From Flexistipes sinusarabici DSM 4947 (GTDB lineage Bacteria; Chrysiogenota; Deferribacteres; Deferribacterales; Flexistipitaceae), in assembly GCF_000218625.1 (NCBI RefSeq), contig NC_015672.1, forward strand, positions 1,711,451 through 1,775,450: a stretch of 64,000 bases of DNA. The letters are read 5' to 3'. Each line of letters opens with the position of its first letter. Positions within the stretch are counted from its first letter, which is position 1. Position numbers and translations under genes: made by a program. The notes beneath the pieces were generated by a model. It was given only the letters and a program-made list of their open reading frames with translations, was not told the DNA's origin and ran no database searches. Shown here piece by piece: positions 1 to 64,000 of this stretch.

Positions 1-1202
1 CATGAATTCCAATACAGAAGCAATTTCATTATATAAAAATTCTCTCTCTAAAGTCGTAATCCCTTCAAGTCAGGTCATGAATTCCAATACAAACTTATAA
101 AAGGATATGTGAATCTGGAACACGTTGTCGTAATCCCTTCTAATCAGGTCATGGATTCCAATGATGTAAGAGTATATTACGATGAGACAAGACAATTATC
201 GTCGTAATCCCTTCTAATCAGGTCATGGATTCCAATAAAACCACAAACGGTATGATCTTAAGGGTCGATGACAGACGTCGTAATCCCTTCTAATCAGGTC
301 ATGGATTCCAATAGGAACTAAGCATGCAATAAACACTGCTGAAAGATTAGGTGTCGTAATCCCTTCTAATCAGGTCATGGATTCCAATAATTATGGATGA
401 AACTAATGTCCATCCTTCCTGATTATGAGTCGTAATCCCTTCTAATCAGGTCATGGATTCCAATAAAATGTATCTATTGAATGCGTTCAGCTTGCAGATG
501 GTCGTAATCCCTTCTAATCAGGTCATGGATTCCAATACAGAAGCGTATCATTTAAGTAAAAATTCTTTCTCTTAGTCGTAATCCCTTCTAATCAGGTCAT
601 GGATTCCAATTGAGAGGGATAGAAATACTAAGATTTATAGGCGAGAATGTCGTAATCCCTTCTAATCAGGTCATGGATTCCAATATAAAAAAGGAGGAAA
701 AAATGTACCTTTTAAATGCATTCAGGTCGTAATCCCTTCTAATCAGGTCATGGATTCCAATCCTTTTAAATGCATTCAGCCTACAGATGATGGATGAGTC
801 GTAATCCCTTCTAATCAGGTCATGGATTCCAATAACAAATGTGGAAAGGATTTCGACAAATATAGAAAGTCGTAATCCCTTCTAATCAGGTCATGGATTC
901 CAATGTCGCCCAGTTGATGGGTGGCAGGTTACCGGAAGGGGCGTCGTAATCCCTTCTAATCAGGTCATGGATTCCAATGGTAAAACTGTCCAAGCTCTAG
1001 CCTGGCTTCAATTGCGTCGTAATCCCTTCTAATCAGGTCATGGATTCCAATCCGCCCGGGTGCTCGGAGTAGCGCCAAATAGAATCAACGTCGTCGTAAT
1101 CCCTTCTAATCAGGTCATGGATTCCAATGCCGGAAGGGAGCACAACCCTTCCGGAGGGTTACAAAAGTCGTAATCCCTTCTAATCAGGTCATGGATTCCA
1201 AT
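1..1202 (-). CRISPR. CRISPR array 1 of the type III-B locus, cut by the left window edge
   Basis: There are sixteen complete 36-bp repeats plus a partial one at 1-13. Complete repeats start at 53, 127, 201, 277, 353, 429, 501, 575, 649, 726, 798, 869, 943, 1016, 1093 and 1167. Spacers are 35-41 bp. As read on the plus strand, repeats begin GTCGTAATCCCTTC. The 15 leader-proximal ones end GGATTCCAAT and carry TAATC, while the two oldest end GAATTCCAAT and carry AAGTC like array 2. The array sits directly after the minus-strand cmr operon and its leader lies to the right, so it is transcribed leftward and the newest spacer is 1129-1166. Several spacers appear to derive from a DUF1874 gene (see findings). 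Confidence 0.98.
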
Positions 1203-1480
1203 AGTCCCTATTTTTATACCTTAAGTTTTAGTAAGTTACAATGCCATTTTTTAGGAAGGGGGGTATCCGGTTTTTCTACTTTTCAAAATCAGCCCCCCTA
1301 ATTCATAAGCTATTAATAATATTGAACAAAAAATTTATTGTGGATCTTTGTTTTATTTTTCATAACTTATTGTTAATAAAGTAATTTCATATAACTTAGA
1401 TTCACTCTAAAATCCACACGAAATTTTGCAAATTTACAAAACAAAACTTACGACTCGTTTTGTTTTGCACTTATCTCTAA
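1203..1480 (-). promoter_or_regulatory. Leader and promoter of CRISPR array 1
   Basis: This AT-rich segment is repeated with high similarity beside array 2 (24307-24590), and the match is best in the 65 bp next to the first repeat. On the minus strand a promoter-like pair is TTGTAA (1236-1241), a 17-bp spacer, then TATAAA (1213-1218). This puts the predicted transcript start almost at the first repeat. A perfect 11-bp inverted repeat (CAAAACAAAAC with GTTTTGTTTTG, about 1436-1466) closes the conserved block. The promoter and the leader duplication are seen in sequence. A role in spacer integration is inferred from the known function of leaders. Confidence 0.85.
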
Positions 1481-1510
1481 ATGCCCTATTATTTTTCCAA
1501 ACAACAATAT

Positions 1511-1915
1511 TTATTTTACATATCTTCTAAAATTAACATGCTCAAAAACACTCTGTTTTCCAACTTCACTTGCAGATATACTCTCTTCGGATGCAATACG
1601 TTTTGTTGTAGAATAGACAGGAATCAATCCCATATCAAAGCACCTATTAACTATATAATAAGTTGCACCAAAATCACCTTGAACCAACGCAAAATCCCCC
1701 TTGCTTGAGTTAGCATCAATCCAGTCGACTATTCGATCTAGATCTGAAACCGGTAAATCACCTTCAGGTCTTATATTTGACCAAATGTTCTGCAAATCAT
1801 CCGGCAAATAAACAAAACTTGTAATATTCATCGAATGAGCATCTTCAATCTGAACATTGGTCAGAGAATGCGAAAAAATAAGGAGTAAGTTTTTATTCGT
1901 TTTATAGTAATTCAT
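1511..1915 (-). CDS. csx20: Csx20-like type III CRISPR accessory protein (probable cA4 ring nuclease)
   Basis: This small 134-residue protein is the last gene of the cmr operon. Its start overlaps the end of cmr6 by 14 bp, so it is probably translationally coupled. Visible hallmarks are LLLIFSHSLT near the N-terminus, YLPDDLQNIWS, the central VQGDFGATYYIVN, PVYSTTKR and the C-terminal HVNFRRY. I recognise this pattern as the Csx20 group of short Rossmann-like proteins linked to type III loci. Members are reported or proposed to degrade cyclic tetra-adenylate and so switch off CARF and SAVED effectors. Its position next to a Csx1-type nuclease fits that. The family name is from memory, and a relative such as Csx15 or Csx16 is the main alternative. 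Confidence 0.68.
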   Translation of the reverse strand: MNYYKTNKNLLLIFSHSLTNVQIEDAHSMNITSFVYLPDDLQNIWSNIRPEGDLPVSDLDRIVDWIDANSSKGDFALVQGDFGATYYIVNRCFDMGLIPVYSTTKRIASEESISASEVGKQSVFEHVNFRRYVK

Positions 1916-3218
1916 TTAGATCTGGGCACTCTTCCAAAATTTTATCCTTAATTTTCTTATGATCTTTTAAGATTCTTTTTATTTTTTTCTTATCACCGTT
2001 TGCCTTTTTTATTTTTCTAAGAGCTTTCTTTAGATCGTTTTCAATATCATTATCTGTTTGTCTTTCAGTTTCTTCGCTTATGTCTTTACCAAAACTCTCT
2101 TCAAGGTTTATATCTAAAATTTCAGCAACCTTTTTATAATGAGCTGTAAATTCACCATTCGCTTTAGTCTTTTTCACCTTTTTCTTAAAAGTTTCAGCTA
2201 TTTCTTTATTATCATTTATTTTATCGTTATTCTCCCATTGCTGAAAAAGAGAATCTATTGAGCTGTTATCGTTAGTTACCTGGATTTTATCTATAAAACT
2301 TTTTATTTCTCTTTTTAGTTTTTCCTCTTCTGTTAAAAATTTTTCTTCATAAGCATCTATTAAATCTTGGGGTTCTTCATTGCTTTCAATAGTAAATCTT
2401 CCGTACCCTACTGCAGTTTTTGCTCCAACACCGTCCTTTTCAAGAGAATTTTTTACTGCACTTGACACATCATGCATTATTTGCTCTATATCTTTGGTCT
2501 CCTTATCAATTAGCACTCTGAAAATAAAAGTAGTTCCTTTTGCTACAGTTAAAAATTTAATTGGAGTTGGATCATAGTAATCAGCTGGGGGTTTAAATTC
2601 TGAATAATAAGGGCCGTAATGTGGGCTCATTATATCTACATGGAGATAGGGGGTTTTTTCAGGATATGCATCTAAAAAGATGACTTTGCCCCGCCTGCCA
2701 TTATCTTGACTTGTCCCAAAGATTGTAGGAATTTTTGTCCAATCTGCTTCGTCATCAAACCAACCTTCTTCATCAACTATATTTTTTCCATAGGCTTCAT
2801 CAACTAAAGATAAAGTATGGGCAAATCTAACAATGCCCTTTATGCTTGAAGCAGGTATATAAGGTATTCCCAAACTATGGTCAAATGTCATCCCCACTTC
2901 ACATGGGTGTGCATTACCAATGCCTGTAACCATGGGGGAGGAAAGAGTAGCCCTGAAAGTTAAAATTTTATGAGTTTTTTCTTTTGACTTGCAGAATGCA
3001 TATTGATTGAGATGTTTTGTTTCTATCAATTCTTTTAAAAATCTATTATACTCGCGCAAGTTTTCATACTGGTCTTTATAATCATTAACATCATTAACTC
3101 CAGACTTTAGCGTGTTGCCATCTAAGAATACAAATTTGTAAAACCAAAGGCCAAAATTACCTTGATTAAATTTATCTTTTGTTACCAAGTCTTTTATTTC
3201 TTTATGAACCGGTATCAT
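1902..3218 (-). CDS. cmr6: Cmr6, RAMP subunit of the type III-B effector, with a charged C-terminal extension
   Basis: Cmr6 is a Cas7-like RAMP subunit that caps the backbone of the Cmr complex. The family core is seen as FDHSLGIPYIPASSIKG followed by VRFAHTL, with a later glycine-rich strand VGAKTAVGYGRF. I place the start at the ATG at 3218 (MIPVHKEIKDL). It has a GGAG-type ribosome-binding site and overlaps cmr5 by 17 bp. The more upstream in-frame start lacks such support. The protein is about 438 residues. Beyond the RAMP core, roughly the last 150 residues are highly charged and helical (many Lys/Glu, e.g. KKALRKIKKANGDKKK), longer than a usual Cmr6. The extension's function is unknown. 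Confidence 0.93.
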   Translation of the reverse strand: MIPVHKEIKDLVTKDKFNQGNFGLWFYKFVFLDGNTLKSGVNDVNDYKDQYENLREYNRFLKELIETKHLNQYAFCKSKEKTHKILTFRATLSSPMVTGIGNAHPCEVGMTFDHSLGIPYIPASSIKGIVRFAHTLSLVDEAYGKNIVDEEGWFDDEADWTKIPTIFGTSQDNGRRGKVIFLDAYPEKTPYLHVDIMSPHYGPYYSEFKPPADYYDPTPIKFLTVAKGTTFIFRVLIDKETKDIEQIMHDVSSAVKNSLEKDGVGAKTAVGYGRFTIESNEEPQDLIDAYEEKFLTEEEKLKREIKSFIDKIQVTNDNSSIDSLFQQWENNDKINDNKEIAETFKKKVKKTKANGEFTAHYKKVAEILDINLEESFGKDISEETERQTDNDIENDLKKALRKIKKANGDKKKIKRILKDHKKIKDKILEECPDLNELL

Positions 3219-3624
3219 TTTTACTCTCCTCTCCACTGAACCATGCATTAGCATATCTTTTTACCCATTCTAAAAGTGCCAGAGTTTCTTTTTGGGCTGT
3301 AAGATAATCCATTTGTGACAATTGGGAAATCTCTTTAATAAATTCCTTTTCATTGTTGTTTTTATTAAAACCAACAGTACTCAACTCTTTAATAAGCCAT
3401 TCTTTAATTATGCGGAACATAACTATATGCTTATCGTTTTCTTTTATCTTCATATCCTTATCAGTTCCTTTTGCAACAAGAAATGCCATTGTTTGCCCGA
3501 AACCGTTTTGTAAAATCATGGAAGGGACTCCTGAAGAAAGTGACTTGAAATCTTTTTTATCGCAACTGATCGTTAATACTTTTTCTAAAGCGTATTCTGC
3601 TCTTTTTTGACCAAGTGTTCTCAT
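3202..3624 (-). CDS. cmr5: Cmr5, small helical subunit of the type III-B effector
   Basis: This 140-residue, mostly alpha-helical protein has the position and size of Cmr5, the small Cas11-type subunit that lines the inside of the Cmr filament and contacts target RNA. The N-terminal stretch RTLGQKRAEYALEKV and the motif LPSGVPSMILQNGFG-like SGVPSMILQNGFGQTMAF match the Cmr5 pattern (a conserved P-x-M-I-x-x-N-G-L/F-x-x-x-L/M). Its start overlaps the cmr4 stop by 4 bp and its end overlaps cmr6, so all are read from one message. No catalytic role is expected. The identification rests on sequence pattern plus operon order. Confidence 0.93.
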   Translation of the reverse strand: MRTLGQKRAEYALEKVLTISCDKKDFKSLSSGVPSMILQNGFGQTMAFLVAKGTDKDMKIKENDKHIVMFRIIKEWLIKELSTVGFNKNNNEKEFIKEISQLSQMDYLTAQKETLALLEWVKRYANAWFSGEESKNDTGS

Positions 3625-4574
3625 TTCGTACCTCCATCAATCCAGCTAACATTACAAATACCCTTACCTAAAGTGATATCTCCGCCAATCTGAAAAAAAC
3701 TATCTATACTTTCTTGAAGATATTTTTTGATTGCATCTGCCTGCAATTCATTAGATTTTCCAGAAAAATAGACAACACTGTATAATACTGAATCCGATGG
3801 CAAAAATTCCTGATATCTTAATCCACCCTCTGCTGCTGTCCCTTTTTCAGAGTTTATTTTAATATTTGTTTGGACTTCGGTGCATGAAGTGACACAATAA
3901 TCAAACATCTCATCAGAAATAAGTAGCAATCTCTCTACTTGAGGAAATTTGTCATTTAAAAATTCGGATTCGAGCTTCTCATTAGCATTAACATTAACAG
4001 TCACATCTTCCAGAATTATCCTACTATTATCATTAAAATTGCCTTTTATAATTTTAGCATTATCTTCTTCTATATTTAAATCCCCAAATGTTTCAGAAAT
4101 ATTCAAGTATTCCAAATCTTTTGTTAGCTTTTTTAAAATTGTAGGAGATGTAACCCAGACAAAAGGGGCTAAATTTGATCTCATTGGAAAAGCCAGCAAT
4201 TTTGCATCCGAAACAGATATTGATCCGGGGAACGAGGTTATTTTATTTTCTTTATCCTCAAGTTTTTTGTAATTTTTATTTTCCTCTAATTTTTCACTAA
4301 CATAATTCCCATCTTTAAAAACAACCTCGCCATCATTATCCTTATCGATTCCAAAAATCCAATTTGTTAAGTATTCTCTATCAGATTTGTTTTTTACATT
4401 ATTTCTAAAGTGGTCCCTCATAGCTCCTTTGACCCCTGAAGCCTGGATAATTGGATAGCCGGTATGTCTTTCCCTCTGAATGGGAAGGTCAACAGTTGCA
4501 ACAGATGCGCCGCTGCCTGCGTGGATTGGTGAAACAGCATAAAACGAAAGTATTGAGCATATTTCTTTGTTCAT
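3621..4574 (-). CDS. cmr4: Cmr4, backbone RAMP and target-RNA nuclease of the type III-B effector
   Basis: Cmr4 forms the repeated Cas7-type backbone and cuts the bound target RNA at 6-nt intervals. The N-terminus shows SPIHAGSGASVATVDLPIQRE, split here as the glycine loop at residues 18-24 and the DLPIQRE motif. Asp29 is in the place of the catalytic aspartate known for this family. RAMP core motifs PIIQASGVKGAMRDHF and a C-terminal GGDITLGKGI strand are present. The length of 317 residues is normal. It follows cmr3 after 15 bp and overlaps cmr5 by 4 bp. Nothing suggests inactivation, so target RNA cleavage is expected. Confidence 0.95.
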   Translation of the reverse strand: MNKEICSILSFYAVSPIHAGSGASVATVDLPIQRERHTGYPIIQASGVKGAMRDHFRNNVKNKSDREYLTNWIFGIDKDNDGEVVFKDGNYVSEKLEENKNYKKLEDKENKITSFPGSISVSDAKLLAFPMRSNLAPFVWVTSPTILKKLTKDLEYLNISETFGDLNIEEDNAKIIKGNFNDNSRIILEDVTVNVNANEKLESEFLNDKFPQVERLLLISDEMFDYCVTSCTEVQTNIKINSEKGTAAEGGLRYQEFLPSDSVLYSVVYFSGKSNELQADAIKKYLQESIDSFFQIGGDITLGKGICNVSWIDGGTK

Positions 4575-4589
4575 AATAATCCTCCAAGT

Positions 4590-5498
4590 TTAATTTATAC
4601 TTATACAATTATCAAAATTACTATTAAAAACAGTTCCTGCTGGGAAATATCCTTTCATAGGTTTGTGGAATCTTTTATGTAAGTCCCAACCCCCCAAGTA
4701 TTGAATTTTTCCTGTGGAAATTACTGAATCATTGACTTTAGCAGAAGCCGGCATCAATGATAGACTCATGAAAAGCTCACCATTAGTATTTAAATTAATT
4801 TCCAAATCTTCTTTTTTGAATTTACCAAATCTTTGCTCAGCTCCGAGAGTTAAAATACCTCCATTACCAAGATCATCTATATCAATACCAAAGATAAAAC
4901 TAACGCCTTTTTTTAATCTGCAATGATTAAATGAATAGATATGGCTCTCTCTGGCAGTATGGTCTTTATTAAGTGCAATTCCTGTCCTCAGCTCAGAAAC
5001 ATAAAAATCTTTTACGTCTTTAACTTCAGCTTTATCACTGCCATTTATTAAATCATTATAATTTATCCATTTGCCGCCAATTGACTCCAGTTCACTTTCA
5101 CCTTTTGCCCAATATAGATCATCAGATGAGGTTTTTATAAGATCTGATTGGATAGAAAAACCTTTAATTATATTATATTTTCCATTTTCAGAAGTAGCGC
5201 ATGATTTTTCAACAAACCATGAATAAGGAGCCGGTAAATAGATTTTTTCGTCAATTTTGAAAAAAGGACCAACTAATTTAAATCCACCGTATTCTTCACC
5301 TATTCTAACTATATCACTAAATTTATCCTCATTATTTTTTTTATCTATATTATAAAAATAAGTCCTGATAGCACCTGCCATAGTATGAACAGGCGGAGGA
5401 AAATTGAAATTTGCATTATGGTCCTCACCTTTTTCCATAGGCTCTGCACCTCTAAAAAAAACAGTATCATTCGGCTCAAAACTATACCAATTATACAT
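4590..5498 (-). CDS. cmr3: Cmr3, Cas5-like RAMP subunit of the type III-B effector
   Basis: Cmr3 binds the 5' repeat tag of the crRNA and links Cas10 to the backbone. The start YSFEPNDTVFFRGAEPM and the PPPVHTMAGAIRTYFY segment match the Cmr3 N-terminal pattern (L-x-P-x-D-x-x-x-F-R, then P-x-P-x-x-x-x-G-A-x-R). A late G-x-Q-Y-L-G-G-W strand followed by HKPMKGYFPAGTVF resembles the family C-terminus. The length of 302 residues is normal. Its start overlaps the cas10 stop by 8 bp, consistent with coupled translation and fixed subunit ratios. Confidence 0.93.
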   Translation of the reverse strand: MYNWYSFEPNDTVFFRGAEPMEKGEDHNANFNFPPPVHTMAGAIRTYFYNIDKKNNEDKFSDIVRIGEEYGGFKLVGPFFKIDEKIYLPAPYSWFVEKSCATSENGKYNIIKGFSIQSDLIKTSSDDLYWAKGESELESIGGKWINYNDLINGSDKAEVKDVKDFYVSELRTGIALNKDHTARESHIYSFNHCRLKKGVSFIFGIDIDDLGNGGILTLGAEQRFGKFKKEDLEINLNTNGELFMSLSLMPASAKVNDSVISTGKIQYLGGWDLHKRFHKPMKGYFPAGTVFNSNFDNCISIN

Positions 5499-8193
5499 TT
5501 GCTACCTCCTCATCCCGGTGAAGGAAACCGGCAATAATAAGTCCTTCATTACTAAAATTATCTTGGTGGTCAAAAATAATTTTTGAAATATTTGCAGCAA
5601 TTTCTTCTTTTTCTTCAGATTTTTTACCAGAACGATCCAGTTGTTTTAAAATAAATTTTTCAAGTAAATCATTTTGCTCACTTTCCTGATGCCCTTTTAA
5701 ATTCTTTATTGCATCTATCCCGTCTTTTAGTTCTGCAAGTCTGTAGGCAAGAGATCTGGACATCTCTTCACCCATTTTATTCTGAATGCTAAGGAAGGCT
5801 TTTAGGCGTTCTTTATCGTCCCATTTGCAAATGAAAAATCTATCACCACCACTGCGTTTTTTAAGCTGAATTGCAATGGCATTTCTGCCACCTTCATCTT
5901 TTGCTTTTTTATCAAGTAGGTTATGAGCTTCTTTTATCATGTGGGTCAAGTCAGCCTTATGATGGCAAATTAAAGCTCCTGCTGAAATGGAAATCTCTTC
6001 ACCTTTGCCTAAACTTAAAGAAAGTTTTCCTGGGTTTGGTTTAAAGTTTTCGGAAATGTTGGAAATATTGATTTTGTTTTGATTAGATTCAATAAGCTTA
6101 AATGTAGATTTGTAATAGTCGTTAATTTCTTCTGCTGCTTTCAAAACATTAGAAACTGGAAGCACCGCACACACGTCATCCCCGCCTGCGTAAATGAGCT
6201 TTCCATCATAATTGTTTACAATATTTGCTACACCATAAATGGCAAAATCTCCAAGGGACTCTGAGATGGCTGAATGAATGGCGGGTGTTAAATTCCGCTT
6301 TGGTGACTCCTGAAAAATCTTTTGCCAGTTTTCAGAATAAGGACTTTCTATTTTACCATTCTGTAATTTATCAAATATTTCAGGGTGCATGATTGATTCC
6401 CAAGTAGAAGCGATTGTCTCTCCATTGACCAGTTTACCCATACGGTCACCATCCATAAGAAGAAGAGCATAATATTTATCGCTATAGCGCATCTCTTTAT
6501 CACTTACATGGCTATCGTGTATGCCTTGAGCTTTTTCAATCTTCTCATTTTCATCTTCAATGCCTTCTCTTATGTAATAATCGTGCAAAGCCATATATGT
6601 GGTACTTGGAAAGTTAGAAGAATCTTTGAAAGTTTTGAATAGCAAATGCTCTTTATACTTTTTAATATAATAATACGACAATCTTTTTGTCAGACATATT
6701 GAACACAACTTTTCATTATCCTTTAAGTCAGAACCATCTTCACCTTCCCAACTTTCTTTTAAATTTTTCCAAAAATTGTCTATATTCGTTTTATACTCAT
6801 TTGCTGACATGCCTTTTTCATAAGGGTTACTGTGAACAACTTCAAATTCTCCGCAAATGTGACATTTTTCACCGGGTTCAGGTTCCCGCTCAATGGTTTT
6901 TCTGTTTTTTTCTGCCGCAAGTGCAGATTGGCAAAGGGAATGTGAAACAGAATACAATGTACCTATCCCGGATTTCTCATAGTATTTTTTATCTTTAATC
7001 ATGTCATTAAAACACTTTAAAACATCAAAATTAGCATTATAAACTTTAGAGGGTAAGAGTGATTTAATTTCATCTTTGTTTTCTTCTTTAAGCATTTTGA
7101 CTGAAGCCCATTTAAATTCCCAAAAATTATCATTTTGACGATTGAAAATGCTGTCGATATAACTTCTTTCATCACTGTTCATGTGGAGTTCTTGAAAAAT
7201 ACCTTCTTTCACTGATGAATAGATTTCCTTCCATGCCTGTTTAATGGATTTTTCAACTTCTTCAGCAATTTCTTCTGATTTGCTAAAAGGAAGTAAAAAT
7301 AGGAACTTATTGGGGAAGGAAGCTATATCACTTTCTTTGTTGAGAAAATTAACTCCATACTTAACTTTCCATTCTTTTCTTAAATATTCATTAACAAGAA
7401 ATTGATCGATAAGAGAAGGGTAAAGTATGTGATCAGGCCCTAAATTTTCTACTACCCATCTTATTCCTTCAAATGCCAGATAAGATAAAAATACAGAGCC
7501 AGTCCAGTAATCCCTTAGTTTTCTGGCTTTTGAAATAAAAGCCTGTACAGGTGATATATTGAAAACCATCATTCCCAGGTCATCTTTTCCACCTAATTCA
7601 AAGCAAGACTGAATTGCAGATACAAGAGCGTTATGCTGCCAAATAGAATGATCAGGAAATCTTGTATCAGCCGGTAACCTGTGCCACAAAGCTCCTATAT
7701 CGCCAACATTATCTTGTGCAAGTCTGAATCTTAAAACAAGATGGGTGTATAAAAACCTTGCTTTTTTGAAATCATTAGGTTTTCCTTCAAATTGATCAGA
7801 ATACCCTCCAGTCCCTGCTTCTTTACCAATCTCTTTCTCCAGATAATTTTTTAATTTCTCCCAAATCTGCTTTGCACTTGCATCAGATAAGTCAAATTTC
7901 AAATGAGATTTTTCGCCTGTGGGATGTGTAATAACGGGATTTTTCAAGAAATCAACCGCCCCACTTTTTTCCTCATCAGAGCTATATCCTACTATTTGTC
8001 CTCTTTCAAAGCCTGAAGCAATGCCGTCAGCTTTTTTCCAAAAATCCTGATTTGGGGAATCTATCCCAAAGATGCTTACAATTTCTTTCGCCCTTTCCAC
8101 ATGACCTTTTATATCAAAGCATTTATCAAATGGATCATGCATATATGCCCAAAATTTGTTGTCCCAGTAGTTTGCTGGTAGATTTATTGCCAT
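5491..8193 (-). CDS. cmr2: Cas10/Cmr2, large subunit and cyclic oligoadenylate synthase
   Basis: This is a 900-residue Cas10. The N-terminus carries the HD-like motif HDPFDK (His19-Asp20), as in Cmr2 proteins. Two Cys pairs (CHIC near residue 442 and CSIC near 498) form the usual zinc-binding insert. The first palm motif is LLLMDGDRMGKL (around residue 580). The second palm has an intact AGGDDV (about residues 670-673), the signature of cyclic oligoadenylate synthesis from ATP when target RNA is bound. This makes second-messenger signalling very likely and fits the CARF, SAVED and ring-nuclease genes nearby. DNase activity of the HD part is less certain. It overlaps cmr1 by 10 bp and cmr3 by 8 bp. 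Confidence 0.97.
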   Translation of the reverse strand: MAINLPANYWDNKFWAYMHDPFDKCFDIKGHVERAKEIVSIFGIDSPNQDFWKKADGIASGFERGQIVGYSSDEEKSGAVDFLKNPVITHPTGEKSHLKFDLSDASAKQIWEKLKNYLEKEIGKEAGTGGYSDQFEGKPNDFKKARFLYTHLVLRFRLAQDNVGDIGALWHRLPADTRFPDHSIWQHNALVSAIQSCFELGGKDDLGMMVFNISPVQAFISKARKLRDYWTGSVFLSYLAFEGIRWVVENLGPDHILYPSLIDQFLVNEYLRKEWKVKYGVNFLNKESDIASFPNKFLFLLPFSKSEEIAEEVEKSIKQAWKEIYSSVKEGIFQELHMNSDERSYIDSIFNRQNDNFWEFKWASVKMLKEENKDEIKSLLPSKVYNANFDVLKCFNDMIKDKKYYEKSGIGTLYSVSHSLCQSALAAEKNRKTIEREPEPGEKCHICGEFEVVHSNPYEKGMSANEYKTNIDNFWKNLKESWEGEDGSDLKDNEKLCSICLTKRLSYYYIKKYKEHLLFKTFKDSSNFPSTTYMALHDYYIREGIEDENEKIEKAQGIHDSHVSDKEMRYSDKYYALLLMDGDRMGKLVNGETIASTWESIMHPEIFDKLQNGKIESPYSENWQKIFQESPKRNLTPAIHSAISESLGDFAIYGVANIVNNYDGKLIYAGGDDVCAVLPVSNVLKAAEEINDYYKSTFKLIESNQNKINISNISENFKPNPGKLSLSLGKGEEISISAGALICHHKADLTHMIKEAHNLLDKKAKDEGGRNAIAIQLKKRSGGDRFFICKWDDKERLKAFLSIQNKMGEEMSRSLAYRLAELKDGIDAIKNLKGHQESEQNDLLEKFILKQLDRSGKKSEEKEEIAANISKIIFDHQDNFSNEGLIIAGFLHRDEEVANV

Positions 8194-9077
8194 TTGTTCC
8201 CCCCTGCTAACTCTTCAATTTTCTCGTTCATTTGTTCACAGGTATCAAGATATTCATCTGTTTTACTTGAATCTTTGTACTCATATGGCATAAACAATAT
8301 TTGCCCCTGGTATTGATCATTATCTAATTTACTTATATGTAAAAAATAAGGTTTTGCATATCTGCTGCCTTGGCTTTTTGCTATCAGCTGTCTTTTATCT
8401 CCTTGATATTTCAAAAAATATTTACTTTGTTTATATAATTCGCCAATTTCTGCAAGTGCTTCTTTCCATGTTTTGTGCTGTTTACCAAATAATATTTTTG
8501 ATTGTTTTGATATTGTAGTATATGTTGTCATATCTCTTTTTCTAAATTGATTTAAAAAATCTAATGTATTAAATTTTTTTGAATCAATTATCTTAAGTGA
8601 GCCAAAACCGTTTCTTGACTTAGATCCTAGTCCTCCAAAACTACACAAAGCATTTATAGAGTTCTCTATTTCTTGCATCTTTAAAGTTGATAATTTTAAA
8701 GAAAATGAAGATTTAGGCTCTATATAGTTTTTTATATTATTTTTAACTCTGTATCCATAAGCTAAATACTCATATATACTAAAATTATTATTATCTAGCT
8801 TCTCATTAGAAATAGAAATATTTTGATTTTTAAAGCTTATAGTAGTTGGTGATTTATAGTCTGTATTACCAAAAATTTCTGACTCATTTTTTATCGTTTG
8901 TTCTAAATCATCTGTTCCATACAAAGCCCGCCACCAAAAACGAAGCATTCCTTTTATAGAAGGTATTCGCAGTTCTGCATCATTCTGGTCTGCACCACCT
9001 AAAAACATTGGGGTAACAATTTCCATTTCGTAAATTTTTTCTTCTATGTCTCTATACCGTGCAATATTAAATCCCAT
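8184..9077 (-). CDS. cmr1: Cmr1, RAMP subunit at the distal end of the type III-B effector
   Basis: Cmr1 is the RAMP protein that sits near the 3' end of the crRNA and helps capture target RNA. The N-terminus shows EIVTPMFLGGADQNDAELR followed by IPSIKGMLRFWWRALYG, the standard Cmr1 signature with its conserved tryptophans. A later glycine-rich strand GGLGSKSRNGFGSL is the RAMP loop. The length of 297 residues is compact but normal for single-domain versions. A strong GGGGG-type ribosome-binding site lies just before the ATG, which directly follows the csx1-like stop. Confidence 0.95.
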   Translation of the reverse strand: MGFNIARYRDIEEKIYEMEIVTPMFLGGADQNDAELRIPSIKGMLRFWWRALYGTDDLEQTIKNESEIFGNTDYKSPTTISFKNQNISISNEKLDNNNFSIYEYLAYGYRVKNNIKNYIEPKSSFSLKLSTLKMQEIENSINALCSFGGLGSKSRNGFGSLKIIDSKKFNTLDFLNQFRKRDMTTYTTISKQSKILFGKQHKTWKEALAEIGELYKQSKYFLKYQGDKRQLIAKSQGSRYAKPYFLHISKLDNDQYQGQILFMPYEYKDSSKTDEYLDTCEQMNEKIEELAGGNKWQ

Positions 9078-10337
9078 CTATTCCCCCTTACATAAAATTT
9101 TATAAAAATACTGATTAAGCTCTTTTATTTTTTCAGTAAGTTTCTTATAATCGAGTGAATCTTCTCTATATCCACAATGGTTCATATCATTACGGTATTT
9201 CTTTAGAAGATCCATTTTATTGTAAAATTCATCTTTGTCAGTTCCAGACAGCCAGTTAATTGAATTTTTTATATTTGATATGTTTTCTTCATTTGCTCCA
9301 TCTTTAAAATAACTATTAATACTATAAGACACCTTTTCTCTTATATCTCTGTCCCAAATTTTATCAAAACCATAATCTAGTTTCGTAAAAAAAGTAATAA
9401 CGGTCTCTGATAGAAATGTGTACGCCTGCTGTACAAGTCCATAACTAATACACCATTTAATTATGGCAAAAGAATTTTCAAAAATATCATTTTGAAAGTT
9501 ACTGACGTTTTTATGAATCTTTTCCAATATACCTTCTAATGGTTTGACTACACCTAATTCTTTCAGATCATTAATTTCAGTTTTAAGCTGTTGGAAATTT
9601 TTAGTAACTGTTTCCTTACTGCGGCATGCTTCAATTTCATTCACAAATTTATATAATTCTGAAACCACTTTCTTGATTTTCTGAGCCTCTTGGTTTTTAC
9701 CTTTAGTTTCTTTTAAAATAGAAGATACTTCTATTAAACTTAGATTTCTTATTTGTTTAACGCTCCCGGTTTCTTCAAATATCTCAGCAGCTTTTGCCCA
9801 TTTTTGAATTGTAAATGTTGGAGTCAAATCAAAAATAGGTGCATTTCTTTCTTCAACTGGCATTTTTTCAACTTCACTCTGAGTTCCCAATGTTTCAAAT
9901 GCCCCATAGTAAATACCTATTATTTTAACTTTTTTAATAGATTCGAGATAGCTTATTGCAGATGAGAGGATTACTGGCATCAATCTGAAACCGTGAGTTA
10001 TATCTATTAATATTTCGTCATCTTCTTTAATTATATCAATGATTGTTTGAAATATATCCCAGATTTCGTTTTCACATGAGCCGGTGGGGATATCAACATG
10101 CTCAACCGAAAAAGGCAAATCTTGTAAACCGTTTTTTAAATTTTGCCAATGTTTATTTTTGGCGTCACTTGAAGTTAATACAAACCCTGCATCACTTTTA
10201 TACCAATCTTTACAAAAAATTCTTAATACAGCTTCTTGAATATATATTATATTGTCTATTTTTTGATTATCAAAATAATAATTGCAATTTTTATAATCTC
10301 CGGTTCCTAAAAAAGAGAGAAAAACCTTTCTACCCAT
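9078..10337 (-). CDS. csx1: Csx1/Csx2-family CARF-HEPN ribonuclease (TIGR02221-like)
   Basis: This is the cA4-activated RNase arm of the system. The start at the ATG at 10337 (MGRKVFLSFLGTGDYKNCNYYF begins here, shown as KVFLSFLGTG then CNYYF) is supported by a GGAGG site, and it overlaps the cas6 stop by 8 bp. The N-terminal half is a CARF fold with LIDITHGFRLMPV, a motif seen in ligand-binding loops of this family. The C-terminus has the HEPN RNase motif R-N-D-M-N-H (R-x4-H) some 30 residues from the end. By family knowledge, cyclic tetra-adenylate binding to CARF activates non-specific RNA cleavage by HEPN. The length of 419 residues is typical. The messenger type (cA4) is inferred. Confidence 0.9.
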   Translation of the reverse strand: MGRKVFLSFLGTGDYKNCNYYFDNQKIDNIIYIQEAVLRIFCKDWYKSDAGFVLTSSDAKNKHWQNLKNGLQDLPFSVEHVDIPTGSCENEIWDIFQTIIDIIKEDDEILIDITHGFRLMPVILSSAISYLESIKKVKIIGIYYGAFETLGTQSEVEKMPVEERNAPIFDLTPTFTIQKWAKAAEIFEETGSVKQIRNLSLIEVSSILKETKGKNQEAQKIKKVVSELYKFVNEIEACRSKETVTKNFQQLKTEINDLKELGVVKPLEGILEKIHKNVSNFQNDIFENSFAIIKWCISYGLVQQAYTFLSETVITFFTKLDYGFDKIWDRDIREKVSYSINSYFKDGANEENISNIKNSINWLSGTDKDEFYNKMDLLKKYRNDMNHCGYREDSLDYKKLTEKIKELNQYFYKILCKGE

Positions 10338-11241
10338 CCAAATCCTCCACTGAAATTTTACCAAAACCAAAGCCTGTATTTTTACCTAACCCAAAAATTT
10401 CACTGAAATTAAGCAATGATAACTCATAAGATGTGAAATAACCCTCCAAATCCATATGACCAACGCATCCGCCTAATTTCATTTTTTGTTTCTGTCTTGC
10501 TGAATATCGGTCATAATCCTTCCAGTATATACAAATGTTTTCCGATTTTTCTGACAATTTTTTTGTCAGATGCGTATCAACGTTATTAATCCCATATTTG
10601 GAGGATAATATTTCAGCTCTTCTTACAGCCGCGTATAAAAAATCTCTGTATGTTATTTTGTCAGTATATTTTCCGTTAATTTTTAACCGTAACGGAGAAT
10701 CCATATTTATACTTATTTTTTTATAAATTTCACTTGTACCTGTTGACAGCTCCCAATCTTTTGGCTCGGGGATCCCCAGTTCTTCACTTTCACCGTCATT
10801 CACCATCTTCCCGTCAGCAAAAATGCTGACAATGTCATACTTTGTTTTTCTGCGGAAGAGTCCACTCTCTCCACCTTTTTTGAAGGCATAAAATATATAA
10901 GGAAAATAATCGATACCTCTGCCAAATAATGTAAGGCGGAAATGTAAGCTATCAAGTTTTTTGTCAGCATCCTCGCTGCAAGAAATCGTAAAAGGATGGG
11001 AAACTTTATCTCGTCCTTTTAAAAATTCGTTGTCTTTGGATATGGGTGATTCAAAGATATAAGAGTAGGCGCATTGAAATTTAAGGGGGCATTCTTCGCA
11101 TTTTCTTCTTCTGAGTACACAGGCAAATGATTTGAGTTCTTTTCCCAATACAGATCTCAACAAAAAGGCCGGAAATACATCAGAATAAGTGGTTTCTGAA
11201 AATTGGATTGTAAAATCATATTTTTGGTACTTGATAAACAC
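10330..11241 (-). CDS. cas6: Cas6 crRNA-processing endoribonuclease, first gene of the cmr operon
   Basis: Cas6 cuts pre-crRNA within each repeat. The protein shows the cysteine cluster RRKCEECPLKFQCAYSYIF (about residues 46-64), typical of the PF10040-type Cas6, and ends with the glycine-rich loop FGLGKNTGFGFGKI. I choose the GTG at 11241 as start (MFIKYQKYDF) because GGGAG lies 5 bp before it. An in-frame TTG at 11253 is the alternative. A TATAAT box at 11270-11275 sits just upstream, so this gene probably opens the transcript that runs through csx20 at 1511. The length is about 303 residues. Confidence 0.9.
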   Translation of the reverse strand: MFIKYQKYDFTIQFSETTYSDVFPAFLLRSVLGKELKSFACVLRRRKCEECPLKFQCAYSYIFESPISKDNEFLKGRDKVSHPFTISCSEDADKKLDSLHFRLTLFGRGIDYFPYIFYAFKKGGESGLFRRKTKYDIVSIFADGKMVNDGESEELGIPEPKDWELSTGTSEIYKKISINMDSPLRLKINGKYTDKITYRDFLYAAVRRAEILSSKYGINNVDTHLTKKLSEKSENICIYWKDYDRYSARQKQKMKLGGCVGHMDLEGYFTSYELSLLNFSEIFGLGKNTGFGFGKISVEDLDG

Positions 11242-11269
11242 AAAGACTCCCAAAAAATAAGTTAGCTAT

Positions 11270-11275
11270 ATTATA
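11270..11275 (-). promoter_or_regulatory. Probable -10 box of the cas6-cmr-csx20 operon
   Basis: A perfect TATAAT on the minus strand lies 29 bp before the chosen cas6 start, leaving a short leader with GGGAG at 11246-11250. The -35 region is poor (TTTGTT-like), so an activator or extended contacts may be needed. On the plus strand a second TATAAT at 11320-11325 could serve the divergent TPR gene. The spacing suggests a shared divergent control region of roughly 110 bp. Confidence 0.55.
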
Positions 11276-11478
11276 CCACGCTTTTATTAATAAACAAAAA
11301 AAAATTCAGATTCTGACAATATAATTTCGTACAATTATTAGATGTAATTGAGGCTGCTTTGGCAGATGATGTTGTAAAAACTGGTTTTTTTGCACAAAAT
11401 TCGACCTTAAACAAATGCAATGCAGCTATTTTGTCAGGAATATCAATTTATAATGTTATGATATATATTGGTGAAGAT

Positions 11479-12774
11479 ATGGAACAACTGCAGGAACTCA
11501 GAAAAAAAGCAAACAACTTAAAAGATAACCGCAAATATGAACAAGCGACAGAAATCTATAAACAAATTATAGATAATCATGAATCCCACTGTAATGATTG
11601 GGATTATTGGAATTATGCATTTTGCTTAAAAAAACAAAGAATGTATAACGCAGCTTCTGAAATCTGCAAAAGTTTGCTGCGTATAAATAAGGATTTTGTT
11701 CCGGCTAAAAATCTTTTGTGTTGGTGTCTCTTCTACTCAAAAATAAAAAACAAAAAATCTGAAGATGAATTCCTTGAGGCTTCAAGGAAAGTTTTAAAAC
11801 TATGCAGCCAAAAAGACAAATACTCCCCTTATACTATAACAGTTTTTAAGGTTTTGGAGCATTTTAAGCATAAAAATGATTACCCTGCAGAAAAAATTCT
11901 TAAGTGTACAAATATGCTTGATCCCGAACTTTTAAATTTTGAACCTTACCGAATAAAAGAGAATGATAAAGAGATAGAGTTAGCCTCCCAATTAGAGCTT
12001 TATTTTATGCATCGGACAAAAGCTTTACTTAACTGCGGTAAATATGATCAATGTATCAACGAATGTGACCATGCTTTAAAATCTTTAAACAAATTTCATT
12101 ACAACAATGACATTTGGTTTAAATGGCGTATGGCTTTGTCATACAAAGCTCTGGCAAAATATAAAGAATCAATTGAAGGATTGTATGAAATTGCAACCAG
12201 AAAAAAGGACTGGTTTATTCTTAAAGAAATCTCAGAAAATTTATACCACCAGAATAAAGTTGAAGAAGCTTTTATGTATGCTGTAAAAGCTTGTCTCAGA
12301 AAAGGTGATATAGATAAAAAGTTAAATTTATTCCTCTTAATTGCAGATATACTTATCAGTTTAAATGACAAAGTAAATGCTCAAAAGCATGTTGATTTCG
12401 TCTACCATTTTAAAATAAAAGAAGAAAGGGAAACAGGCACGTATTTAAACAACCTCATTTCTGCCAATAATTTTGAAATTTCAGAAGATCTTGACTTAGA
12501 CATGCAGTATAAACAACTGGTAGAGTTCTGGACACAGATTAAGGCATCAAGACAGAAAAGAAATACAGGTTTTATAAAAAAGCTCCTTCCGAATGGAAAA
12601 TCCGGATTTATAGAAGCTTCTGATGGCAAAACATACTATTTTCAGATTAGAAATATAAAAAATAATCCAGCTAATCTGCATGAAAGTCAAAAGGTAACTT
12701 TTTGTATAGAAGACGGCTTTGATGCTAAGAAAAATAAACCCAGTAAAATTGCTGTGGAAATAAAAACAGAGTAA
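11479..12774 (+). CDS. TPR-repeat protein with a C-terminal cold-shock/S1-like domain, inside the cas locus
   Basis: The protein is about 431 residues from the ATG at 11479 (MEQLQELRKKANNL), which has GGTGAAG 8 bp upstream. Longer starts exist at 11458 and a TTG at 11359 but lack a ribosome-binding site. Residues 1-330 are helical repeats of TPR type, e.g. RKYEQATEIYKQI, MYNAASEICKSLL and GKYDQCINECDHAL. The last about 70 residues form a beta-rich RNA-binding-like module (TGFIKKLLPNGKSGFIEA, then YYFQIRNI) resembling a cold-shock domain. It is the only plus-strand gene in the cas cluster, divergent from cas6 and ending exactly where cas2 ends. Function is unknown. An RNA-binding or scaffold role with the CRISPR complexes is an inference. 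Confidence 0.8.
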   Translation: MEQLQELRKKANNLKDNRKYEQATEIYKQIIDNHESHCNDWDYWNYAFCLKKQRMYNAASEICKSLLRINKDFVPAKNLLCWCLFYSKIKNKKSEDEFLEASRKVLKLCSQKDKYSPYTITVFKVLEHFKHKNDYPAEKILKCTNMLDPELLNFEPYRIKENDKEIELASQLELYFMHRTKALLNCGKYDQCINECDHALKSLNKFHYNNDIWFKWRMALSYKALAKYKESIEGLYEIATRKKDWFILKEISENLYHQNKVEEAFMYAVKACLRKGDIDKKLNLFLLIADILISLNDKVNAQKHVDFVYHFKIKEERETGTYLNNLISANNFEISEDLDLDMQYKQLVEFWTQIKASRQKRNTGFIKKLLPNGKSGFIEASDGKTYYFQIRNIKNNPANLHESQKVTFCIEDGFDAKKNKPSKIAVEIKTE

Positions 12775-13056
12775 TCAAATAATAGTTAAATCTTTTTCTT
12801 CGTGTGTAGGAGTGTTTCCTGCTGTTTCTATCATTTCAACGCAGTGTTTACACAAAAAATAGTATCTTATTGAATCTGTATCGAAATCGATATATTTTAC
12901 CAATCTGTCTTTCAGTTTCAAAAACTCAGCTTCAGTGATTATGCACTCAAAAACACTTTTTTGTACCCGCATCCCCTTATTTTTAAGAAGCTGATCTATT
13001 TTATTTCTTTTTCGGTCATCACTGATATCATAGCAAATAACGTAGTGTTTTTTCAT
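12775..13056 (-). CDS. cas2: Cas2, spacer-integration partner of Cas1
   Basis: This 93-residue ferredoxin-fold protein has the Cas2 start HYVICYDISDDRKRNKI (Asp10 at the conserved acidic position), the KGMRVQKSVFEC strand and a DSIRYYFLC strand. Cas2 dimerises and bridges two Cas1 dimers during spacer insertion. Its ATG overlaps the cas1 stop in an ATGA arrangement, and its stop codon abuts that of the convergent TPR gene with no gap. The CRISPR-Cas assignment is certain from sequence and context. Confidence 0.96.
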   Translation of the reverse strand: MKKHYVICYDISDDRKRNKIDQLLKNKGMRVQKSVFECIITEAEFLKLKDRLVKYIDFDTDSIRYYFLCKHCVEMIETAGNTPTHEEKDLTII

Positions 13057-14063
13057 AAACTGACTCTGAAACCTTTATACTCAACTTTATCCACCAATGA
13101 CTTGCTAAACAGGTAACACTGATATCTTATAATATCTCTTAAACTCATATTTCTCATTTTTGTATCGTGCCAGAATTTTTGATTAAATCGTTTTTCAAGT
13201 AGACTGATAAACTTTTTCCTGCCAAATACTGTGAGCTGTACAGGAAGTTTGTCAGGATCTCCATCTGTGTTCCAAACAAAATCCGACTTTTGCATTATAT
13301 TTTTATTAACTGAAGAAATAACCGGAAAATCCACAGCAACCGGCCTGAATTCCTCCATTAAATCGAGAACCAAAGACGGCCTCCCGTATTCTTCCGCATG
13401 GTATGCGCCGTAATACGGATCCAAGCCTACTGTATTTACAGATGTTCTCACCAAGTTTAATAAAATAGTATAACCAAAGCTGAGCATAGCGTTAAACTCA
13501 TTTTGAGGCGGTCTGCGGGTACGTTTTTCAAAGAATATCGGTCCTTTTAATAAATGATCAAATGCCCGGAAATATAAATTTGCTGTCCTTCCCTCAAACC
13601 CTAAGAGAGAAGAGATATTATCAATTTTGTCAATTTCCTTCAACGATGCAGTTAATTGATTTAAAATTTTCGATACCTCTCCGGACTTATGATAGTAGTT
13701 AAATTTTCTAAGCGTTTGAATACAATTTTTGACCTTTGAGCCTATTATTGATCGGGCAAGGCTCAGCTTGATGTTTTCATCAGACAATGTTTCAAACTGC
13801 ATTCTTCTCAACACTATATTTTTGCCGAGTTCAGCAACTAACCTGCCCAGATATTTACCGGAATAAGTTGTAAATACTGTATCAATTTTATTTTTGAGCA
13901 TGTGCTTCATTGCCTGAGTAGTAATACTTATATTTCCCATTATAACAATCTGATCCAAATCCTTTGAAAGGAAAGTTCCGACAATATTGCCATTTTTCCT
14001 GATTACTAACCTTTCACCTGCTATTGTGATATACGCTCCCTGCTCTGTAATATAAACTATCAT
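13053..14063 (-). CDS. cas1: Cas1, spacer integrase
   Basis: This 336-residue Cas1 has the N-terminal beta domain (VYITEQGAYITIAGERL, then IVIMGNISITTQAMKHML). The catalytic metal site is visible as LGFEGRTANLYF (Glu), DPYYGAYHAEEYGRPSL (His) and DLMEEFRPVAVD (Glu/Asp). The family inserts prespacers at the leader end of arrays. ATGA overlaps link it to the primase gene upstream and to cas2 downstream, so the three are one translational unit. Both arrays share a leader, so one Cas1-Cas2 set could feed both; that is an inference. Confidence 0.97.
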   Translation of the reverse strand: MIVYITEQGAYITIAGERLVIRKNGNIVGTFLSKDLDQIVIMGNISITTQAMKHMLKNKIDTVFTTYSGKYLGRLVAELGKNIVLRRMQFETLSDENIKLSLARSIIGSKVKNCIQTLRKFNYYHKSGEVSKILNQLTASLKEIDKIDNISSLLGFEGRTANLYFRAFDHLLKGPIFFEKRTRRPPQNEFNAMLSFGYTILLNLVRTSVNTVGLDPYYGAYHAEEYGRPSLVLDLMEEFRPVAVDFPVISSVNKNIMQKSDFVWNTDGDPDKLPVQLTVFGRKKFISLLEKRFNQKFWHDTKMRNMSLRDIIRYQCYLFSKSLVDKVEYKGFRVSL

Positions 14064-15817
14064 ACGTCCAGTTTATACGTAACTTTCCCGTTTTCATCTA
14101 CTACACGTCTGAATTTTCCTATAGCCGTACTGAATGTGTCCACACCTGAATTTTTAAAAAGTTTTTCGAACTTTTCCTCATATTCTTTCATTATAAGTTT
14201 TGTTTCATAAGTCTGCTTTTTCAGTTTGATATAATCTTCCAGTGCATTTTGAAAATTCACAGAATTTATGTCTAATCCACGGGGAATTTTAGAGGGAATG
14301 TCCTGCTCCTGGAGATGTAAAACCGGTGTGGGATAAAGCCCTTCTGCATAAACAAACTGACAGTTGCAATCCATCTTTGATGTTATATTCGGAACTCTCG
14401 AGCGAATTTTTGCACAACTGACGGGATTGCCTTTAAGTTTTGATTTTAAAAATTTTTCCTGCTGAATATTAAAACACTTTGCGAATATAGAATTTACCGC
14501 TTCTACTCCGTTTTCCAAATGCCCAACTGTGTGAGTCAGGACAATCATTTCGTCATATGAAAGTTCATTTTTACATATTGCATTGTTAAAAATTTCTTTA
14601 ATCACGGGACATTTATAAATAAGATACTGAAATTCCTTATCACTATCAATGTTGTATTGAGTGGTATGGACAGGGATTTCCATTTTTTCTGAAGGTGCCA
14701 TCTGTTTTGTGCCTGTATTCTCATAAATACTGCTCAGCCGGTAATAGTTTAGATAATCCAAAATTTCCGATTCAGAAGCTTTTTGTATGTTTTTTAAATA
14801 ATTATCGACATCTGTTATCTCTCTGCCTTTGCTGTCAAGAAAGCAGCTTCTTCTCCCATTGGCAAGATGTATTCCCAATGGCATTTTAACCAAATTTCCA
14901 ACTCCGTTTGTTTTTACAAAATTTTGTTTAGGAAAAACCTCTATGGCTACCTCCGGTATTTTAGAAGGGATATTGAGCTTAATGTGTTCGCCAAACCTTT
15001 TAGCAAGTCTTGCAGGTAATGGTTTTACTAAGAATATCCAGCAGTGTCTTCCTTTGTAGCCGCTGTGTTCAATATAAACGGGGATATTAAATTTTGAACA
15101 TTCATCAGCAATTGATTTTGCTGTATTTTGTGTTGCAATATCAAGCTCTTTCCATTTTTCATCATCTGAAAGTGCTTGTTTTAAGGCAAATTTTGCAATA
15201 TCCACGTCTATACATATCCAATTAATGGTACTGTCCAGCCGGTGCTGATATATACCTATTGTTATGTTGCCATTTAAATGATTTCTTATGACTTTCTCAC
15301 TCAGCGGTTCATAAACAGGTATATATCCTGTTTTGCCTTCGGGGCTTTTCCACTGCCTTGCGTAAACCCCTTCTCTGCCGTTAAAGAGTGAAAAAAGCAT
15401 CGTTAATGTTGTATTGGAGAATTGTTTCTGCATCAGATAGTTTTGATTTTTATCCTCGAATATATTTTTAAAATAACTGTTGTTTGTCTGTTTAAAAGCA
15501 TATCTTGCTAATTTTTCCGCTGATTCTGCATTGTCAATTTCCAAAAGTATATTTACAGCCTGCTTGTAATAACCGGCGTTTTTTGGCTCTATCTCAATCA
15601 GTGACTTCAATATTTTCAACGCTCTTGTAGGGTTTGTATCGTTAAGATGGTATTCAAGTAGTTTTTCAAATATCGGCTTTTTATTGTCAGTATGTTGAAG
15701 AGCCAAGTTAAGATTTTTAAGCATAGCTTGAATATCACCTTGATTTTCGGCTTCTTCAGCAGTTTTCAAATATTCTTCATAAGATTTTTGATAACCGAGA
15801 TCATTACTTTGTGGCAT
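14060..15817 (-). CDS. CRISPR-associated primase-polymerase (CAPP), TPR plus AEP domain, next to cas1-cas2
   Basis: The protein is about 585 residues from the ATG at 15817 (MPQSNDLGYQ), which has AGAGG 8 bp upstream. Residues 1-125 are TPR-like helices. Residues 140-370 look like an archaeo-eukaryotic primase domain, with acidic motif WICIDVDIAKF (D-x-D), HSGYKGRHCWIF (S-G-x-x-G-x-H) and VGNLVKMPLGIH. The C-terminal third contains several Cys (SCAKIRSRVPN, SKMDCNCQFVY), possibly a PriCT-like region. Known CAPPs fused or linked to Cas1-Cas2 have primase and polymerase activity and are proposed to process or copy prespacers. Operon position at the head of cas1-cas2 supports a role in adaptation. 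Substrate preference (RNA or DNA) cannot be read from sequence. Confidence 0.85.
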   Translation of the reverse strand: MPQSNDLGYQKSYEEYLKTAEEAENQGDIQAMLKNLNLALQHTDNKKPIFEKLLEYHLNDTNPTRALKILKSLIEIEPKNAGYYKQAVNILLEIDNAESAEKLARYAFKQTNNSYFKNIFEDKNQNYLMQKQFSNTTLTMLFSLFNGREGVYARQWKSPEGKTGYIPVYEPLSEKVIRNHLNGNITIGIYQHRLDSTINWICIDVDIAKFALKQALSDDEKWKELDIATQNTAKSIADECSKFNIPVYIEHSGYKGRHCWIFLVKPLPARLAKRFGEHIKLNIPSKIPEVAIEVFPKQNFVKTNGVGNLVKMPLGIHLANGRRSCFLDSKGREITDVDNYLKNIQKASESEILDYLNYYRLSSIYENTGTKQMAPSEKMEIPVHTTQYNIDSDKEFQYLIYKCPVIKEIFNNAICKNELSYDEMIVLTHTVGHLENGVEAVNSIFAKCFNIQQEKFLKSKLKGNPVSCAKIRSRVPNITSKMDCNCQFVYAEGLYPTPVLHLQEQDIPSKIPRGLDINSVNFQNALEDYIKLKKQTYETKLIMKEYEEKFEKLFKNSGVDTFSTAIGKFRRVVDENGKVTYKLDV

Positions 15818-15934
15818 ATTCAAATCCTCTATAAAATTAGGATAACTGTTTCATATATCAACAAACAAACACTACCGACATTTTCTGACAAATTTTTATC
15901 TGGATTTTCCACTTAATATAAATTATAAAAAATT

Positions 15935-16246
15935 ATGTTTAATCTTGGAGACTTAGAAAGCTTCAGAGAATTAAAGAAACATTATCGCTTAAATGATGCA
16001 GAAATATACGTTGTTAATGTATGTTTAGCATACCACTGTTTCGATCAGCTTTTAACAGGTGATATTGAGTATTTGTCCAAAAACAAAGCAAAAAAACGAC
16101 CTATTGTAATTTATCAGTCTGAAGGTAACAAAGCCTATTTTTTCCCGCTTTCCACAAACCAAAATACCTTTAGAGACAAAGATATTTTATTCGATTACAG
16201 CAAATGCTCCATTCAATCCACCTGCAATGACAGTATTAACCTTTAA
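15935..16246 (+). CDS. Hypothetical 103-residue protein divergent from the CAPP gene
   Basis: I do not recognise this gene. It starts at ATG 15935 without a clear ribosome-binding site, downstream of TATAAA-like boxes in the divergent intergenic region. The segment KAKKRPIVIYQSEGNKAYFFPLSTNQ (here as KKRPIVIYQ and FFPLSTNQ) faintly recalls the beta-barrel of PemK/MazF-type proteins, but key residues cannot be confirmed. It ends 200 bp before an IS1380 copy and lies on the same strand as the calp operon beyond the insertion sequences. It may once have been next to that operon. It may also be a small unrelated ORF. Confidence 0.45.
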   Translation: MFNLGDLESFRELKKHYRLNDAEIYVVNVCLAYHCFDQLLTGDIEYLSKNKAKKRPIVIYQSEGNKAYFFPLSTNQNTFRDKDILFDYSKCSIQSTCNDSINL

Positions 16247-16444
16247 TTTTGCATTAGAAAATAACAAACTCCGATTTTGATATTTTTCCTGTTGTTTTTA
16301 AAATACAAGAAAAGATTTTCCAAATATTACTTCATTCATACTTTACTAAAGCATAAATTTTCTCCATTTACACCGTTTTTAGACACAGCAATACTGCCTA
16401 TTGCCTGAATTGTCCACAAAGTTAACATAAGTAAAGAAAAAAGG

Positions 16445-24812: not shown

Positions 24813-25383
24813 TTAAAACATGTTTATCCATTCTAAAGCTGACTTTCTTTCAAAAATATCCCAAAAAGACTGATTAGTATAATCACACAAACAATTTCTA
24901 CAGCCCGTATTACACTTTTCATGGCAGCTCAACTGCTTCTTTATCGAGTTTAAAAAGTTGTTGATATCCATATCAAAAAGTTTTGAAACATATCCAGCTC
25001 CTCCTGCAACAGAATCAAATAAAACAATATCTAAAGAATCTTCTTTAATCTTAAAAGTTGCTCTAATCTCGTTATTAATCAAATCAAGCAGGTTAACTGC
25101 AGCAAATCTTGCTGATTCGGCAAGTGTTCTAGCCACAGCTTTTGATTTATTATCTATAAGAAGTTTTTGAAATCTGAAAATTACCACATCCGTTTCAAAT
25201 ATGTGGGCTAAGTTTATGGGTGCTAAAAGCAATTCTTTTTTACAAAACTTCTCAGAATGCAACTCTTTGTGTTTTTGTTTTCTTTCTCCGTTAAATTTTG
25301 CTAGCTCCATATAATTGCAAACGTCACATTTCAGAAAACCACTCCCAAAAGGTCCTTTATTTAAAACAAATAATTTACCTTTT
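24813..25383 (-). pseudogene. C-terminal fragment of a DUF1998-domain protein (DrmB/MrfA-like)
   Basis: The open frame runs from the family A repeat at 25384 to a stop at 24813, with no start of its own. It contains GPFGSGFLKCDVC, then VLFDSVAGGAGYVSKLF, then the cysteine cluster CHEKCNTGCRNCLCDYTNQ and the tail FERKSALEWI. This is the C-terminal DUF1998 signature found in DISARM DrmB proteins and in MrfA/YprA-type helicases. Everything before roughly the last 190 residues is missing, and the break coincides exactly with the repeat. It is therefore a remnant, perhaps of an older defence gene. Which DUF1998 subfamily it came from cannot be told from this piece. Confidence 0.75.
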
Positions 25384-25531
25384 CAAGTTTCGCACTTAAT
25401 TCGGTCATTGCGACCGCCCACTTAACGCCTTAAGTGGGCGGGTGGCAATCTCAAAACAATAAAAGAAAAGAGATTGCTTTGTCGTATTCACTCCTCGCAA
25501 AGACTTGTAGAAGGCGTAAGTGCGAAACTTG
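25384..25531. repeat. Dispersed palindromic repeat, family A copy 2
   Basis: The ends are inverted: CAAGTTTCGCACTT at left and AAGTGCGAAACTTG at right. The interior has CGCCCACTTAA / TTAAGTGGGCG as a hairpin and GGCAATCTC...GAGATTGC...CACTCCTCGCAAAG. The left end cuts the DUF1998 gene and the right end supplies the GTG start of the HD-domain ORF. It therefore sits at a junction where two genes lost their 5' ends. Confidence 0.8.
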
Positions 25532-26050
25532 AATAATAAATTATTTGGAAAATTTCTCAGATACCCTTGTTCTGTAAAAAGCCATGATTCAAGAAAACAC
25601 GGTCTCTTTCATCATACATTTAAGCTTTTAAAACAAATTTCAAATTTAAATGATGTTGGTAATAAAACAAAAGATTTATGTTTGGTTGGCGCAGTTTTCC
25701 ATGATATTGGTAAAATAAAATCATTGCATAATTATGTAGAAAAAAGCAAAAATATATACTCATATGATTTTCTCATTGGACACAAACAAAACTCTATTGA
25801 AATTTTTGACGATCTATCAAGCAGAATCAACAATTTTCCATCTATCTATCATCGGCTGATAAAAAATATAATTATTTGGACTCATAATGTCGATTATGAT
25901 GTACCAGGAACCTTACCTGGTAAAATCATATCTATTCTTGATAATACAGATGCTGCAATATCATCTCTGATTGAAAAAGATAAAAAGATAAGTGTTGGTA
26001 GGTTTTCAAAGCTTCCTTACCAAAAAAATTATTACTATAAAGCGATTTAA
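25520..26050 (+). pseudogene. HD-domain protein fragment resembling YhaM-type 3'-5' exoribonucleases
   Basis: The 176-residue frame opens with a GTG that lies inside repeat A2, so the first residues are repeat-derived. The HD pattern is clear: SHDSRKHGLFHHTFKLL, GAVFHDIGKIKSL, FLIGHKQNSIEIFDD, then THNVDYDVPGTLPGKI and ILDNTDAAI. These match the HD half of YhaM/CBF1-like RNases (HHxxGLLxHT, HDIGK, LIGH and D-N-x-D motifs). The nucleic-acid-binding N-terminal part is absent, and the tail after SSLIEKDKK looks eroded. It is probably a non-functional remnant, although an HD-only protein cannot be excluded. Confidence 0.65.
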
Positions 26051-26789
26051 TACTTCTGGATGCAAAACTATATTAATGGAGAATTTATTTTTGCAGTGTT
26101 TTGAATATTCCGGATTAAGAAAACAACTCTGATTTAACGGACGGAGATACCGAATTTTTTGCTTGCAAGCGTCGCTTACGCGCAGAACTTTCTCCATTTT
26201 TAATATGCGACATATAACGGTGTCTGACTTACTCTGATACATTCAATATTTTTTTAGCTTTCCTACCTCATAAAGACGCTGGATTTTAGAAGAAATGGAT
26301 TTGTTTGGCCTGACGGATGCTAAATTTGCCTCTTAATATTTAATTTATGAGCCAGTTTAGCTGAATGCGTTTTTTCGAGTTTTTATCTCTGTTTTTTCGA
26401 GGCGGTTTTAGCTTTTCGTTTTTTCGAGCAGAATTTTTTAAATAACTCATTAAACAGTAGCAACAGTATTACTTTAAAAATTACATATTAAACAAGGTAT
26501 TTTATAAAGTATGATAATCAGAAATATTATATTATTATTTCATGGTTTTTTTATAAGTTTTATACACTTTATATTTAACATATCAATAAATATTACATAA
26601 TGTCATTTTCACAGATTAGCTGCAAATAAGGCTTTAGCATACAATCAAAAACAAAAAACACCTATAAACAATTTTTTATTATTTTTTCCTTGACATATTA
26701 TACTATAGTCTCATATTGAATAAATATTGATTTTTTGATAATCAGTTCAGGCTGAAAATCAAAATAAAAATGCTTTAAAGGAGGTCATT
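26051..26789. other. Long AT-rich non-coding region with a repeated TTTTTTCGAG motif and a promoter
   Basis: No convincing gene is seen in this 740 bp. Three copies of GTTTTTTCGAG stand at 26369-26379, 26391-26401 and 26418-26428, spaced 22 and 27 bp. They could be binding sites for an integrase, excisionase or regulator. A TTGACA at about 26692 begins a promoter-like segment ahead of the small ORFs at 26790 and 26830. An inverted pair AATGGAGAA / TTCTCCATT (around 26078 and 26192) flanks an ACGC-rich stretch. The region probably includes the recombination and control end of the integrated island. Confidence 0.45.
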
Positions 26790-26819
26790 ATGCCAACATT
26801 AAAAAAATTTAACGAATAG
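26790..26819 (+). CDS. Nine-codon leader-like ORF before the excisionase-like gene
   Basis: ATG CCA ACA TTA ... reads MPTLKKFNE and stops. It has an excellent AAAGGAGG ribosome-binding site, and its stop codon lies within the Shine-Dalgarno of the next gene (TAGGAGGGG). It could couple translation to the downstream gene as a leader peptide, or be the stump of a deleted gene. No homology can be judged at this length. Confidence 0.3.
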   Translation: MPTLKKFNE

Positions 26820-26829
26820 GAGGGGCTTT

Positions 26830-27031
26830 ATGAAAAAGTATCAAAAGCTTTATAATCTGAAGTATTCTGATTTATCTAAGGTTTGGGGGCTATCTGAAGG
26901 AACTCTGCGGAACTGGAAATCAAGCGGAGTTTTCAAGCAAGGTAGAGATTACGTCGGAAGAGGAAAAAACAATTAGATTTGCTGAGGATATTGCATACAG
27001 ATATCCAGACTTTGTAGAAAAAAGCTCTTAA
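26830..27031 (+). pseudogene. Small HTH (excisionase-like) protein gene with a +1 frameshift in an A-run
   Basis: From ATG 26830 (AGGAGG 7 bp upstream) the frame reads YSDLSKVWGLSEGTLRNW, a short helix-turn-helix as in excisionase/MerR-like DNA-binding proteins, and stops after 48 codons at 26976. The next frame continues in register as TIRFAEDIAYRYPDFVEKSS to a stop at 27031. The break is in GGAAAAAAC, so one extra A explains it. Position just before an integrase suggests a directionality factor. Transcriptional slippage on the six A residues could restore some full-length protein, so inactivation is not certain. Confidence 0.55.
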
Positions 27032-27054
27032 ACTAAATTAAATGTGGGAAAAAT

Positions 27055-28343
27055 ATGAGCAAAAAAGACGTAAAACTGTATAAAGACAGGAATTATTTTC
27101 TAGTAGCGTTTTATTACAATGGCGTAAGAGTTCGGGAAAGACTAAACTTAAAAAGTAGCGGCAGAAAAGATGCCGAAAAGTGGGCGGAAAGAAGACGAAG
27201 CGACATCGAGGCAAAACTTTTGGAAAACAGTTTCGAATATGCAAAAGAATTCCCGAACTCCAAAAATTTAAGAAGATTTGGCATCATAAGTCACGAGTCC
27301 AAAAACAAAACATTCAGTGAAGTTTGTGAAGAGATTGATGAAATAAACGATCTTTATTACAAAAAAGGTATAATAAAGAGAAGCACAGTCAAGAATTACA
27401 AAAAAAATACAAACATATTGAAAAAGTGGTTGGGCGAAAAATATGTAAAAAATATATCGCCAGCTGACATAAAACAGTTCAAACTTGAATATCTCGAGAG
27501 CGTATCAGTTAAAACAGTAAACAATAAACTGACCAGCTTGAGAAACATAATCAGATTTTGTGCTGAAAGCGGATATATTGAAAATGATTTCGCAGATTCG
27601 ATAAAAAACCTGAAAACAAACAATGCGGAGGTTGATGTCGTTGAAAATGTTTTCACAGAAGAGGAAGTTGCTGCCATTCTAAATCACATCTACAAGTACC
27701 ACAGATATGCTTATGCTTTTTATTATGTCGGTTTTCATACGGGTATGCGGATCGGAGAGCTGTTAGCCATGAAATGGTCAAATATTGACTGGCACAGCAA
27801 AACTTATTTCGTCCAGGAAACTATGACAGAATACACACTTTCAAGACCTAAAACTGAAAGCAGCATACGAAATGTATCATTATTTGACGATGTTTTAAGC
27901 GTTTTAGATTATCACAAAAAACACTTCGGGAAAAAATCAAAATTTATTTTTGTAAACCAGTACGGCAATAATTATATAAGCAATAATGCATTTACTGATA
28001 TTGTCTGGAAACCGACATTGGAGGAGCTGGGTCTAAGATACAGAATTCCGTCAATATGCGTCACACTTATGCAACCCATGCGCTCATCAACGGAGAAAAT
28101 TTAAATTTTTTAGCGAGGCAGTTGGGGCATTCATCTTTTGAGATGATTTTCAGAAAATACGGTAAAGTGATAAAAAATACGAAAAATATGCAATCATCCA
28201 TAAAGTCGCCTTACGGAGAATCTGTCAACTTATTGTCCACATCGAAGGAAAGAAAAATTAAACTTGTTGTCAATAAAGAGGAATTATGGTGCCTGAGGGG
28301 GGACTCGAACCCCCACAGCCGATTACGGCCACAAGATCCTTAG
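27055..28343 (+). pseudogene. Frameshifted tyrosine-recombinase integrase next to tRNA-Leu
   Basis: The first frame (27055-28104) gives an SAM-like N-terminal domain and the catalytic part with FHTGMRIGELLAMKW (first Arg). At about 28045-28056 the frame changes, and RHTYATHALING, LARQLGHSSFEM and FRKYGKVI (His-Arg, His and nucleophile Tyr region) continue in the frame from 28056. A single-base indel near CCGTCAATATG accounts for it. The second frame runs without a stop into the antisense of tRNA-Leu. Its location at the tRNA 3' end suggests this was the integrase of the island containing the CRISPR genes. As read, it is inactive unless the indel is a sequence error. Confidence 0.8.
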
Positions 28344-28375
28344 TCTTGCGTGTCTACCAGTTCCACCACCCAGGC
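28287..28375 (-). tRNA. tRNA-Leu, apparent anticodon AAG
   Basis: This 89-nt class II tRNA has a GCCTGGG / CTCAGGC acceptor stem, an encoded CCA end, a long variable arm (GGCCG...CGGC) and a GGGGG-TTCGAGT-CCCCC T-arm. The anticodon stem CAAGA/TCTTG encloses the loop CTAAGGA, giving anticodon AAG (codon CUU). Bacteria usually use GAG or TAG for these codons, so this reading is unusual. The 3' end abuts the integrase remnant and is a likely attachment site. Confidence 0.9.
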
Positions 28376-28641
28376 AAAAGGTTTGAAACCACTGTATATC
28401 AGTAACAGCACAGCATATTGTGTGAAAGGCTTATACGATTTTTTAGCCTTATTGTCAACTGTAAAATAGGAAGTTCTTCCAATATTTTCAAACAGATGAT
28501 TGTTTTTTCCTGAAATATTTCAGTTTTTACTTTCAAATTATTCAAGAAACCTTAATAGTGGCATACTTGTATAATTTCCAAAATTCTTATACTTTGACAC
28601 AATCACAAATCCAGATAGTTTTTTAGTCAGGAGGGTTAATA

Positions 28642-29070
28642 GTGAAAATCACAGCAACAGATACATTTTCTATACAGATGGAAGTGGGCTTTTCAGTTGC
28701 AGATATTACCGGTAAAATTAGTGATTTTGTAGAAAAATCCGGTTTTAAGGAAGGTACAGTTAACGTATTTGCAAAAGGCTCCACAGCCTCAGTCACCACA
28801 ACAGAATACGAGCCCGGAACAGTGAAAGATCTAAGACAGCTTTTTCATCAACTAGCTCCTGCAGGTAAATATTATGAACATCACAAAACATGGAATGACG
28901 GTAACGGCCACAGCCACCTCCAGGCATCAATACTGGGGCCATCAATCACCTTACCTGTACAAAATGGTAATATCCTTACAGGAACCTGGCAGCAAATCAT
29001 ACTCATCAATCACGATGTCCGGGAGCGGAAAAGAACGGTTGTTTTAACAGCTATTGGGAATTTTTATTAA
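28642..29070 (+). CDS. yjbQ: YjbQ family protein (UPF0047)
   Basis: This 142-residue protein starts at GTG 28642 with GGAGG upstream. The fold signature is seen in NVFAKGSTASVTTTEYEPG, YEHHKTWNDGNGHSHLQASILGPS and the end ILINHDVRERKRTVVLTAIG, with the conserved His/Asp residues of the family. YjbQ proteins form trimers and show weak thiamin-phosphate synthase activity, and their real role is unsettled. The gene stands alone between tRNA-Leu and tRNA-Pro and marks native chromosome between two integration sites. Confidence 0.92.
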   Translation: MKITATDTFSIQMEVGFSVADITGKISDFVEKSGFKEGTVNVFAKGSTASVTTTEYEPGTVKDLRQLFHQLAPAGKYYEHHKTWNDGNGHSHLQASILGPSITLPVQNGNILTGTWQQIILINHDVRERKRTVVLTAIGNFY

Positions 29071-29115
29071 TTTTTCCTTGGAAAATTAATGAAATTGTTA
29101 TACATAACAGTACTT

Positions 29116-29189
29116 CGGGATGTAGCGCAGTTTGGTAGCGCGCTGGTTTCGGGTACCAGAGGTCGTGGGTTCAAATCCCGCCATCCCGA
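29116..29189 (+). tRNA. tRNA-Pro (anticodon CGG), integration target
   Basis: This 74-nt tRNA has acceptor stem CGGGATG / CATCCCG. The anticodon stem CTGGT/ACCAG encloses TTCGGGT, giving CGG. CCA is not encoded. Its 3' part from 29143 is repeated exactly at 35026-35074, so the element next to it integrated here and restored the gene end. Confidence 0.96.
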
Positions 29190-29191
29190 TT
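29143..29191 (+). repeat. attL core (3' part of tRNA-Pro)
   Basis: This is the left copy of the 49-bp att repeat. It covers the anticodon arm to the 3' end of tRNA-Pro and the next two bases. Identity with 35026-35074 is complete as far as I can compare by eye. Confidence 0.9.
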
Positions 29192-29562
29192 TTTTTCATC
29201 AAAAGAGTTATAGTTTCAATAATAAACTGTTAATTTGAGCTATTTTATGAAACGTCCATCAGAAATGATGGTATCTCAAATTCACAGATATGTATTTATC
29301 TGAAATAGAAAATGTTCCTTACGGCCTATAAAAAAAAGATTTGCGTGTGCCCATAAAAAGTTATAATAACAGACAGAGATAAATTCAAGATTGGAATTTT
29401 TACGTAATCGAATCATGAAGATTACATGTAAACAAACTAAAGTGCAGATAGCTCCACAAATAAAATCATAACGAAATAGTTGGCACCCTCCCATTTTCTC
29501 AAAAAGATATTTGATAAGTATTTGTAAAGAAAGGTAAAAGATGAAGATAAGTGATTGAATAA

Positions 29563-29628
29563 GCCTCCTTTTTCCTGTATAGTGAATTTACCATAAAGCA
29601 CTAACAAAAAAGAAAAAGGAGGCAGTTT
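29563..29628 (+). promoter_or_regulatory. Inverted repeat that can hide the transposase ribosome-binding site; rest of 29192-29562 holds no gene
   Basis: GCCTCCTTTTTC (29563-29574) is perfectly complementary to GAAAAAGGAGGC (29612-29623), which contains the GGAGG site of the IS4-type gene starting at 29629. Transcripts entering from outside would fold and block translation, a known way for insertion sequences to limit transposase made from neighbouring promoters. The remaining 370 bp between attL and this hairpin contain no supported gene. Confidence 0.6.
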
Positions 29629-30358
29629 ATGATAAGTGAAATTAGGAAAAATGTGAAGAGAAAAATTGTGAGTGTAGTATCATCAATTTCAGAGGATAAT
29701 GTAAGTGTAAAAAAGCCCCTTCATAAATATATTTTGGAAATAGTAACCGGAGTATTAGCCTCAAAGAGCTGCAACTTAACAGAAATAGCAAGAAGCCTGA
29801 AGGAAGATATAGCCATAAAAGACACTTTAAAAAGGATACGCCGTAATGTCCATGATCACCCAGAGATTCTTGAATTGTCGAATTATTACAATATGAACAA
29901 GTGGAAAGACAAAGTAAGGGAAGAAACAATAATAGCATTGGATGCGGGAGACATTTGTCATCATTTTGGCAATAACTTTGAAAATCATTGTCGTTTAAGA
30001 GATGGGATCAAAGGCAGTACCGGCAACGGTTATTATCTAAATCAAATAAGTTGTTACAATCCTTCTGAGAGAATAACATTTCCAATGTATCTTGATATGT
30101 ACAGCAGCGAAGAACAGAGCTTTAAGAGTATGAACACGGAAAGTATGAAAGCGGTAGAGAATTTTGTATCAGCAGCTGGACCCAAAGGTTTGTGGGTATT
30201 AGACCGTGGTTATGACGGCGGTATTATGCTGAATTATTTTTTAAACAAGGATCTTGATTTTGTAACCAGATCAACAAAAAAGCGCCACCTTGTTTTAGCC
30301 CAACTTTGCCAAAAAAATGCATAAAGTGCTGGTGTGTAAAGAAGCGGATTTAAAATTA
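29629..30358 (+). pseudogene. Truncated, frameshifted IS4-type transposase
   Basis: The ORF to 30324 shows ALDAGDICHHFG (first catalytic Asp), PMYLDMYSSEE and WVLDRGYDGGIMLNYFL (second Asp motif), then TRSTKKRHLVL. A frame change in CAAAAAAATGC shifts the continuation MHKVLVCKEADLKLF to another frame, and after about 30358 the sequence becomes the IS1634-type element. The C-terminal part with the catalytic Glu is missing. The gene is dead by both frameshift and insertion. Confidence 0.75.
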
Positions 30359-32190
30359 TTCACTACAGACTTTTTTATTTCGTAAAATTTTGCTTGAATA
30401 CCCCAAGGCCTTATAAATTGACTTTTGGTGTTCTTCAGTCTTAGAAGTCACCCTCTGCATTATCCTTGCATTTTCCTCCGTATTCATCGAAACCGTCATC
30501 CGCATATGATTAGAAAGTTTTTTACGAACTGTACGCCAACTGTAATGTATACCCTCTGATTTCAACTTCCTCCTAAGATTATGAACCAAATGATACGCCA
30601 AAACACTTATAAAAAGATGACCCTCCACAGCTGATTCCTTGCTGTGATATACAGGCCTTAAACCCAATTCACTCTTCAATGTCCTGAATGTGGATTCCAC
30701 ATCATTAAGCATTACATATATATCCCATATCTCCTGCTCACTTAAGTCAGTGAAATTTGTCCGGATTACATAGTGGCCGTCAAGTGTACCGGAAAGTTTC
30801 TCCTCATCAACTCTCCAGCGTATATCTGCTGCATTGCCAGAATCTTCTTTTTTCACAACGTCTATATCATAATATCCCGATACCTTGCTGCATTTACTCT
30901 TAAGTCTGCCAATACGCTCAAGAACCTTCTCATAACGCTTAACACCATTCTTCTTGAATAATGAAGACCGTATATTCTCAAGACCTTCTTCAAATCTCTG
31001 CCTAAACCTGTCTTTAATACCACCCTCTTTAATCTCCCGCATCTCACTGCTTACACATAAAAAACTCTCACCATCTACAATATTCAATTTGCCTTTCACA
31101 CTATAAGAATCATTCTTTATCCTGATATCCTCTCCGTCTGAATAATCAAGGGCTGTATCCTTCTTCCTGGAGACTGCAATATAATTATACCCGGAATCCT
31201 TTATATACCCTAAATTCTCCTCCGAAGCTATTCCGGCATCTATTACTACTGTAGGCTTTACCTGTAAATTAACCTGTGATGATAAATCCGTTACTATATC
31301 AATTAACGTCTTCGTTTCTGATTGATTGCCCTCATATATCTTGCTGCATATCGGAAAACCTTCCTCATTCAACACTACTCCCAGTGTCACAAGGGGGCAA
31401 TCTGAACGCTTCTGCTTTGATTTACCACGCTTAGCCTTTTTGTTATTTTTCTGGATACCTTCAAATGTGTGTTCGTAAGATCATAAAGCAAAATCTTATT
31501 TTCAAAGTTAAACAACTGCTGTTCATACTCAAAAAGTTTTTTCTCTATCTCTTCTGAATACTTAAAAAGCTTTTCCGATACACGGTAAAACTGCCTCAGC
31601 GATTTCCTGTGATAATTTATTCCAAGTAATTCAAATAAACCCGACTTCTCCTTTAACCATTCATACGTATTAAGTTCACTGCCCGGATTAAGCATCCGAC
31701 CTATTATTAAAGCCCTGGATATATCTATCTCGGATTCCGTGAAACCAAGAGATTTCAGCATATCTCCTATACCAAGCTCTTTAAATGATTCATTGCATAT
31801 ATACTCTCCGCCTATGCTCCGGGGCTCTGATACTTCTATACTGGATACATCCACTTGCTCGTATTCCGGCTCATAAGAATTCTCCTTTGATTCAGGTTGC
31901 TTTGAAGACGCTGTGATCATATTCAATTTTGCTTTCTTTGCATAAGTATGGGCAAGCTCTTCCGTCTCCTCATCAGGCTTGAATACAGGTTCCTCATAAC
32001 CGTCAAGCAATTGCTCTATACGGTTTGCAAGTTCTTTTAACTGCATGGGAGGAATATGAGACAGATCTCCCATGTCCATAATAATACGTTGTCTGGGACC
32101 CTTGGGAGTACGGTATGATTCCACCAGCTTATAGGCAGTATACTTTTTTCCGGTCTTTTTATTATTGGTTATGTATGATCTTATAAACAT
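30356..32190 (-). pseudogene. IS1634-family transposase split by a one-base deletion
   Basis: The first part (32190 to 31387) begins FIRSYITNNKKTGKKYTAYK and reaches LLYDLTNTHLKV. The correct frame then continues KAKRGKSKQKRSDCPLVTLG into the second ORF (31390 to 30356), with VVIDAGIASEENL, YDIDV and ESTFRTLKSELGLRPVYHSKE. The family normally reads NTHFEG at the join, so a missing T in ACATTTGAAGG near 31470 explains the break. All other catalytic regions look complete. Unless slippage occurs at this site the element cannot move by itself. Confidence 0.82.
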
Positions 32191-32353
32191 GGACGCATTA
32201 TAGCAGAAGTAGAGGCGGTGTCAATACTAAATATTATCTTAGGTCACTACAATCGTATAGCTAGCCTCTTCCTTACATATTTACTTAACCCGTGAACGAA
32301 CTATCAGTATTTTACGGAGGTTGTGTTTAATAATGATTAACCAAAATCAATAA

Positions 32354-32623
32354 AATAATTATTTTAGAACATCGTGTTGGCAAATTTGGGTTAAAATAGT
32401 CTGCAATTTTGAACACTTTAAAAATATTGTTTTATCAGAGGAAGAAAGTATAAAACAGCTGCATAAAAAGCTTGATGAGATAATTGATCGAAGAGATCCG
32501 GAACATCGTAAAAATAATATAAAACATTTGCATATGGTATTAGATAGTATTACAGCTATTGCCTCAACGGAAGTTATGGAGACAATAAGCATGATAGACA
32601 GATATCATAAAAAAAATAGTTGA
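32354..32623 (+). pseudogene. Open-frame fragment of an unknown protein
   Basis: An open frame of about 89 codons with no start codon in its first half ends in LDSITAIASTEVMETISMID then RYHKKNS. It is helical and charged (SEEESIKQLHKKLDEIIDRR). I do not recognise it. It may be the tail of a gene from the integrated element cut by the IS1634-type insertion. The rest of 32191-33126 has no convincing gene, only AT-rich sequence. Confidence 0.3.
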
Positions 32624-33126
32624 TGTTTACTTTACCAGCAATTCCAGTTCCCCAAGCTTACCTTGTAGGACTGTTTCAGCTGGTACAAAAGGTCGCTAAA
32701 TTTACCCGTAAAAACTCAGATTCTATGTATTCAATCTGTTTTATCAAATAACTTCTTGTTGTATATATATATTCACAAATATTAAGATTTTGGCTTAATG
32801 AAAGTAATAAAAATAGCCTCTCTCATGCAAAGTTAGCATTTCTGCAAGGAAACCACACCCGATAAAAGAAAACTAAAGAAATTAGCCTATATTCTTCCAA
32901 CCTGTGAAGCTATTTTTTATATTCACCTAACCATTTTCTAACCAGTTAATAATTTCGCATGATGTGCCGGTTTTGGTTTTGCCGGCCATATACTCTGATT
33001 CTGATTTCTGAGTGTTTTAGTATATCTCCTCTCTTCTGGCTTCTGTGAGTATCTTAATTTTATTATTTGATACGTTTGTTTTTAATTTCCGCAGCCAACG
33101 CATTATTTGAGATGTGTCCTTCATTA

Positions 33127-33387
33127 TTAATAAACATCCTTCCGATGCCCGGCTTTTAGAATGTATATGACAAGTCTTTTATCGTATCTTTTATAAATAA
33201 GTCTATAATTAGAGATCCTCAGCCTGAAAAAATCCCCGTATTCACCCTTTAGCTTCTTAATATTGTTTTTAAGTTTGTCTGGATCTTTGGCCAACGTTTC
33301 AAGCTTACTTTTAATCTTCTTTTTATCATTGGCTGGTAGTTTCTTGATAAACTTCTTGGCATTTTCGGAAAATTCTAAATCATACAT
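33127..33387 (-). CDS. RelE/ParE-superfamily toxin
   Basis: The protein is about 86 residues, starting at ATG 33387 (MYDLEFSENAKKFIKKL), which overlaps the antitoxin stop by 8 bp. The RelE-like pattern is clear: FSENAKKFIKKLP, KLKGEYGDFFRLRISNYRLIY and a C-terminal LVIYILKAGHRKDVY, with basic residues R-x-x-Y and H-R at the positions used for mRNA cleavage on ribosomes in this family. It is expected to halt translation when free of antitoxin. It likely stabilises the tRNA-Pro element. Confidence 0.9.
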   Translation of the reverse strand: MYDLEFSENAKKFIKKLPANDKKKIKSKLETLAKDPDKLKNNIKKLKGEYGDFFRLRISNYRLIYKRYDKRLVIYILKAGHRKDVY

Positions 33388-33580
33388 CGTTAAAAACTTC
33401 ATCCATGGAGTAAGTTTTTTCTGTCCCAGCCTCTATTCTTTTAAGTATCTCAGTTGCTTCCTTTACATCGTAATAATCCTGGAGTTCCTCAAGTATTGCC
33501 TGCCATTCCTCAATAGGTATAACTACTGCCTTTTTCTTTTGTTTTTCATCTACAATATAAGTTAAGTTTGGAGCTTCCAT
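33380..33580 (-). CDS. Antitoxin paired with the RelE-type toxin
   Basis: This 66-residue protein begins APNLTYIVDEKQKKKAVVIP, typical of the Phd/YefM-like or RelB-like DNA-binding part, followed by EEWQAILEELQDYYDVKEA and an acidic tail that would wrap the toxin. It is first in the operon, has a GGGGG-type site before its ATG and overlaps the toxin gene, the usual order for such modules. It probably represses its own promoter together with the toxin. Confidence 0.85.
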   Translation of the reverse strand: MEAPNLTYIVDEKQKKKAVVIPIEEWQAILEELQDYYDVKEATEILKRIEAGTEKTYSMDEVFNDV

Positions 33581-33716
33581 ATTTCCCCCTATGGTGCTTA
33601 TAATCTATTTTATACGTTTATTCTTATTTTTTTGCAACCTTTTCATCTGCCGGCTTTCTGTCTATTATACTTACTTTTTTATTACCGGCTGCACTTTTAC
33701 AAAGAGGAAAAAAAGT

Positions 33717-34868
33717 CTATTTTGCTTTTTCCGTAATGTCCACAACCTTCTTTTTTCCTTTCTGGCTGTCTATAAACTGCCTGAAATCATTCATCATTTC
33801 TGTTTTCTGGCTTATGTTTGAATGGCTGTAACGTTTAATAACCTGTATATCCTCATGTCCTGATATATAACTTATCTGAATGTCGCTAAATCCTGCATGG
33901 CTCATATTGCTAATGGCTGTATGTCTCAGACAATGAAAATCTGCATCCGTTATACCTGCTTCTTTTAGTGCAGATCTGTAAGCCCTCTTGATGTCTGTTA
34001 GTTTAGTTCCTGTGTCCGGGTTCGTAAAAACATATTCATAATTTCCCGTTATCTCTTTTATCTTCTCCAGTTCCGGCAATAGTTCGTTTTTAAAATGGCT
34101 GTAAGGGATAGTTCGATCTTTACCGTTTTTAGTGTGTCTCAGGGTTAAAGTCTCTGCAAAATCATTTACATCTCTCCACCTGAGATTTAAAATTTCTCCC
34201 CTTCTGGCTCCTGTCCAGCAAGCAATTAAAACAACTGCATAGATATAATAGTTTTTACCCTTGCAGGCGTCTAACAGGTCTTGCATTTCATTTATTGATA
34301 AACTTCTCCGCTCCTTATTGTGTTCTTTTAACAACTTAAAATCTCTCCATGGATTATTAGGCACAATGTCTTTTTTCCTCTCGCAAATAAAACTCATTAT
34401 AGATCTGGCAACTGTCAAATTTCTGTTTATTGTTGATGCTGTCCGGTCTGTGTATTTCCTCTGCCAATCAAGATAACTATCAAGATCCTGGATTGTAAGC
34501 TGATCTATAGGCTTCTGAAAACCCTTAAAGTCTCTTACTTCCTCGTATCTTGATTTGGTAGCCTTAAAGCTTCTCAGCCTGTCTCTGGCATCCGGCAAAT
34601 ATTCGTTTTCTACAATATCTTTCCAGAAAGGCACATTTTGTTTTTTATCCGGTAGTTTTAGTTTTCCCTGCATTTTCTCGGTTTTACGCTGAATGTCAAG
34701 ATTCCTGGCATCGGTTAAGCGGTTACCTGCATACTCAAGCCTGGATTTTCCGCTGATTTTGTAGGTGATGTAAAAATGCTTTCCAAGTTTTTCGTTACAG
34801 TTTTTACAATTCTTATTTGTAGGCTTATTTAATGACTTGCAATTATTACATCTGTTATAAACTGCCAT
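33717..34868 (-). CDS. Tyrosine-recombinase integrase of the tRNA-Pro element
   Basis: The protein is about 383 residues from ATG 34868 (MAVYNRCNNC), which has a GGGGG ribosome-binding site. A longer start at 34925 is unsupported. The N-terminus has four Cys in CNNC...CKNC, a small zinc-ribbon. A core-binding domain (about 70-170) follows. The catalytic residues appear in CWTGARRGEILNLRW (Arg), DFHCLRHTAISNM (His-x-x-Arg), ISGHEDIQVIKRYSHS (His and Tyr). All six positions seem present, so it should be active. It lies beside attR and is read away from it. Confidence 0.93.
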   Translation of the reverse strand: MAVYNRCNNCKSLNKPTNKNCKNCNEKLGKHFYITYKISGKSRLEYAGNRLTDARNLDIQRKTEKMQGKLKLPDKKQNVPFWKDIVENEYLPDARDRLRSFKATKSRYEEVRDFKGFQKPIDQLTIQDLDSYLDWQRKYTDRTASTINRNLTVARSIMSFICERKKDIVPNNPWRDFKLLKEHNKERRSLSINEMQDLLDACKGKNYYIYAVVLIACWTGARRGEILNLRWRDVNDFAETLTLRHTKNGKDRTIPYSHFKNELLPELEKIKEITGNYEYVFTNPDTGTKLTDIKRAYRSALKEAGITDADFHCLRHTAISNMSHAGFSDIQISYISGHEDIQVIKRYSHSNISQKTEMMNDFRQFIDSQKGKKKVVDITEKAK

Positions 34869-35025
34869 AATAACCCCCAGGAACAAACAATTTTTGATAA
34901 CCAGTGATAACCAAATGATAACCACTGAACTAAATTAGGGTACTATATAATAAAAATCAATAAAAAATAAATTATTGATATACAAGCATTTACGAGAAAG
35001 TGAAAATTAGCAAAATAGCCTTTCT

Positions 35026-35074
35026 CTGGTTTCGGGTACCAGAGGTCGTGGGTTCAAATCCCGCCATCCCGATT
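35026..35074 (+). repeat. attR, duplicated 3' part of tRNA-Pro
   Basis: This copy starts CTGGTTTCGGGTACC and ends ATCCCGATT. It lacks the 5' half of a tRNA, so it is not a tRNA gene but the right border of the integrated element. Native chromosome (pdxA) resumes about 75 bp further on. Confidence 0.9.
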
Positions 35075-35149
35075 CCCTTCATTTCATAAACTTAACAAAT
35101 TTTTTGACTTTATTCATCCTGTCTGTATATTAAAATCTAAAGGAGTTTT

Positions 35150-36106
35150 ATGAAAAAAACGAAGATCGTTATAACTTTAGGAGACCCTGCAGGTATCGGC
35201 CCTGAAATAACGGCAAAACTGCTAAGCCATACCTGGATAACAGATAATTATCATATAATAATATCCGGTAACAGACATTTGCTGCTAAAGTGGATAAAAA
35301 AGATACCGTCAAACATCGATATATTAGAAGAGGATAAATTTTCCGGTTTTAACTTTCCCACGGGTGTCACGGATAAATTCGCCGGCGAAGCTTCTATTCT
35401 ATACATAAAAAATGCTGTAGAACTGATACAGAATGGCGAGGCAGAAGCTTTGTGCACCTGCCCTATAAATAAAAAATCCATTCAGATGGCAGGGTATGAT
35501 TATAAAGGTCACACCGATTTACTGGCCGAATTGACAAACAGTCACGATTATTCGATGATGCTGATGTGTGAGTATATGAAGGTGGTACTGGCAACTACTC
35601 ACATTCCCCTAAGAGAAGTACCCGACAACATAAAGCCGGATAAACTTCTGAAAACTATAAAAAATACGCACAATGCCGGCAGACTGTTCGGTACTCCGGA
35701 GCCAAAGATTGCCGTTTCAGGTCTGAACCCTCACAGCGGGGATGAAGGTGTAATAGGTTTTGAGGAGCAGAAAATCATTGACCCAGTAATCGGAGAAGCT
35801 GAAAATTTGGGAATTAATATTGAGGGACCCTTTGCGGCGGACAGTCTTTTTACTGAGAAAAATCTGAACAGATACGACTTTTTTATTGCAATGTACCACG
35901 ATCAGGGGCTGATACCGCTGAAAATGAAATGTTTTTCAGAGGCCGTCAATGTAACACTGAACCTTCCTATAATAAGAACCAGTGTTGATCACGGCACAGC
36001 TTACGACATTGCGGGAAAAAATATTGCAAGCGAAAACAGCCTTATTCAGGCGGTAAAAACAGCTGACAAAATGGTGAGGAATGCTAAAGCTAACAAAAAT
36101 ATTTAG
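35150..36106 (+). CDS. pdxA: 4-hydroxythreonine-4-phosphate dehydrogenase
   Basis: PdxA oxidises 4-phosphohydroxy-threonine in the DXP-dependent pathway of pyridoxal phosphate synthesis. The 318-residue protein has LGDPAGIGPEI at residues 9-19, CPINKKSIQMAGYDYKGHT with the metal-ligand His, GLNPHSGDEG and AMYHDQGLIPLKM with the second His. AAAGGAG precedes the ATG. It overlaps ksgA by 26 bp, the pdxA-ksgA pairing seen in many bacteria. Confidence 0.96.
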   Translation: MKKTKIVITLGDPAGIGPEITAKLLSHTWITDNYHIIISGNRHLLLKWIKKIPSNIDILEEDKFSGFNFPTGVTDKFAGEASILYIKNAVELIQNGEAEALCTCPINKKSIQMAGYDYKGHTDLLAELTNSHDYSMMLMCEYMKVVLATTHIPLREVPDNIKPDKLLKTIKNTHNAGRLFGTPEPKIAVSGLNPHSGDEGVIGFEEQKIIDPVIGEAENLGINIEGPFAADSLFTEKNLNRYDFFIAMYHDQGLIPLKMKCFSEAVNVTLNLPIIRTSVDHGTAYDIAGKNIASENSLIQAVKTADKMVRNAKANKNI

Positions 36107-36887
36107 AGATGAATTCGGACATACAGACAAAAACTTCGGCCAGCATTTTCTGGTGAATGACCACTATTTAAACGAAATAGTCGAATCTCTCGAGATAAGT
36201 GATGAAAAAAATATTGTGGAAATAGGCCCTGGATGCGGTGCATTAACTTTGAAATTTCTTGAAAAGGGAGCACATGTTACGGCTGTGGAAATAGATAAAA
36301 AACTTGTGGATTTTCTTGAACGCTACCTTTTTTTCTACAACAACCTTGAAATTATCCATGACGATTTTCTCAATATTGACAAATACCAGCTCCCGCCGCA
36401 ATTCTCTTTTGCCGGCAATCTGCCCTACAATCTTTCAACAAAAATTCTCATGAAAACCACCGCTTTTCACGAACGGATTGATAAAATGGTATTTATGTTT
36501 CAAAAAGAGGTTGCCTCAAGAATTAATGCCGTTCCTAACACGAAAGATTATTCATGGATTTCCGTAATATCACGGTATTTTTTTGATATAAAAAAAATCA
36601 GGAATATTGGCGGGGGGAATTTCTGGCCGAAAACCAAAGTAAACTCAACAGTTTTAGTCTTCACACCAAGAAAGAGACATTTTCAGGACAGCAACAGAGA
36701 GAAAAAATTTCTTGAAATGGTAAAAAAATCGTTCGTCACCAAAAGAAAGACTTTAAAAAACAATCTGAAGAATGAAATTCCCGATATAGAAAATATTCTT
36801 GAGGAACTTTTTGCCAACAAATCAATAAGAGCCGAACAAATAAGTCTCGAGGGTTTTATAAAACTTTATGAACGCATCTATACATAA
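36081..36887 (+). CDS. rsmA: 16S rRNA dimethyladenosine transferase
   Basis: RsmA (KsgA) dimethylates two adjacent adenines near the 3' end of 16S rRNA during small-subunit maturation. The 268-residue protein has NFGQHFLVN, the SAM-binding IVEIGPGCGALTLKF and the FAGNLPYNLSTKI motif that holds the target adenine. The start at 36081 lies within pdxA and has only a weak nearby purine-rich site (GTGAGG), suggesting coupling. Its end overlaps the exonuclease gene by 20 bp. Confidence 0.96.
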   Translation: MLKLTKIFRDEFGHTDKNFGQHFLVNDHYLNEIVESLEISDEKNIVEIGPGCGALTLKFLEKGAHVTAVEIDKKLVDFLERYLFFYNNLEIIHDDFLNIDKYQLPPQFSFAGNLPYNLSTKILMKTTAFHERIDKMVFMFQKEVASRINAVPNTKDYSWISVISRYFFDIKKIRNIGGGNFWPKTKVNSTVLVFTPRKRHFQDSNREKKFLEMVKKSFVTKRKTLKNNLKNEIPDIENILEELFANKSIRAEQISLEGFIKLYERIYT

Positions 36888-37515
36888 CGCCCCACTTTCT
36901 GAGCTTGAATTTACCGTCTTCGATACGGAAACCACCGGCCTGAGCCCTTACAAAGGAGCAAAACTTGTTGAAATCGGGGCAGTAAAAGTAAGAAAAGGTC
37001 TTAACCTCGATCTGAGCAGTACATTTACCCGGCTTATCAACCCTAAAATAAGGATACCTTACAGCGCCTACAAAATTCACAAAATAAGCAATGAAAAGGT
37101 TATTGATGCTCCTGATATCAGTGAAGTTCTGCCAGAATTTGCAGAATTTACTGAAAACTCAGTCGTGGTGGCACACAATGCAAAATTTGACTTCAAATTC
37201 ATAGACTATTTTATGAAAGAACATAACATGCAGTGCAGTATAGTGAATATTCTTGATACACTCTCTTTAACAAGGCTTCTCTTTCCTGAAATCGGCAGAT
37301 ACAACCTGGATAGGCTAATAGATTATTTCAGCCTCCACGAGCTTACTGAAGAAGCGGTAAAAGGTCTGCATACGGATAAGACATTTGGCAATGACGAACA
37401 TTACAGGCACAGGGCATTATATGACGCTATAAATACGGCCTTTATTTTTATCAGATGTGTGGAAAAAATCAAACGATTGGGGCTGCCTGAAAAACTTCAT
37501 TCGCTAATCAGATAA
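36868..37515 (+). CDS. DEDDh 3'-5' exonuclease (DnaQ-like)
   Basis: This 215-residue protein has FDTETTGLSPYKGAKLVEIGAV (Asp and Glu of motif I), VVAHNAKFDFKFID (motif II Asp) and HRALYDAINTAFIF (motif III His and Asp), i.e. a complete DEDDh site. It resembles the epsilon subunit of DNA polymerase III, but such stand-alone proteins also process RNA or damaged DNA. It is the last gene of the pdxA-rsmA unit. Similar exonucleases often accompany actP/DUF294 genes, as they do here. Confidence 0.88.
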   Translation: MNASIHNAPLSELEFTVFDTETTGLSPYKGAKLVEIGAVKVRKGLNLDLSSTFTRLINPKIRIPYSAYKIHKISNEKVIDAPDISEVLPEFAEFTENSVVVAHNAKFDFKFIDYFMKEHNMQCSIVNILDTLSLTRLLFPEIGRYNLDRLIDYFSLHELTEEAVKGLHTDKTFGNDEHYRHRALYDAINTAFIFIRCVEKIKRLGLPEKLHSLIR

Positions 37516-37517
37516 AA

Positions 37518-37540
37518 AAAGCGGCCATTCCGGCCGCTTT
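37518..37540. terminator. Bidirectional terminator between exonuclease and actP
   Basis: AAGCGGCC-ATTC-(C)GGCCGCTT forms a strong GC-rich stem with A-run before and T-run after, so it can stop both converging transcripts. It fills nearly the whole gap between the two stop codons. Confidence 0.85.
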
Positions 37541-37545
37541 AAGAT

Positions 37546-39096
37546 TTATTCAGCTCCCACTCCAAGGTAGGTTCTGGCTTTTTCTTCGTCAAACATCGTC
37601 TGAGCTTTCTCCTCAGGAGTCAACAGAGAAACAACAATAGCAGTAACAAATGCAACAGCCATGGAAACAACTGCCGGGTTTTTAAGAGGAAAAACAGCTT
37701 CTTCGTATCCTAAAATCGAGACCCATACCGTTGGGCTGAGTATAATAAGAATTGTAGCCGTTAAACCACCGGCAATAATAGACCAGACCGCCCCCTGAGT
37801 GGAGAACCTTCTCCAGAGAATGGAAAGAAGCAGAGACGGAAAGTTGGCACTGGCCGCAATTGCAAAAGCAAGTCCCACGAGAAAAGCGACATTCTGACCC
37901 TTAAAAAGGATTCCCAGCCCCACAGCTACAACACCGAAAATAATTGTAGCAATACGTGCCGATTTCACCTGTTCAGCTTCTGTCGCGTCTCCTTTTTTAA
38001 TTACATTCACATATATATCGTGTGAAAGTGCTGATGCTGCAGCGAGTGTGAGTCCTGCAACAACCGCCAGAATCGTGGCGAAAGCAACAGCAGCAATAAA
38101 ACCTAAGAAAGGTGTACCGCCCAAAAGTTCTGAAAGCAGCGGTGCCGCCATATTCCCGCCTTTATCCACACCAGCAATAACACTCTTTTTAACCAATACA
38201 GCCGCACCGAAACCAACTATGGGTATTATCAGATAAAAATACCCGATAAACGTTGTGGCCCATGAAACAGATTTCCTTGCTTCTTTTGCATCCGGAACGG
38301 TATAAAATCTCATAAGAATGTGAGGTAGCCCCAAGAGACCGAACATAAGGGCAAGGCCCAGAGAAAATGCATCCAAGCCTCCTGTTACCAGCCCGCCGGG
38401 TGTAAGCATCTGCTCACCGTACATACTCTGTACTTCGCTGAAAATAATACCGGGATTGAAGTTAAATTGTGCAAGAGTCAGAATTGTAAGAAGAGTAACA
38501 CCAAACAGCAGCAGACATGCCTTAATAATCTGAACCCATGTAGTTGCAAGCATCCCGCCGAACAGAACATAAAGAAGCATTACAAAACCCACAATTATTT
38601 CAGCCATTTCATAAGGCATACCGAACATCAGTTCAACAAGCTTACCGGATCCAACCATCTGTGCAATCGTGTAGAACAATACAACCAGCAGCCCGCCTAT
38701 AGATGCTGCAATCCTTATAGGTCCTTTATTGAGTCTGAAAGCAACCACATCGGTAAAAGTAAATTTACCGAGATTTCTGAGCGGTTCAGCAATAAGAAAC
38801 ATAAGTGCAGGCCAGCCAACAAGATAACCGACAGCATATATAAAACCATCATACCCCTGTAGTGCAACTATACCGGAAATACCCAAAAAAGACGCCGCCG
38901 ACATATAATCGCCGGATAAGGCCAAACCGTTCTGAAAACCTGTGATACTTCTCCCGGCAGCATAGTACTCACTGGTACTTTTCGTTTTCTTTGCCGCAAA
39001 GTAAGTAATAACCAAAGTTCCAAGTACTACCAAAGCAAAAAACAGTATCGCAATAGCATTGGGCTCGCCCAATGAAGTATTTTCAAGTCCATTCAT
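37546..39096 (-). CDS. actP: Cation/acetate symporter, sodium:solute symporter family
   Basis: This 516-residue membrane protein has about 13 hydrophobic segments and the SSS core (SGDYMSAASFLGISG, GYLVGWPALMFLIAEPLR, GLLGLPHILMRFYTVPDAKEARKS). It starts at ATG 39096 after a GGAGGGG site and follows the DUF485 gene by 14 bp, the usual yjcH-actP arrangement for acetate or other short monocarboxylate uptake. The exact substrate is inferred from family and neighbour. Confidence 0.93.
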   Translation of the reverse strand: MNGLENTSLGEPNAIAILFFALVVLGTLVITYFAAKKTKSTSEYYAAGRSITGFQNGLALSGDYMSAASFLGISGIVALQGYDGFIYAVGYLVGWPALMFLIAEPLRNLGKFTFTDVVAFRLNKGPIRIAASIGGLLVVLFYTIAQMVGSGKLVELMFGMPYEMAEIIVGFVMLLYVLFGGMLATTWVQIIKACLLLFGVTLLTILTLAQFNFNPGIIFSEVQSMYGEQMLTPGGLVTGGLDAFSLGLALMFGLLGLPHILMRFYTVPDAKEARKSVSWATTFIGYFYLIIPIVGFGAAVLVKKSVIAGVDKGGNMAAPLLSELLGGTPFLGFIAAVAFATILAVVAGLTLAAASALSHDIYVNVIKKGDATEAEQVKSARIATIIFGVVAVGLGILFKGQNVAFLVGLAFAIAASANFPSLLLSILWRRFSTQGAVWSIIAGGLTATILIILSPTVWVSILGYEEAVFPLKNPAVVSMAVAFVTAIVVSLLTPEEKAQTMFDEEKARTYLGVGAE

Positions 39097-39110
39097 AAAT
39101 TCCCCCTCCT

Positions 39111-39404
39111 TTAGTCAATATCCTGCTTGAGCTCTTCCACCACCTTATCGTATTTGGAATTAGCCCAGCTTACGTATATAACTGTCATCAACCAAGCGCC
39201 GACTATCACTACTACACCGGAAACAATACCTACATTATAATTTTCACCTATTTTCTTAGCCATAAACTCTGGATTCCACGCAATTGTCAAAACATAACCG
39301 TAATATAAAACAAACAGAATAATAAGCATCGCAATACTTATCCCCCACCTCAGGGCAACAATCTTCTTAAACTTTTCTGAATTAACTGTTTCTTTCAGAT
39401 TCAT
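39111..39404 (-). CDS. yjcH: DUF485 membrane protein (YjcH-like), partner of ActP
   Basis: The 97-residue protein has two transmembrane segments (MLIILFVLYYGYVLTIAWNP region and VSGVVVIVGAWLMTVIYV) and charged ends, the layout of DUF485. An AGGAGG site precedes ATG 39404. Members are almost always encoded just before an SSS transporter and are thought to assist it. Confidence 0.93.
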   Translation of the reverse strand: MNLKETVNSEKFKKIVALRWGISIAMLIILFVLYYGYVLTIAWNPEFMAKKIGENYNVGIVSGVVVIVGAWLMTVIYVSWANSKYDKVVEELKQDID

Positions 39405-39821
39405 AATGCCTCCTTATTTTAAAATATTTGCTAAAGAAATAAGACAAAGTTACAACACACCTCCTTGAACTTTATTTTTAAAACAATATTATGTTTATAC
39501 AAGAAGTTAATAAAGAATATTTTACATATTGTCAATGCAAAAAATATTATGTCTTTATATTAATCGTTGCTGTTAAAAGAAAATATTTATTTTTAGGCAG
39601 TTATCTTGACATACTGTATACAATTTGTTAATAATATTTAAACTATATTTGCTGGTTATTTTTTTTATTTTGAAATAATAGTTAACACTTTTGAACTATT
39701 TACAGCATTTTTTTACTTTTTTATAAATAATTTATTTTATTTTACTATTTTATAACATTTTTAAAAAATAGTTGACTAGCCGGCAGGATAAGCTGAATAC
39801 TATTAAAATCAAGGGGACACT
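39405..39821. promoter_or_regulatory. Divergent intergenic region between the actP operon and the DUF294 regulator
   Basis: The 417-bp very AT-rich gap has no ORF. On the plus strand TTGACA (about 39606) is followed after 17 bp by TAATAA, a plausible promoter. Long T-runs and an ATAGTT-rich section may affect bending or regulation. The two gene sets it separates are probably functionally linked, so coordinated control is likely. Confidence 0.5.
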
Positions 39822-41711
39822 ATGAAATCTAACATCACGATTAACGTATCAAAACTGATTAACATTTTATCAGAAAATTTTCTTTTTGAATCTGTGGATA
39901 ACAGTATGCTTGAAGAAGCACTCAGAAGCATCAGCCTTGTTGACATAGAGAAAGACGAAATCCTTTTTAAAAAAGGGGAAACTTACCATAAAGGGGTTTA
40001 TTTTATTCTGACCGGCGAGATCGACTACATTACCGGCCGTGACAAGCTGGCAACCCTGAGAGAAGGTGATATAGTTGGTCTGACCACTTTTCTGGGCAAA
40101 TCCACATACATTGTGACATCAACAGCCGGCGAAGATGCCGAGCTTATTTATTTCCCTGAAATCACTATTTATAATCTTCTTTCTTATTCCGCAGAATTCA
40201 GAAAAAAGTTTTACAGAATGGTTTCAGGGAGGCTGCAGCTCCTACAGGGTGAAAGCAGTTTCTCAACACCTTCTTTCAGCTATAAACCTGTTGCAAACTA
40301 CATGACATCACCGGTTATATCGATAAGTACTGAAAAGACCCTTTTGGATGCAAGCAGAATAATGTCAGAAAACAGAATCGGCAGCATAATTGTCACGGGA
40401 GAAAACGATAAATTTGCCGGACTGATTACGTCCAAGCATATAGTACACGAAATACTTCCCCGCCTTGAGGAAACATCGCTGAAACTGCCTGTTGAAAATT
40501 TTCTTGAAAACAGTCCTATTAAGGTTCCCAAAGAATACCCTCTGGTGGAAGTGCTGGCAGAGCTGCAGGCTAAAAACAAAGACTATGCGGTAATCACCGA
40601 TAATGGAAAAGCAAAAGGGATTATATCAAACAAGGATATACTGAAAATTCTCTACAGAAATATACACATTTACAATCTTCACATCGAGCAAGCATCAACA
40701 AAGGAAGAATTAAAAACTATCTTCAGAGAGCTGGCAGGCGTTGCCGCACATCTTTTGGAAAATACAAGGCAGAGCAGCGAGATACTGCCCGTTTTGTCCA
40801 ACCTGCATCTGTCTATTCAGAATAAGATATACAAAATAACGGTGGAGGAATACCGCAATCTTGCCGGAAAAGATGTTACAGAGATCACACACTCGGTTAT
40901 CATAATGGGAAGCGGTGCCAGGAAAGAAATGTTTCTCGATCCTGATCAGGACAACGGATTTATTTTTGAAGACAATATCACTGAAGAAGATAAAGCAGCA
41001 CTTATGGAATTCGGAGAACATTTTGTAAACAATCTTGCCTATGTGGGCTACAAGAAATGCCCTGGAAATATTATGGTGACCAATCCCGATATGTCCAAAA
41101 CACTTTCCGAATGGAAAAACAGCATTACGGACATTTTCAACAATCCCGGCAAAACGGGCTTTCTGACATCTTCCATAATCTTTGACATGGACTGCTTCTG
41201 CGGCAGTGAACAGATGGTGTGGGAGCTTAAAAATCTCATTTTAAAACTCATTGCGGAAAAACCCATTTTTCTTATTCAGCTTCTGGAGAAGGATTCCAAC
41301 CAGAAAATTCCCCTTTCGATTTTCGGTAAATTTCAAGTTGAGAAAGAGGGAGAACATGCCGATCAGTTTAATTTAAAAATGTCCGCGCTGACATTTATTG
41401 TTGATGTCACAAGAATATTCGCTTTAAGCAAACAACTGAACGACCTGAACACCGTCGAAAGACTTAAGCACCTGCGCCGAAAAAATATACTTTCCGAAGA
41501 AACCGTGCAGAATGTACTATCGGCTTATGAAACAGTGGTGGATATCCTAATTAATGAACAAATCAACAAGAGTAAAAGAAACTACTCTCCTGACAAATAT
41601 ATAGATCCATATAAGCTTTCCCTTCTCAATCAGAATAAGCTGAAAGAGGCTTTTAACACAATTTCAAAATATCTGAGCACCGGGATCAAGTATTACAAAG
41701 GACATCCGTAA
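39822..41711 (+). CDS. DUF294 putative nucleotidyltransferase with cNMP-binding and CBS domains
   Basis: The 629-residue protein is built of a cyclic-nucleotide-binding-like domain (residues 15-140, GVYFILTGEIDYI), two CBS repeats (about 160-285, MTSPVISISTEKTLLDASRIM and PIKVPKEYPLVEVLAEL), a DUF294 nucleotidyltransferase domain with GSGARKEMFLDPDQDNGF, which resembles PII-uridylyltransferases, and a helical C-terminal domain. Such proteins sit next to acetate/SSS transporters and exonucleases in many bacteria and are thought to sense energy or ligand state. No membrane segment is present, so it acts in the cytoplasm. The modified target is unknown. Confidence 0.88.
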   Translation: MKSNITINVSKLINILSENFLFESVDNSMLEEALRSISLVDIEKDEILFKKGETYHKGVYFILTGEIDYITGRDKLATLREGDIVGLTTFLGKSTYIVTSTAGEDAELIYFPEITIYNLLSYSAEFRKKFYRMVSGRLQLLQGESSFSTPSFSYKPVANYMTSPVISISTEKTLLDASRIMSENRIGSIIVTGENDKFAGLITSKHIVHEILPRLEETSLKLPVENFLENSPIKVPKEYPLVEVLAELQAKNKDYAVITDNGKAKGIISNKDILKILYRNIHIYNLHIEQASTKEELKTIFRELAGVAAHLLENTRQSSEILPVLSNLHLSIQNKIYKITVEEYRNLAGKDVTEITHSVIIMGSGARKEMFLDPDQDNGFIFEDNITEEDKAALMEFGEHFVNNLAYVGYKKCPGNIMVTNPDMSKTLSEWKNSITDIFNNPGKTGFLTSSIIFDMDCFCGSEQMVWELKNLILKLIAEKPIFLIQLLEKDSNQKIPLSIFGKFQVEKEGEHADQFNLKMSALTFIVDVTRIFALSKQLNDLNTVERLKHLRRKNILSEETVQNVLSAYETVVDILINEQINKSKRNYSPDKYIDPYKLSLLNQNKLKEAFNTISKYLSTGIKYYKGHP

Positions 41712-41852
41712 GTGAAATAGTTAGATGGGGAAATGGGGAGATAGATAAATGATAATTGGTTAACTACCTCAAGCACATCTAAAAATATCCTCAAAGCTGA
41801 TTAACCATCAACTATAAACTATCACGCTTTACGCATAACGTATTACGGCCTT

Positions 41853-42155
41853 TTAAACAGCTTCTTTCATATCCAGAATTTCCACAATCTTGTTCCTGTA
41901 GTCGTTCATATTACCCATATGCTTAATTCTGGACGTATTCGCAAGATATTGAATCTCGGATTCATCAAGTTTGGTCTTTTCGTATCTGTTTTCAAAAGTC
42001 AGAGTTCTTTCGCTCCAGGGTTCAAAAGAGCCTACGCTGACCAGAAAGAAATGCTCTGCATCCATCAGAGCTCTTGTGAGTACAACAAATTTGTCCATCT
42101 GCAACGCATTATCCCTAACCTTGAAAATATCACCTACAACATAAGTTTTACTCAT
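41853..42155 (-). CDS. Hypothetical protein of 100 residues
   Basis: I do not recognise it. The ATG at 42155 (MSKTYVVGDIFKVRDN) has AGGGGG 9 bp upstream. The sequence is soluble and of mixed structure: KFVVLTRALMDAEHFFLVSVGSFEPW suggests a beta-barrel-like core, and the C-terminus is helical (DYRNKIVEILDMKEAV). It stands alone between the DUF294 gene and a lipoprotein. Codon use looks like its neighbours and the start signal is good, so it is probably real. Confidence 0.65.
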   Translation of the reverse strand: MSKTYVVGDIFKVRDNALQMDKFVVLTRALMDAEHFFLVSVGSFEPWSERTLTFENRYEKTKLDESEIQYLANTSRIKHMGNMNDYRNKIVEILDMKEAV

Positions 42156-42246
42156 TATCAATTACCCCCTTACATTCTTTACACTGTAAATTAGAACATA
42201 AATGGGCAATGTCAACAGTAAATTTATTTTTTAACCTTTACAAAAC

Positions 42247-42879
42247 TTATGTGCATATATCAACAGGCTCAGGCTGTTTTCCAGCATCTGAAGCAAACAC
42301 ATGTGAGCCGCATAACAGATCACGCATGTAAATTTCATATTTTACATATTTTTCCAGCAGGCCAAAAGGAATAAAAATATCGCCTTGCTCGTACTTCTTA
42401 GTATTGAAATACTCCCCTATACTGCCGTAGACCGGCCAAGTAGTACCTATAACAATACCCTCAAAATGCTCATCCTTAATCAATTTTTCCGAAGGCGCAT
42501 ATTTCAGTGCATGTATTATATCAGGCACCTTCTTTCTGAAGATTTCATAAGCTCTTTTGTTGATTGATTCATATCTTCGGATGCTTACAGGTTTTTTATG
42601 AGGACTGACAATATAAAACCAGAAATCCCCTGGTTCATTGTTACACAAATCTCCGCATCTCTGCCCGGATGTAAAACCCAATCCCGGCTGCTGCAGAGGG
42701 ATAGCTCTCTCATTAATCTCTTTATACGCGTTGTACAGGGAATCTATATATTTTGACTTCACCTCTCTGCCGTATTTATTTTTCGGATTAAAAACATACG
42801 AGGAAAAATTGTCATAGGGTTTTGCGCAACCCATAAATAAAAGAACAGACATACCAAACATTAAAACAATTTTTCTCAT
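42247..42879 (-). CDS. Putative lipoprotein
   Basis: The 210-residue protein begins with a lipoprotein signal, MRKIVLMFGMSVLLFMGC, with the lipid-bearing Cys at residue 18. The mature part contains CGDLCNNEPGDFWFYIVSPHK and a C-terminal DLLCGSHVF. I do not know its function. A GGGGG-type site precedes the start, and it follows the LOG gene after 5 bp, so the two are co-transcribed. Confidence 0.75.
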   Translation of the reverse strand: MRKIVLMFGMSVLLFMGCAKPYDNFSSYVFNPKNKYGREVKSKYIDSLYNAYKEINERAIPLQQPGLGFTSGQRCGDLCNNEPGDFWFYIVSPHKKPVSIRRYESINKRAYEIFRKKVPDIIHALKYAPSEKLIKDEHFEGIVIGTTWPVYGSIGEYFNTKKYEQGDIFIPFGLLEKYVKYEIYMRDLLCGSHVFASDAGKQPEPVDICT

Positions 42880-42884
42880 AACCC

Positions 42885-43553
42885 CTATACCTTCAGAAAA
42901 TTTTTAATGCAGTCCAGTATTTCCGGCGGGTCATCTATGAGTTTTATTATATCAAGATCACTCTCGCTTATAAAATTGTTCCCCACCATCTTATCTTCAA
43001 GCCAGTTGATCATTCCACTCCAGTAATCCTTTTCAACAAGGATAAGCGGAAAGGGGAGTATTTTACGGGTCTGAATCAGCGTCATCGCTTCAAACAGTTC
43101 GTCCATTGTGCCGAATCCGCCGGGAAAAATAACAAAGGCACTGGCATATTTTACCAGCATAACTTTTCTTACAAAAAAATAATTAAACGTAATTACCTTT
43201 TTGGCATATGGATTAGGTTTTTGTTCAAAAGGAAGCTCAATATTTACCCCTATCGACTGGCCGCCCGCTTCCGTTGCCCCTCGGTTAGCCGCCTCCATCA
43301 CTCCGGGACCTCCGCCGGTCAAGACAGTAATACCATTATCGGCAAGCATACTTCCCATTAATCTTGCCTTTTTATAATCGTTATGATCCTCTTTTACTCT
43401 TGCCGACCCGAATACACTCACCGCCGGCTCAATATCACTGAGATTTTCAAAACCCTCAACAAACTCCGATAGTATTTTAAACATCCGCCAGGTATCTCCA
43501 ACCTTTATCTCATCAATTAGGTACTGCTCTTTTTTTATGTTGTTGTTATTCAT
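42885..43553 (-). CDS. LOG family protein (Rossmann fold, possible nucleotide 5'-monophosphate phosphoribohydrolase)
   Basis: The 222-residue protein has the two LOG motifs: TGGGPGVMEAANRGA and FPGGFGTMDELFEAMTLIQT (the PGGxGTxxE active-site signature). Relatives release the base from nucleoside 5'-monophosphates, and plant LOG makes cytokinins that way. An N-terminal extension (about 40 residues) precedes the core, as in the larger bacterial group. The ATG at 43553 has AGGGGA upstream. The family is certain; the substrate here is not known. Confidence 0.9.
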   Translation of the reverse strand: MNNNNIKKEQYLIDEIKVGDTWRMFKILSEFVEGFENLSDIEPAVSVFGSARVKEDHNDYKKARLMGSMLADNGITVLTGGGPGVMEAANRGATEAGGQSIGVNIELPFEQKPNPYAKKVITFNYFFVRKVMLVKYASAFVIFPGGFGTMDELFEAMTLIQTRKILPFPLILVEKDYWSGMINWLEDKMVGNNFISESDLDIIKLIDDPPEILDCIKNFLKV

Positions 43554-43600
43554 TCAGTCCCCTTGAAATCATTCTTATAAAGAGTTTTGAATAATTAATT

Positions 43601-43752
43601 CAAGTTTCGCCCTTGCACTGTTTTTACGTCTTTGCGAGGAGTGAAAACGACGAAGCAATCTCTCTACTTTTCTTGTCTTGAGATTGCCACAACCGAGCAC
43701 TTAAATTCTTAAGTGCTCGGTTTCGCAATGACAAAACGAAGTGCGAAACTTG
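43601..43752. repeat. Dispersed palindromic repeat, family A copy 3; rest of 43554-44099 has no gene
   Basis: Inverted ends CAAGTTTCGC / GCGAAACTTG, extended by TTGAATAATTAATT on both sides. Inside are TCTTTGCGAGGAGTGAAAACG, written as TTTGCGAGGAG and GAAGCAATCTC, and the hairpin CCGAGCACTTAA / TTAAGTGCTCGG. The layout matches copy 2. The stretch from 43753 to 44099 contains only short stems such as CCCCTAA...TTAGGGG and no supported gene. Confidence 0.8.
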
Positions 43753-44099
43753 AATAATTAATTATTATCATGTTTAACACACCCAATCCATCCCCTAATT
43801 TAGGGGATGTCAGGTGGGGTACTTATTCAAAACTCCTGTAACAGTAAAATATCTATTAATGACAAAAAATCCATATATTCTTAAAAAAATTACGCATCTT
43901 AAAAGCCGTAATGAGTGATGCGTAATGCGTAACACATAATGTGAGGTGTCTTCAATGTTGAATTCTCACTCAACCATTTCAACCTGATCAATCTCCTTAA
44001 CCTTTACCTTTGCCGTAACTTCTATTTCCCACATCACCCTCTCACTATCTCAGCAAAGCCGTTCCGCAATTGCCATAGCTAAAGGAAAATTGGCAGCAT

Positions 44100-46964
44100 T
44101 TAGCCGGATGCTTTAAGGTAAATGTAAAAGATTGTTCCCTTGCCCTCTTCCGATTCCACATATATATGCCCGTCGTGATTTTTTACAACAGAATAAGCAA
44201 TTGAAAGCCCGAGTCCGCTTCCGTCACTTTTCGATGTGTAGAAAGGCTCAAATATCCTCTCAAGATGTTCTTTGCTTATCCCTTTTCCGTTATCCTCAAT
44301 TGAGATAAGTACATATTTCCCCTTCTGCAGAACAGCTGTATCCTTTTCAATAATCTTATTTTCAAGATTAACTTTTATCAAACCTTCTGAATCAATGGCA
44401 TGCCTTGCATTAATCAAAATATTGTGAAAGACCTGTGCAATCTGATTGGGGTCGGCTTCAGCTTTCCAAAGGTCTTCACTTTCATTTATTACATAATCAA
44501 TTTCTGTCCCCGCCAGAACAAAATCTATAGTTTCTTTAATAATTGAATATACGTCTGTTGCCTGTTTTACAGGTGTCCCGCCTTTGGCAAATGTCAGCAG
44601 CCTGTTTGAAAGAAATTCGGCTCTGCTGATTAGCTTAGACATATTTTTCACATATTTCTTTTCCTTGTCCTCTTCAGAAATGGACATATCCAGCAGCGTA
44701 TTGTATGTGGACATAGCAGTCAGTATATTGTTAAAATCGTGTGCTATACCACCGGCCAGCACACCGACGGATTCCAACTTCTGTTTTTTTATCATCTCCG
44801 ACTGTATCTGTCTTTTTTCTGTTTCATCTCTGAAAACCAAAACAGCGCCGATAACAAGATTGTCATAAATTATAGGAGCGGCACTATCGGCAATAACTAC
44901 AGGATATTCGTCTTTATTTATCAGCAGCGTATGATTCTCAAGCTGACATATGCTTTTGGTCTCCATGCATTTCTCCACAGGATTTTCGATTTCCTCTCCC
45001 GTCTTTTCGCTTATAATATGAAATATATCCTTTATATGTCTCCCCTTTGCCTCTCTTTCAGAATAACCGGTCAGCTCAACCGCAACATCATTTAGCATCT
45101 CAACATTTTGATTATAGTCCGTCACAATAACCCCGTCTCCTATGCTCCGCAAGGTAATAAGAAGCTTGTCCTTTTCACGGCTGAGCTCTTTTTCAAGATT
45201 TTTTCGCTCAGTGATGTCCCTGCCCATACCAAGAACACCGAGCATTTCTCCGGAATCCCCTTTCACAACAGTCTTAAATGTTTCCAGATAAACCGGACTG
45301 CCCCGGCTGGAAATAAAACTCTCCTCTTTCTTAATTGAACTGCCGCTATTTATTACCTCTTTATCAAAATCGATGAATTCTTTTGCCATACTGCCGTCAA
45401 AAATTTCATAATCCGTTTTACCCATTGCATAATCCTTCATCAGTCCGAAAATACTGTCAAAAGCTTCATTTGTCTTCACATACACACCGTTTAAATCCTT
45501 AAAGAATATCATATCTTCTGAAGAATCAAATATATTGGAAAGAAGGCTTTCCTTCTCGGCTATTTCATTAAAAGCCTTTTTGATTTCTGTTATATCATGA
45601 ATACTTACTATATACTCATCATCCCCAAAGGGGACAAAGTAGATGTTTACATATTCTCTTTCATCGTCTTGTCTGCCAAGCTCTGCCATAGTTATATCGT
45701 TAATGGCGGTTTTATCTATGATATGGTTTTCAACAAGCGGACAGAAACGGCAGGGTGACTGCCTTCCGAAAAGAATTCCATAACAGTTTTGACCTACAAC
45801 ATCCTCTCTTTTCATACCAAGAAAAGCAAGTTCAGAATCATTGATATAAGTCACCTTCAATTCACTGTTAACAACATAAACGCCGTCCACCACACTGTTT
45901 AAAAGATTATCCAGTTTTTCCAGCTGTCTTCTGTTTTCATTGTAAAGGGATAAAATCTCTTTATGCTGTACATCCTTCTCCTTAAGGAGATTTTTTATTC
46001 TGTCGGCGGCAGAATGAACATTCACCATCAGATCACCCAGCTCATTTTTGGGGATATTTAAAATATCAAGACCTGTATCTCCGCTTTCCATATTTGCAGA
46101 CATCTTATTGATTGTATTTATCGGCTTTAAAAGCCTCTTTGTCATTACATAAGTGGCAATGATTTCAGCCACAATTAAAATCAAAAGCATAAGTCCGAAA
46201 TTAAGAATATCCGAGGAAAATTTCCCGAATATAACCTTATTATCCACCTCAATGCCTATCTTAAAGGGATAGCCTGAAAAATTAAAAATTTTGGCTACCG
46301 AGTTCTCCTGATAAAATGTATATTCATTACCGGCTTTTTTATTTTTTTCAAGCTCTTCAACCAAATTTTTCACATGAATCTGCTCGGTTTTTGTTAAGGG
46401 AAAATTGCTATGAAACATTAATTTATTTTTCCTGTTCAAAACAATGAAGTTATAATCTTCAGGCACCTTCATGGCAAATTTGAGAAAGAACTTTCTAGCT
46501 GATATGGTGTATCCCAAATTGAGATTGCTGTTGGCAAGTTCAATTCTCTGCATCATATAGTAATCACCGTTTTTGTAGAACATTTCGGGTGATTCATTAA
46601 TACTGAAGTTCTCAGGCTGAAAGATGTAATATTTGTTCAGACCAAACAAAATGTCACCGCTGTCGGTATAAACAACCATCTCATAGAATTCGCTAAACTG
46701 ATAAAAAAGCCCTTTAAGATGACTGAAACCGTCATCGGAACCCTGTCCGTTTAAATAGAGGGCTAACCTGGCCATTTTCCGGATAGACTCTAATTTTGAT
46801 TTGATACTTTCTTTTTGTGTGGAAATGTCCTTGGAAATATTTTCTTCAATATTGTTTAAATAGAATGATCTCATATTGAAAAAATATAGGAGAAAAAGAA
46901 GGAGAAGCGGAACCGTTGTAATCAGAAAAAATTTTTTCAGGATATCCACAAAAAGCCTACTCAT
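44100..46964 (-). CDS. Membrane-bound PAS-domain sensor histidine kinase
   Basis: This 954-residue kinase has a first membrane segment at about residues 12-28, a periplasmic sensor domain to about 250, and a second membrane segment (FGLMLLILIVAEIIATYVM). A HAMP-like linker follows, then three PAS domains (NSVVDGVYVVNSELKVTYIN; SSEDMIFFKDLNGVYVKTN; SIGDGVIVTDYNQNVEMLN). The catalytic core has GGIAHDFNNILTAM (His phosphorylation site), NARHAIDSEG, DNGKGIS and GSGLGLSIAYS. One PAS domain has a CysxxxCRFCPL cluster, perhaps a cofactor or redox site. No response regulator is adjacent. It overlaps the upstream substrate-binding gene by 8 bp. Confidence 0.93.
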   Translation of the reverse strand: MSRLFVDILKKFFLITTVPLLLLFLLYFFNMRSFYLNNIEENISKDISTQKESIKSKLESIRKMARLALYLNGQGSDDGFSHLKGLFYQFSEFYEMVVYTDSGDILFGLNKYYIFQPENFSINESPEMFYKNGDYYMMQRIELANSNLNLGYTISARKFFLKFAMKVPEDYNFIVLNRKNKLMFHSNFPLTKTEQIHVKNLVEELEKNKKAGNEYTFYQENSVAKIFNFSGYPFKIGIEVDNKVIFGKFSSDILNFGLMLLILIVAEIIATYVMTKRLLKPINTINKMSANMESGDTGLDILNIPKNELGDLMVNVHSAADRIKNLLKEKDVQHKEILSLYNENRRQLEKLDNLLNSVVDGVYVVNSELKVTYINDSELAFLGMKREDVVGQNCYGILFGRQSPCRFCPLVENHIIDKTAINDITMAELGRQDDEREYVNIYFVPFGDDEYIVSIHDITEIKKAFNEIAEKESLLSNIFDSSEDMIFFKDLNGVYVKTNEAFDSIFGLMKDYAMGKTDYEIFDGSMAKEFIDFDKEVINSGSSIKKEESFISSRGSPVYLETFKTVVKGDSGEMLGVLGMGRDITERKNLEKELSREKDKLLITLRSIGDGVIVTDYNQNVEMLNDVAVELTGYSEREAKGRHIKDIFHIISEKTGEEIENPVEKCMETKSICQLENHTLLINKDEYPVVIADSAAPIIYDNLVIGAVLVFRDETEKRQIQSEMIKKQKLESVGVLAGGIAHDFNNILTAMSTYNTLLDMSISEEDKEKKYVKNMSKLISRAEFLSNRLLTFAKGGTPVKQATDVYSIIKETIDFVLAGTEIDYVINESEDLWKAEADPNQIAQVFHNILINARHAIDSEGLIKVNLENKIIEKDTAVLQKGKYVLISIEDNGKGISKEHLERIFEPFYTSKSDGSGLGLSIAYSVVKNHDGHIYVESEEGKGTIFYIYLKASG

Positions 46965-47946
46965 TTACAACCCTGTTGGCATATGCGAGATAGCTTTCAT
47001 TAAAATTTATTCCCATCTTTTTCAGGATTTTCAAATTTAGTGCCAGCTGAATTTTGTCAGGGAACTGAACAGGCACATCTGATGCTTTATGGCCGTTTAT
47101 GATGCTAACAGCTATATAAGCCGACTGATAACCCACATCATAAAAAGTTGGTGAATACCCCAACGCCCCGCCTTTTTCTATAAGAGAATTGTCAATAACC
47201 ATAACGGGTATTCTATTTTCCATAGCAAAAGACTTTAATCTGTCAAATTCCTTTACAAATAAAGGATGCGGCATCATCACAATACCGTATTCTGAACTGT
47301 CTTTAAGATTTAATTTGTCCAGCTTTTCGGCAAAATCAGCCGAATTGGTTACTCTGACTTTTATCAGCTTTACATCAGGATGGAATCTTCTAAACGTTTC
47401 CAGATACTGAAATTGATTTTTCGCAAAAGAATCACTCTCATCAATAAAGCAGAGTATTTTATCCCTTCCGGGAAAAACTTCTGTAAATATTTCAAATCTT
47501 TTTGAAAGCAGCTTAAAAGCGATATGACTGATACCCGTAAAATTTTTGCCGGCTTTTTTAAGTGATTTTACAAGTCCGGCGGAAACAGGTTCGGCAACTT
47601 CATTGAATATAACATCAAATCCATATTTATCATTATATTTCATAATTTCCTGGTTTACCGGTGTAGTGGTTGCAAAAACAAGGTTTATCCGCTCATTGTT
47701 GAATCTTTTTAAAATTTCAGGAATTTCAGAAAGATCTCCATGAAGATTTTCCACTTCAAAATTCACATTGATAAGGCCTAAATCACGGAGACCATCACGA
47801 AACCCTCTGAAAGAGGCCGAAAAATTTTCTGAATACAGTACAACACCGATGCTGACACTTTTATTTTCCCTCATCGATGTTGAAGAAACTGCTGTAACAG
47901 GAATAATTATAATTATGAATATATAAATAAACTTAAAAATCTTCAT
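46957..47946 (-). CDS. ABC-transporter-type substrate-binding protein (PF04392-like)
   Basis: The protein is about 329 residues from ATG 47946 (MKIFKFIYIF, a clear signal peptide). A GTG at 47970 is possible. The mature part shows SIGVVLYSENFSASFRGFRDGL, LVFATTTPVNQEIM and a late GYSPTFYDVGYQSAYIAV, as in the TrpX/YtrF-like periplasmic binding proteins. No permease or ATPase gene is near. Instead it is coupled to the histidine kinase, suggesting it presents a ligand to the kinase's periplasmic domain. The ligand is unknown. Confidence 0.85.
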   Translation of the reverse strand: MKIFKFIYIFIIIIIPVTAVSSTSMRENKSVSIGVVLYSENFSASFRGFRDGLRDLGLINVNFEVENLHGDLSEIPEILKRFNNERINLVFATTTPVNQEIMKYNDKYGFDVIFNEVAEPVSAGLVKSLKKAGKNFTGISHIAFKLLSKRFEIFTEVFPGRDKILCFIDESDSFAKNQFQYLETFRRFHPDVKLIKVRVTNSADFAEKLDKLNLKDSSEYGIVMMPHPLFVKEFDRLKSFAMENRIPVMVIDNSLIEKGGALGYSPTFYDVGYQSAYIAVSIINGHKASDVPVQFPDKIQLALNLKILKKMGINFNESYLAYANRVVNE

Positions 47947-47970
47947 GAATAAAATTACATCATTTTGCAC

Positions 47971-48583
47971 TATAAATCAACTGTGTGCAAACAAGTTAAG
48001 TGGTTTTCTCAAACGATTTCCTTTTTTAGCAACCTCCCAAAATTTTTGCACTTATGCTATTTGACAATACTTTATCTAAATATCGGGATTTTCACGCATG
48101 AAGATATCTCAACATTAAGCACAGTTGTATATTTATTCGTTATGCCGTTTCATATGGCAGAGATTTCTTCCCGAGCACTTAAAGCATTAAGTGCTCGGTC
48201 GAAAGAATGCCTGCGGCTAGCACCAGTCTTTTAGACTGGTAAATATGTGTAACATTCTATTTAGCTATCGCTGATAGACAGTATGCATGTAATTGTCACC
48301 TCGAGCGAAGCCGAGAGGTCTCTTTGCAATATAACAGTAGAGATCTCTCCGCTCCACTCCGTTCCGGTCGAGACGACAAAAAATGGAAACCTGTCATCCC
48401 TCGCCCCGTTAAATGCCGTAGGCAATCAGCGAGCCGAGGGATCTCTATCTATGTACTAACAATATCTGCGTATTGTCATAGCTCTAAAAAATGGGAGGAC
48501 GCCAAGATTTCCTTTCTTTTGACAATTCACTGGATTACAGTCAGGTTAGAGGTTATAATTACATAAAAAAATACGAAGGATTT
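47971..48583. other. Non-coding region with several hairpin repeats
   Basis: This 610-bp gap holds CCGAGCACTTAAAG / TTAAGTGCTCGG (about 48172-48199), an ACCAGTCTTTTAGACTGGT stem, a CCTCGAGCGAAGCCGAGAGG block (about 48299-48318) and a GATCTC-rich section with CCCCGTTAAATGCCGTAGGC similar to the inside of repeat A1. It looks like a mosaic of palindromic repeats rather than a gene. No convincing ORF is seen before the CorC-like gene. Confidence 0.55.
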
Positions 48584-48589
48584 TTGAAA

Positions 48590-49909
48590 TTGAAACTTAT
48601 TATACTGGCAGGGTTAATTTTACTTAACGGGTTATTTGCCATGGCTGAGATTGCACTGGTTGTAGCCAGAAAAAACAGACTTAAAAGATTGGCCGATAAA
48701 GGCGATAAATCTGCAGAAGCAGCAATAAGACTTGGTGAGGATCCCACAGGTTTCTTATCTACTATTCAGATAGGAATTACAGCTATTGGCGTATTAAACG
48801 GTATTGTGGGTCAGGCTGCCTTTGCTGATTCATTTGCAGCATGGCTTGAAAAAGCAGGATTAAGTGCAAAATTAAGCTCTATAGGAGCAACAGCCGTTAT
48901 CGTGGTGGTTATTACCTATCTCACCATTGTAATAGGCGAACTTGTTCCCAAAAGAATTGCGCAACTGAACGCAGAAGGAATAGCAAAGCTAATAGCCCGT
49001 CCAGTGTCTTTCCTCTCCACTATCTCAAAACCACTTGTTTTTATCCTGTCAATATCAACAAACGGAATACTGCACTTATTGGGCAAAAATAAATCCACTG
49101 AAACCGGTTTAACGGAAGAAGATATACACGCCATGGTCAGCAAAGGCTCAGAAATAGGCTTACTAAAAAAACAGGAGCATGAAGTTGTAAGAAACGTTTT
49201 CCGTCTGGACGACAGAAGTGTTGATTCGATGATGACTCCCAGGAATGAAATTGTTTATATAGATATTAACGAACCCATAGAAGAAAATCTCAAAAAAATA
49301 GTAGAATCAGATCATTCGCGTTTTCCCGTTTGCCGGGGAGGAATGCACGACATTCTGGGCGTTATTGCAACCAAAAGACTCCTCAGAAGACATCTTAAAG
49401 ACGAATTAAAGAATATTACCAACGATCTTCAGCCTGCTGTCTTTGTCCCGGAAACCCTGAACGGGATAAAAATCATGGAGCAGTTCAGGGAGTCGGGCGT
49501 GCAGATGATATTTGTAGTGGATGAATACGGAGGAATATCCGGAATCATAACACTGCAGGATTTGCTTGAAGCAATGACAGGGGAATTTAGGCCAAATGAC
49601 CCGCGGCAGATGTGGGCGGTACAGAGGAAAGACGGTTCATGGCTGCTTGATGGGATGATTCCTATTCAGGAATTGGTGGACAAACTAAAATTGCAGAATG
49701 TACCGGGGGACCGTAAGGAGAATTTTAACACATTGAGCGGTATGATGATGTGGCTGATAGGAAGAATTCCCAATACCGGTGATATAACAGAATGGGAAGA
49801 TTGGCAGTTTGAAGTGGTGGATCTGGATGGCAACAGAGTTGACAAAGTATTGGCAAGTAAAATTTCAAAATCTGACCAGGAGAATAAGAATGAAACGTTG
49901 AATAGCTAG
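48590..49909 (+). CDS. CNNM/CorC-type membrane protein with CBS domains
   Basis: The reading frame opens further left, but the best start is TTG 48590 (or 48584), with AAGGA upstream, giving about 440 residues. The N-terminal DUF21 part has three to four membrane helices (KLIILAGLILLNGLFAMAEI, FIL...). It is followed by a CBS pair (SVDSMMTPRNEIVYIDINEP and FVPETLNGIKIMEQFRESG, IFVVDEYGGISGIITLQDLL) and a CorC_HlyC C-terminal domain. Members are linked to magnesium or sodium export and were once called hemolysins. It has no operon partner here. Confidence 0.9.
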   Translation: MKLIILAGLILLNGLFAMAEIALVVARKNRLKRLADKGDKSAEAAIRLGEDPTGFLSTIQIGITAIGVLNGIVGQAAFADSFAAWLEKAGLSAKLSSIGATAVIVVVITYLTIVIGELVPKRIAQLNAEGIAKLIARPVSFLSTISKPLVFILSISTNGILHLLGKNKSTETGLTEEDIHAMVSKGSEIGLLKKQEHEVVRNVFRLDDRSVDSMMTPRNEIVYIDINEPIEENLKKIVESDHSRFPVCRGGMHDILGVIATKRLLRRHLKDELKNITNDLQPAVFVPETLNGIKIMEQFRESGVQMIFVVDEYGGISGIITLQDLLEAMTGEFRPNDPRQMWAVQRKDGSWLLDGMIPIQELVDKLKLQNVPGDRKENFNTLSGMMMWLIGRIPNTGDITEWEDWQFEVVDLDGNRVDKVLASKISKSDQENKNETLNS

Positions 49910-50082
49910 CTATAAGCATCATCCAGAGATATAAACCATTGACGAATAACATCGGATCAAATAATAATACCAGACCCATAAAAATGATGTTTTTATTTCA
50001 TTGATTAAGCTATACTGGAATTAGGGCAGATATGAAAAACATACACAAAATTGAGAAAAATCCTAATTTTCTTTAGCATCTT

Positions 50083-51246
50083 TTGATAATAGTAGGCTCT
50101 CTGTCTATGATCGTGGTCGTGGCACTCACCGCAATAACTACTTACAACTCCGCTAAAGAAGATGTACTGAATATTGCAGAAAATGATGCCGTCCGTATCG
50201 GAACAATTATAGTAAAACATTACCAGTATGATTTATTCAATAAAAATAAATTAAATGAAGGGTGGAGTTCCCTGGAAATAGACATGTTTGATCGTCATGT
50301 CAAAGATTTTCTTTCTCCGTTTGAAATACATAAAATCAAAGTATTTAACTCTAACAGTGAAATTATTTACAGTAACGAAATGGATATAATCGGCATTAAA
50401 GATAAAAACAACGAAAGCCTTATAAAAGCACTTCAGGGAAAAATAAATTCTCATCTCGTTCATGAAGATGAGATAGTTGATTTGTCTGAAGAGAAGCAGC
50501 TGAATGCAGATGTTGTTGAAACATATTTTCCTGTTTATAATGAGAAAGGTGAAATCGTCGGTGCAATGGAATTGTATGTTGACGTAACAAGGTACAGAGA
50601 TGAGGTTATACATAGAGTTACAACTTCTGTTGTCAGCATCAGTGCTATTCTTATCGTCGTATTTGCCATTTCCTATTTTATCGTAAGAATGGGATCCAAA
50701 GAAGTAAAAACTCTTCTTGACAGGCTATACAATATGGCTGTTTACGATACTTTAACCGGCATATACAACCGTGGTGCAATTATCGAACAAGCAAATAAAG
50801 AATTATCCCTTATGAAGCGAAGGATTATAAACGGAGAACCCCCAAAATGTCTGGGAATAATAATGACCGATTTGGATCATTTTAAAAAGATTAATGACAC
50901 CTATGGACACCAGGCCGGTGACAAAGTTCTTTGCGAATTTACAGAGAGAATCAGACAAAGTTTAAGAGAATATGATATTTATGGCAGATGGGGCGGTGAG
51001 GAATTTGTTATACTCCTTCCGGAAACAGATCATAGAAAAGCAGCTGCAGCAGCAGAGAGACTCCGTAAAATTATTATGGAAGAACCCTTTTCAATAAACG
51101 GAACAAGCTTGAATATAACTGCAAGTTTCGGGGTAACCTGTTGTTATGACCCTTATGAAAGCTTCGATACACTGTTGGCAAAAGCAGACGAAGCTATGTA
51201 CAAAGCAAAAGAAAGCGGAAGGAACCGGGTTGTTTCAAAACAATAG
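50083..51246 (+). CDS. Membrane-anchored GGDEF diguanylate cyclase with a disrupted start region
   Basis: The protein makes cyclic di-GMP by family knowledge. The C-terminal GGDEF domain has YDTLTGIYNRGAII, MTDLDHFKKINDTYGHQAGD and RWGGEEFVILLPE. REYD five residues before GGEEF is a product-inhibition I-site. Two membrane helices (near the N-terminus and about residues 185-205) enclose a periplasmic sensor. The frame has only a TTG start without a ribosome-binding site. A proper ATG with AGGG lies at 50032 in the same frame, but a TAG at 50074 interrupts it. Reading ILIFFSIF from a neighbouring frame suggests two compensating one-base indels. The native start may therefore be 50032. Confidence 0.8.
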   Translation: MIIVGSLSMIVVVALTAITTYNSAKEDVLNIAENDAVRIGTIIVKHYQYDLFNKNKLNEGWSSLEIDMFDRHVKDFLSPFEIHKIKVFNSNSEIIYSNEMDIIGIKDKNNESLIKALQGKINSHLVHEDEIVDLSEEKQLNADVVETYFPVYNEKGEIVGAMELYVDVTRYRDEVIHRVTTSVVSISAILIVVFAISYFIVRMGSKEVKTLLDRLYNMAVYDTLTGIYNRGAIIEQANKELSLMKRRIINGEPPKCLGIIMTDLDHFKKINDTYGHQAGDKVLCEFTERIRQSLREYDIYGRWGGEEFVILLPETDHRKAAAAAERLRKIIMEEPFSINGTSLNITASFGVTCCYDPYESFDTLLAKADEAMYKAKESGRNRVVSKQ

Positions 51247-51279
51247 TTACAAAATATTATAGTTTAGCGGGGTTTATTT

Positions 51280-51657
51280 ATGAATTGGTACCTTGAAGCA
51301 TTAAAAAAATATGCGATATTCAGCGGGCGTTCAAGGCGTAAAGAGTACTGGTATTTTTTCCTGTTTAACTTAATTATTCATTTTATTCTCATAATTATCG
51401 ATACTTTAACCGGAACCTATAACCAGGAAGCCGGAATGGGCTTGTTGTCCACCATATACTTTTTTGCAGTACTCCTACCCGGTATAGCTGTGTCTGTAAG
51501 ACGTTTACATGACACAAACCGAAGAGGGTGGTGGATACTGCTCTCTCTTATCCCGATCATAGGAGCCATAGTACTTTTAATTTTCATGGTTCAGGACAGT
51601 ACACCCGGTGAAAACAGATTCGGCAGCAATCCAAAAGAAGCAGTTAGTGAACCTTAA
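51280..51657 (+). CDS. DUF805 membrane protein
   Basis: The 125-residue protein has the DUF805 pattern FSGRSRRKEYWYFFLFNLI, then VRRLHDTNRRGWWILLSLIP and the tail GENRFGSNP. Three to four membrane helices are predicted. Function is unknown. It lies 33 bp after the GGDEF gene on the same strand and its end overlaps the convergent hydrolase gene by 4 bp. Confidence 0.93.
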   Translation: MNWYLEALKKYAIFSGRSRRKEYWYFFLFNLIIHFILIIIDTLTGTYNQEAGMGLLSTIYFFAVLLPGIAVSVRRLHDTNRRGWWILLSLIPIIGAIVLLIFMVQDSTPGENRFGSNPKEAVSEP

Positions 51658-52394
51658 TTTTTAAATGTTTCATCTAAAAACGAAACAAACCTGTTCCACG
51701 ATTTTCTGTCGGCGTCTTCTCTGTATCTGTCACTGCCGAAAATGGTAAATGCATGCGGAGCACCGCTGTAAGTTGTCATTTCGTGTTTAACACCTGCACT
51801 TTCAAGCTGTTTCACAAGACTGACAAAATCATTTAAAGTCACCGCCTGATCCGCACTACCGTGAAATACCAGAATCTGCCCCTTTGTTTTTGAGTAATCC
51901 TGCCCTTCCGGAGTAGACAGGCCGCCGTGAAAAGTAACAAATGCATCAAAATCTGCGCCTGACCTGGCAAGTTCCAGAACAACTGCACCTCCGAAACAGT
52001 AACCTATGGCTACAGCTCTGTCGGTATTGCCGCCTGCCTTCTCAGCAGCTGAGATAGCTCCTTTTAGCAAATCACGCATTTTTTCCCGGTTCCGGTACAG
52101 TTCTGAAGTCAGCCGCCTCTTTTCAGATAATGCTTCGGGCCTTACTCCTTTGCCGTACATATCAGCGGCAAATACTGAATAACCCAGATCGTTAATCATT
52201 TTAGAGCGTTTTACCTCATATTCTGTTAAACCGTCCCAGTCGTGAATCAGCAAAACAAGGGGAGCCTTTTCCCCTGCACTGATATAGTAGCCCTCGTATT
52301 CACTGCCGTTTACATAATAGACAACACTCCTGCCCTCCGCCAGAGCCATCCCGGAAAAACCAAAGATCAGTATGATTACAAGAAAACGTTTCAT
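51654..52394 (-). CDS. Dienelactone hydrolase family protein, exported
   Basis: The 246-residue protein has a signal peptide (MKRFLVIILIFGFSGMALA) and an alpha/beta-hydrolase fold: VLLIHDWDGLTEY, AIGYCFGGAVVLELA with the Cys nucleophile typical of dienelactone hydrolases, GSADQAVT with the Asp and GAPHAFTIFGSDRYR with the His. The substrate is not known, and export argues against a role in cytoplasmic aromatic breakdown. An AGGAGG-like site precedes the ATG. Confidence 0.9.
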   Translation of the reverse strand: MKRFLVIILIFGFSGMALAEGRSVVYYVNGSEYEGYYISAGEKAPLVLLIHDWDGLTEYEVKRSKMINDLGYSVFAADMYGKGVRPEALSEKRRLTSELYRNREKMRDLLKGAISAAEKAGGNTDRAVAIGYCFGGAVVLELARSGADFDAFVTFHGGLSTPEGQDYSKTKGQILVFHGSADQAVTLNDFVSLVKQLESAGVKHEMTTYSGAPHAFTIFGSDRYREDADRKSWNRFVSFLDETFKN

Positions 52395-52554
52395 ATAATC
52401 CTCCTGGAAATATTTTAATACTAAAATTGTCTTAATTAAAAATTATTCAAGATGATTTTAAAAAGTGAAATGGATGCCAAATACGTTTACCACAATTTTA
52501 GCACAATGGATTTTGCCAGAAAAATAACTTATTGGTAATACAGAAGAAAGAAAA

Positions 52555-52644
52555 CGGAGAGGGAGGGATTCGAACCCTCGGAGCCCGGTTAGGGGCTCAC
52601 TCGCTTAGCAGGCGAGCGCCTTCGGCCGACTCGGCCACCTCTCC
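52555..52644 (-). tRNA. tRNA-Ser (GCT)
   Basis: This 90-nt class II tRNA has a GGAGAGG / CCTCTCC acceptor stem, anticodon stem CTCGC/GCGAG with loop CTGCTAA (GCT), a long variable arm (GAGCCCC...GGGGCTC-type) and a standard T-arm. CCA is not encoded. It is paired with the next tRNA-Ser 37 bp away. Confidence 0.96.
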
Positions 52645-52681
52645 CGAGATTTATTATAAATTAAAACAACCAATAATATGG

Positions 52682-52768
52682 CGGAGGGAGTAGGATTCGA
52701 ACCCACGGTGGCTTACGCCACAGCAGTTTTCAAGACTGCCGCCTTTAGCCAGACTCGGCCATCCCTCC
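52682..52768 (-). tRNA. tRNA-Ser (TGA)
   Basis: This 87-nt class II tRNA has a GGAGGGA / TCCCTCC acceptor stem, anticodon stem GCAGT/ACTGC with loop CTTGAAA (TGA), a variable arm GTGGC...GCCAC and T-arm with TTCGAAT. CCA is not encoded. It lies upstream of tRNA-Ser(GCT) in the same direction and is probably co-transcribed with it. Confidence 0.96.
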
Positions 52769-52889
52769 GCAAACATCCGCTCTGTGCGGAAAACTGTCTT
52801 TAAGTACCGAGTTGAAACATATAATATAATTATGAATATTTTTCAAGGATTTTATTATATTTTTTAAAATCCTGCGTCATCATGAAAAA

Positions 52890-53954
52890 TCACAGAACAT
52901 TATAACCATCCTCCCGCAGCAGATTAACAAATCTCTCCAGCAGGTCTTTTTCAGGCACTTTTTCAACAACAACACCCTTTTTAAATATAATCCCCTGTCC
53001 TTTTCCTCCGGCTATCCCGTAATCACAGTTCTTTGCTTCACCAGGCCCGTTAACCGGGCAACCCATTACGGCAATACTTAAAGGTTCTTTTAGCTTTTCA
53101 AGGGATTTTTCAACCTTTGCCGCCAAATCAGCCAGCTCAATCTCTGTTCTGCCGCATGTGGGGCATGAAATAAATTCAGGACCCCGCTGCCTAAGGTTCA
53201 AACTTTTTACTATCTCCCAGCCAACTTTCACCTCATCTTCAGGATTGCCTGTCAAAGAAACCCTCAAAGTATCTCCTATACCTTCCGATAACAAAGCACC
53301 TATCCCGACGGAAGACTTAATCATCCCTTTAAAAAGTGTTCCTGCTTCAGTTATCCCTATGTGCAGAGGGTAATCTACCTTATTACAAAGCAATCTGTAA
53401 GCATCAATGGTCAAAGGGATACTGCTGGCCTTTACCGAAATTTTGATATTGTAAAAGTCATTTTTCTCAAAGAAATCTACGTGTCTCAATGCAGACTCTA
53501 CCAGCGCCCGGGCAGTTACCCCATACTTCTTCACAATATCTTTTTCCAGCGAACCTGAATTAACACCTATCCGAATAGGTATTCCGGATTCCTTTGCCGT
53601 CTGAATAACCGCAACGACCTTCTCATTATTACCGATATTACCGGGATTTATGCGAACTGCGTCTGCACCGTTTTTTATAGCTTTTAAAGCAAGTCTGTAG
53701 TCAAAATGAATGTCGGCAATAACGGGTATTTTAATGCGGGATTTTATATTAACCAAAGCTGCTACTGAATCATTGTCAGGAACAGCCACCCTTATAATAT
53801 CACACCCTAGCGACTCAAGGCTTTTAATCTGCCTAACGGTTGCCTCAATATCGCTCGTACGCGTATTAGTCATCGACTGAATACTAACAGGAGCATCTCC
53901 CCCCACAGCGACATCACCCACATAAATTTGTTTTGTTTTTCTTCTTTCCAGCAT
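52890..53954 (-). CDS. ispG: 4-hydroxy-3-methylbut-2-en-1-yl diphosphate synthase
   Basis: IspG (GcpE) is the [4Fe-4S] enzyme that converts MEcPP to HMBPP in the MEP isoprenoid pathway. The 354-residue protein shows VSIQSMTNTRTSDIEAT, IPVIADIHFDYRLAL, INPGNIG, and the cluster-binding segments FISCPTCGRTEIEL (two Cys) and VMGCPVNGPGEA (third Cys). The length is that of the short bacterial form. It has no operon partner here. Confidence 0.97.
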   Translation of the reverse strand: MLERRKTKQIYVGDVAVGGDAPVSIQSMTNTRTSDIEATVRQIKSLESLGCDIIRVAVPDNDSVAALVNIKSRIKIPVIADIHFDYRLALKAIKNGADAVRINPGNIGNNEKVVAVIQTAKESGIPIRIGVNSGSLEKDIVKKYGVTARALVESALRHVDFFEKNDFYNIKISVKASSIPLTIDAYRLLCNKVDYPLHIGITEAGTLFKGMIKSSVGIGALLSEGIGDTLRVSLTGNPEDEVKVGWEIVKSLNLRQRGPEFISCPTCGRTEIELADLAAKVEKSLEKLKEPLSIAVMGCPVNGPGEAKNCDYGIAGGKGQGIIFKKGVVVEKVPEKDLLERFVNLLREDGYNVL

Positions 53955-54055
53955 ATTAGTATATATACCACTTTCAGCTTAAAGGTAAATAATTTTTAAA
54001 AAATTATTGACAGTTAAACTTATTATTGCTATAAACTCATTCGTTTCACAGACAT

Positions 54056-54128
54056 TCCCCGGTAGCTCAATCGGCAGAGCGGGTGGCTGTTAACCACTAG
54101 GTTGGCGGTTCGAGTCCGTCCCGGGGAG
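54056..54128 (+). tRNA. tRNA-Asn (GTT)
   Basis: This 73-nt tRNA has a TCCCCGG / CCGGGGA acceptor stem, anticodon stem GTGG-type with loop CTGTTAA (GTT), GGTTCGAGTCC in the T-loop and no encoded CCA. It lies upstream of rpsB on the same strand. Confidence 0.97.
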
Positions 54129-54189
54129 TTTTTTTATTCCATCTCATTTTCCAAAAAACAAAAAGTCCTTGATTTTTTCTGCTTATCAT

Positions 54190-54314
54190 GATAAAAGGTG
54201 CGCTTGCTAAATATTGGCAAAATACACACGTCTCGGCTGAAAAGCCAGGGCATGTGCCGGTAAAGCTGCCGGTGCCCGGTTTTTGAGGCGGAGGAAAACA
54301 AATCAGGAGGTTAC
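54190..54314 (+). promoter_or_regulatory. Probable structured mRNA leader of rpsB
   Basis: The region before rpsB contains CGGCTGAAAAGCCAGG and a nested stem GGGCATGTGCCGG / CCGGTGCCC just ahead of a GGAGG site. Ribosomal protein S2 often represses its own mRNA through such a leader. The fold is my reading by eye and no family match was tested. Confidence 0.4.
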
Positions 54315-55163
54315 ATGTCTTACATTTCCATGAAAAACCTGCTTGAAGCAGGTGTCCACTTCGGCCATCAGACGAAAAGATGGAATCCGAAAATGAGCAA
54401 ATACGTATTCGGCAAAAGGAACGGCATCTATATTGTGGATTTGCAGAAAACCGTTCAGTGTTTCAACCAGGCTTATGAATTCGTAAGGGATTCCACTAAA
54501 AATGGGGCAAAAACTCTTTTTGTAGGAACAAAAAAGCAGGCTCAGGAAGCTGTTAAAACATCAGCAGAAAAATGCGGAAGCTTTTACGTAAACAACAGAT
54601 GGCTCGGCGGGACCATGACCAACTTCGCTACAATTTACTCCAGAGTACAAAGAATGAAAGAGCTGGAGGAGATGTTTAACAGCGGTTTCATTAACAGATT
54701 CAAGAAAAAAGAAATCGCCAGTTTGAACCGCGAATATGAAAAGCTTTACAAAAACCTTGCCGGAATCAAGGAAATGGAAAAGCTGCCTGATCTGATTTTT
54801 ATAATTGATATAAAGCGTGAAATGAATGCTGTAAATGAAGCACGCAATCTCGGTATACCGATAGTTGCAATTGTCGATACAAACTGTGATCCGGATTTGG
54901 TGGACTTTCCGATACCTGGCAATGACGATGCTATAAGAGCTTGTCAGCTCATTTCCGACCGTATGGCAAATGCTATTAACGAAGGGAAACAGCTCAGGGA
55001 AGATGAGCTGGTTCAGGAAGTTCAGGAAAGACAGCAAACGGATGAAGAAGCAGGTCTGACCGAAGAAGCCGAGGATGTCCCGGTTGATGAAATAGTCAAC
55101 GAATCCGAATCCGGCGAAGAGGCAGAGGAAAAAGAAGAAAAAACAGGCGAGGAGGAAAAGTAA
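54315..55163 (+). CDS. rpsB: 30S ribosomal protein S2
   Basis: The 282-residue protein has the S2 signature: [50 protein letters not shown] and [17 protein letters not shown]. The last about 50 residues are a long acidic tail ([16 protein letters not shown] and on to [12 protein letters not shown]), as in some other phyla. GGAGG lies 5 bp before the ATG. It is followed directly by tsf, sharing one base. Confidence 0.98.
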
Positions 55164-55819
55164 TGGCACAGATTACCGCATCACTGGTAAAGGAACTCAG
55201 AGAAAAAACCGGTGCAGGCATGATGGACTGCAAAAAAGCACTGAAAGAATCAGATGGTGATTTAAATAAAGCTGTAGAATATTTAAGGACAAAAGGACTT
55301 TCCGATGCTGCGAAAAAATCTGACAGGGTTGCAGCTGAGGGAATTGTAACTTCTTATATACATGCAGGTGGTAAAATCGGGGTACTTGTTGAAGTGAATT
55401 CCGAAACAGATTTCGTGGCAAAAAACGACGAGTTTCAGGAGCTGGCAAGAGACATTGCTATGCATATATGCGCTTCGAACCCCAAATATGTTTCTCCGGA
55501 TGAAGTAGAGCAAAGTGTTATCAAAGCTGAAAAAGACATATACATAGCAAAGGCCAAAGAATCCGGGAAGCCTGATCACATCATTGAAAAGATTGTCGAA
55601 GGCCAAGTGAACAAATTTGTGAACAGTATTTGTTTGCTGACACAGCCTTTTGTAAAGAACCCTGATCTCACTGTAGAGCAGTATATCGCTGAAAAAATCG
55701 CTAAAATAGGTGAAAATATCAGAGTTAGACGCTTCTGCAGATATGAATTAGGAGAAGGTCTTGAAAAAAAAGAAGAAAACTTTGCAGAGGAAGTAATGAG
55801 CCAGATAAAAAAGGACTAA
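55163..55819 (+). CDS. tsf: Elongation factor Ts
   Basis: EF-Ts recharges EF-Tu with GTP. The 218-residue protein is the short one-subdomain form, with [40 protein letters not shown] and ENIRVRRF. It is translated with rpsB through a TAATG junction and followed by a strong terminator. Confidence 0.98.
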
Positions 55820-55867
55820 GCTGCCCTCTTGAAATATCGTTTAATATACTGTCCAAATTAAATAAAG

Positions 55868-55894
55868 AAACCCGCTGATTAGGCGGGTTTTTTT
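55868..55894 (+). terminator. Terminator of rpsB-tsf
   Basis: AAACCCGC-TGATTAG-GCGGGTTTTTTT is a GC-rich stem followed by seven T. It overlaps the stop end of the convergent GH13 gene, whose transcripts could also use it given the A-run on the left. Confidence 0.88.
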
Positions 55895-57729
55895 GATGAT
55901 TTTATTAACATTATGCCGTAACCATCGATTTCGATTTTACTGTTTTTTCCCAAATTTATATTTCTTTTACTCACAAGTTCATTAAATAATTTTGTTTTAC
56001 CGGTAAGCTCATCCGGTATTTCAAAAAGTACCCTCTCCCGTGTAACATTTATTATGCATAATACAAACTCGTCACTTTCATCCAGTTTTCTTACAAAAGC
56101 AAATAACTTCTCCGATATTTCATAAACATATTGGCGGGCATTTGGCTGAAAAAGAGCTTCATTCTTTCTTATGTTTATAAGTTCATTTAAGTTATCAACA
56201 ATTTGGGCGGAAATTGAATCTTTGTCTTCAAGTTTTTCTCTCAAAGTATGTCCGTCTATCACTTCCCTGTTAATACTTCTGGTATTTTTCTCTTTTAGAA
56301 CAGCTTCAGCATCATTCTTGGATCCAATCAGCCCGTGAAAATAAATACCCGGAACTCCCAAGAAAAACAGAGCTATAGCTCTGGATGCAATATATCTTTT
56401 TACACGTATTGTTTGGTCTTCGCCAGTCTCATCATCACTGCCGTTTATTGCACTGTACCAGGTTATATTAAGCTCGTAAGGGCTTTCACTCCCGTCCGAA
56501 TCCGTTCTGTAGGAGATATAGCCGCCACGCTCAACAGTCTTGTATACCAAAAAATCTATATCATCATTATCAAGTATCCCTTTTACAGGTAATAATCCTA
56601 TCCCGTCATGGGAATCAAGGAAATTAAAGTAAGTCGCCTGTTCGGAAATCCTTTTTATTGTTTTTGCCCATTTTGTAAGTTTATTTGTTTTGCCGGTCAC
56701 AAACGAATGATAAACCAGGGGTGGCAAAGCAAAATTATATACCATCTGTGCCTCATCATAACCATTGCCGAAATACTGGATATTTTGTTCATGAGGTACA
56801 TTGGTCTCAGTTATTAAAGCAACATAAGGTGCAACAGCATCCAGTATAACTCTAAAAAGCTTAATAATAGCATGTGTCTGCTTGAGATGAACACAATCCG
56901 TACCCAGTTCTTCCCAGAGATAGGTTACAGCATCCAGCCTTATCATATCGGCGCCTCTTCTGACATATGTCAGGAAAATATCAATCATCTTAATCAAAAC
57001 TTTGGGATTGTGAAAATTTAAATCAACCTGGTCCGGACTGAATGTTGTCCAAACAAGTTTGGGGCCTTCAATGGTCTGAAATTCCGTAAACAAAGAAGAT
57101 GTTCTAGGTCTGACAATAAGTTTTAGATGGTCCTCGGAAACCATTTCGCTTGTGGATAAAACAATAAAAAAGTTTTTAAAATCCGGATTGCCGTTTAAAA
57201 ACTCCTGAAACCATTTACTCTTAGCTGAAATATGGTTAAAAACGCCGTCAAACATAAGTTTAAAATCTTTGCCTATATCCTCTATATCGGACCATGTTCC
57301 GAGATTATGATCAACTTCCTCGAAATCCTTTACCGAAAAACCTCTGTCGGACGAATATGGAAAAAAGGGCAGAATATGAATTGTGTTAAATGAATTACTG
57401 AAATAATCGCGGCAAAAATCAGCCAGAACCTTCAATGGCTTTTTTGAATCATTCTGGATGATATCTCCGTATGTTATCAAAATAACATCTTCCTGACCAA
57501 ACATCTCGGATTTATCAAAAGACTTTTCCCATTCTATCAAATCATCACACTTATAGGCATAATATACCTTCATTATCCTTTCCAGTTCAGGATATATACG
57601 CCTGCTAACTTCCGATCCGTACAGAAGGGTAAGGATGTTAATAATTTTACGCTTGATATCTATGGGGACTTCAAAAAGGGGTCGGTTGAAGTCAGGTTCC
57701 AGATTGTGTTGATTAACCGGCTTCTTCAT
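55879..57729 (-). CDS. GH13 sugar phosphorylase (sucrose-phosphorylase-like)
   Basis: The 616-residue protein is a GH13 (alpha-amylase superfamily) enzyme of the GH13_18 type. Seen are IHILPFFPYSSDRGFSV, MFDGVFNHIS, DMIRLDAVTYLWEE (nucleophile Asp), ALITETNVPHEQN (acid/base Glu) and YFNFLDSHDGIGL. Relatives use phosphate to split sucrose, glucosylglycerol or glucosylglycerate; which one applies here is not readable. It follows the STAS gene by 5 bp. A role in compatible-solute or storage-sugar turnover is plausible. Confidence 0.88.
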   Translation of the reverse strand: MKKPVNQHNLEPDFNRPLFEVPIDIKRKIINILTLLYGSEVSRRIYPELERIMKVYYAYKCDDLIEWEKSFDKSEMFGQEDVILITYGDIIQNDSKKPLKVLADFCRDYFSNSFNTIHILPFFPYSSDRGFSVKDFEEVDHNLGTWSDIEDIGKDFKLMFDGVFNHISAKSKWFQEFLNGNPDFKNFFIVLSTSEMVSEDHLKLIVRPRTSSLFTEFQTIEGPKLVWTTFSPDQVDLNFHNPKVLIKMIDIFLTYVRRGADMIRLDAVTYLWEELGTDCVHLKQTHAIIKLFRVILDAVAPYVALITETNVPHEQNIQYFGNGYDEAQMVYNFALPPLVYHSFVTGKTNKLTKWAKTIKRISEQATYFNFLDSHDGIGLLPVKGILDNDDIDFLVYKTVERGGYISYRTDSDGSESPYELNITWYSAINGSDDETGEDQTIRVKRYIASRAIALFFLGVPGIYFHGLIGSKNDAEAVLKEKNTRSINREVIDGHTLREKLEDKDSISAQIVDNLNELINIRKNEALFQPNARQYVYEISEKLFAFVRKLDESDEFVLCIINVTRERVLFEIPDELTGKTKLFNELVSKRNINLGKNSKIEIDGYGIMLIKSSKKPA

Positions 57730-57734
57730 TAAAA

Positions 57735-58082
57735 CTAACCTGATTCAAAACTGTTTACCGCTTCTTCAAGATCATGGTAATAATTCAATACTTTGTCAAG
57801 GTGTGTAATTTGCAGTATCTCAAACACCCGCTTGCCGGGAGAAGCAAGTTTTATATCACCACCATTAGCTTTGCAGACGGATATTTTTGAAACAAGTGCA
57901 CCAAGTCCGCTGGAATCGATAAAATTTGTTTTTGAAAGATCAATAACTATATTATAGATTGACTCATTTACAACTGCGTTGATTTTTTCTTTCAACTCAT
58001 TAGAACATCCGGCATCAAGGCGCTCCGGAATCTCAATTACGGCAACTGTTCCATCCAATGCATAGCTAACATTAAAAGCCAT
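57735..58082 (-). CDS. STAS-domain anti-sigma-factor antagonist
   Basis: The 115-residue protein has a single STAS domain with VIDLSKTNFIDSSGLGALVS, the loop whose Ser is phosphorylated in SpoIIAA-like regulators. A strong AGGAGG site precedes ATG 58082. No partner kinase or sigma factor is adjacent. It may regulate the downstream GH13 enzyme's expression or a general stress pathway elsewhere. Confidence 0.9.
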   Translation of the reverse strand: MAFNVSYALDGTVAVIEIPERLDAGCSNELKEKINAVVNESIYNIVIDLSKTNFIDSSGLGALVSKISVCKANGGDIKLASPGKRVFEILQITHLDKVLNYYHDLEEAVNSFESG

Positions 58083-58209
58083 TGGCTCCTCCTGAATTTA
58101 CAGCGTAATTATCATATAACGCTCACTTGTCTATTTTTAATCTCAAACCTTAGTTTTTACAAGATAAAATTAAGCAATAAAAATCGGCAGCATCTTAAAA
58201 TTCACACAT

Positions 58210-58342
58210 TAAGACCTTTGAATAACTTAGGAAGCGCGGCTTTAGCCGGGCAAGCGTTCTTTTGAAATTCAGTATTCACAGGCCTGCGGGACTAAAGTCC
58301 CACTTCCTAAAACATGGAAGAACAAATTATTCAAAGGTCTTA
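58210..58342. repeat. Dispersed palindromic repeat, family B copy 2; rest of 58083-58584 without a gene
   Basis: Inverted ends TAAGACCTTTGAATAA / TTATTCAAAGGTCTTA enclose GAAGCGCGGCTTTAGCCGGG, the reverse of the GC-rich block in copy 1. A central GGGACTAAAGTCCC stem is also present. The flanks up to tRNA-Ala contain no convincing gene. Confidence 0.7.
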
Positions 58343-58584
58343 CATTTATTACTTTGACAATATTTTAGGCCTGATGCATGTAGAGGGGGTATTTAGAGGT
58401 CGCTGGAAGTATTTGAAGTACTCGAGGTCGTATGAGTGATTGAGATTGTTGAAAATAAGTACTTACACTTAGCACTTAGCGCTACCAAAATATTAGAGCT
58501 TTTTAAAAAATGGTGGAATTGCAAAATAAAAGTTATTGATAAAATCTGAAAATTATTGTAAAAGTGTGTCTCGTAATTTTCAAA

Positions 58585-58657
58585 GGGGCCATAGCTCAGC
58601 TGGGAGAGCGCATGAATGGCATTCATGAGGTCGGGGGTTCGATCCCCCCTGGCTCCA
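58585..58657 (+). tRNA. tRNA-Ala (GGC)
   Basis: This 73-nt tRNA starts GGGGCCATAGCTCAG, with anticodon stem CATGA/TCATG enclosing ATGGCAT (GGC), T-arm GGGGG-TTCGATC-CCCCC, and no encoded CCA. Confidence 0.97.
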
Positions 58658-58711
58658 TTCAAATTTCAAAAAAATCATCTAAACAATTAATAATAAGAGG
58701 AAGTTTACAGA

Positions 58712-58882
58712 TTATCTCCGTCTCAAAAGCAGGGGAAGTAGAAAAATAATACAGGCAAAAAGAAAAGACACGCCGCCCCAGAAGGCGAAGGGATCGTCAT
58801 TTTCAATACTGGACAAAATAAAAAATACCGCTGAAATAATAAAAACAAACCAGCCTATTATATATATCCTTTCGTTACTCAT
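58712..58882 (-). CDS. Small two-helix membrane protein, 56 residues
   Basis: From ATG 58882 the frame reads MSNERIYIIGWFVF..., with two hydrophobic helices (about residues 7-24 and 35-52) joined by a short acidic loop (SIENDDPFAFWGG) and ended by RRR. This is the composition of a real inner-membrane mini-protein and is unlikely by chance. The ribosome-binding site is weak (GATGAAG). It lies just downstream of the NPD gene on the same strand and may be co-transcribed. I do not recognise it. Confidence 0.5.
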   Translation of the reverse strand: MSNERIYIIGWFVFIISAVFFILSSIENDDPFAFWGGVSFLFACIIFLLPLLLRRR

Positions 58883-58942
58883 CTTCATCTGTAATAAAAA
58901 TATCTCCGGAAATCATTTTTTGATTAAAAAAAATATTTACAA

Positions 58943-60367
58943 TCATCTTGAAAATGTCATCAAACGATTGATAACATTCTCTGCATAATAATATTCCATC
59001 TCAGGCGAAGTCAGAAAATCTGCTATACGATTAAAACAGTCCCCGACTGTCACCAGCTGTTTTTCAACATAACCGTTTTCATAACCCATAGCCAGCCCTA
59101 TATTGGCCAAAAGTGCATTGCACAGACACTTACTGTTTTTGGACTTTTCCGGATCGCCGCCTTTTGCCGTAAAAGCTTCCACAGGTTCTGCCGGACAACG
59201 ATATCCGATAGAGCCGTCTTCCTTTTTAAAAAGCTGACGAAGGTAGCCCAGATTACACCTACGGGGTCTTTTTATATATTCTGCAAACTCCGACAATGTC
59301 CCTTTAAGCTCCAATACTTTAAAAGGAAAACCTGTGGGTGAGGCTTCTGGATCGGTAAAAACCTTTCCCTTCATCTTCTTGGCCAAATCAATCGCTTTTC
59401 TCTTTATCTCTTCAGTAAACCCTGATTCCCTGCAGAAAGCAAAAGGTGTGCCCACCTGCACTCCTGCCGCTCCTAAATCCAGTGCATTCTTAATCTGCTC
59501 TGCTGTTCCATATCCGCCTGCAAGCCAAAATGGGAGCCCCAAAGATTTAAGTTTATCAGTATCAACATAATCCTTAGGACCGTAAACAGGCTCACCCTGC
59601 TCATTAAATGATCCCCTAAGTCTGGGGGGGGCGTTGTGCCCGCCGGCACTCGGATATTCCACAACAAAACCGTCCACTCTTCCGGTAGCCTTTTTAGCCA
59701 TTGTCATAGCCAATGTATTGGAAGAAACAATAGCAAGAAAATAAGGTCTTTTAACGGAAACTTCGGAAACGTTTACAAAATCGGATGGATCAAGCTCCAT
59801 TTTATAATCATCATCAGAGGCAGCACCTTCGACATTCAAACGTAGATATGCCTTGCTGTGTTCTGCCAGACTGTCAATAACTCCGGGAATCTCCCTCGGT
59901 ATCCCGGCACCAACTATCACATAATCCACGCCGGCAAGCATAGCTCCGTAGAGGACATAAAGATTCGGCATCCGGATTTTTTCCAGCACATTGATTCCAA
60001 CAATACCGTCATGCCCTTCTTTTGCCAGATAAACCTCCACATAGCTGGAAAGTATAGACATTGCTTTCAGTTCCCAGCTGGCATCGATGGTATACATAGG
60101 GATATATTTATATCTGTTATCTTTTATTCCGCCTTCCACAAAATATTCATCCATAACATACTTCACAATTTCTTGATTAGGAAACGACTTCATAGCTCTG
60201 CGGATGTTGCCCCCGGGATCTCCATTCTGAAGACGCCTTGTAAAAATTGCATCCTGAGCTGTACAAGAAACCACCCCTAAATATCCCAGCTTTGAAACGG
60301 ATTTTGCAAGTCTCCAATTGGATACACCTGCACCCATGCCGCCTTGAATAATTATTGGATGTGTCAT
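58943..60367 (-). CDS. NPD-family flavoenzyme (nitronate monooxygenase / enoyl-reductase-like)
   Basis: The 474-residue TIM-barrel protein shows IIQGGMGAGVSNWRLAKSV, FVVEYPSAGGHNAPPR, WLAGGYGTAEQIKNALDLGAAGVQVGTPFAFC, typical of FMN enzymes of the NPD/FabK superfamily. The length and the C-terminal Cys-containing extension (RRCNLGYLRQLF, RYRCPAEPVE-like YRCPAEPVEAF, SKCLCNALLANIG) place it with the long group rather than standard FabK. The physiological substrate is unknown. Confidence 0.85.
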   Translation of the reverse strand: MTHPIIIQGGMGAGVSNWRLAKSVSKLGYLGVVSCTAQDAIFTRRLQNGDPGGNIRRAMKSFPNQEIVKYVMDEYFVEGGIKDNRYKYIPMYTIDASWELKAMSILSSYVEVYLAKEGHDGIVGINVLEKIRMPNLYVLYGAMLAGVDYVIVGAGIPREIPGVIDSLAEHSKAYLRLNVEGAASDDDYKMELDPSDFVNVSEVSVKRPYFLAIVSSNTLAMTMAKKATGRVDGFVVEYPSAGGHNAPPRLRGSFNEQGEPVYGPKDYVDTDKLKSLGLPFWLAGGYGTAEQIKNALDLGAAGVQVGTPFAFCRESGFTEEIKRKAIDLAKKMKGKVFTDPEASPTGFPFKVLELKGTLSEFAEYIKRPRRCNLGYLRQLFKKEDGSIGYRCPAEPVEAFTAKGGDPEKSKNSKCLCNALLANIGLAMGYENGYVEKQLVTVGDCFNRIADFLTSPEMEYYYAENVINRLMTFSR

Positions 60368-60500
60368 GATTGCTCCTTGAATTTTGTCATGTCAAAAATA
60401 ATCTTGTTTTTCAATATAGTCAACCTACGATTCCTTAATAAATAAAAATCCGTGTCAATAAAAAAATATTAGGTTCAGAAAAGAAGAAATGGAAAGGAAT

Positions 60501-60528
60501 AAAAAAAGGGGCTGTTTCAGCCCCTTTC
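60501..60528 (-). terminator. Terminator of the rpoE-rseB-htrA operon
   Basis: On the minus strand AAAGGGGCTG-AAA-CAGCCCCTTT forms a GC-rich hairpin followed by seven T. It lies 9 bp beyond the htrA stop. Confidence 0.9.
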
Positions 60529-60536
60529 CTGTAAAT

Positions 60537-61925
60537 TTATTGATTATTTTTTGTTGGTTTGTCTTTATCAAAAGCAATAAATCTGCTTCCTCTTTCGGAA
60601 ATCACCTTGAAGGCTACAGTTTCACCCGGCTTTATGTTGGTGTATACATCATAAAACTCATCTGCATTTTCAACTTGTTTTCTGTTGACCCAGACAATAA
60701 CATTACCGGGTCTTAACCCTGCTTCAAATGCATTGCTCATTCTATCAACTTCTACAACTTTTACACCGCCGGTAATCCCCAGTTTTTCCGCTGCATCTTT
60801 GTTTAAAGTGGAAACAGTTATATTTGAATCCGTAGATGTTTTCTCTTTAGAGACTATATTTTGAGTCTCCCTTTCTCCAAGCTTCACTTCAATATTTATT
60901 GTTTTACCGTTTCTGAAAATCTTTAGATTTACTGTTTCTCCCGGGGATTTTTGACCGATATAATTCACCAGTTCTTTACTGTCTTCTATCTTTTTCCCGT
61001 CGGCAGCCAAAATAATATCACCGGCCTTTACACCCGCTTTGCTGGCAGGATCACCTTCTATAACATCGGCTACAAGAGCCCCTGTCGCCCTCTCCAAACC
61101 GAATGTTTTCGCCAGCTTCTCATCCATAGGCTGAAGGGATACACCGAGCCAGCCGCGTCTTACTTCACCTTTCTTCAGCTCCGGCAGTAACTCTTTAAGC
61201 ATATTTATAGGAATGGCAAATCCTAACCCCTGCCCTGATGGAATTATTGCAGTATTAATCCCCACAACTTCACCATCCACATTGACAAGGGGTCCGCCGC
61301 TGTTTCCCGGGTTAATCGAAGCGTCCGTCTGCATAAAATTGTCATAAGGACCTTCGCCCAAAACACGCCCCTTAGCACTCACTATACCTGCTGTAACTGT
61401 ATATTCGAGACCAAAAGGATTGCCAACTGCCACAACCCAGTCCCCCACGTCGGCTTTGTCAGAGTCACCGAGAGTTAAAGGGTGCAACGTCTCATTTTCA
61501 GGATTAATTTTCAACAGAGCCAAATCTGTCAGGGGATCCGTACCAACAATTTCTGCACTGAATTCTTTCCCGTCGGGAAGTTTTACAATAATTTCGTCAG
61601 CATTTTCCACCACATGATTATTGGTGACAATCAAACCTTCCTTATCAATAACAAACCCCGAACCGAGAGACTTGGAACGGAAAGGTCTTCTGTGCTCAGG
61701 GATATCGGGCATTTTATCACCAAAGAATTTCTTGAAAAATTCATCGTTGAAAAAATCTGACATACCTTTTTGTTCAACTATCTTAGTAGTGCTTATATTT
61801 ACAACCCCTTTTTTCACCTTCCCGGCAACTTCCGAAAAGGAATCCGGGGCACCGAATGCATGCAGCATGGATATACTTGAAAACAAAAATACCCATACCA
61901 TCAGAATCTTACTCATTGCTTTCAT
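60537..61925 (-). CDS. degP: DegP/HtrA-type periplasmic serine protease with two PDZ domains
   Basis: The 462-residue protein begins with a signal peptide (KILMVWVFLFSSISMLHAFG). The trypsin-like domain has VTNNHVV (His), LTDLALLKI (Asp) and INPGNSGGPLVN (Ser), followed by two PDZ domains (about 265-350 and 375-460). It degrades or refolds damaged envelope proteins. It is the last gene of an operon with its own sigma factor and regulators, so envelope stress is the likely inducer. AGGAGG precedes the ATG. It overlaps rseB by 17 bp. Confidence 0.95.
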   Translation of the reverse strand: MKAMSKILMVWVFLFSSISMLHAFGAPDSFSEVAGKVKKGVVNISTTKIVEQKGMSDFFNDEFFKKFFGDKMPDIPEHRRPFRSKSLGSGFVIDKEGLIVTNNHVVENADEIIVKLPDGKEFSAEIVGTDPLTDLALLKINPENETLHPLTLGDSDKADVGDWVVAVGNPFGLEYTVTAGIVSAKGRVLGEGPYDNFMQTDASINPGNSGGPLVNVDGEVVGINTAIIPSGQGLGFAIPINMLKELLPELKKGEVRRGWLGVSLQPMDEKLAKTFGLERATGALVADVIEGDPASKAGVKAGDIILAADGKKIEDSKELVNYIGQKSPGETVNLKIFRNGKTINIEVKLGERETQNIVSKEKTSTDSNITVSTLNKDAAEKLGITGGVKVVEVDRMSNAFEAGLRPGNVIVWVNRKQVENADEFYDVYTNIKPGETVAFKVISERGSRFIAFDKDKPTKNNQ

Positions 61926-62637
61926 GTTTTTCCTCCTTATTATTAATATATGTAATCACATCATTCATTATCTTAAATGGAACATAACCTACAACTGTAT
62001 AAGTATCCCCATCCTGGCTTTTTCTATAAACATAATTACCCATTATCACTTTTTTACTGGTTTTCTTTACTTCAACATTTTTATCAATAAATACGGAAAA
62101 TTTGTTCAGTCCGTCGCTAAATATCAAATGTTTTGTATTTTTATCAATCCTCTTGCAACCGTAAAGCTCAAACCCTCTGAAATTAAGTGATCTATCACAA
62201 CCCGCTCCTTTATGCAAAACAGCCGGAGGCCCGGATTCTACGTGGGGCAACTCATCAACATAACCATAAGAAAGCATCAGTTTATTATTCAAATTATAAA
62301 CCTCTTTTCTGACAACAATGTTGTCATCCGTTACCCAGATTACATGTTTAAACCGATCAGAAAAAGTGGGTGTAAGTTCATAAAGAAGTAGTTTTTTATG
62401 AAAAAGTGATACCCCGCGTTTTATACTGACCTGATAATAATTTTTATCCACTGAGGAAATATCAAAATAGTTTTCCCTGATTTTCTGGATAATAAAGTGG
62501 GTATGGATTTCAGTATTTTTAAGGCTCTTGAGGATAAAGGATGAGTATGACGAGTTGTCAACGGCAATCTTGAAAAAAAAAACTGCATAGGCAGAAGAAC
62601 AAACAAAAAGTAAAAACGATAAAACAAAATATTTCAT
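61909..62637 (-). CDS. rseB: RseB/MucB-like periplasmic regulator
   Basis: The 242-residue protein has a signal peptide (KYFVLSFLLFVCSSAYA). It resembles MucB/RseB, with a lipoprotein-like beta domain (LLLYELTPTF region) and the C-terminal HLIFSDGLNKFSVFID...YTVVGYVPFKIM. RseB-like proteins bind the anti-sigma factor and sense envelope damage. It is shorter than the enterobacterial protein (about 320). Its start overlaps the anti-sigma gene by 4 bp. Confidence 0.83.
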   Translation of the reverse strand: MKYFVLSFLLFVCSSAYAVFFFKIAVDNSSYSSFILKSLKNTEIHTHFIIQKIRENYFDISSVDKNYYQVSIKRGVSLFHKKLLLYELTPTFSDRFKHVIWVTDDNIVVRKEVYNLNNKLMLSYGYVDELPHVESGPPAVLHKGAGCDRSLNFRGFELYGCKRIDKNTKHLIFSDGLNKFSVFIDKNVEVKKTSKKVIMGNYVYRKSQDGDTYTVVGYVPFKIMNDVITYINNKEEKHESNE

Positions 62638-63089
62638 TTGTGAAAATTTACTGAGGTAAGTTCAAATGATCTCTGTTGCTCGGGAGAGGATTTATCCATA
62701 TGCTCATACACAAACTTTTCCAGGTTGTCAGAGTTATCATTTTTTGCAAAATAATCTGTCCTGGAAAGAGCAGAAAGGGTTACTATAGATGAAAAAACTA
62801 TTACGACTGCTGCACCGGCCACCACCCTGGATCTTTGAACTGCTTTAAATGCACTTTTCTTTTTATTATTTTTGTTTTCTATTTTAGCCATTATACTGCA
62901 GGAAAAGTCCACATTATACGTACCACTGTAACTGTCTTTTATATAGGATTTAAGCATCGATTCATTTTTAAGGGCAGTTTTACATGAAGGGCATGTGCCG
63001 ATATGCTCAAACAGCTCATTTTCATGCACACTGCTCAATTCATCATCGACATAAAGTGATATAAGTTTACGATACTTTTGACATTTCAT
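62634..63089 (-). CDS. Zinc-finger (zf-HC2) anti-sigma factor
   Basis: From ATG 63089 (MKCQKYRKLISLYVDDEL) it is about 151 residues. The N-terminal anti-sigma domain has the HIGTCPSC motif (His-x3-Cys-x2-Cys), which binds zinc. A single membrane helix (VVAGAAVVIVFSSIVTLSAL) follows, then a short periplasmic tail. The gene overlaps the sigma factor gene by 23 bp. It should hold the sigma factor at the membrane until the periplasmic signal releases it. Confidence 0.9.
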   Translation of the reverse strand: MKCQKYRKLISLYVDDELSSVHENELFEHIGTCPSCKTALKNESMLKSYIKDSYSGTYNVDFSCSIMAKIENKNNKKKSAFKAVQRSRVVAGAAVVIVFSSIVTLSALSRTDYFAKNDNSDNLEKFVYEHMDKSSPEQQRSFELTSVNFHK

Positions 63090-63657
63090 TAACAAACCCT
63101 TGTTTTATAAGTCTCTGTTTAATATACTGTCTTGCATTGAAAAGTCTTGATCTCACGGTTCCCACAGGAATTTCCAGTATTTCAGCTATTTCCTCATAGC
63201 TCATATCCTCTACTTCCCTGAGAATGATAACAACCCTTAATTTTGCAGGCAGTGCATCCACAAAATTTCTGACATACTTCTTCAGCTCATCATTCAGCAA
63301 ATCCTCTTCAGGCGTTGCTCCGTCGGTTATTCTGTCAAAAAAATCATCGCCTTTGTCTTCATCATCACTGTTTTTGGAAAAAACATCCACCATACGTTTA
63401 TTTTTTTCAAAAGTAAGAAACGCACAGTTAATAGCAATCCTTTTCAACCACGGGTAAAATTGGTTTTTATTTCTTAATGTGTCGAGTTTTTCAAAAGATT
63501 TCATAAATGCTTCCTGCACAATATCCTGAGCAAGATCCGCATCCTTAACAATGTTTATTACTGTAGCGTACAGCTTCCGCTGGTACTTTATAATCATCAT
63601 TTCAAAAGAATTGGTATCACCAGCTAAAACCTTGTCTATCATCTGAGAATCATTCAT
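63067..63657 (-). CDS. rpoE: ECF sigma factor (RpoE-like)
   Basis: The protein is about 196 residues from ATG 63657 (MNDSQMIDKVLAGD), with GGAGG 5 bp upstream. Region 2 is seen in LYATVINIVKDADLAQDIVQ, QFYPWLKRIAINCAF, and region 4 in LPAKLRVVIILREVEDMSY, EEIAEILEIPVGTVRSRLF. It directs transcription of its own operon and envelope-stress genes by family knowledge. It is first in the rpoE-anti-sigma-rseB-htrA operon. Confidence 0.95.
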   Translation of the reverse strand: MNDSQMIDKVLAGDTNSFEMMIIKYQRKLYATVINIVKDADLAQDIVQEAFMKSFEKLDTLRNKNQFYPWLKRIAINCAFLTFEKNKRMVDVFSKNSDDEDKGDDFFDRITDGATPEEDLLNDELKKYVRNFVDALPAKLRVVIILREVEDMSYEEIAEILEIPVGTVRSRLFNARQYIKQRLIKQGFVNEMSKVS

Positions 63658-63757
63658 TATTTCCTCCGGCCACAATGCTTTGACAGTTCTATTTTAGTTA
63701 AGTTCATATATATTTTGCAATAGTAAATATTCTAGCGTCACCCCATTTTTCGCAGAC

Positions 63758-64000
63758 TTATGCCACGAGTAAACTTTTTTTCCTTCTGACAACAGGAATA
63801 CCATCTATAATTTCTCTTTCCCTATGTTTTTCTAAATAATACGGTATCTTCATATAATACACTATATCTGATTTATATTTTTTATCTCTAAATCTAAAAA
63901 GCCTCTTATTATAAGACAATAACATATTCCTGATACCGTCTGATATCCTGTAATGCATAAATGTGCACACTGTCCTATTCTTTGTGTTATATTTCTCACG
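63758..64000 (-). CDS. Hypothetical protein, N-terminus beyond the window edge
   Basis: The frame is open from the window edge to a stop at 63758 (about 80 codons). It is basic and rich in Arg, Lys and Tyr (MLLSYNKRLFRFRDKKYKS, IPYYLEKHREREIIDGIP). I do not recognise it. A GTG at 63970 could start a 70-residue version, but the frame continues upstream, so the gene is probably longer. Confidence 0.35.
   Translation of the reverse strand, partial: REKYNTKNRTVCTFMHYRISDGIRNMLLSYNKRLFRFRDKKYKSDIVYYMKIPYYLEKHREREIIDGIPVVRRKKSLLVA

Follow-up and report, generated by a model that had tools for sequence, protein, structure and literature searches.

Spacers of a type III-B CRISPR system in Flexistipes sinusarabici concentrate on one small viral gene, a putative AcrIII-1 ring nuclease

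Sixteen of the 81 spacers in the genome of Flexistipes sinusarabici, nine of them among the 35 in the 64,000-nucleotide stretch analyzed here (hereafter the window), belong to a single viral gene of the DUF1874 family, and together they span its roughly 280 bp from the ribosome-binding site through the C-terminus. By its family, the targeted protein is a putative anti-CRISPR that degrades the type III signal molecule cA4. The concentration of spacers on this gene is probably the product of selection, in which cells survived when their crRNAs matched the acr transcript before the enzyme could accumulate.

CRISPR arrays and the host type III-B locus

F. sinusarabici MAS10T, an anaerobe of Red Sea brine, is moderately thermophilic and has a chromosome of 2,526,590 bp and no plasmids (PMC3236037). 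The genome paper has the entry "CRISPR repeats 0" (PMC3236037), whereas about 80 repeats were found here in three arrays, all built from one 36-nt repeat family (Table 1). Alignment of the right flanks revealed about 245 nt common to the three arrays (91–98% identical), and at the left end of each the repeat is interrupted by a hairpin insert. The leader is thus placed on the right and the trailer on the left in every array, and the crRNA would have the sequence of the - strand, its repeat ending in ATTACGAC. From the shared flank we infer that array 1 is transcribed from right to left; a promoter scan of the leader gave no signal above chance.

The insert that splits each trailer-end repeat is about 50 nt long, has a perfect hairpin ending GAGCTTGCTGGA and occurs in two versions; the split repeat lies at 22790-22883 of the window and at the left ends of all arrays. 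Inside array 1 (genome 1709498-1711203), a block containing trailer sequence, about 320 bp in length, is present three times, and the repeats alternate among three variants. The array looks composite, much like the product of recombination between arrays.

The interval between arrays 1 and 2 contains a complete III-B operon, an adaptation module and a CalpS/CalpT/CalpL-like module. Cas10 (Cmr2) carries the cyclase motif GGDD at residue 670 and is encoded together with cmr1, 3, 4, 5 and 6, the gene content that defines type III-B. Csx1, a CalpL-like protein and Csx20 are all encoded as well; their relatives use or degrade cA4 (PMC12409355), and cA4 is probably the molecule to which Csx1 and CalpL respond in this host. 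In the window no reverse transcriptase was found next to cas1 or as a fusion with it; Cas1 is bare and its neighbor is an AEP primase. The gene between the cmr operon and cas2 (11359-12774, + strand) encodes a protein that combines a TPR region and a cold-shock-like OB domain and matches a PADLOC CRISPR-neighborhood model at 2.4e-181.

Table 1. Features of the arrays and of the type III-B locus. Positions are those of the window unless marked as genome positions; the strand given for a spacer is the sense of the target mRNA.
Feature	Position	Strand	Evidence or remark
Array 1	genome 1709462-1712652; window part 1..1202 (leader-proximal half)	-	repeat scan; repeat as crRNA ATTGGAATCCATGACCTGATTAGAAGGGATTACGAC
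Second hot spot ("TEAYHL") spacers	14-52, 537-574, 23181-23219; genome 1710153, 1711170, 1430392		
Spacer GTKHAINTAERLG, outside the DUF1874 set	313..352	+	not among the best 45 of 81
DUF1874 spacer KMYLLNAFSLQM, codons 1-11	465..500	+	14.8 bits, over every shuffle
DUF1874 spacer, ribosome-binding site + MYLLNAF	685..725	+	2.9 bits, p 0.0025
DUF1874 spacer, LLNAFSLQMMD	762..797	+	12.4 bits
DUF1874 spacer VAQLMGGRLPEG	905..942	+	18.9 bits; includes conserved R and E of RLPEG
DUF1874 spacer ARVLGVAPNRINV	1052..1092	+	9.1 bits, over every shuffle
DUF1874 spacer PEGSTTLPEGYK, newest in array 1	1129..1166	+	18.0 bits
Array 1 leader	1203..1447	-	alignment of right flanks, three arrays
csx20	1511..1915	-	PADLOC 5.5e-50; relatives are cA4 ring nucleases (PMC12409355)
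cmr6, cmr5, cmr4, cmr3, cas10 (cmr2), cmr1	1902..9077	-	III-B effector
csx1 (CARF-HEPN)	9078..10370	-	HEPN motif R393xxxxH
cas6	10330..11253	-	PADLOC 1.5e-80
cas2, cas1, TPR + AEP primase-polymerase	12775..15823	-	adaptation module
CalpS/CalpT/CalpL-like: HTH protein, Unk_02/CRISPR-T, SAVED-Lon	19444..22514	+	PADLOC SAVED_LON_TM 5.7e-161; Pfam SAVED
Array 2	22862..24306	-	trailer left, leader right
DUF1874 spacer, ribosome-binding site + MFL	23256..23293	+	19 identical nt with spacer 685
DUF1874 spacer LGVEHNRINVSLK	23405..23443	+	9.2 bits
DUF1874 spacer MLGEFPASVKID	23630..23668	+	1.7 bits, p 0.008
Array 3	genome 1428495-1430685 (beyond the window)		

Spacers that belong to DUF1874

A profile of 28 viral DUF1874 proteins was run against the six frames of all 81 spacers and against 4860 dinucleotide shuffles, which reached a maximum of 8.1 bits and a 99.9th percentile of 3.6 bits. 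Eleven spacers scored 9.1-19.3 bits and a twelfth 6.4 bits; the members at 685, 23256 and 23630 were assigned more by overlap, start-codon context or position than by profile score, and genome 1710078 was included on account of its overlap with 1429503. Seven members lie beyond the window: four upstream in array 1 (genome 1710078, 1710656, 1710733 and 1711389) and three in array 3 (genome 1429503, 1429873 and 1430612).

Many of these spacers are tied to each other or to viral genes at the DNA level. Spacer 685 shares 18 identical nt with 762 and 22 of 26 nt with 465, and the stretch it has in common with 23256 includes the ribosome-binding site. The closest DNA match was obtained for spacer 905, which agrees at 30 of 32 nt with the DUF1874 gene of viral contig L009; spacer 23256 agrees at 29 of 37 nt with the start of the DUF1874 gene of viral contig L003, and 23630 resembles MIGEFPAMVEI of L014 and MLADFPAS of L039. 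Where spacers overlap they have diverged (31/35, 29/32 and 21/27 nt identical, the last for genome 1710078, SDQIPWSELSSAI, against 1429503, PWSELESAIGHP), which points to several viruses and at least two variants of the target. Six of the nine newest spacers in array 1 are of the DUF1874 type; together with the divergent overlaps, this suggests that the pressure was repeated and recent.

The initial annotation, made from the letters alone, had placed five spacers of the window in this family. All five peptides read as it had given them, in + frames and at its coordinates, and four of the spacers (905, 1052, 1129 and 23405) score above every shuffle. The fifth, KHAINTAERLG at 313, which had been taken for the His-bearing active-site segment, earned no profile score and ranked outside the best-scoring 45 of the 81 spacers. 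In the viral family this segment reads SA[IV]GHxDTAxVLG, to which KHAINTAERLG can be fitted only if one residue is taken as inserted, and the true His segment, ESAIGHPDTARV, is encoded in array 3, beyond the window. The "TEAYHL" spacers, also assigned to DUF1874 at first, fail the profile and form a separate second family. The estimate of about ten members in 35 was therefore close in number and partly wrong in membership; 23630 had not been named in it.

Identity of the target gene

A composite protein was assembled from the spacers, MYLLNAFSLQMLGEFPASVKIDEVSDQIPWSELESAIGHPDTARVLGVAPNRINVSLKKGDTAYVAQLMGGRLPEGATTLPEGFRFKYLKVEV, in which "EV" after KID and KGDTA were filled in from relatives. 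With these few residues filled in, it passes PF08960 at 31.0 bits (cut-off 26, E 2.9e-7) in the kind of profile search that the initial annotation had called for; the NRINV and RLPEG spacers were not assigned to an HTH family, which it had named as the alternative. Composites that included spacer 313 and the TEAYHL spacers stayed below PF08960. The composite also matches SIRV1 gp29 (PDB 2x4i, E 2.7e-7), STIV B116, 2j85 and 6scf, as well as phrog_5063 (8e-15), and its identity to IMG/VR proteins reaches 74%; even before correction, a 73-residue composite matched a DUF1874 gene, that of Thermoanaerobacterium phage THSA-485A, at 7e-10.

The viral relatives lead to the same family. Their profile matches SIRV1 gp29 at E 2.3e-13, and L004, L007, L041, L018 and L027 score 31-48 bits against PF08960, with L042 and L043 slightly under the cut-off. 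A structural model of the L004 protein, the nearest relative at 74% identity to the composite, has a pLDDT of 95, and its top PDB match is 6scf (AcrIII-1) with a TM score of 0.72. The GH and RLPEG segments of the family align with SIRV1 gp29, and both were also found in the spacers. In AcrIII-1 the His is the catalytic residue, and the R and E of the R-L-x-E-G segment are conserved. Overall, the sequence and fold comparisons support the assignment of the target to the viral DUF1874/STIV_B116 family and, by family, its designation as a putative AcrIII-1 cA4 ring nuclease.

Such genes are rare in phages, with AcrIII-1 reported in 36 of 28,114 genomes (PMC12409355). No DUF1874 gene was found in the host genome or in 60 relatives; the spacers are thus records of foreign DNA, and self-targeting of the host was rejected. 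Searches of phage records yielded no exact or near protospacers, and within the genus the spacer matches were confined to the arrays themselves. The DUF1874 relatives sit on contigs and plasmids of about 9 kb to 242 kb.

Size of the excess

Chance would account for 0.5-3.4 spacers on this gene, against 16 observed. Even sampling of a 40-kb virus would place 0.6 of the 81 spacers there (P(≥16) = 5e-18), and the excess becomes ordinary only for a target near 2 kb (P(≥16) = 0.2). With both hot spots set aside, the other 59 spacers form about five overlapping pairs, and so few overlaps imply a pool size near 16 kb (7-49), from which the probability of 16 spacers ranges from 2e-7 to 6e-20. The claim that the excess lies far above expectation is borne out even at the most conservative of these target sizes.

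When 385 genomes were scanned with the profile at a permissive threshold, this genome gave nine matches, all in the arrays, and each of the others at most two, mostly in long unrelated frames. A pattern of acr-derived spacers was seen in no other genome among the 385, which argues against a general rule, and none of 51 genomes of the phylum held a match coding for LPEGxTTLPEG. In a phrase search of open-access journal articles, no prior description came up of spacers concentrated in this way on a gene for an anti-CRISPR.

Strand bias and probable selection through the acr transcript

All 16 DUF1874 spacers lie on one strand and, with the leader on the right, their crRNAs would be antisense to the acr mRNA. 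The other spacers share this lean: 48 of 65 do so by a codon model that assigns 82% of known fragments correctly, and 49 against 13 are purine-rich in the direction of the DUF1874 strand. A large survey found type III systems to prefer this strand as well (PMC8482600), and in Thermus both the hot early region and the antisense bias of type III spacers were attributed to selection and not to uptake (PMC7515739).

That matching the acr gene pays most is the simplest account of the concentration. AcrIII-1 destroys cA4 and shuts off type III immunity; guides on other transcripts of the same viruses would therefore fail once the enzyme is made, and the cells that relied on them would be lost, whereas guides on the acr transcript would remove the source of the enzyme. 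A crRNA of the latter kind would trigger Cas10 and destroy the message before the cA4-degrading enzyme accumulates. Repeated selection of this kind by several related viruses would leave spacers that tile one gene. We consider it probable that the spacers became concentrated through selection of cells equipped in this way; the removal of cA4 in this host, the early synthesis of the enzyme and the precedence of selection over uptake bias are inferred.

Folding of acrIII-1 messages

Several spacers contain perfect stems of 7-11 bp within coding sequence, five such hairpins occurring in acr pieces, and 20 of the 81 spacers (25%) fold significantly, compared with 7% of random viral 39-mers. When whole genes were scored against synonymous codon shuffles, the 28 viral DUF1874 genes, some of them mutually related and all called mechanically, gave a mean z of -3.5, with half below -3 and the lowest at about -9. 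Their neighbors were intermediate (mean z -1.87), 138 genes taken from 52 random viral contigs averaged -0.56 (3.6% below -3), and host genes averaged -0.31 with none below -3; the difference from random genes was significant for acr genes (p 6e-11) and for their neighbors (p 8e-12). Four annotated acr genes agree with this: those from phage THSA-485A, two thermophile plasmids and a Nitrosomonas plasmid scored -3.3, -4.8, -5.9 and -2.8, respectively. The sense strand is more folded than the antisense (-3.5 vs. -2.65, p 0.008), as expected for selection on RNA. No conserved RNA structure was found in acrIII-1 genes, the covariation term being unfavorable, which points to foldedness as such. The survey covered L001-L027, L039-L044 and L166-L169, among which contigs L007 and L015 are hairpin-rich throughout; an Rfam search over the first 25 kb of the window gave no match above cut-off.

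Structured targets are known to be detected less well by III-B, with a loss of two orders of magnitude in the case of one guide (PMC8682760), which makes shielding of the message a reasonable idea. We put forward only tentatively, as a possibility that we rather doubt, that viruses fold the acrIII-1 message and others so as to hide them from crRNAs or from Csx1-type RNases, in an RNA-level arms race; foldedness could also stem from another trait common to these viruses. If confirmed, folded acr messages would constitute a new viral counter-measure to RNA-targeting immunity.

Alternative explanations

Significant hairpins in 20 of 81 spacers, the strong one-strand bias and the presence of an AEP primase-polymerase in the adaptation operon would all be accommodated by a bias in uptake, whereby abundant or structured acr transcripts were copied, for instance via the primase-polymerase near cas1, with no special benefit to the cell. 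Hairpins, however, characterize acrIII-1 genes generally, so that no uptake bias is needed to explain them. Moreover, cas1 has no reverse transcriptase beside it in the window, the CAPP enzymes studied strongly prefer DNA templates (PMC8211822), and type III uptake in Thermus is two-stranded in the absence of selection (PMC7515739); this explanation is unlikely.

Six overlapping spacers, diverged copies of FRTEAxxLxKNSxS on the same strand, make up the second hot spot. Neither an alignment search of IMG/VR nor PHROGs gave a match for the FRTEA..L.KNS family, and seven matches to a degenerate pattern were discarded as unrelated proteins. This hot spot may represent another counter-defense gene, or it may be a sign of a general early-gene effect, in which type III immunity protects only via early transcripts and the function of the acr gene is irrelevant. 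The protective spacers against Thermus phage phiFa do cluster in early genes 40-49 (PMC7515739). Yet the 16 spacers in about 0.32 kb of acr gene are some 13 times as dense as the remaining pool (59 in about 16 kb), and the only gene that is tiled is one whose known role is to counter exactly type III immunity, which makes an early-gene effect alone quite unlikely. Two smaller recurrent groups, YTPDDVKVRGID / GID(E/N)..I.HV and LIKG.V..E.V, were also observed on the same strand (window 23107-23144 and 23705-23742 with genome 1709855, and also window 89-126 with genome 1428531). Peptide searches of other spacers against acr-bearing viral loci returned noise only.

A mini-element of about 2 kb with DUF1874 would reduce the tiling to plain sampling, as the calculation for that size indicates, but the low overlap of the 59 other spacers implies a far larger pool and the known relatives sit on much larger molecules, so that such a small target is very improbable. 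Chance resemblance, or membership of another family, might be argued from the mere 11-13 residues per spacer and from a first composite that missed Pfam; it is virtually negligible in view of the shuffle test, the mutual overlaps, the concentration of DNA matches in viral DUF1874 genes, an excess unique among 385 genomes and the pass of PF08960.

Selection through the acr transcript would bear on how type III hosts stay ahead of AcrIII-1, since the repertoire suggests repeated targeting of the anti-CRISPR transcript itself. Over-targeted small genes in type III arrays may also offer a route to unknown anti-CRISPRs; were they mined for this purpose, FRTEA..L.KNS would be a first candidate.

Comparison with known systems

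The host locus resembles known III-B (Cmr) systems that carry Csx1, Csx20 and CalpL/T/S: the full gene set was matched by PADLOC and Pfam models, and no component falls outside known kinds. Its adaptation module has a CAPP-like primase-polymerase and no reverse transcriptase. The target shares with the AcrIII-1/DUF1874/PF08960 proteins (SIRV1 gp29, STIV B116) the profile, the predicted fold, the conserved His and the R..EG segment. Unlike AcrIII-1 of SIRV1 and STIV, it is known here solely as spacers in a host array, and its bacterial-virus branch differs from SIRV1 gp29 and STIV B116 in the NAFSLQM and GGRLPEGxTTLPEG motifs and in a shorter middle. The nearest parallel to the spacer set is that of Thermus thermophilus spacers selected by phage phiFa (PMC7515739), which are likewise antisense to mRNA, fall in a narrow region and were explained by selection. 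The phiFa hot region, however, extends over several early genes, one of them for an RNA polymerase, whereas here it is one small, putative anti-CRISPR gene, and the spacers that tile it derive from several related viruses.
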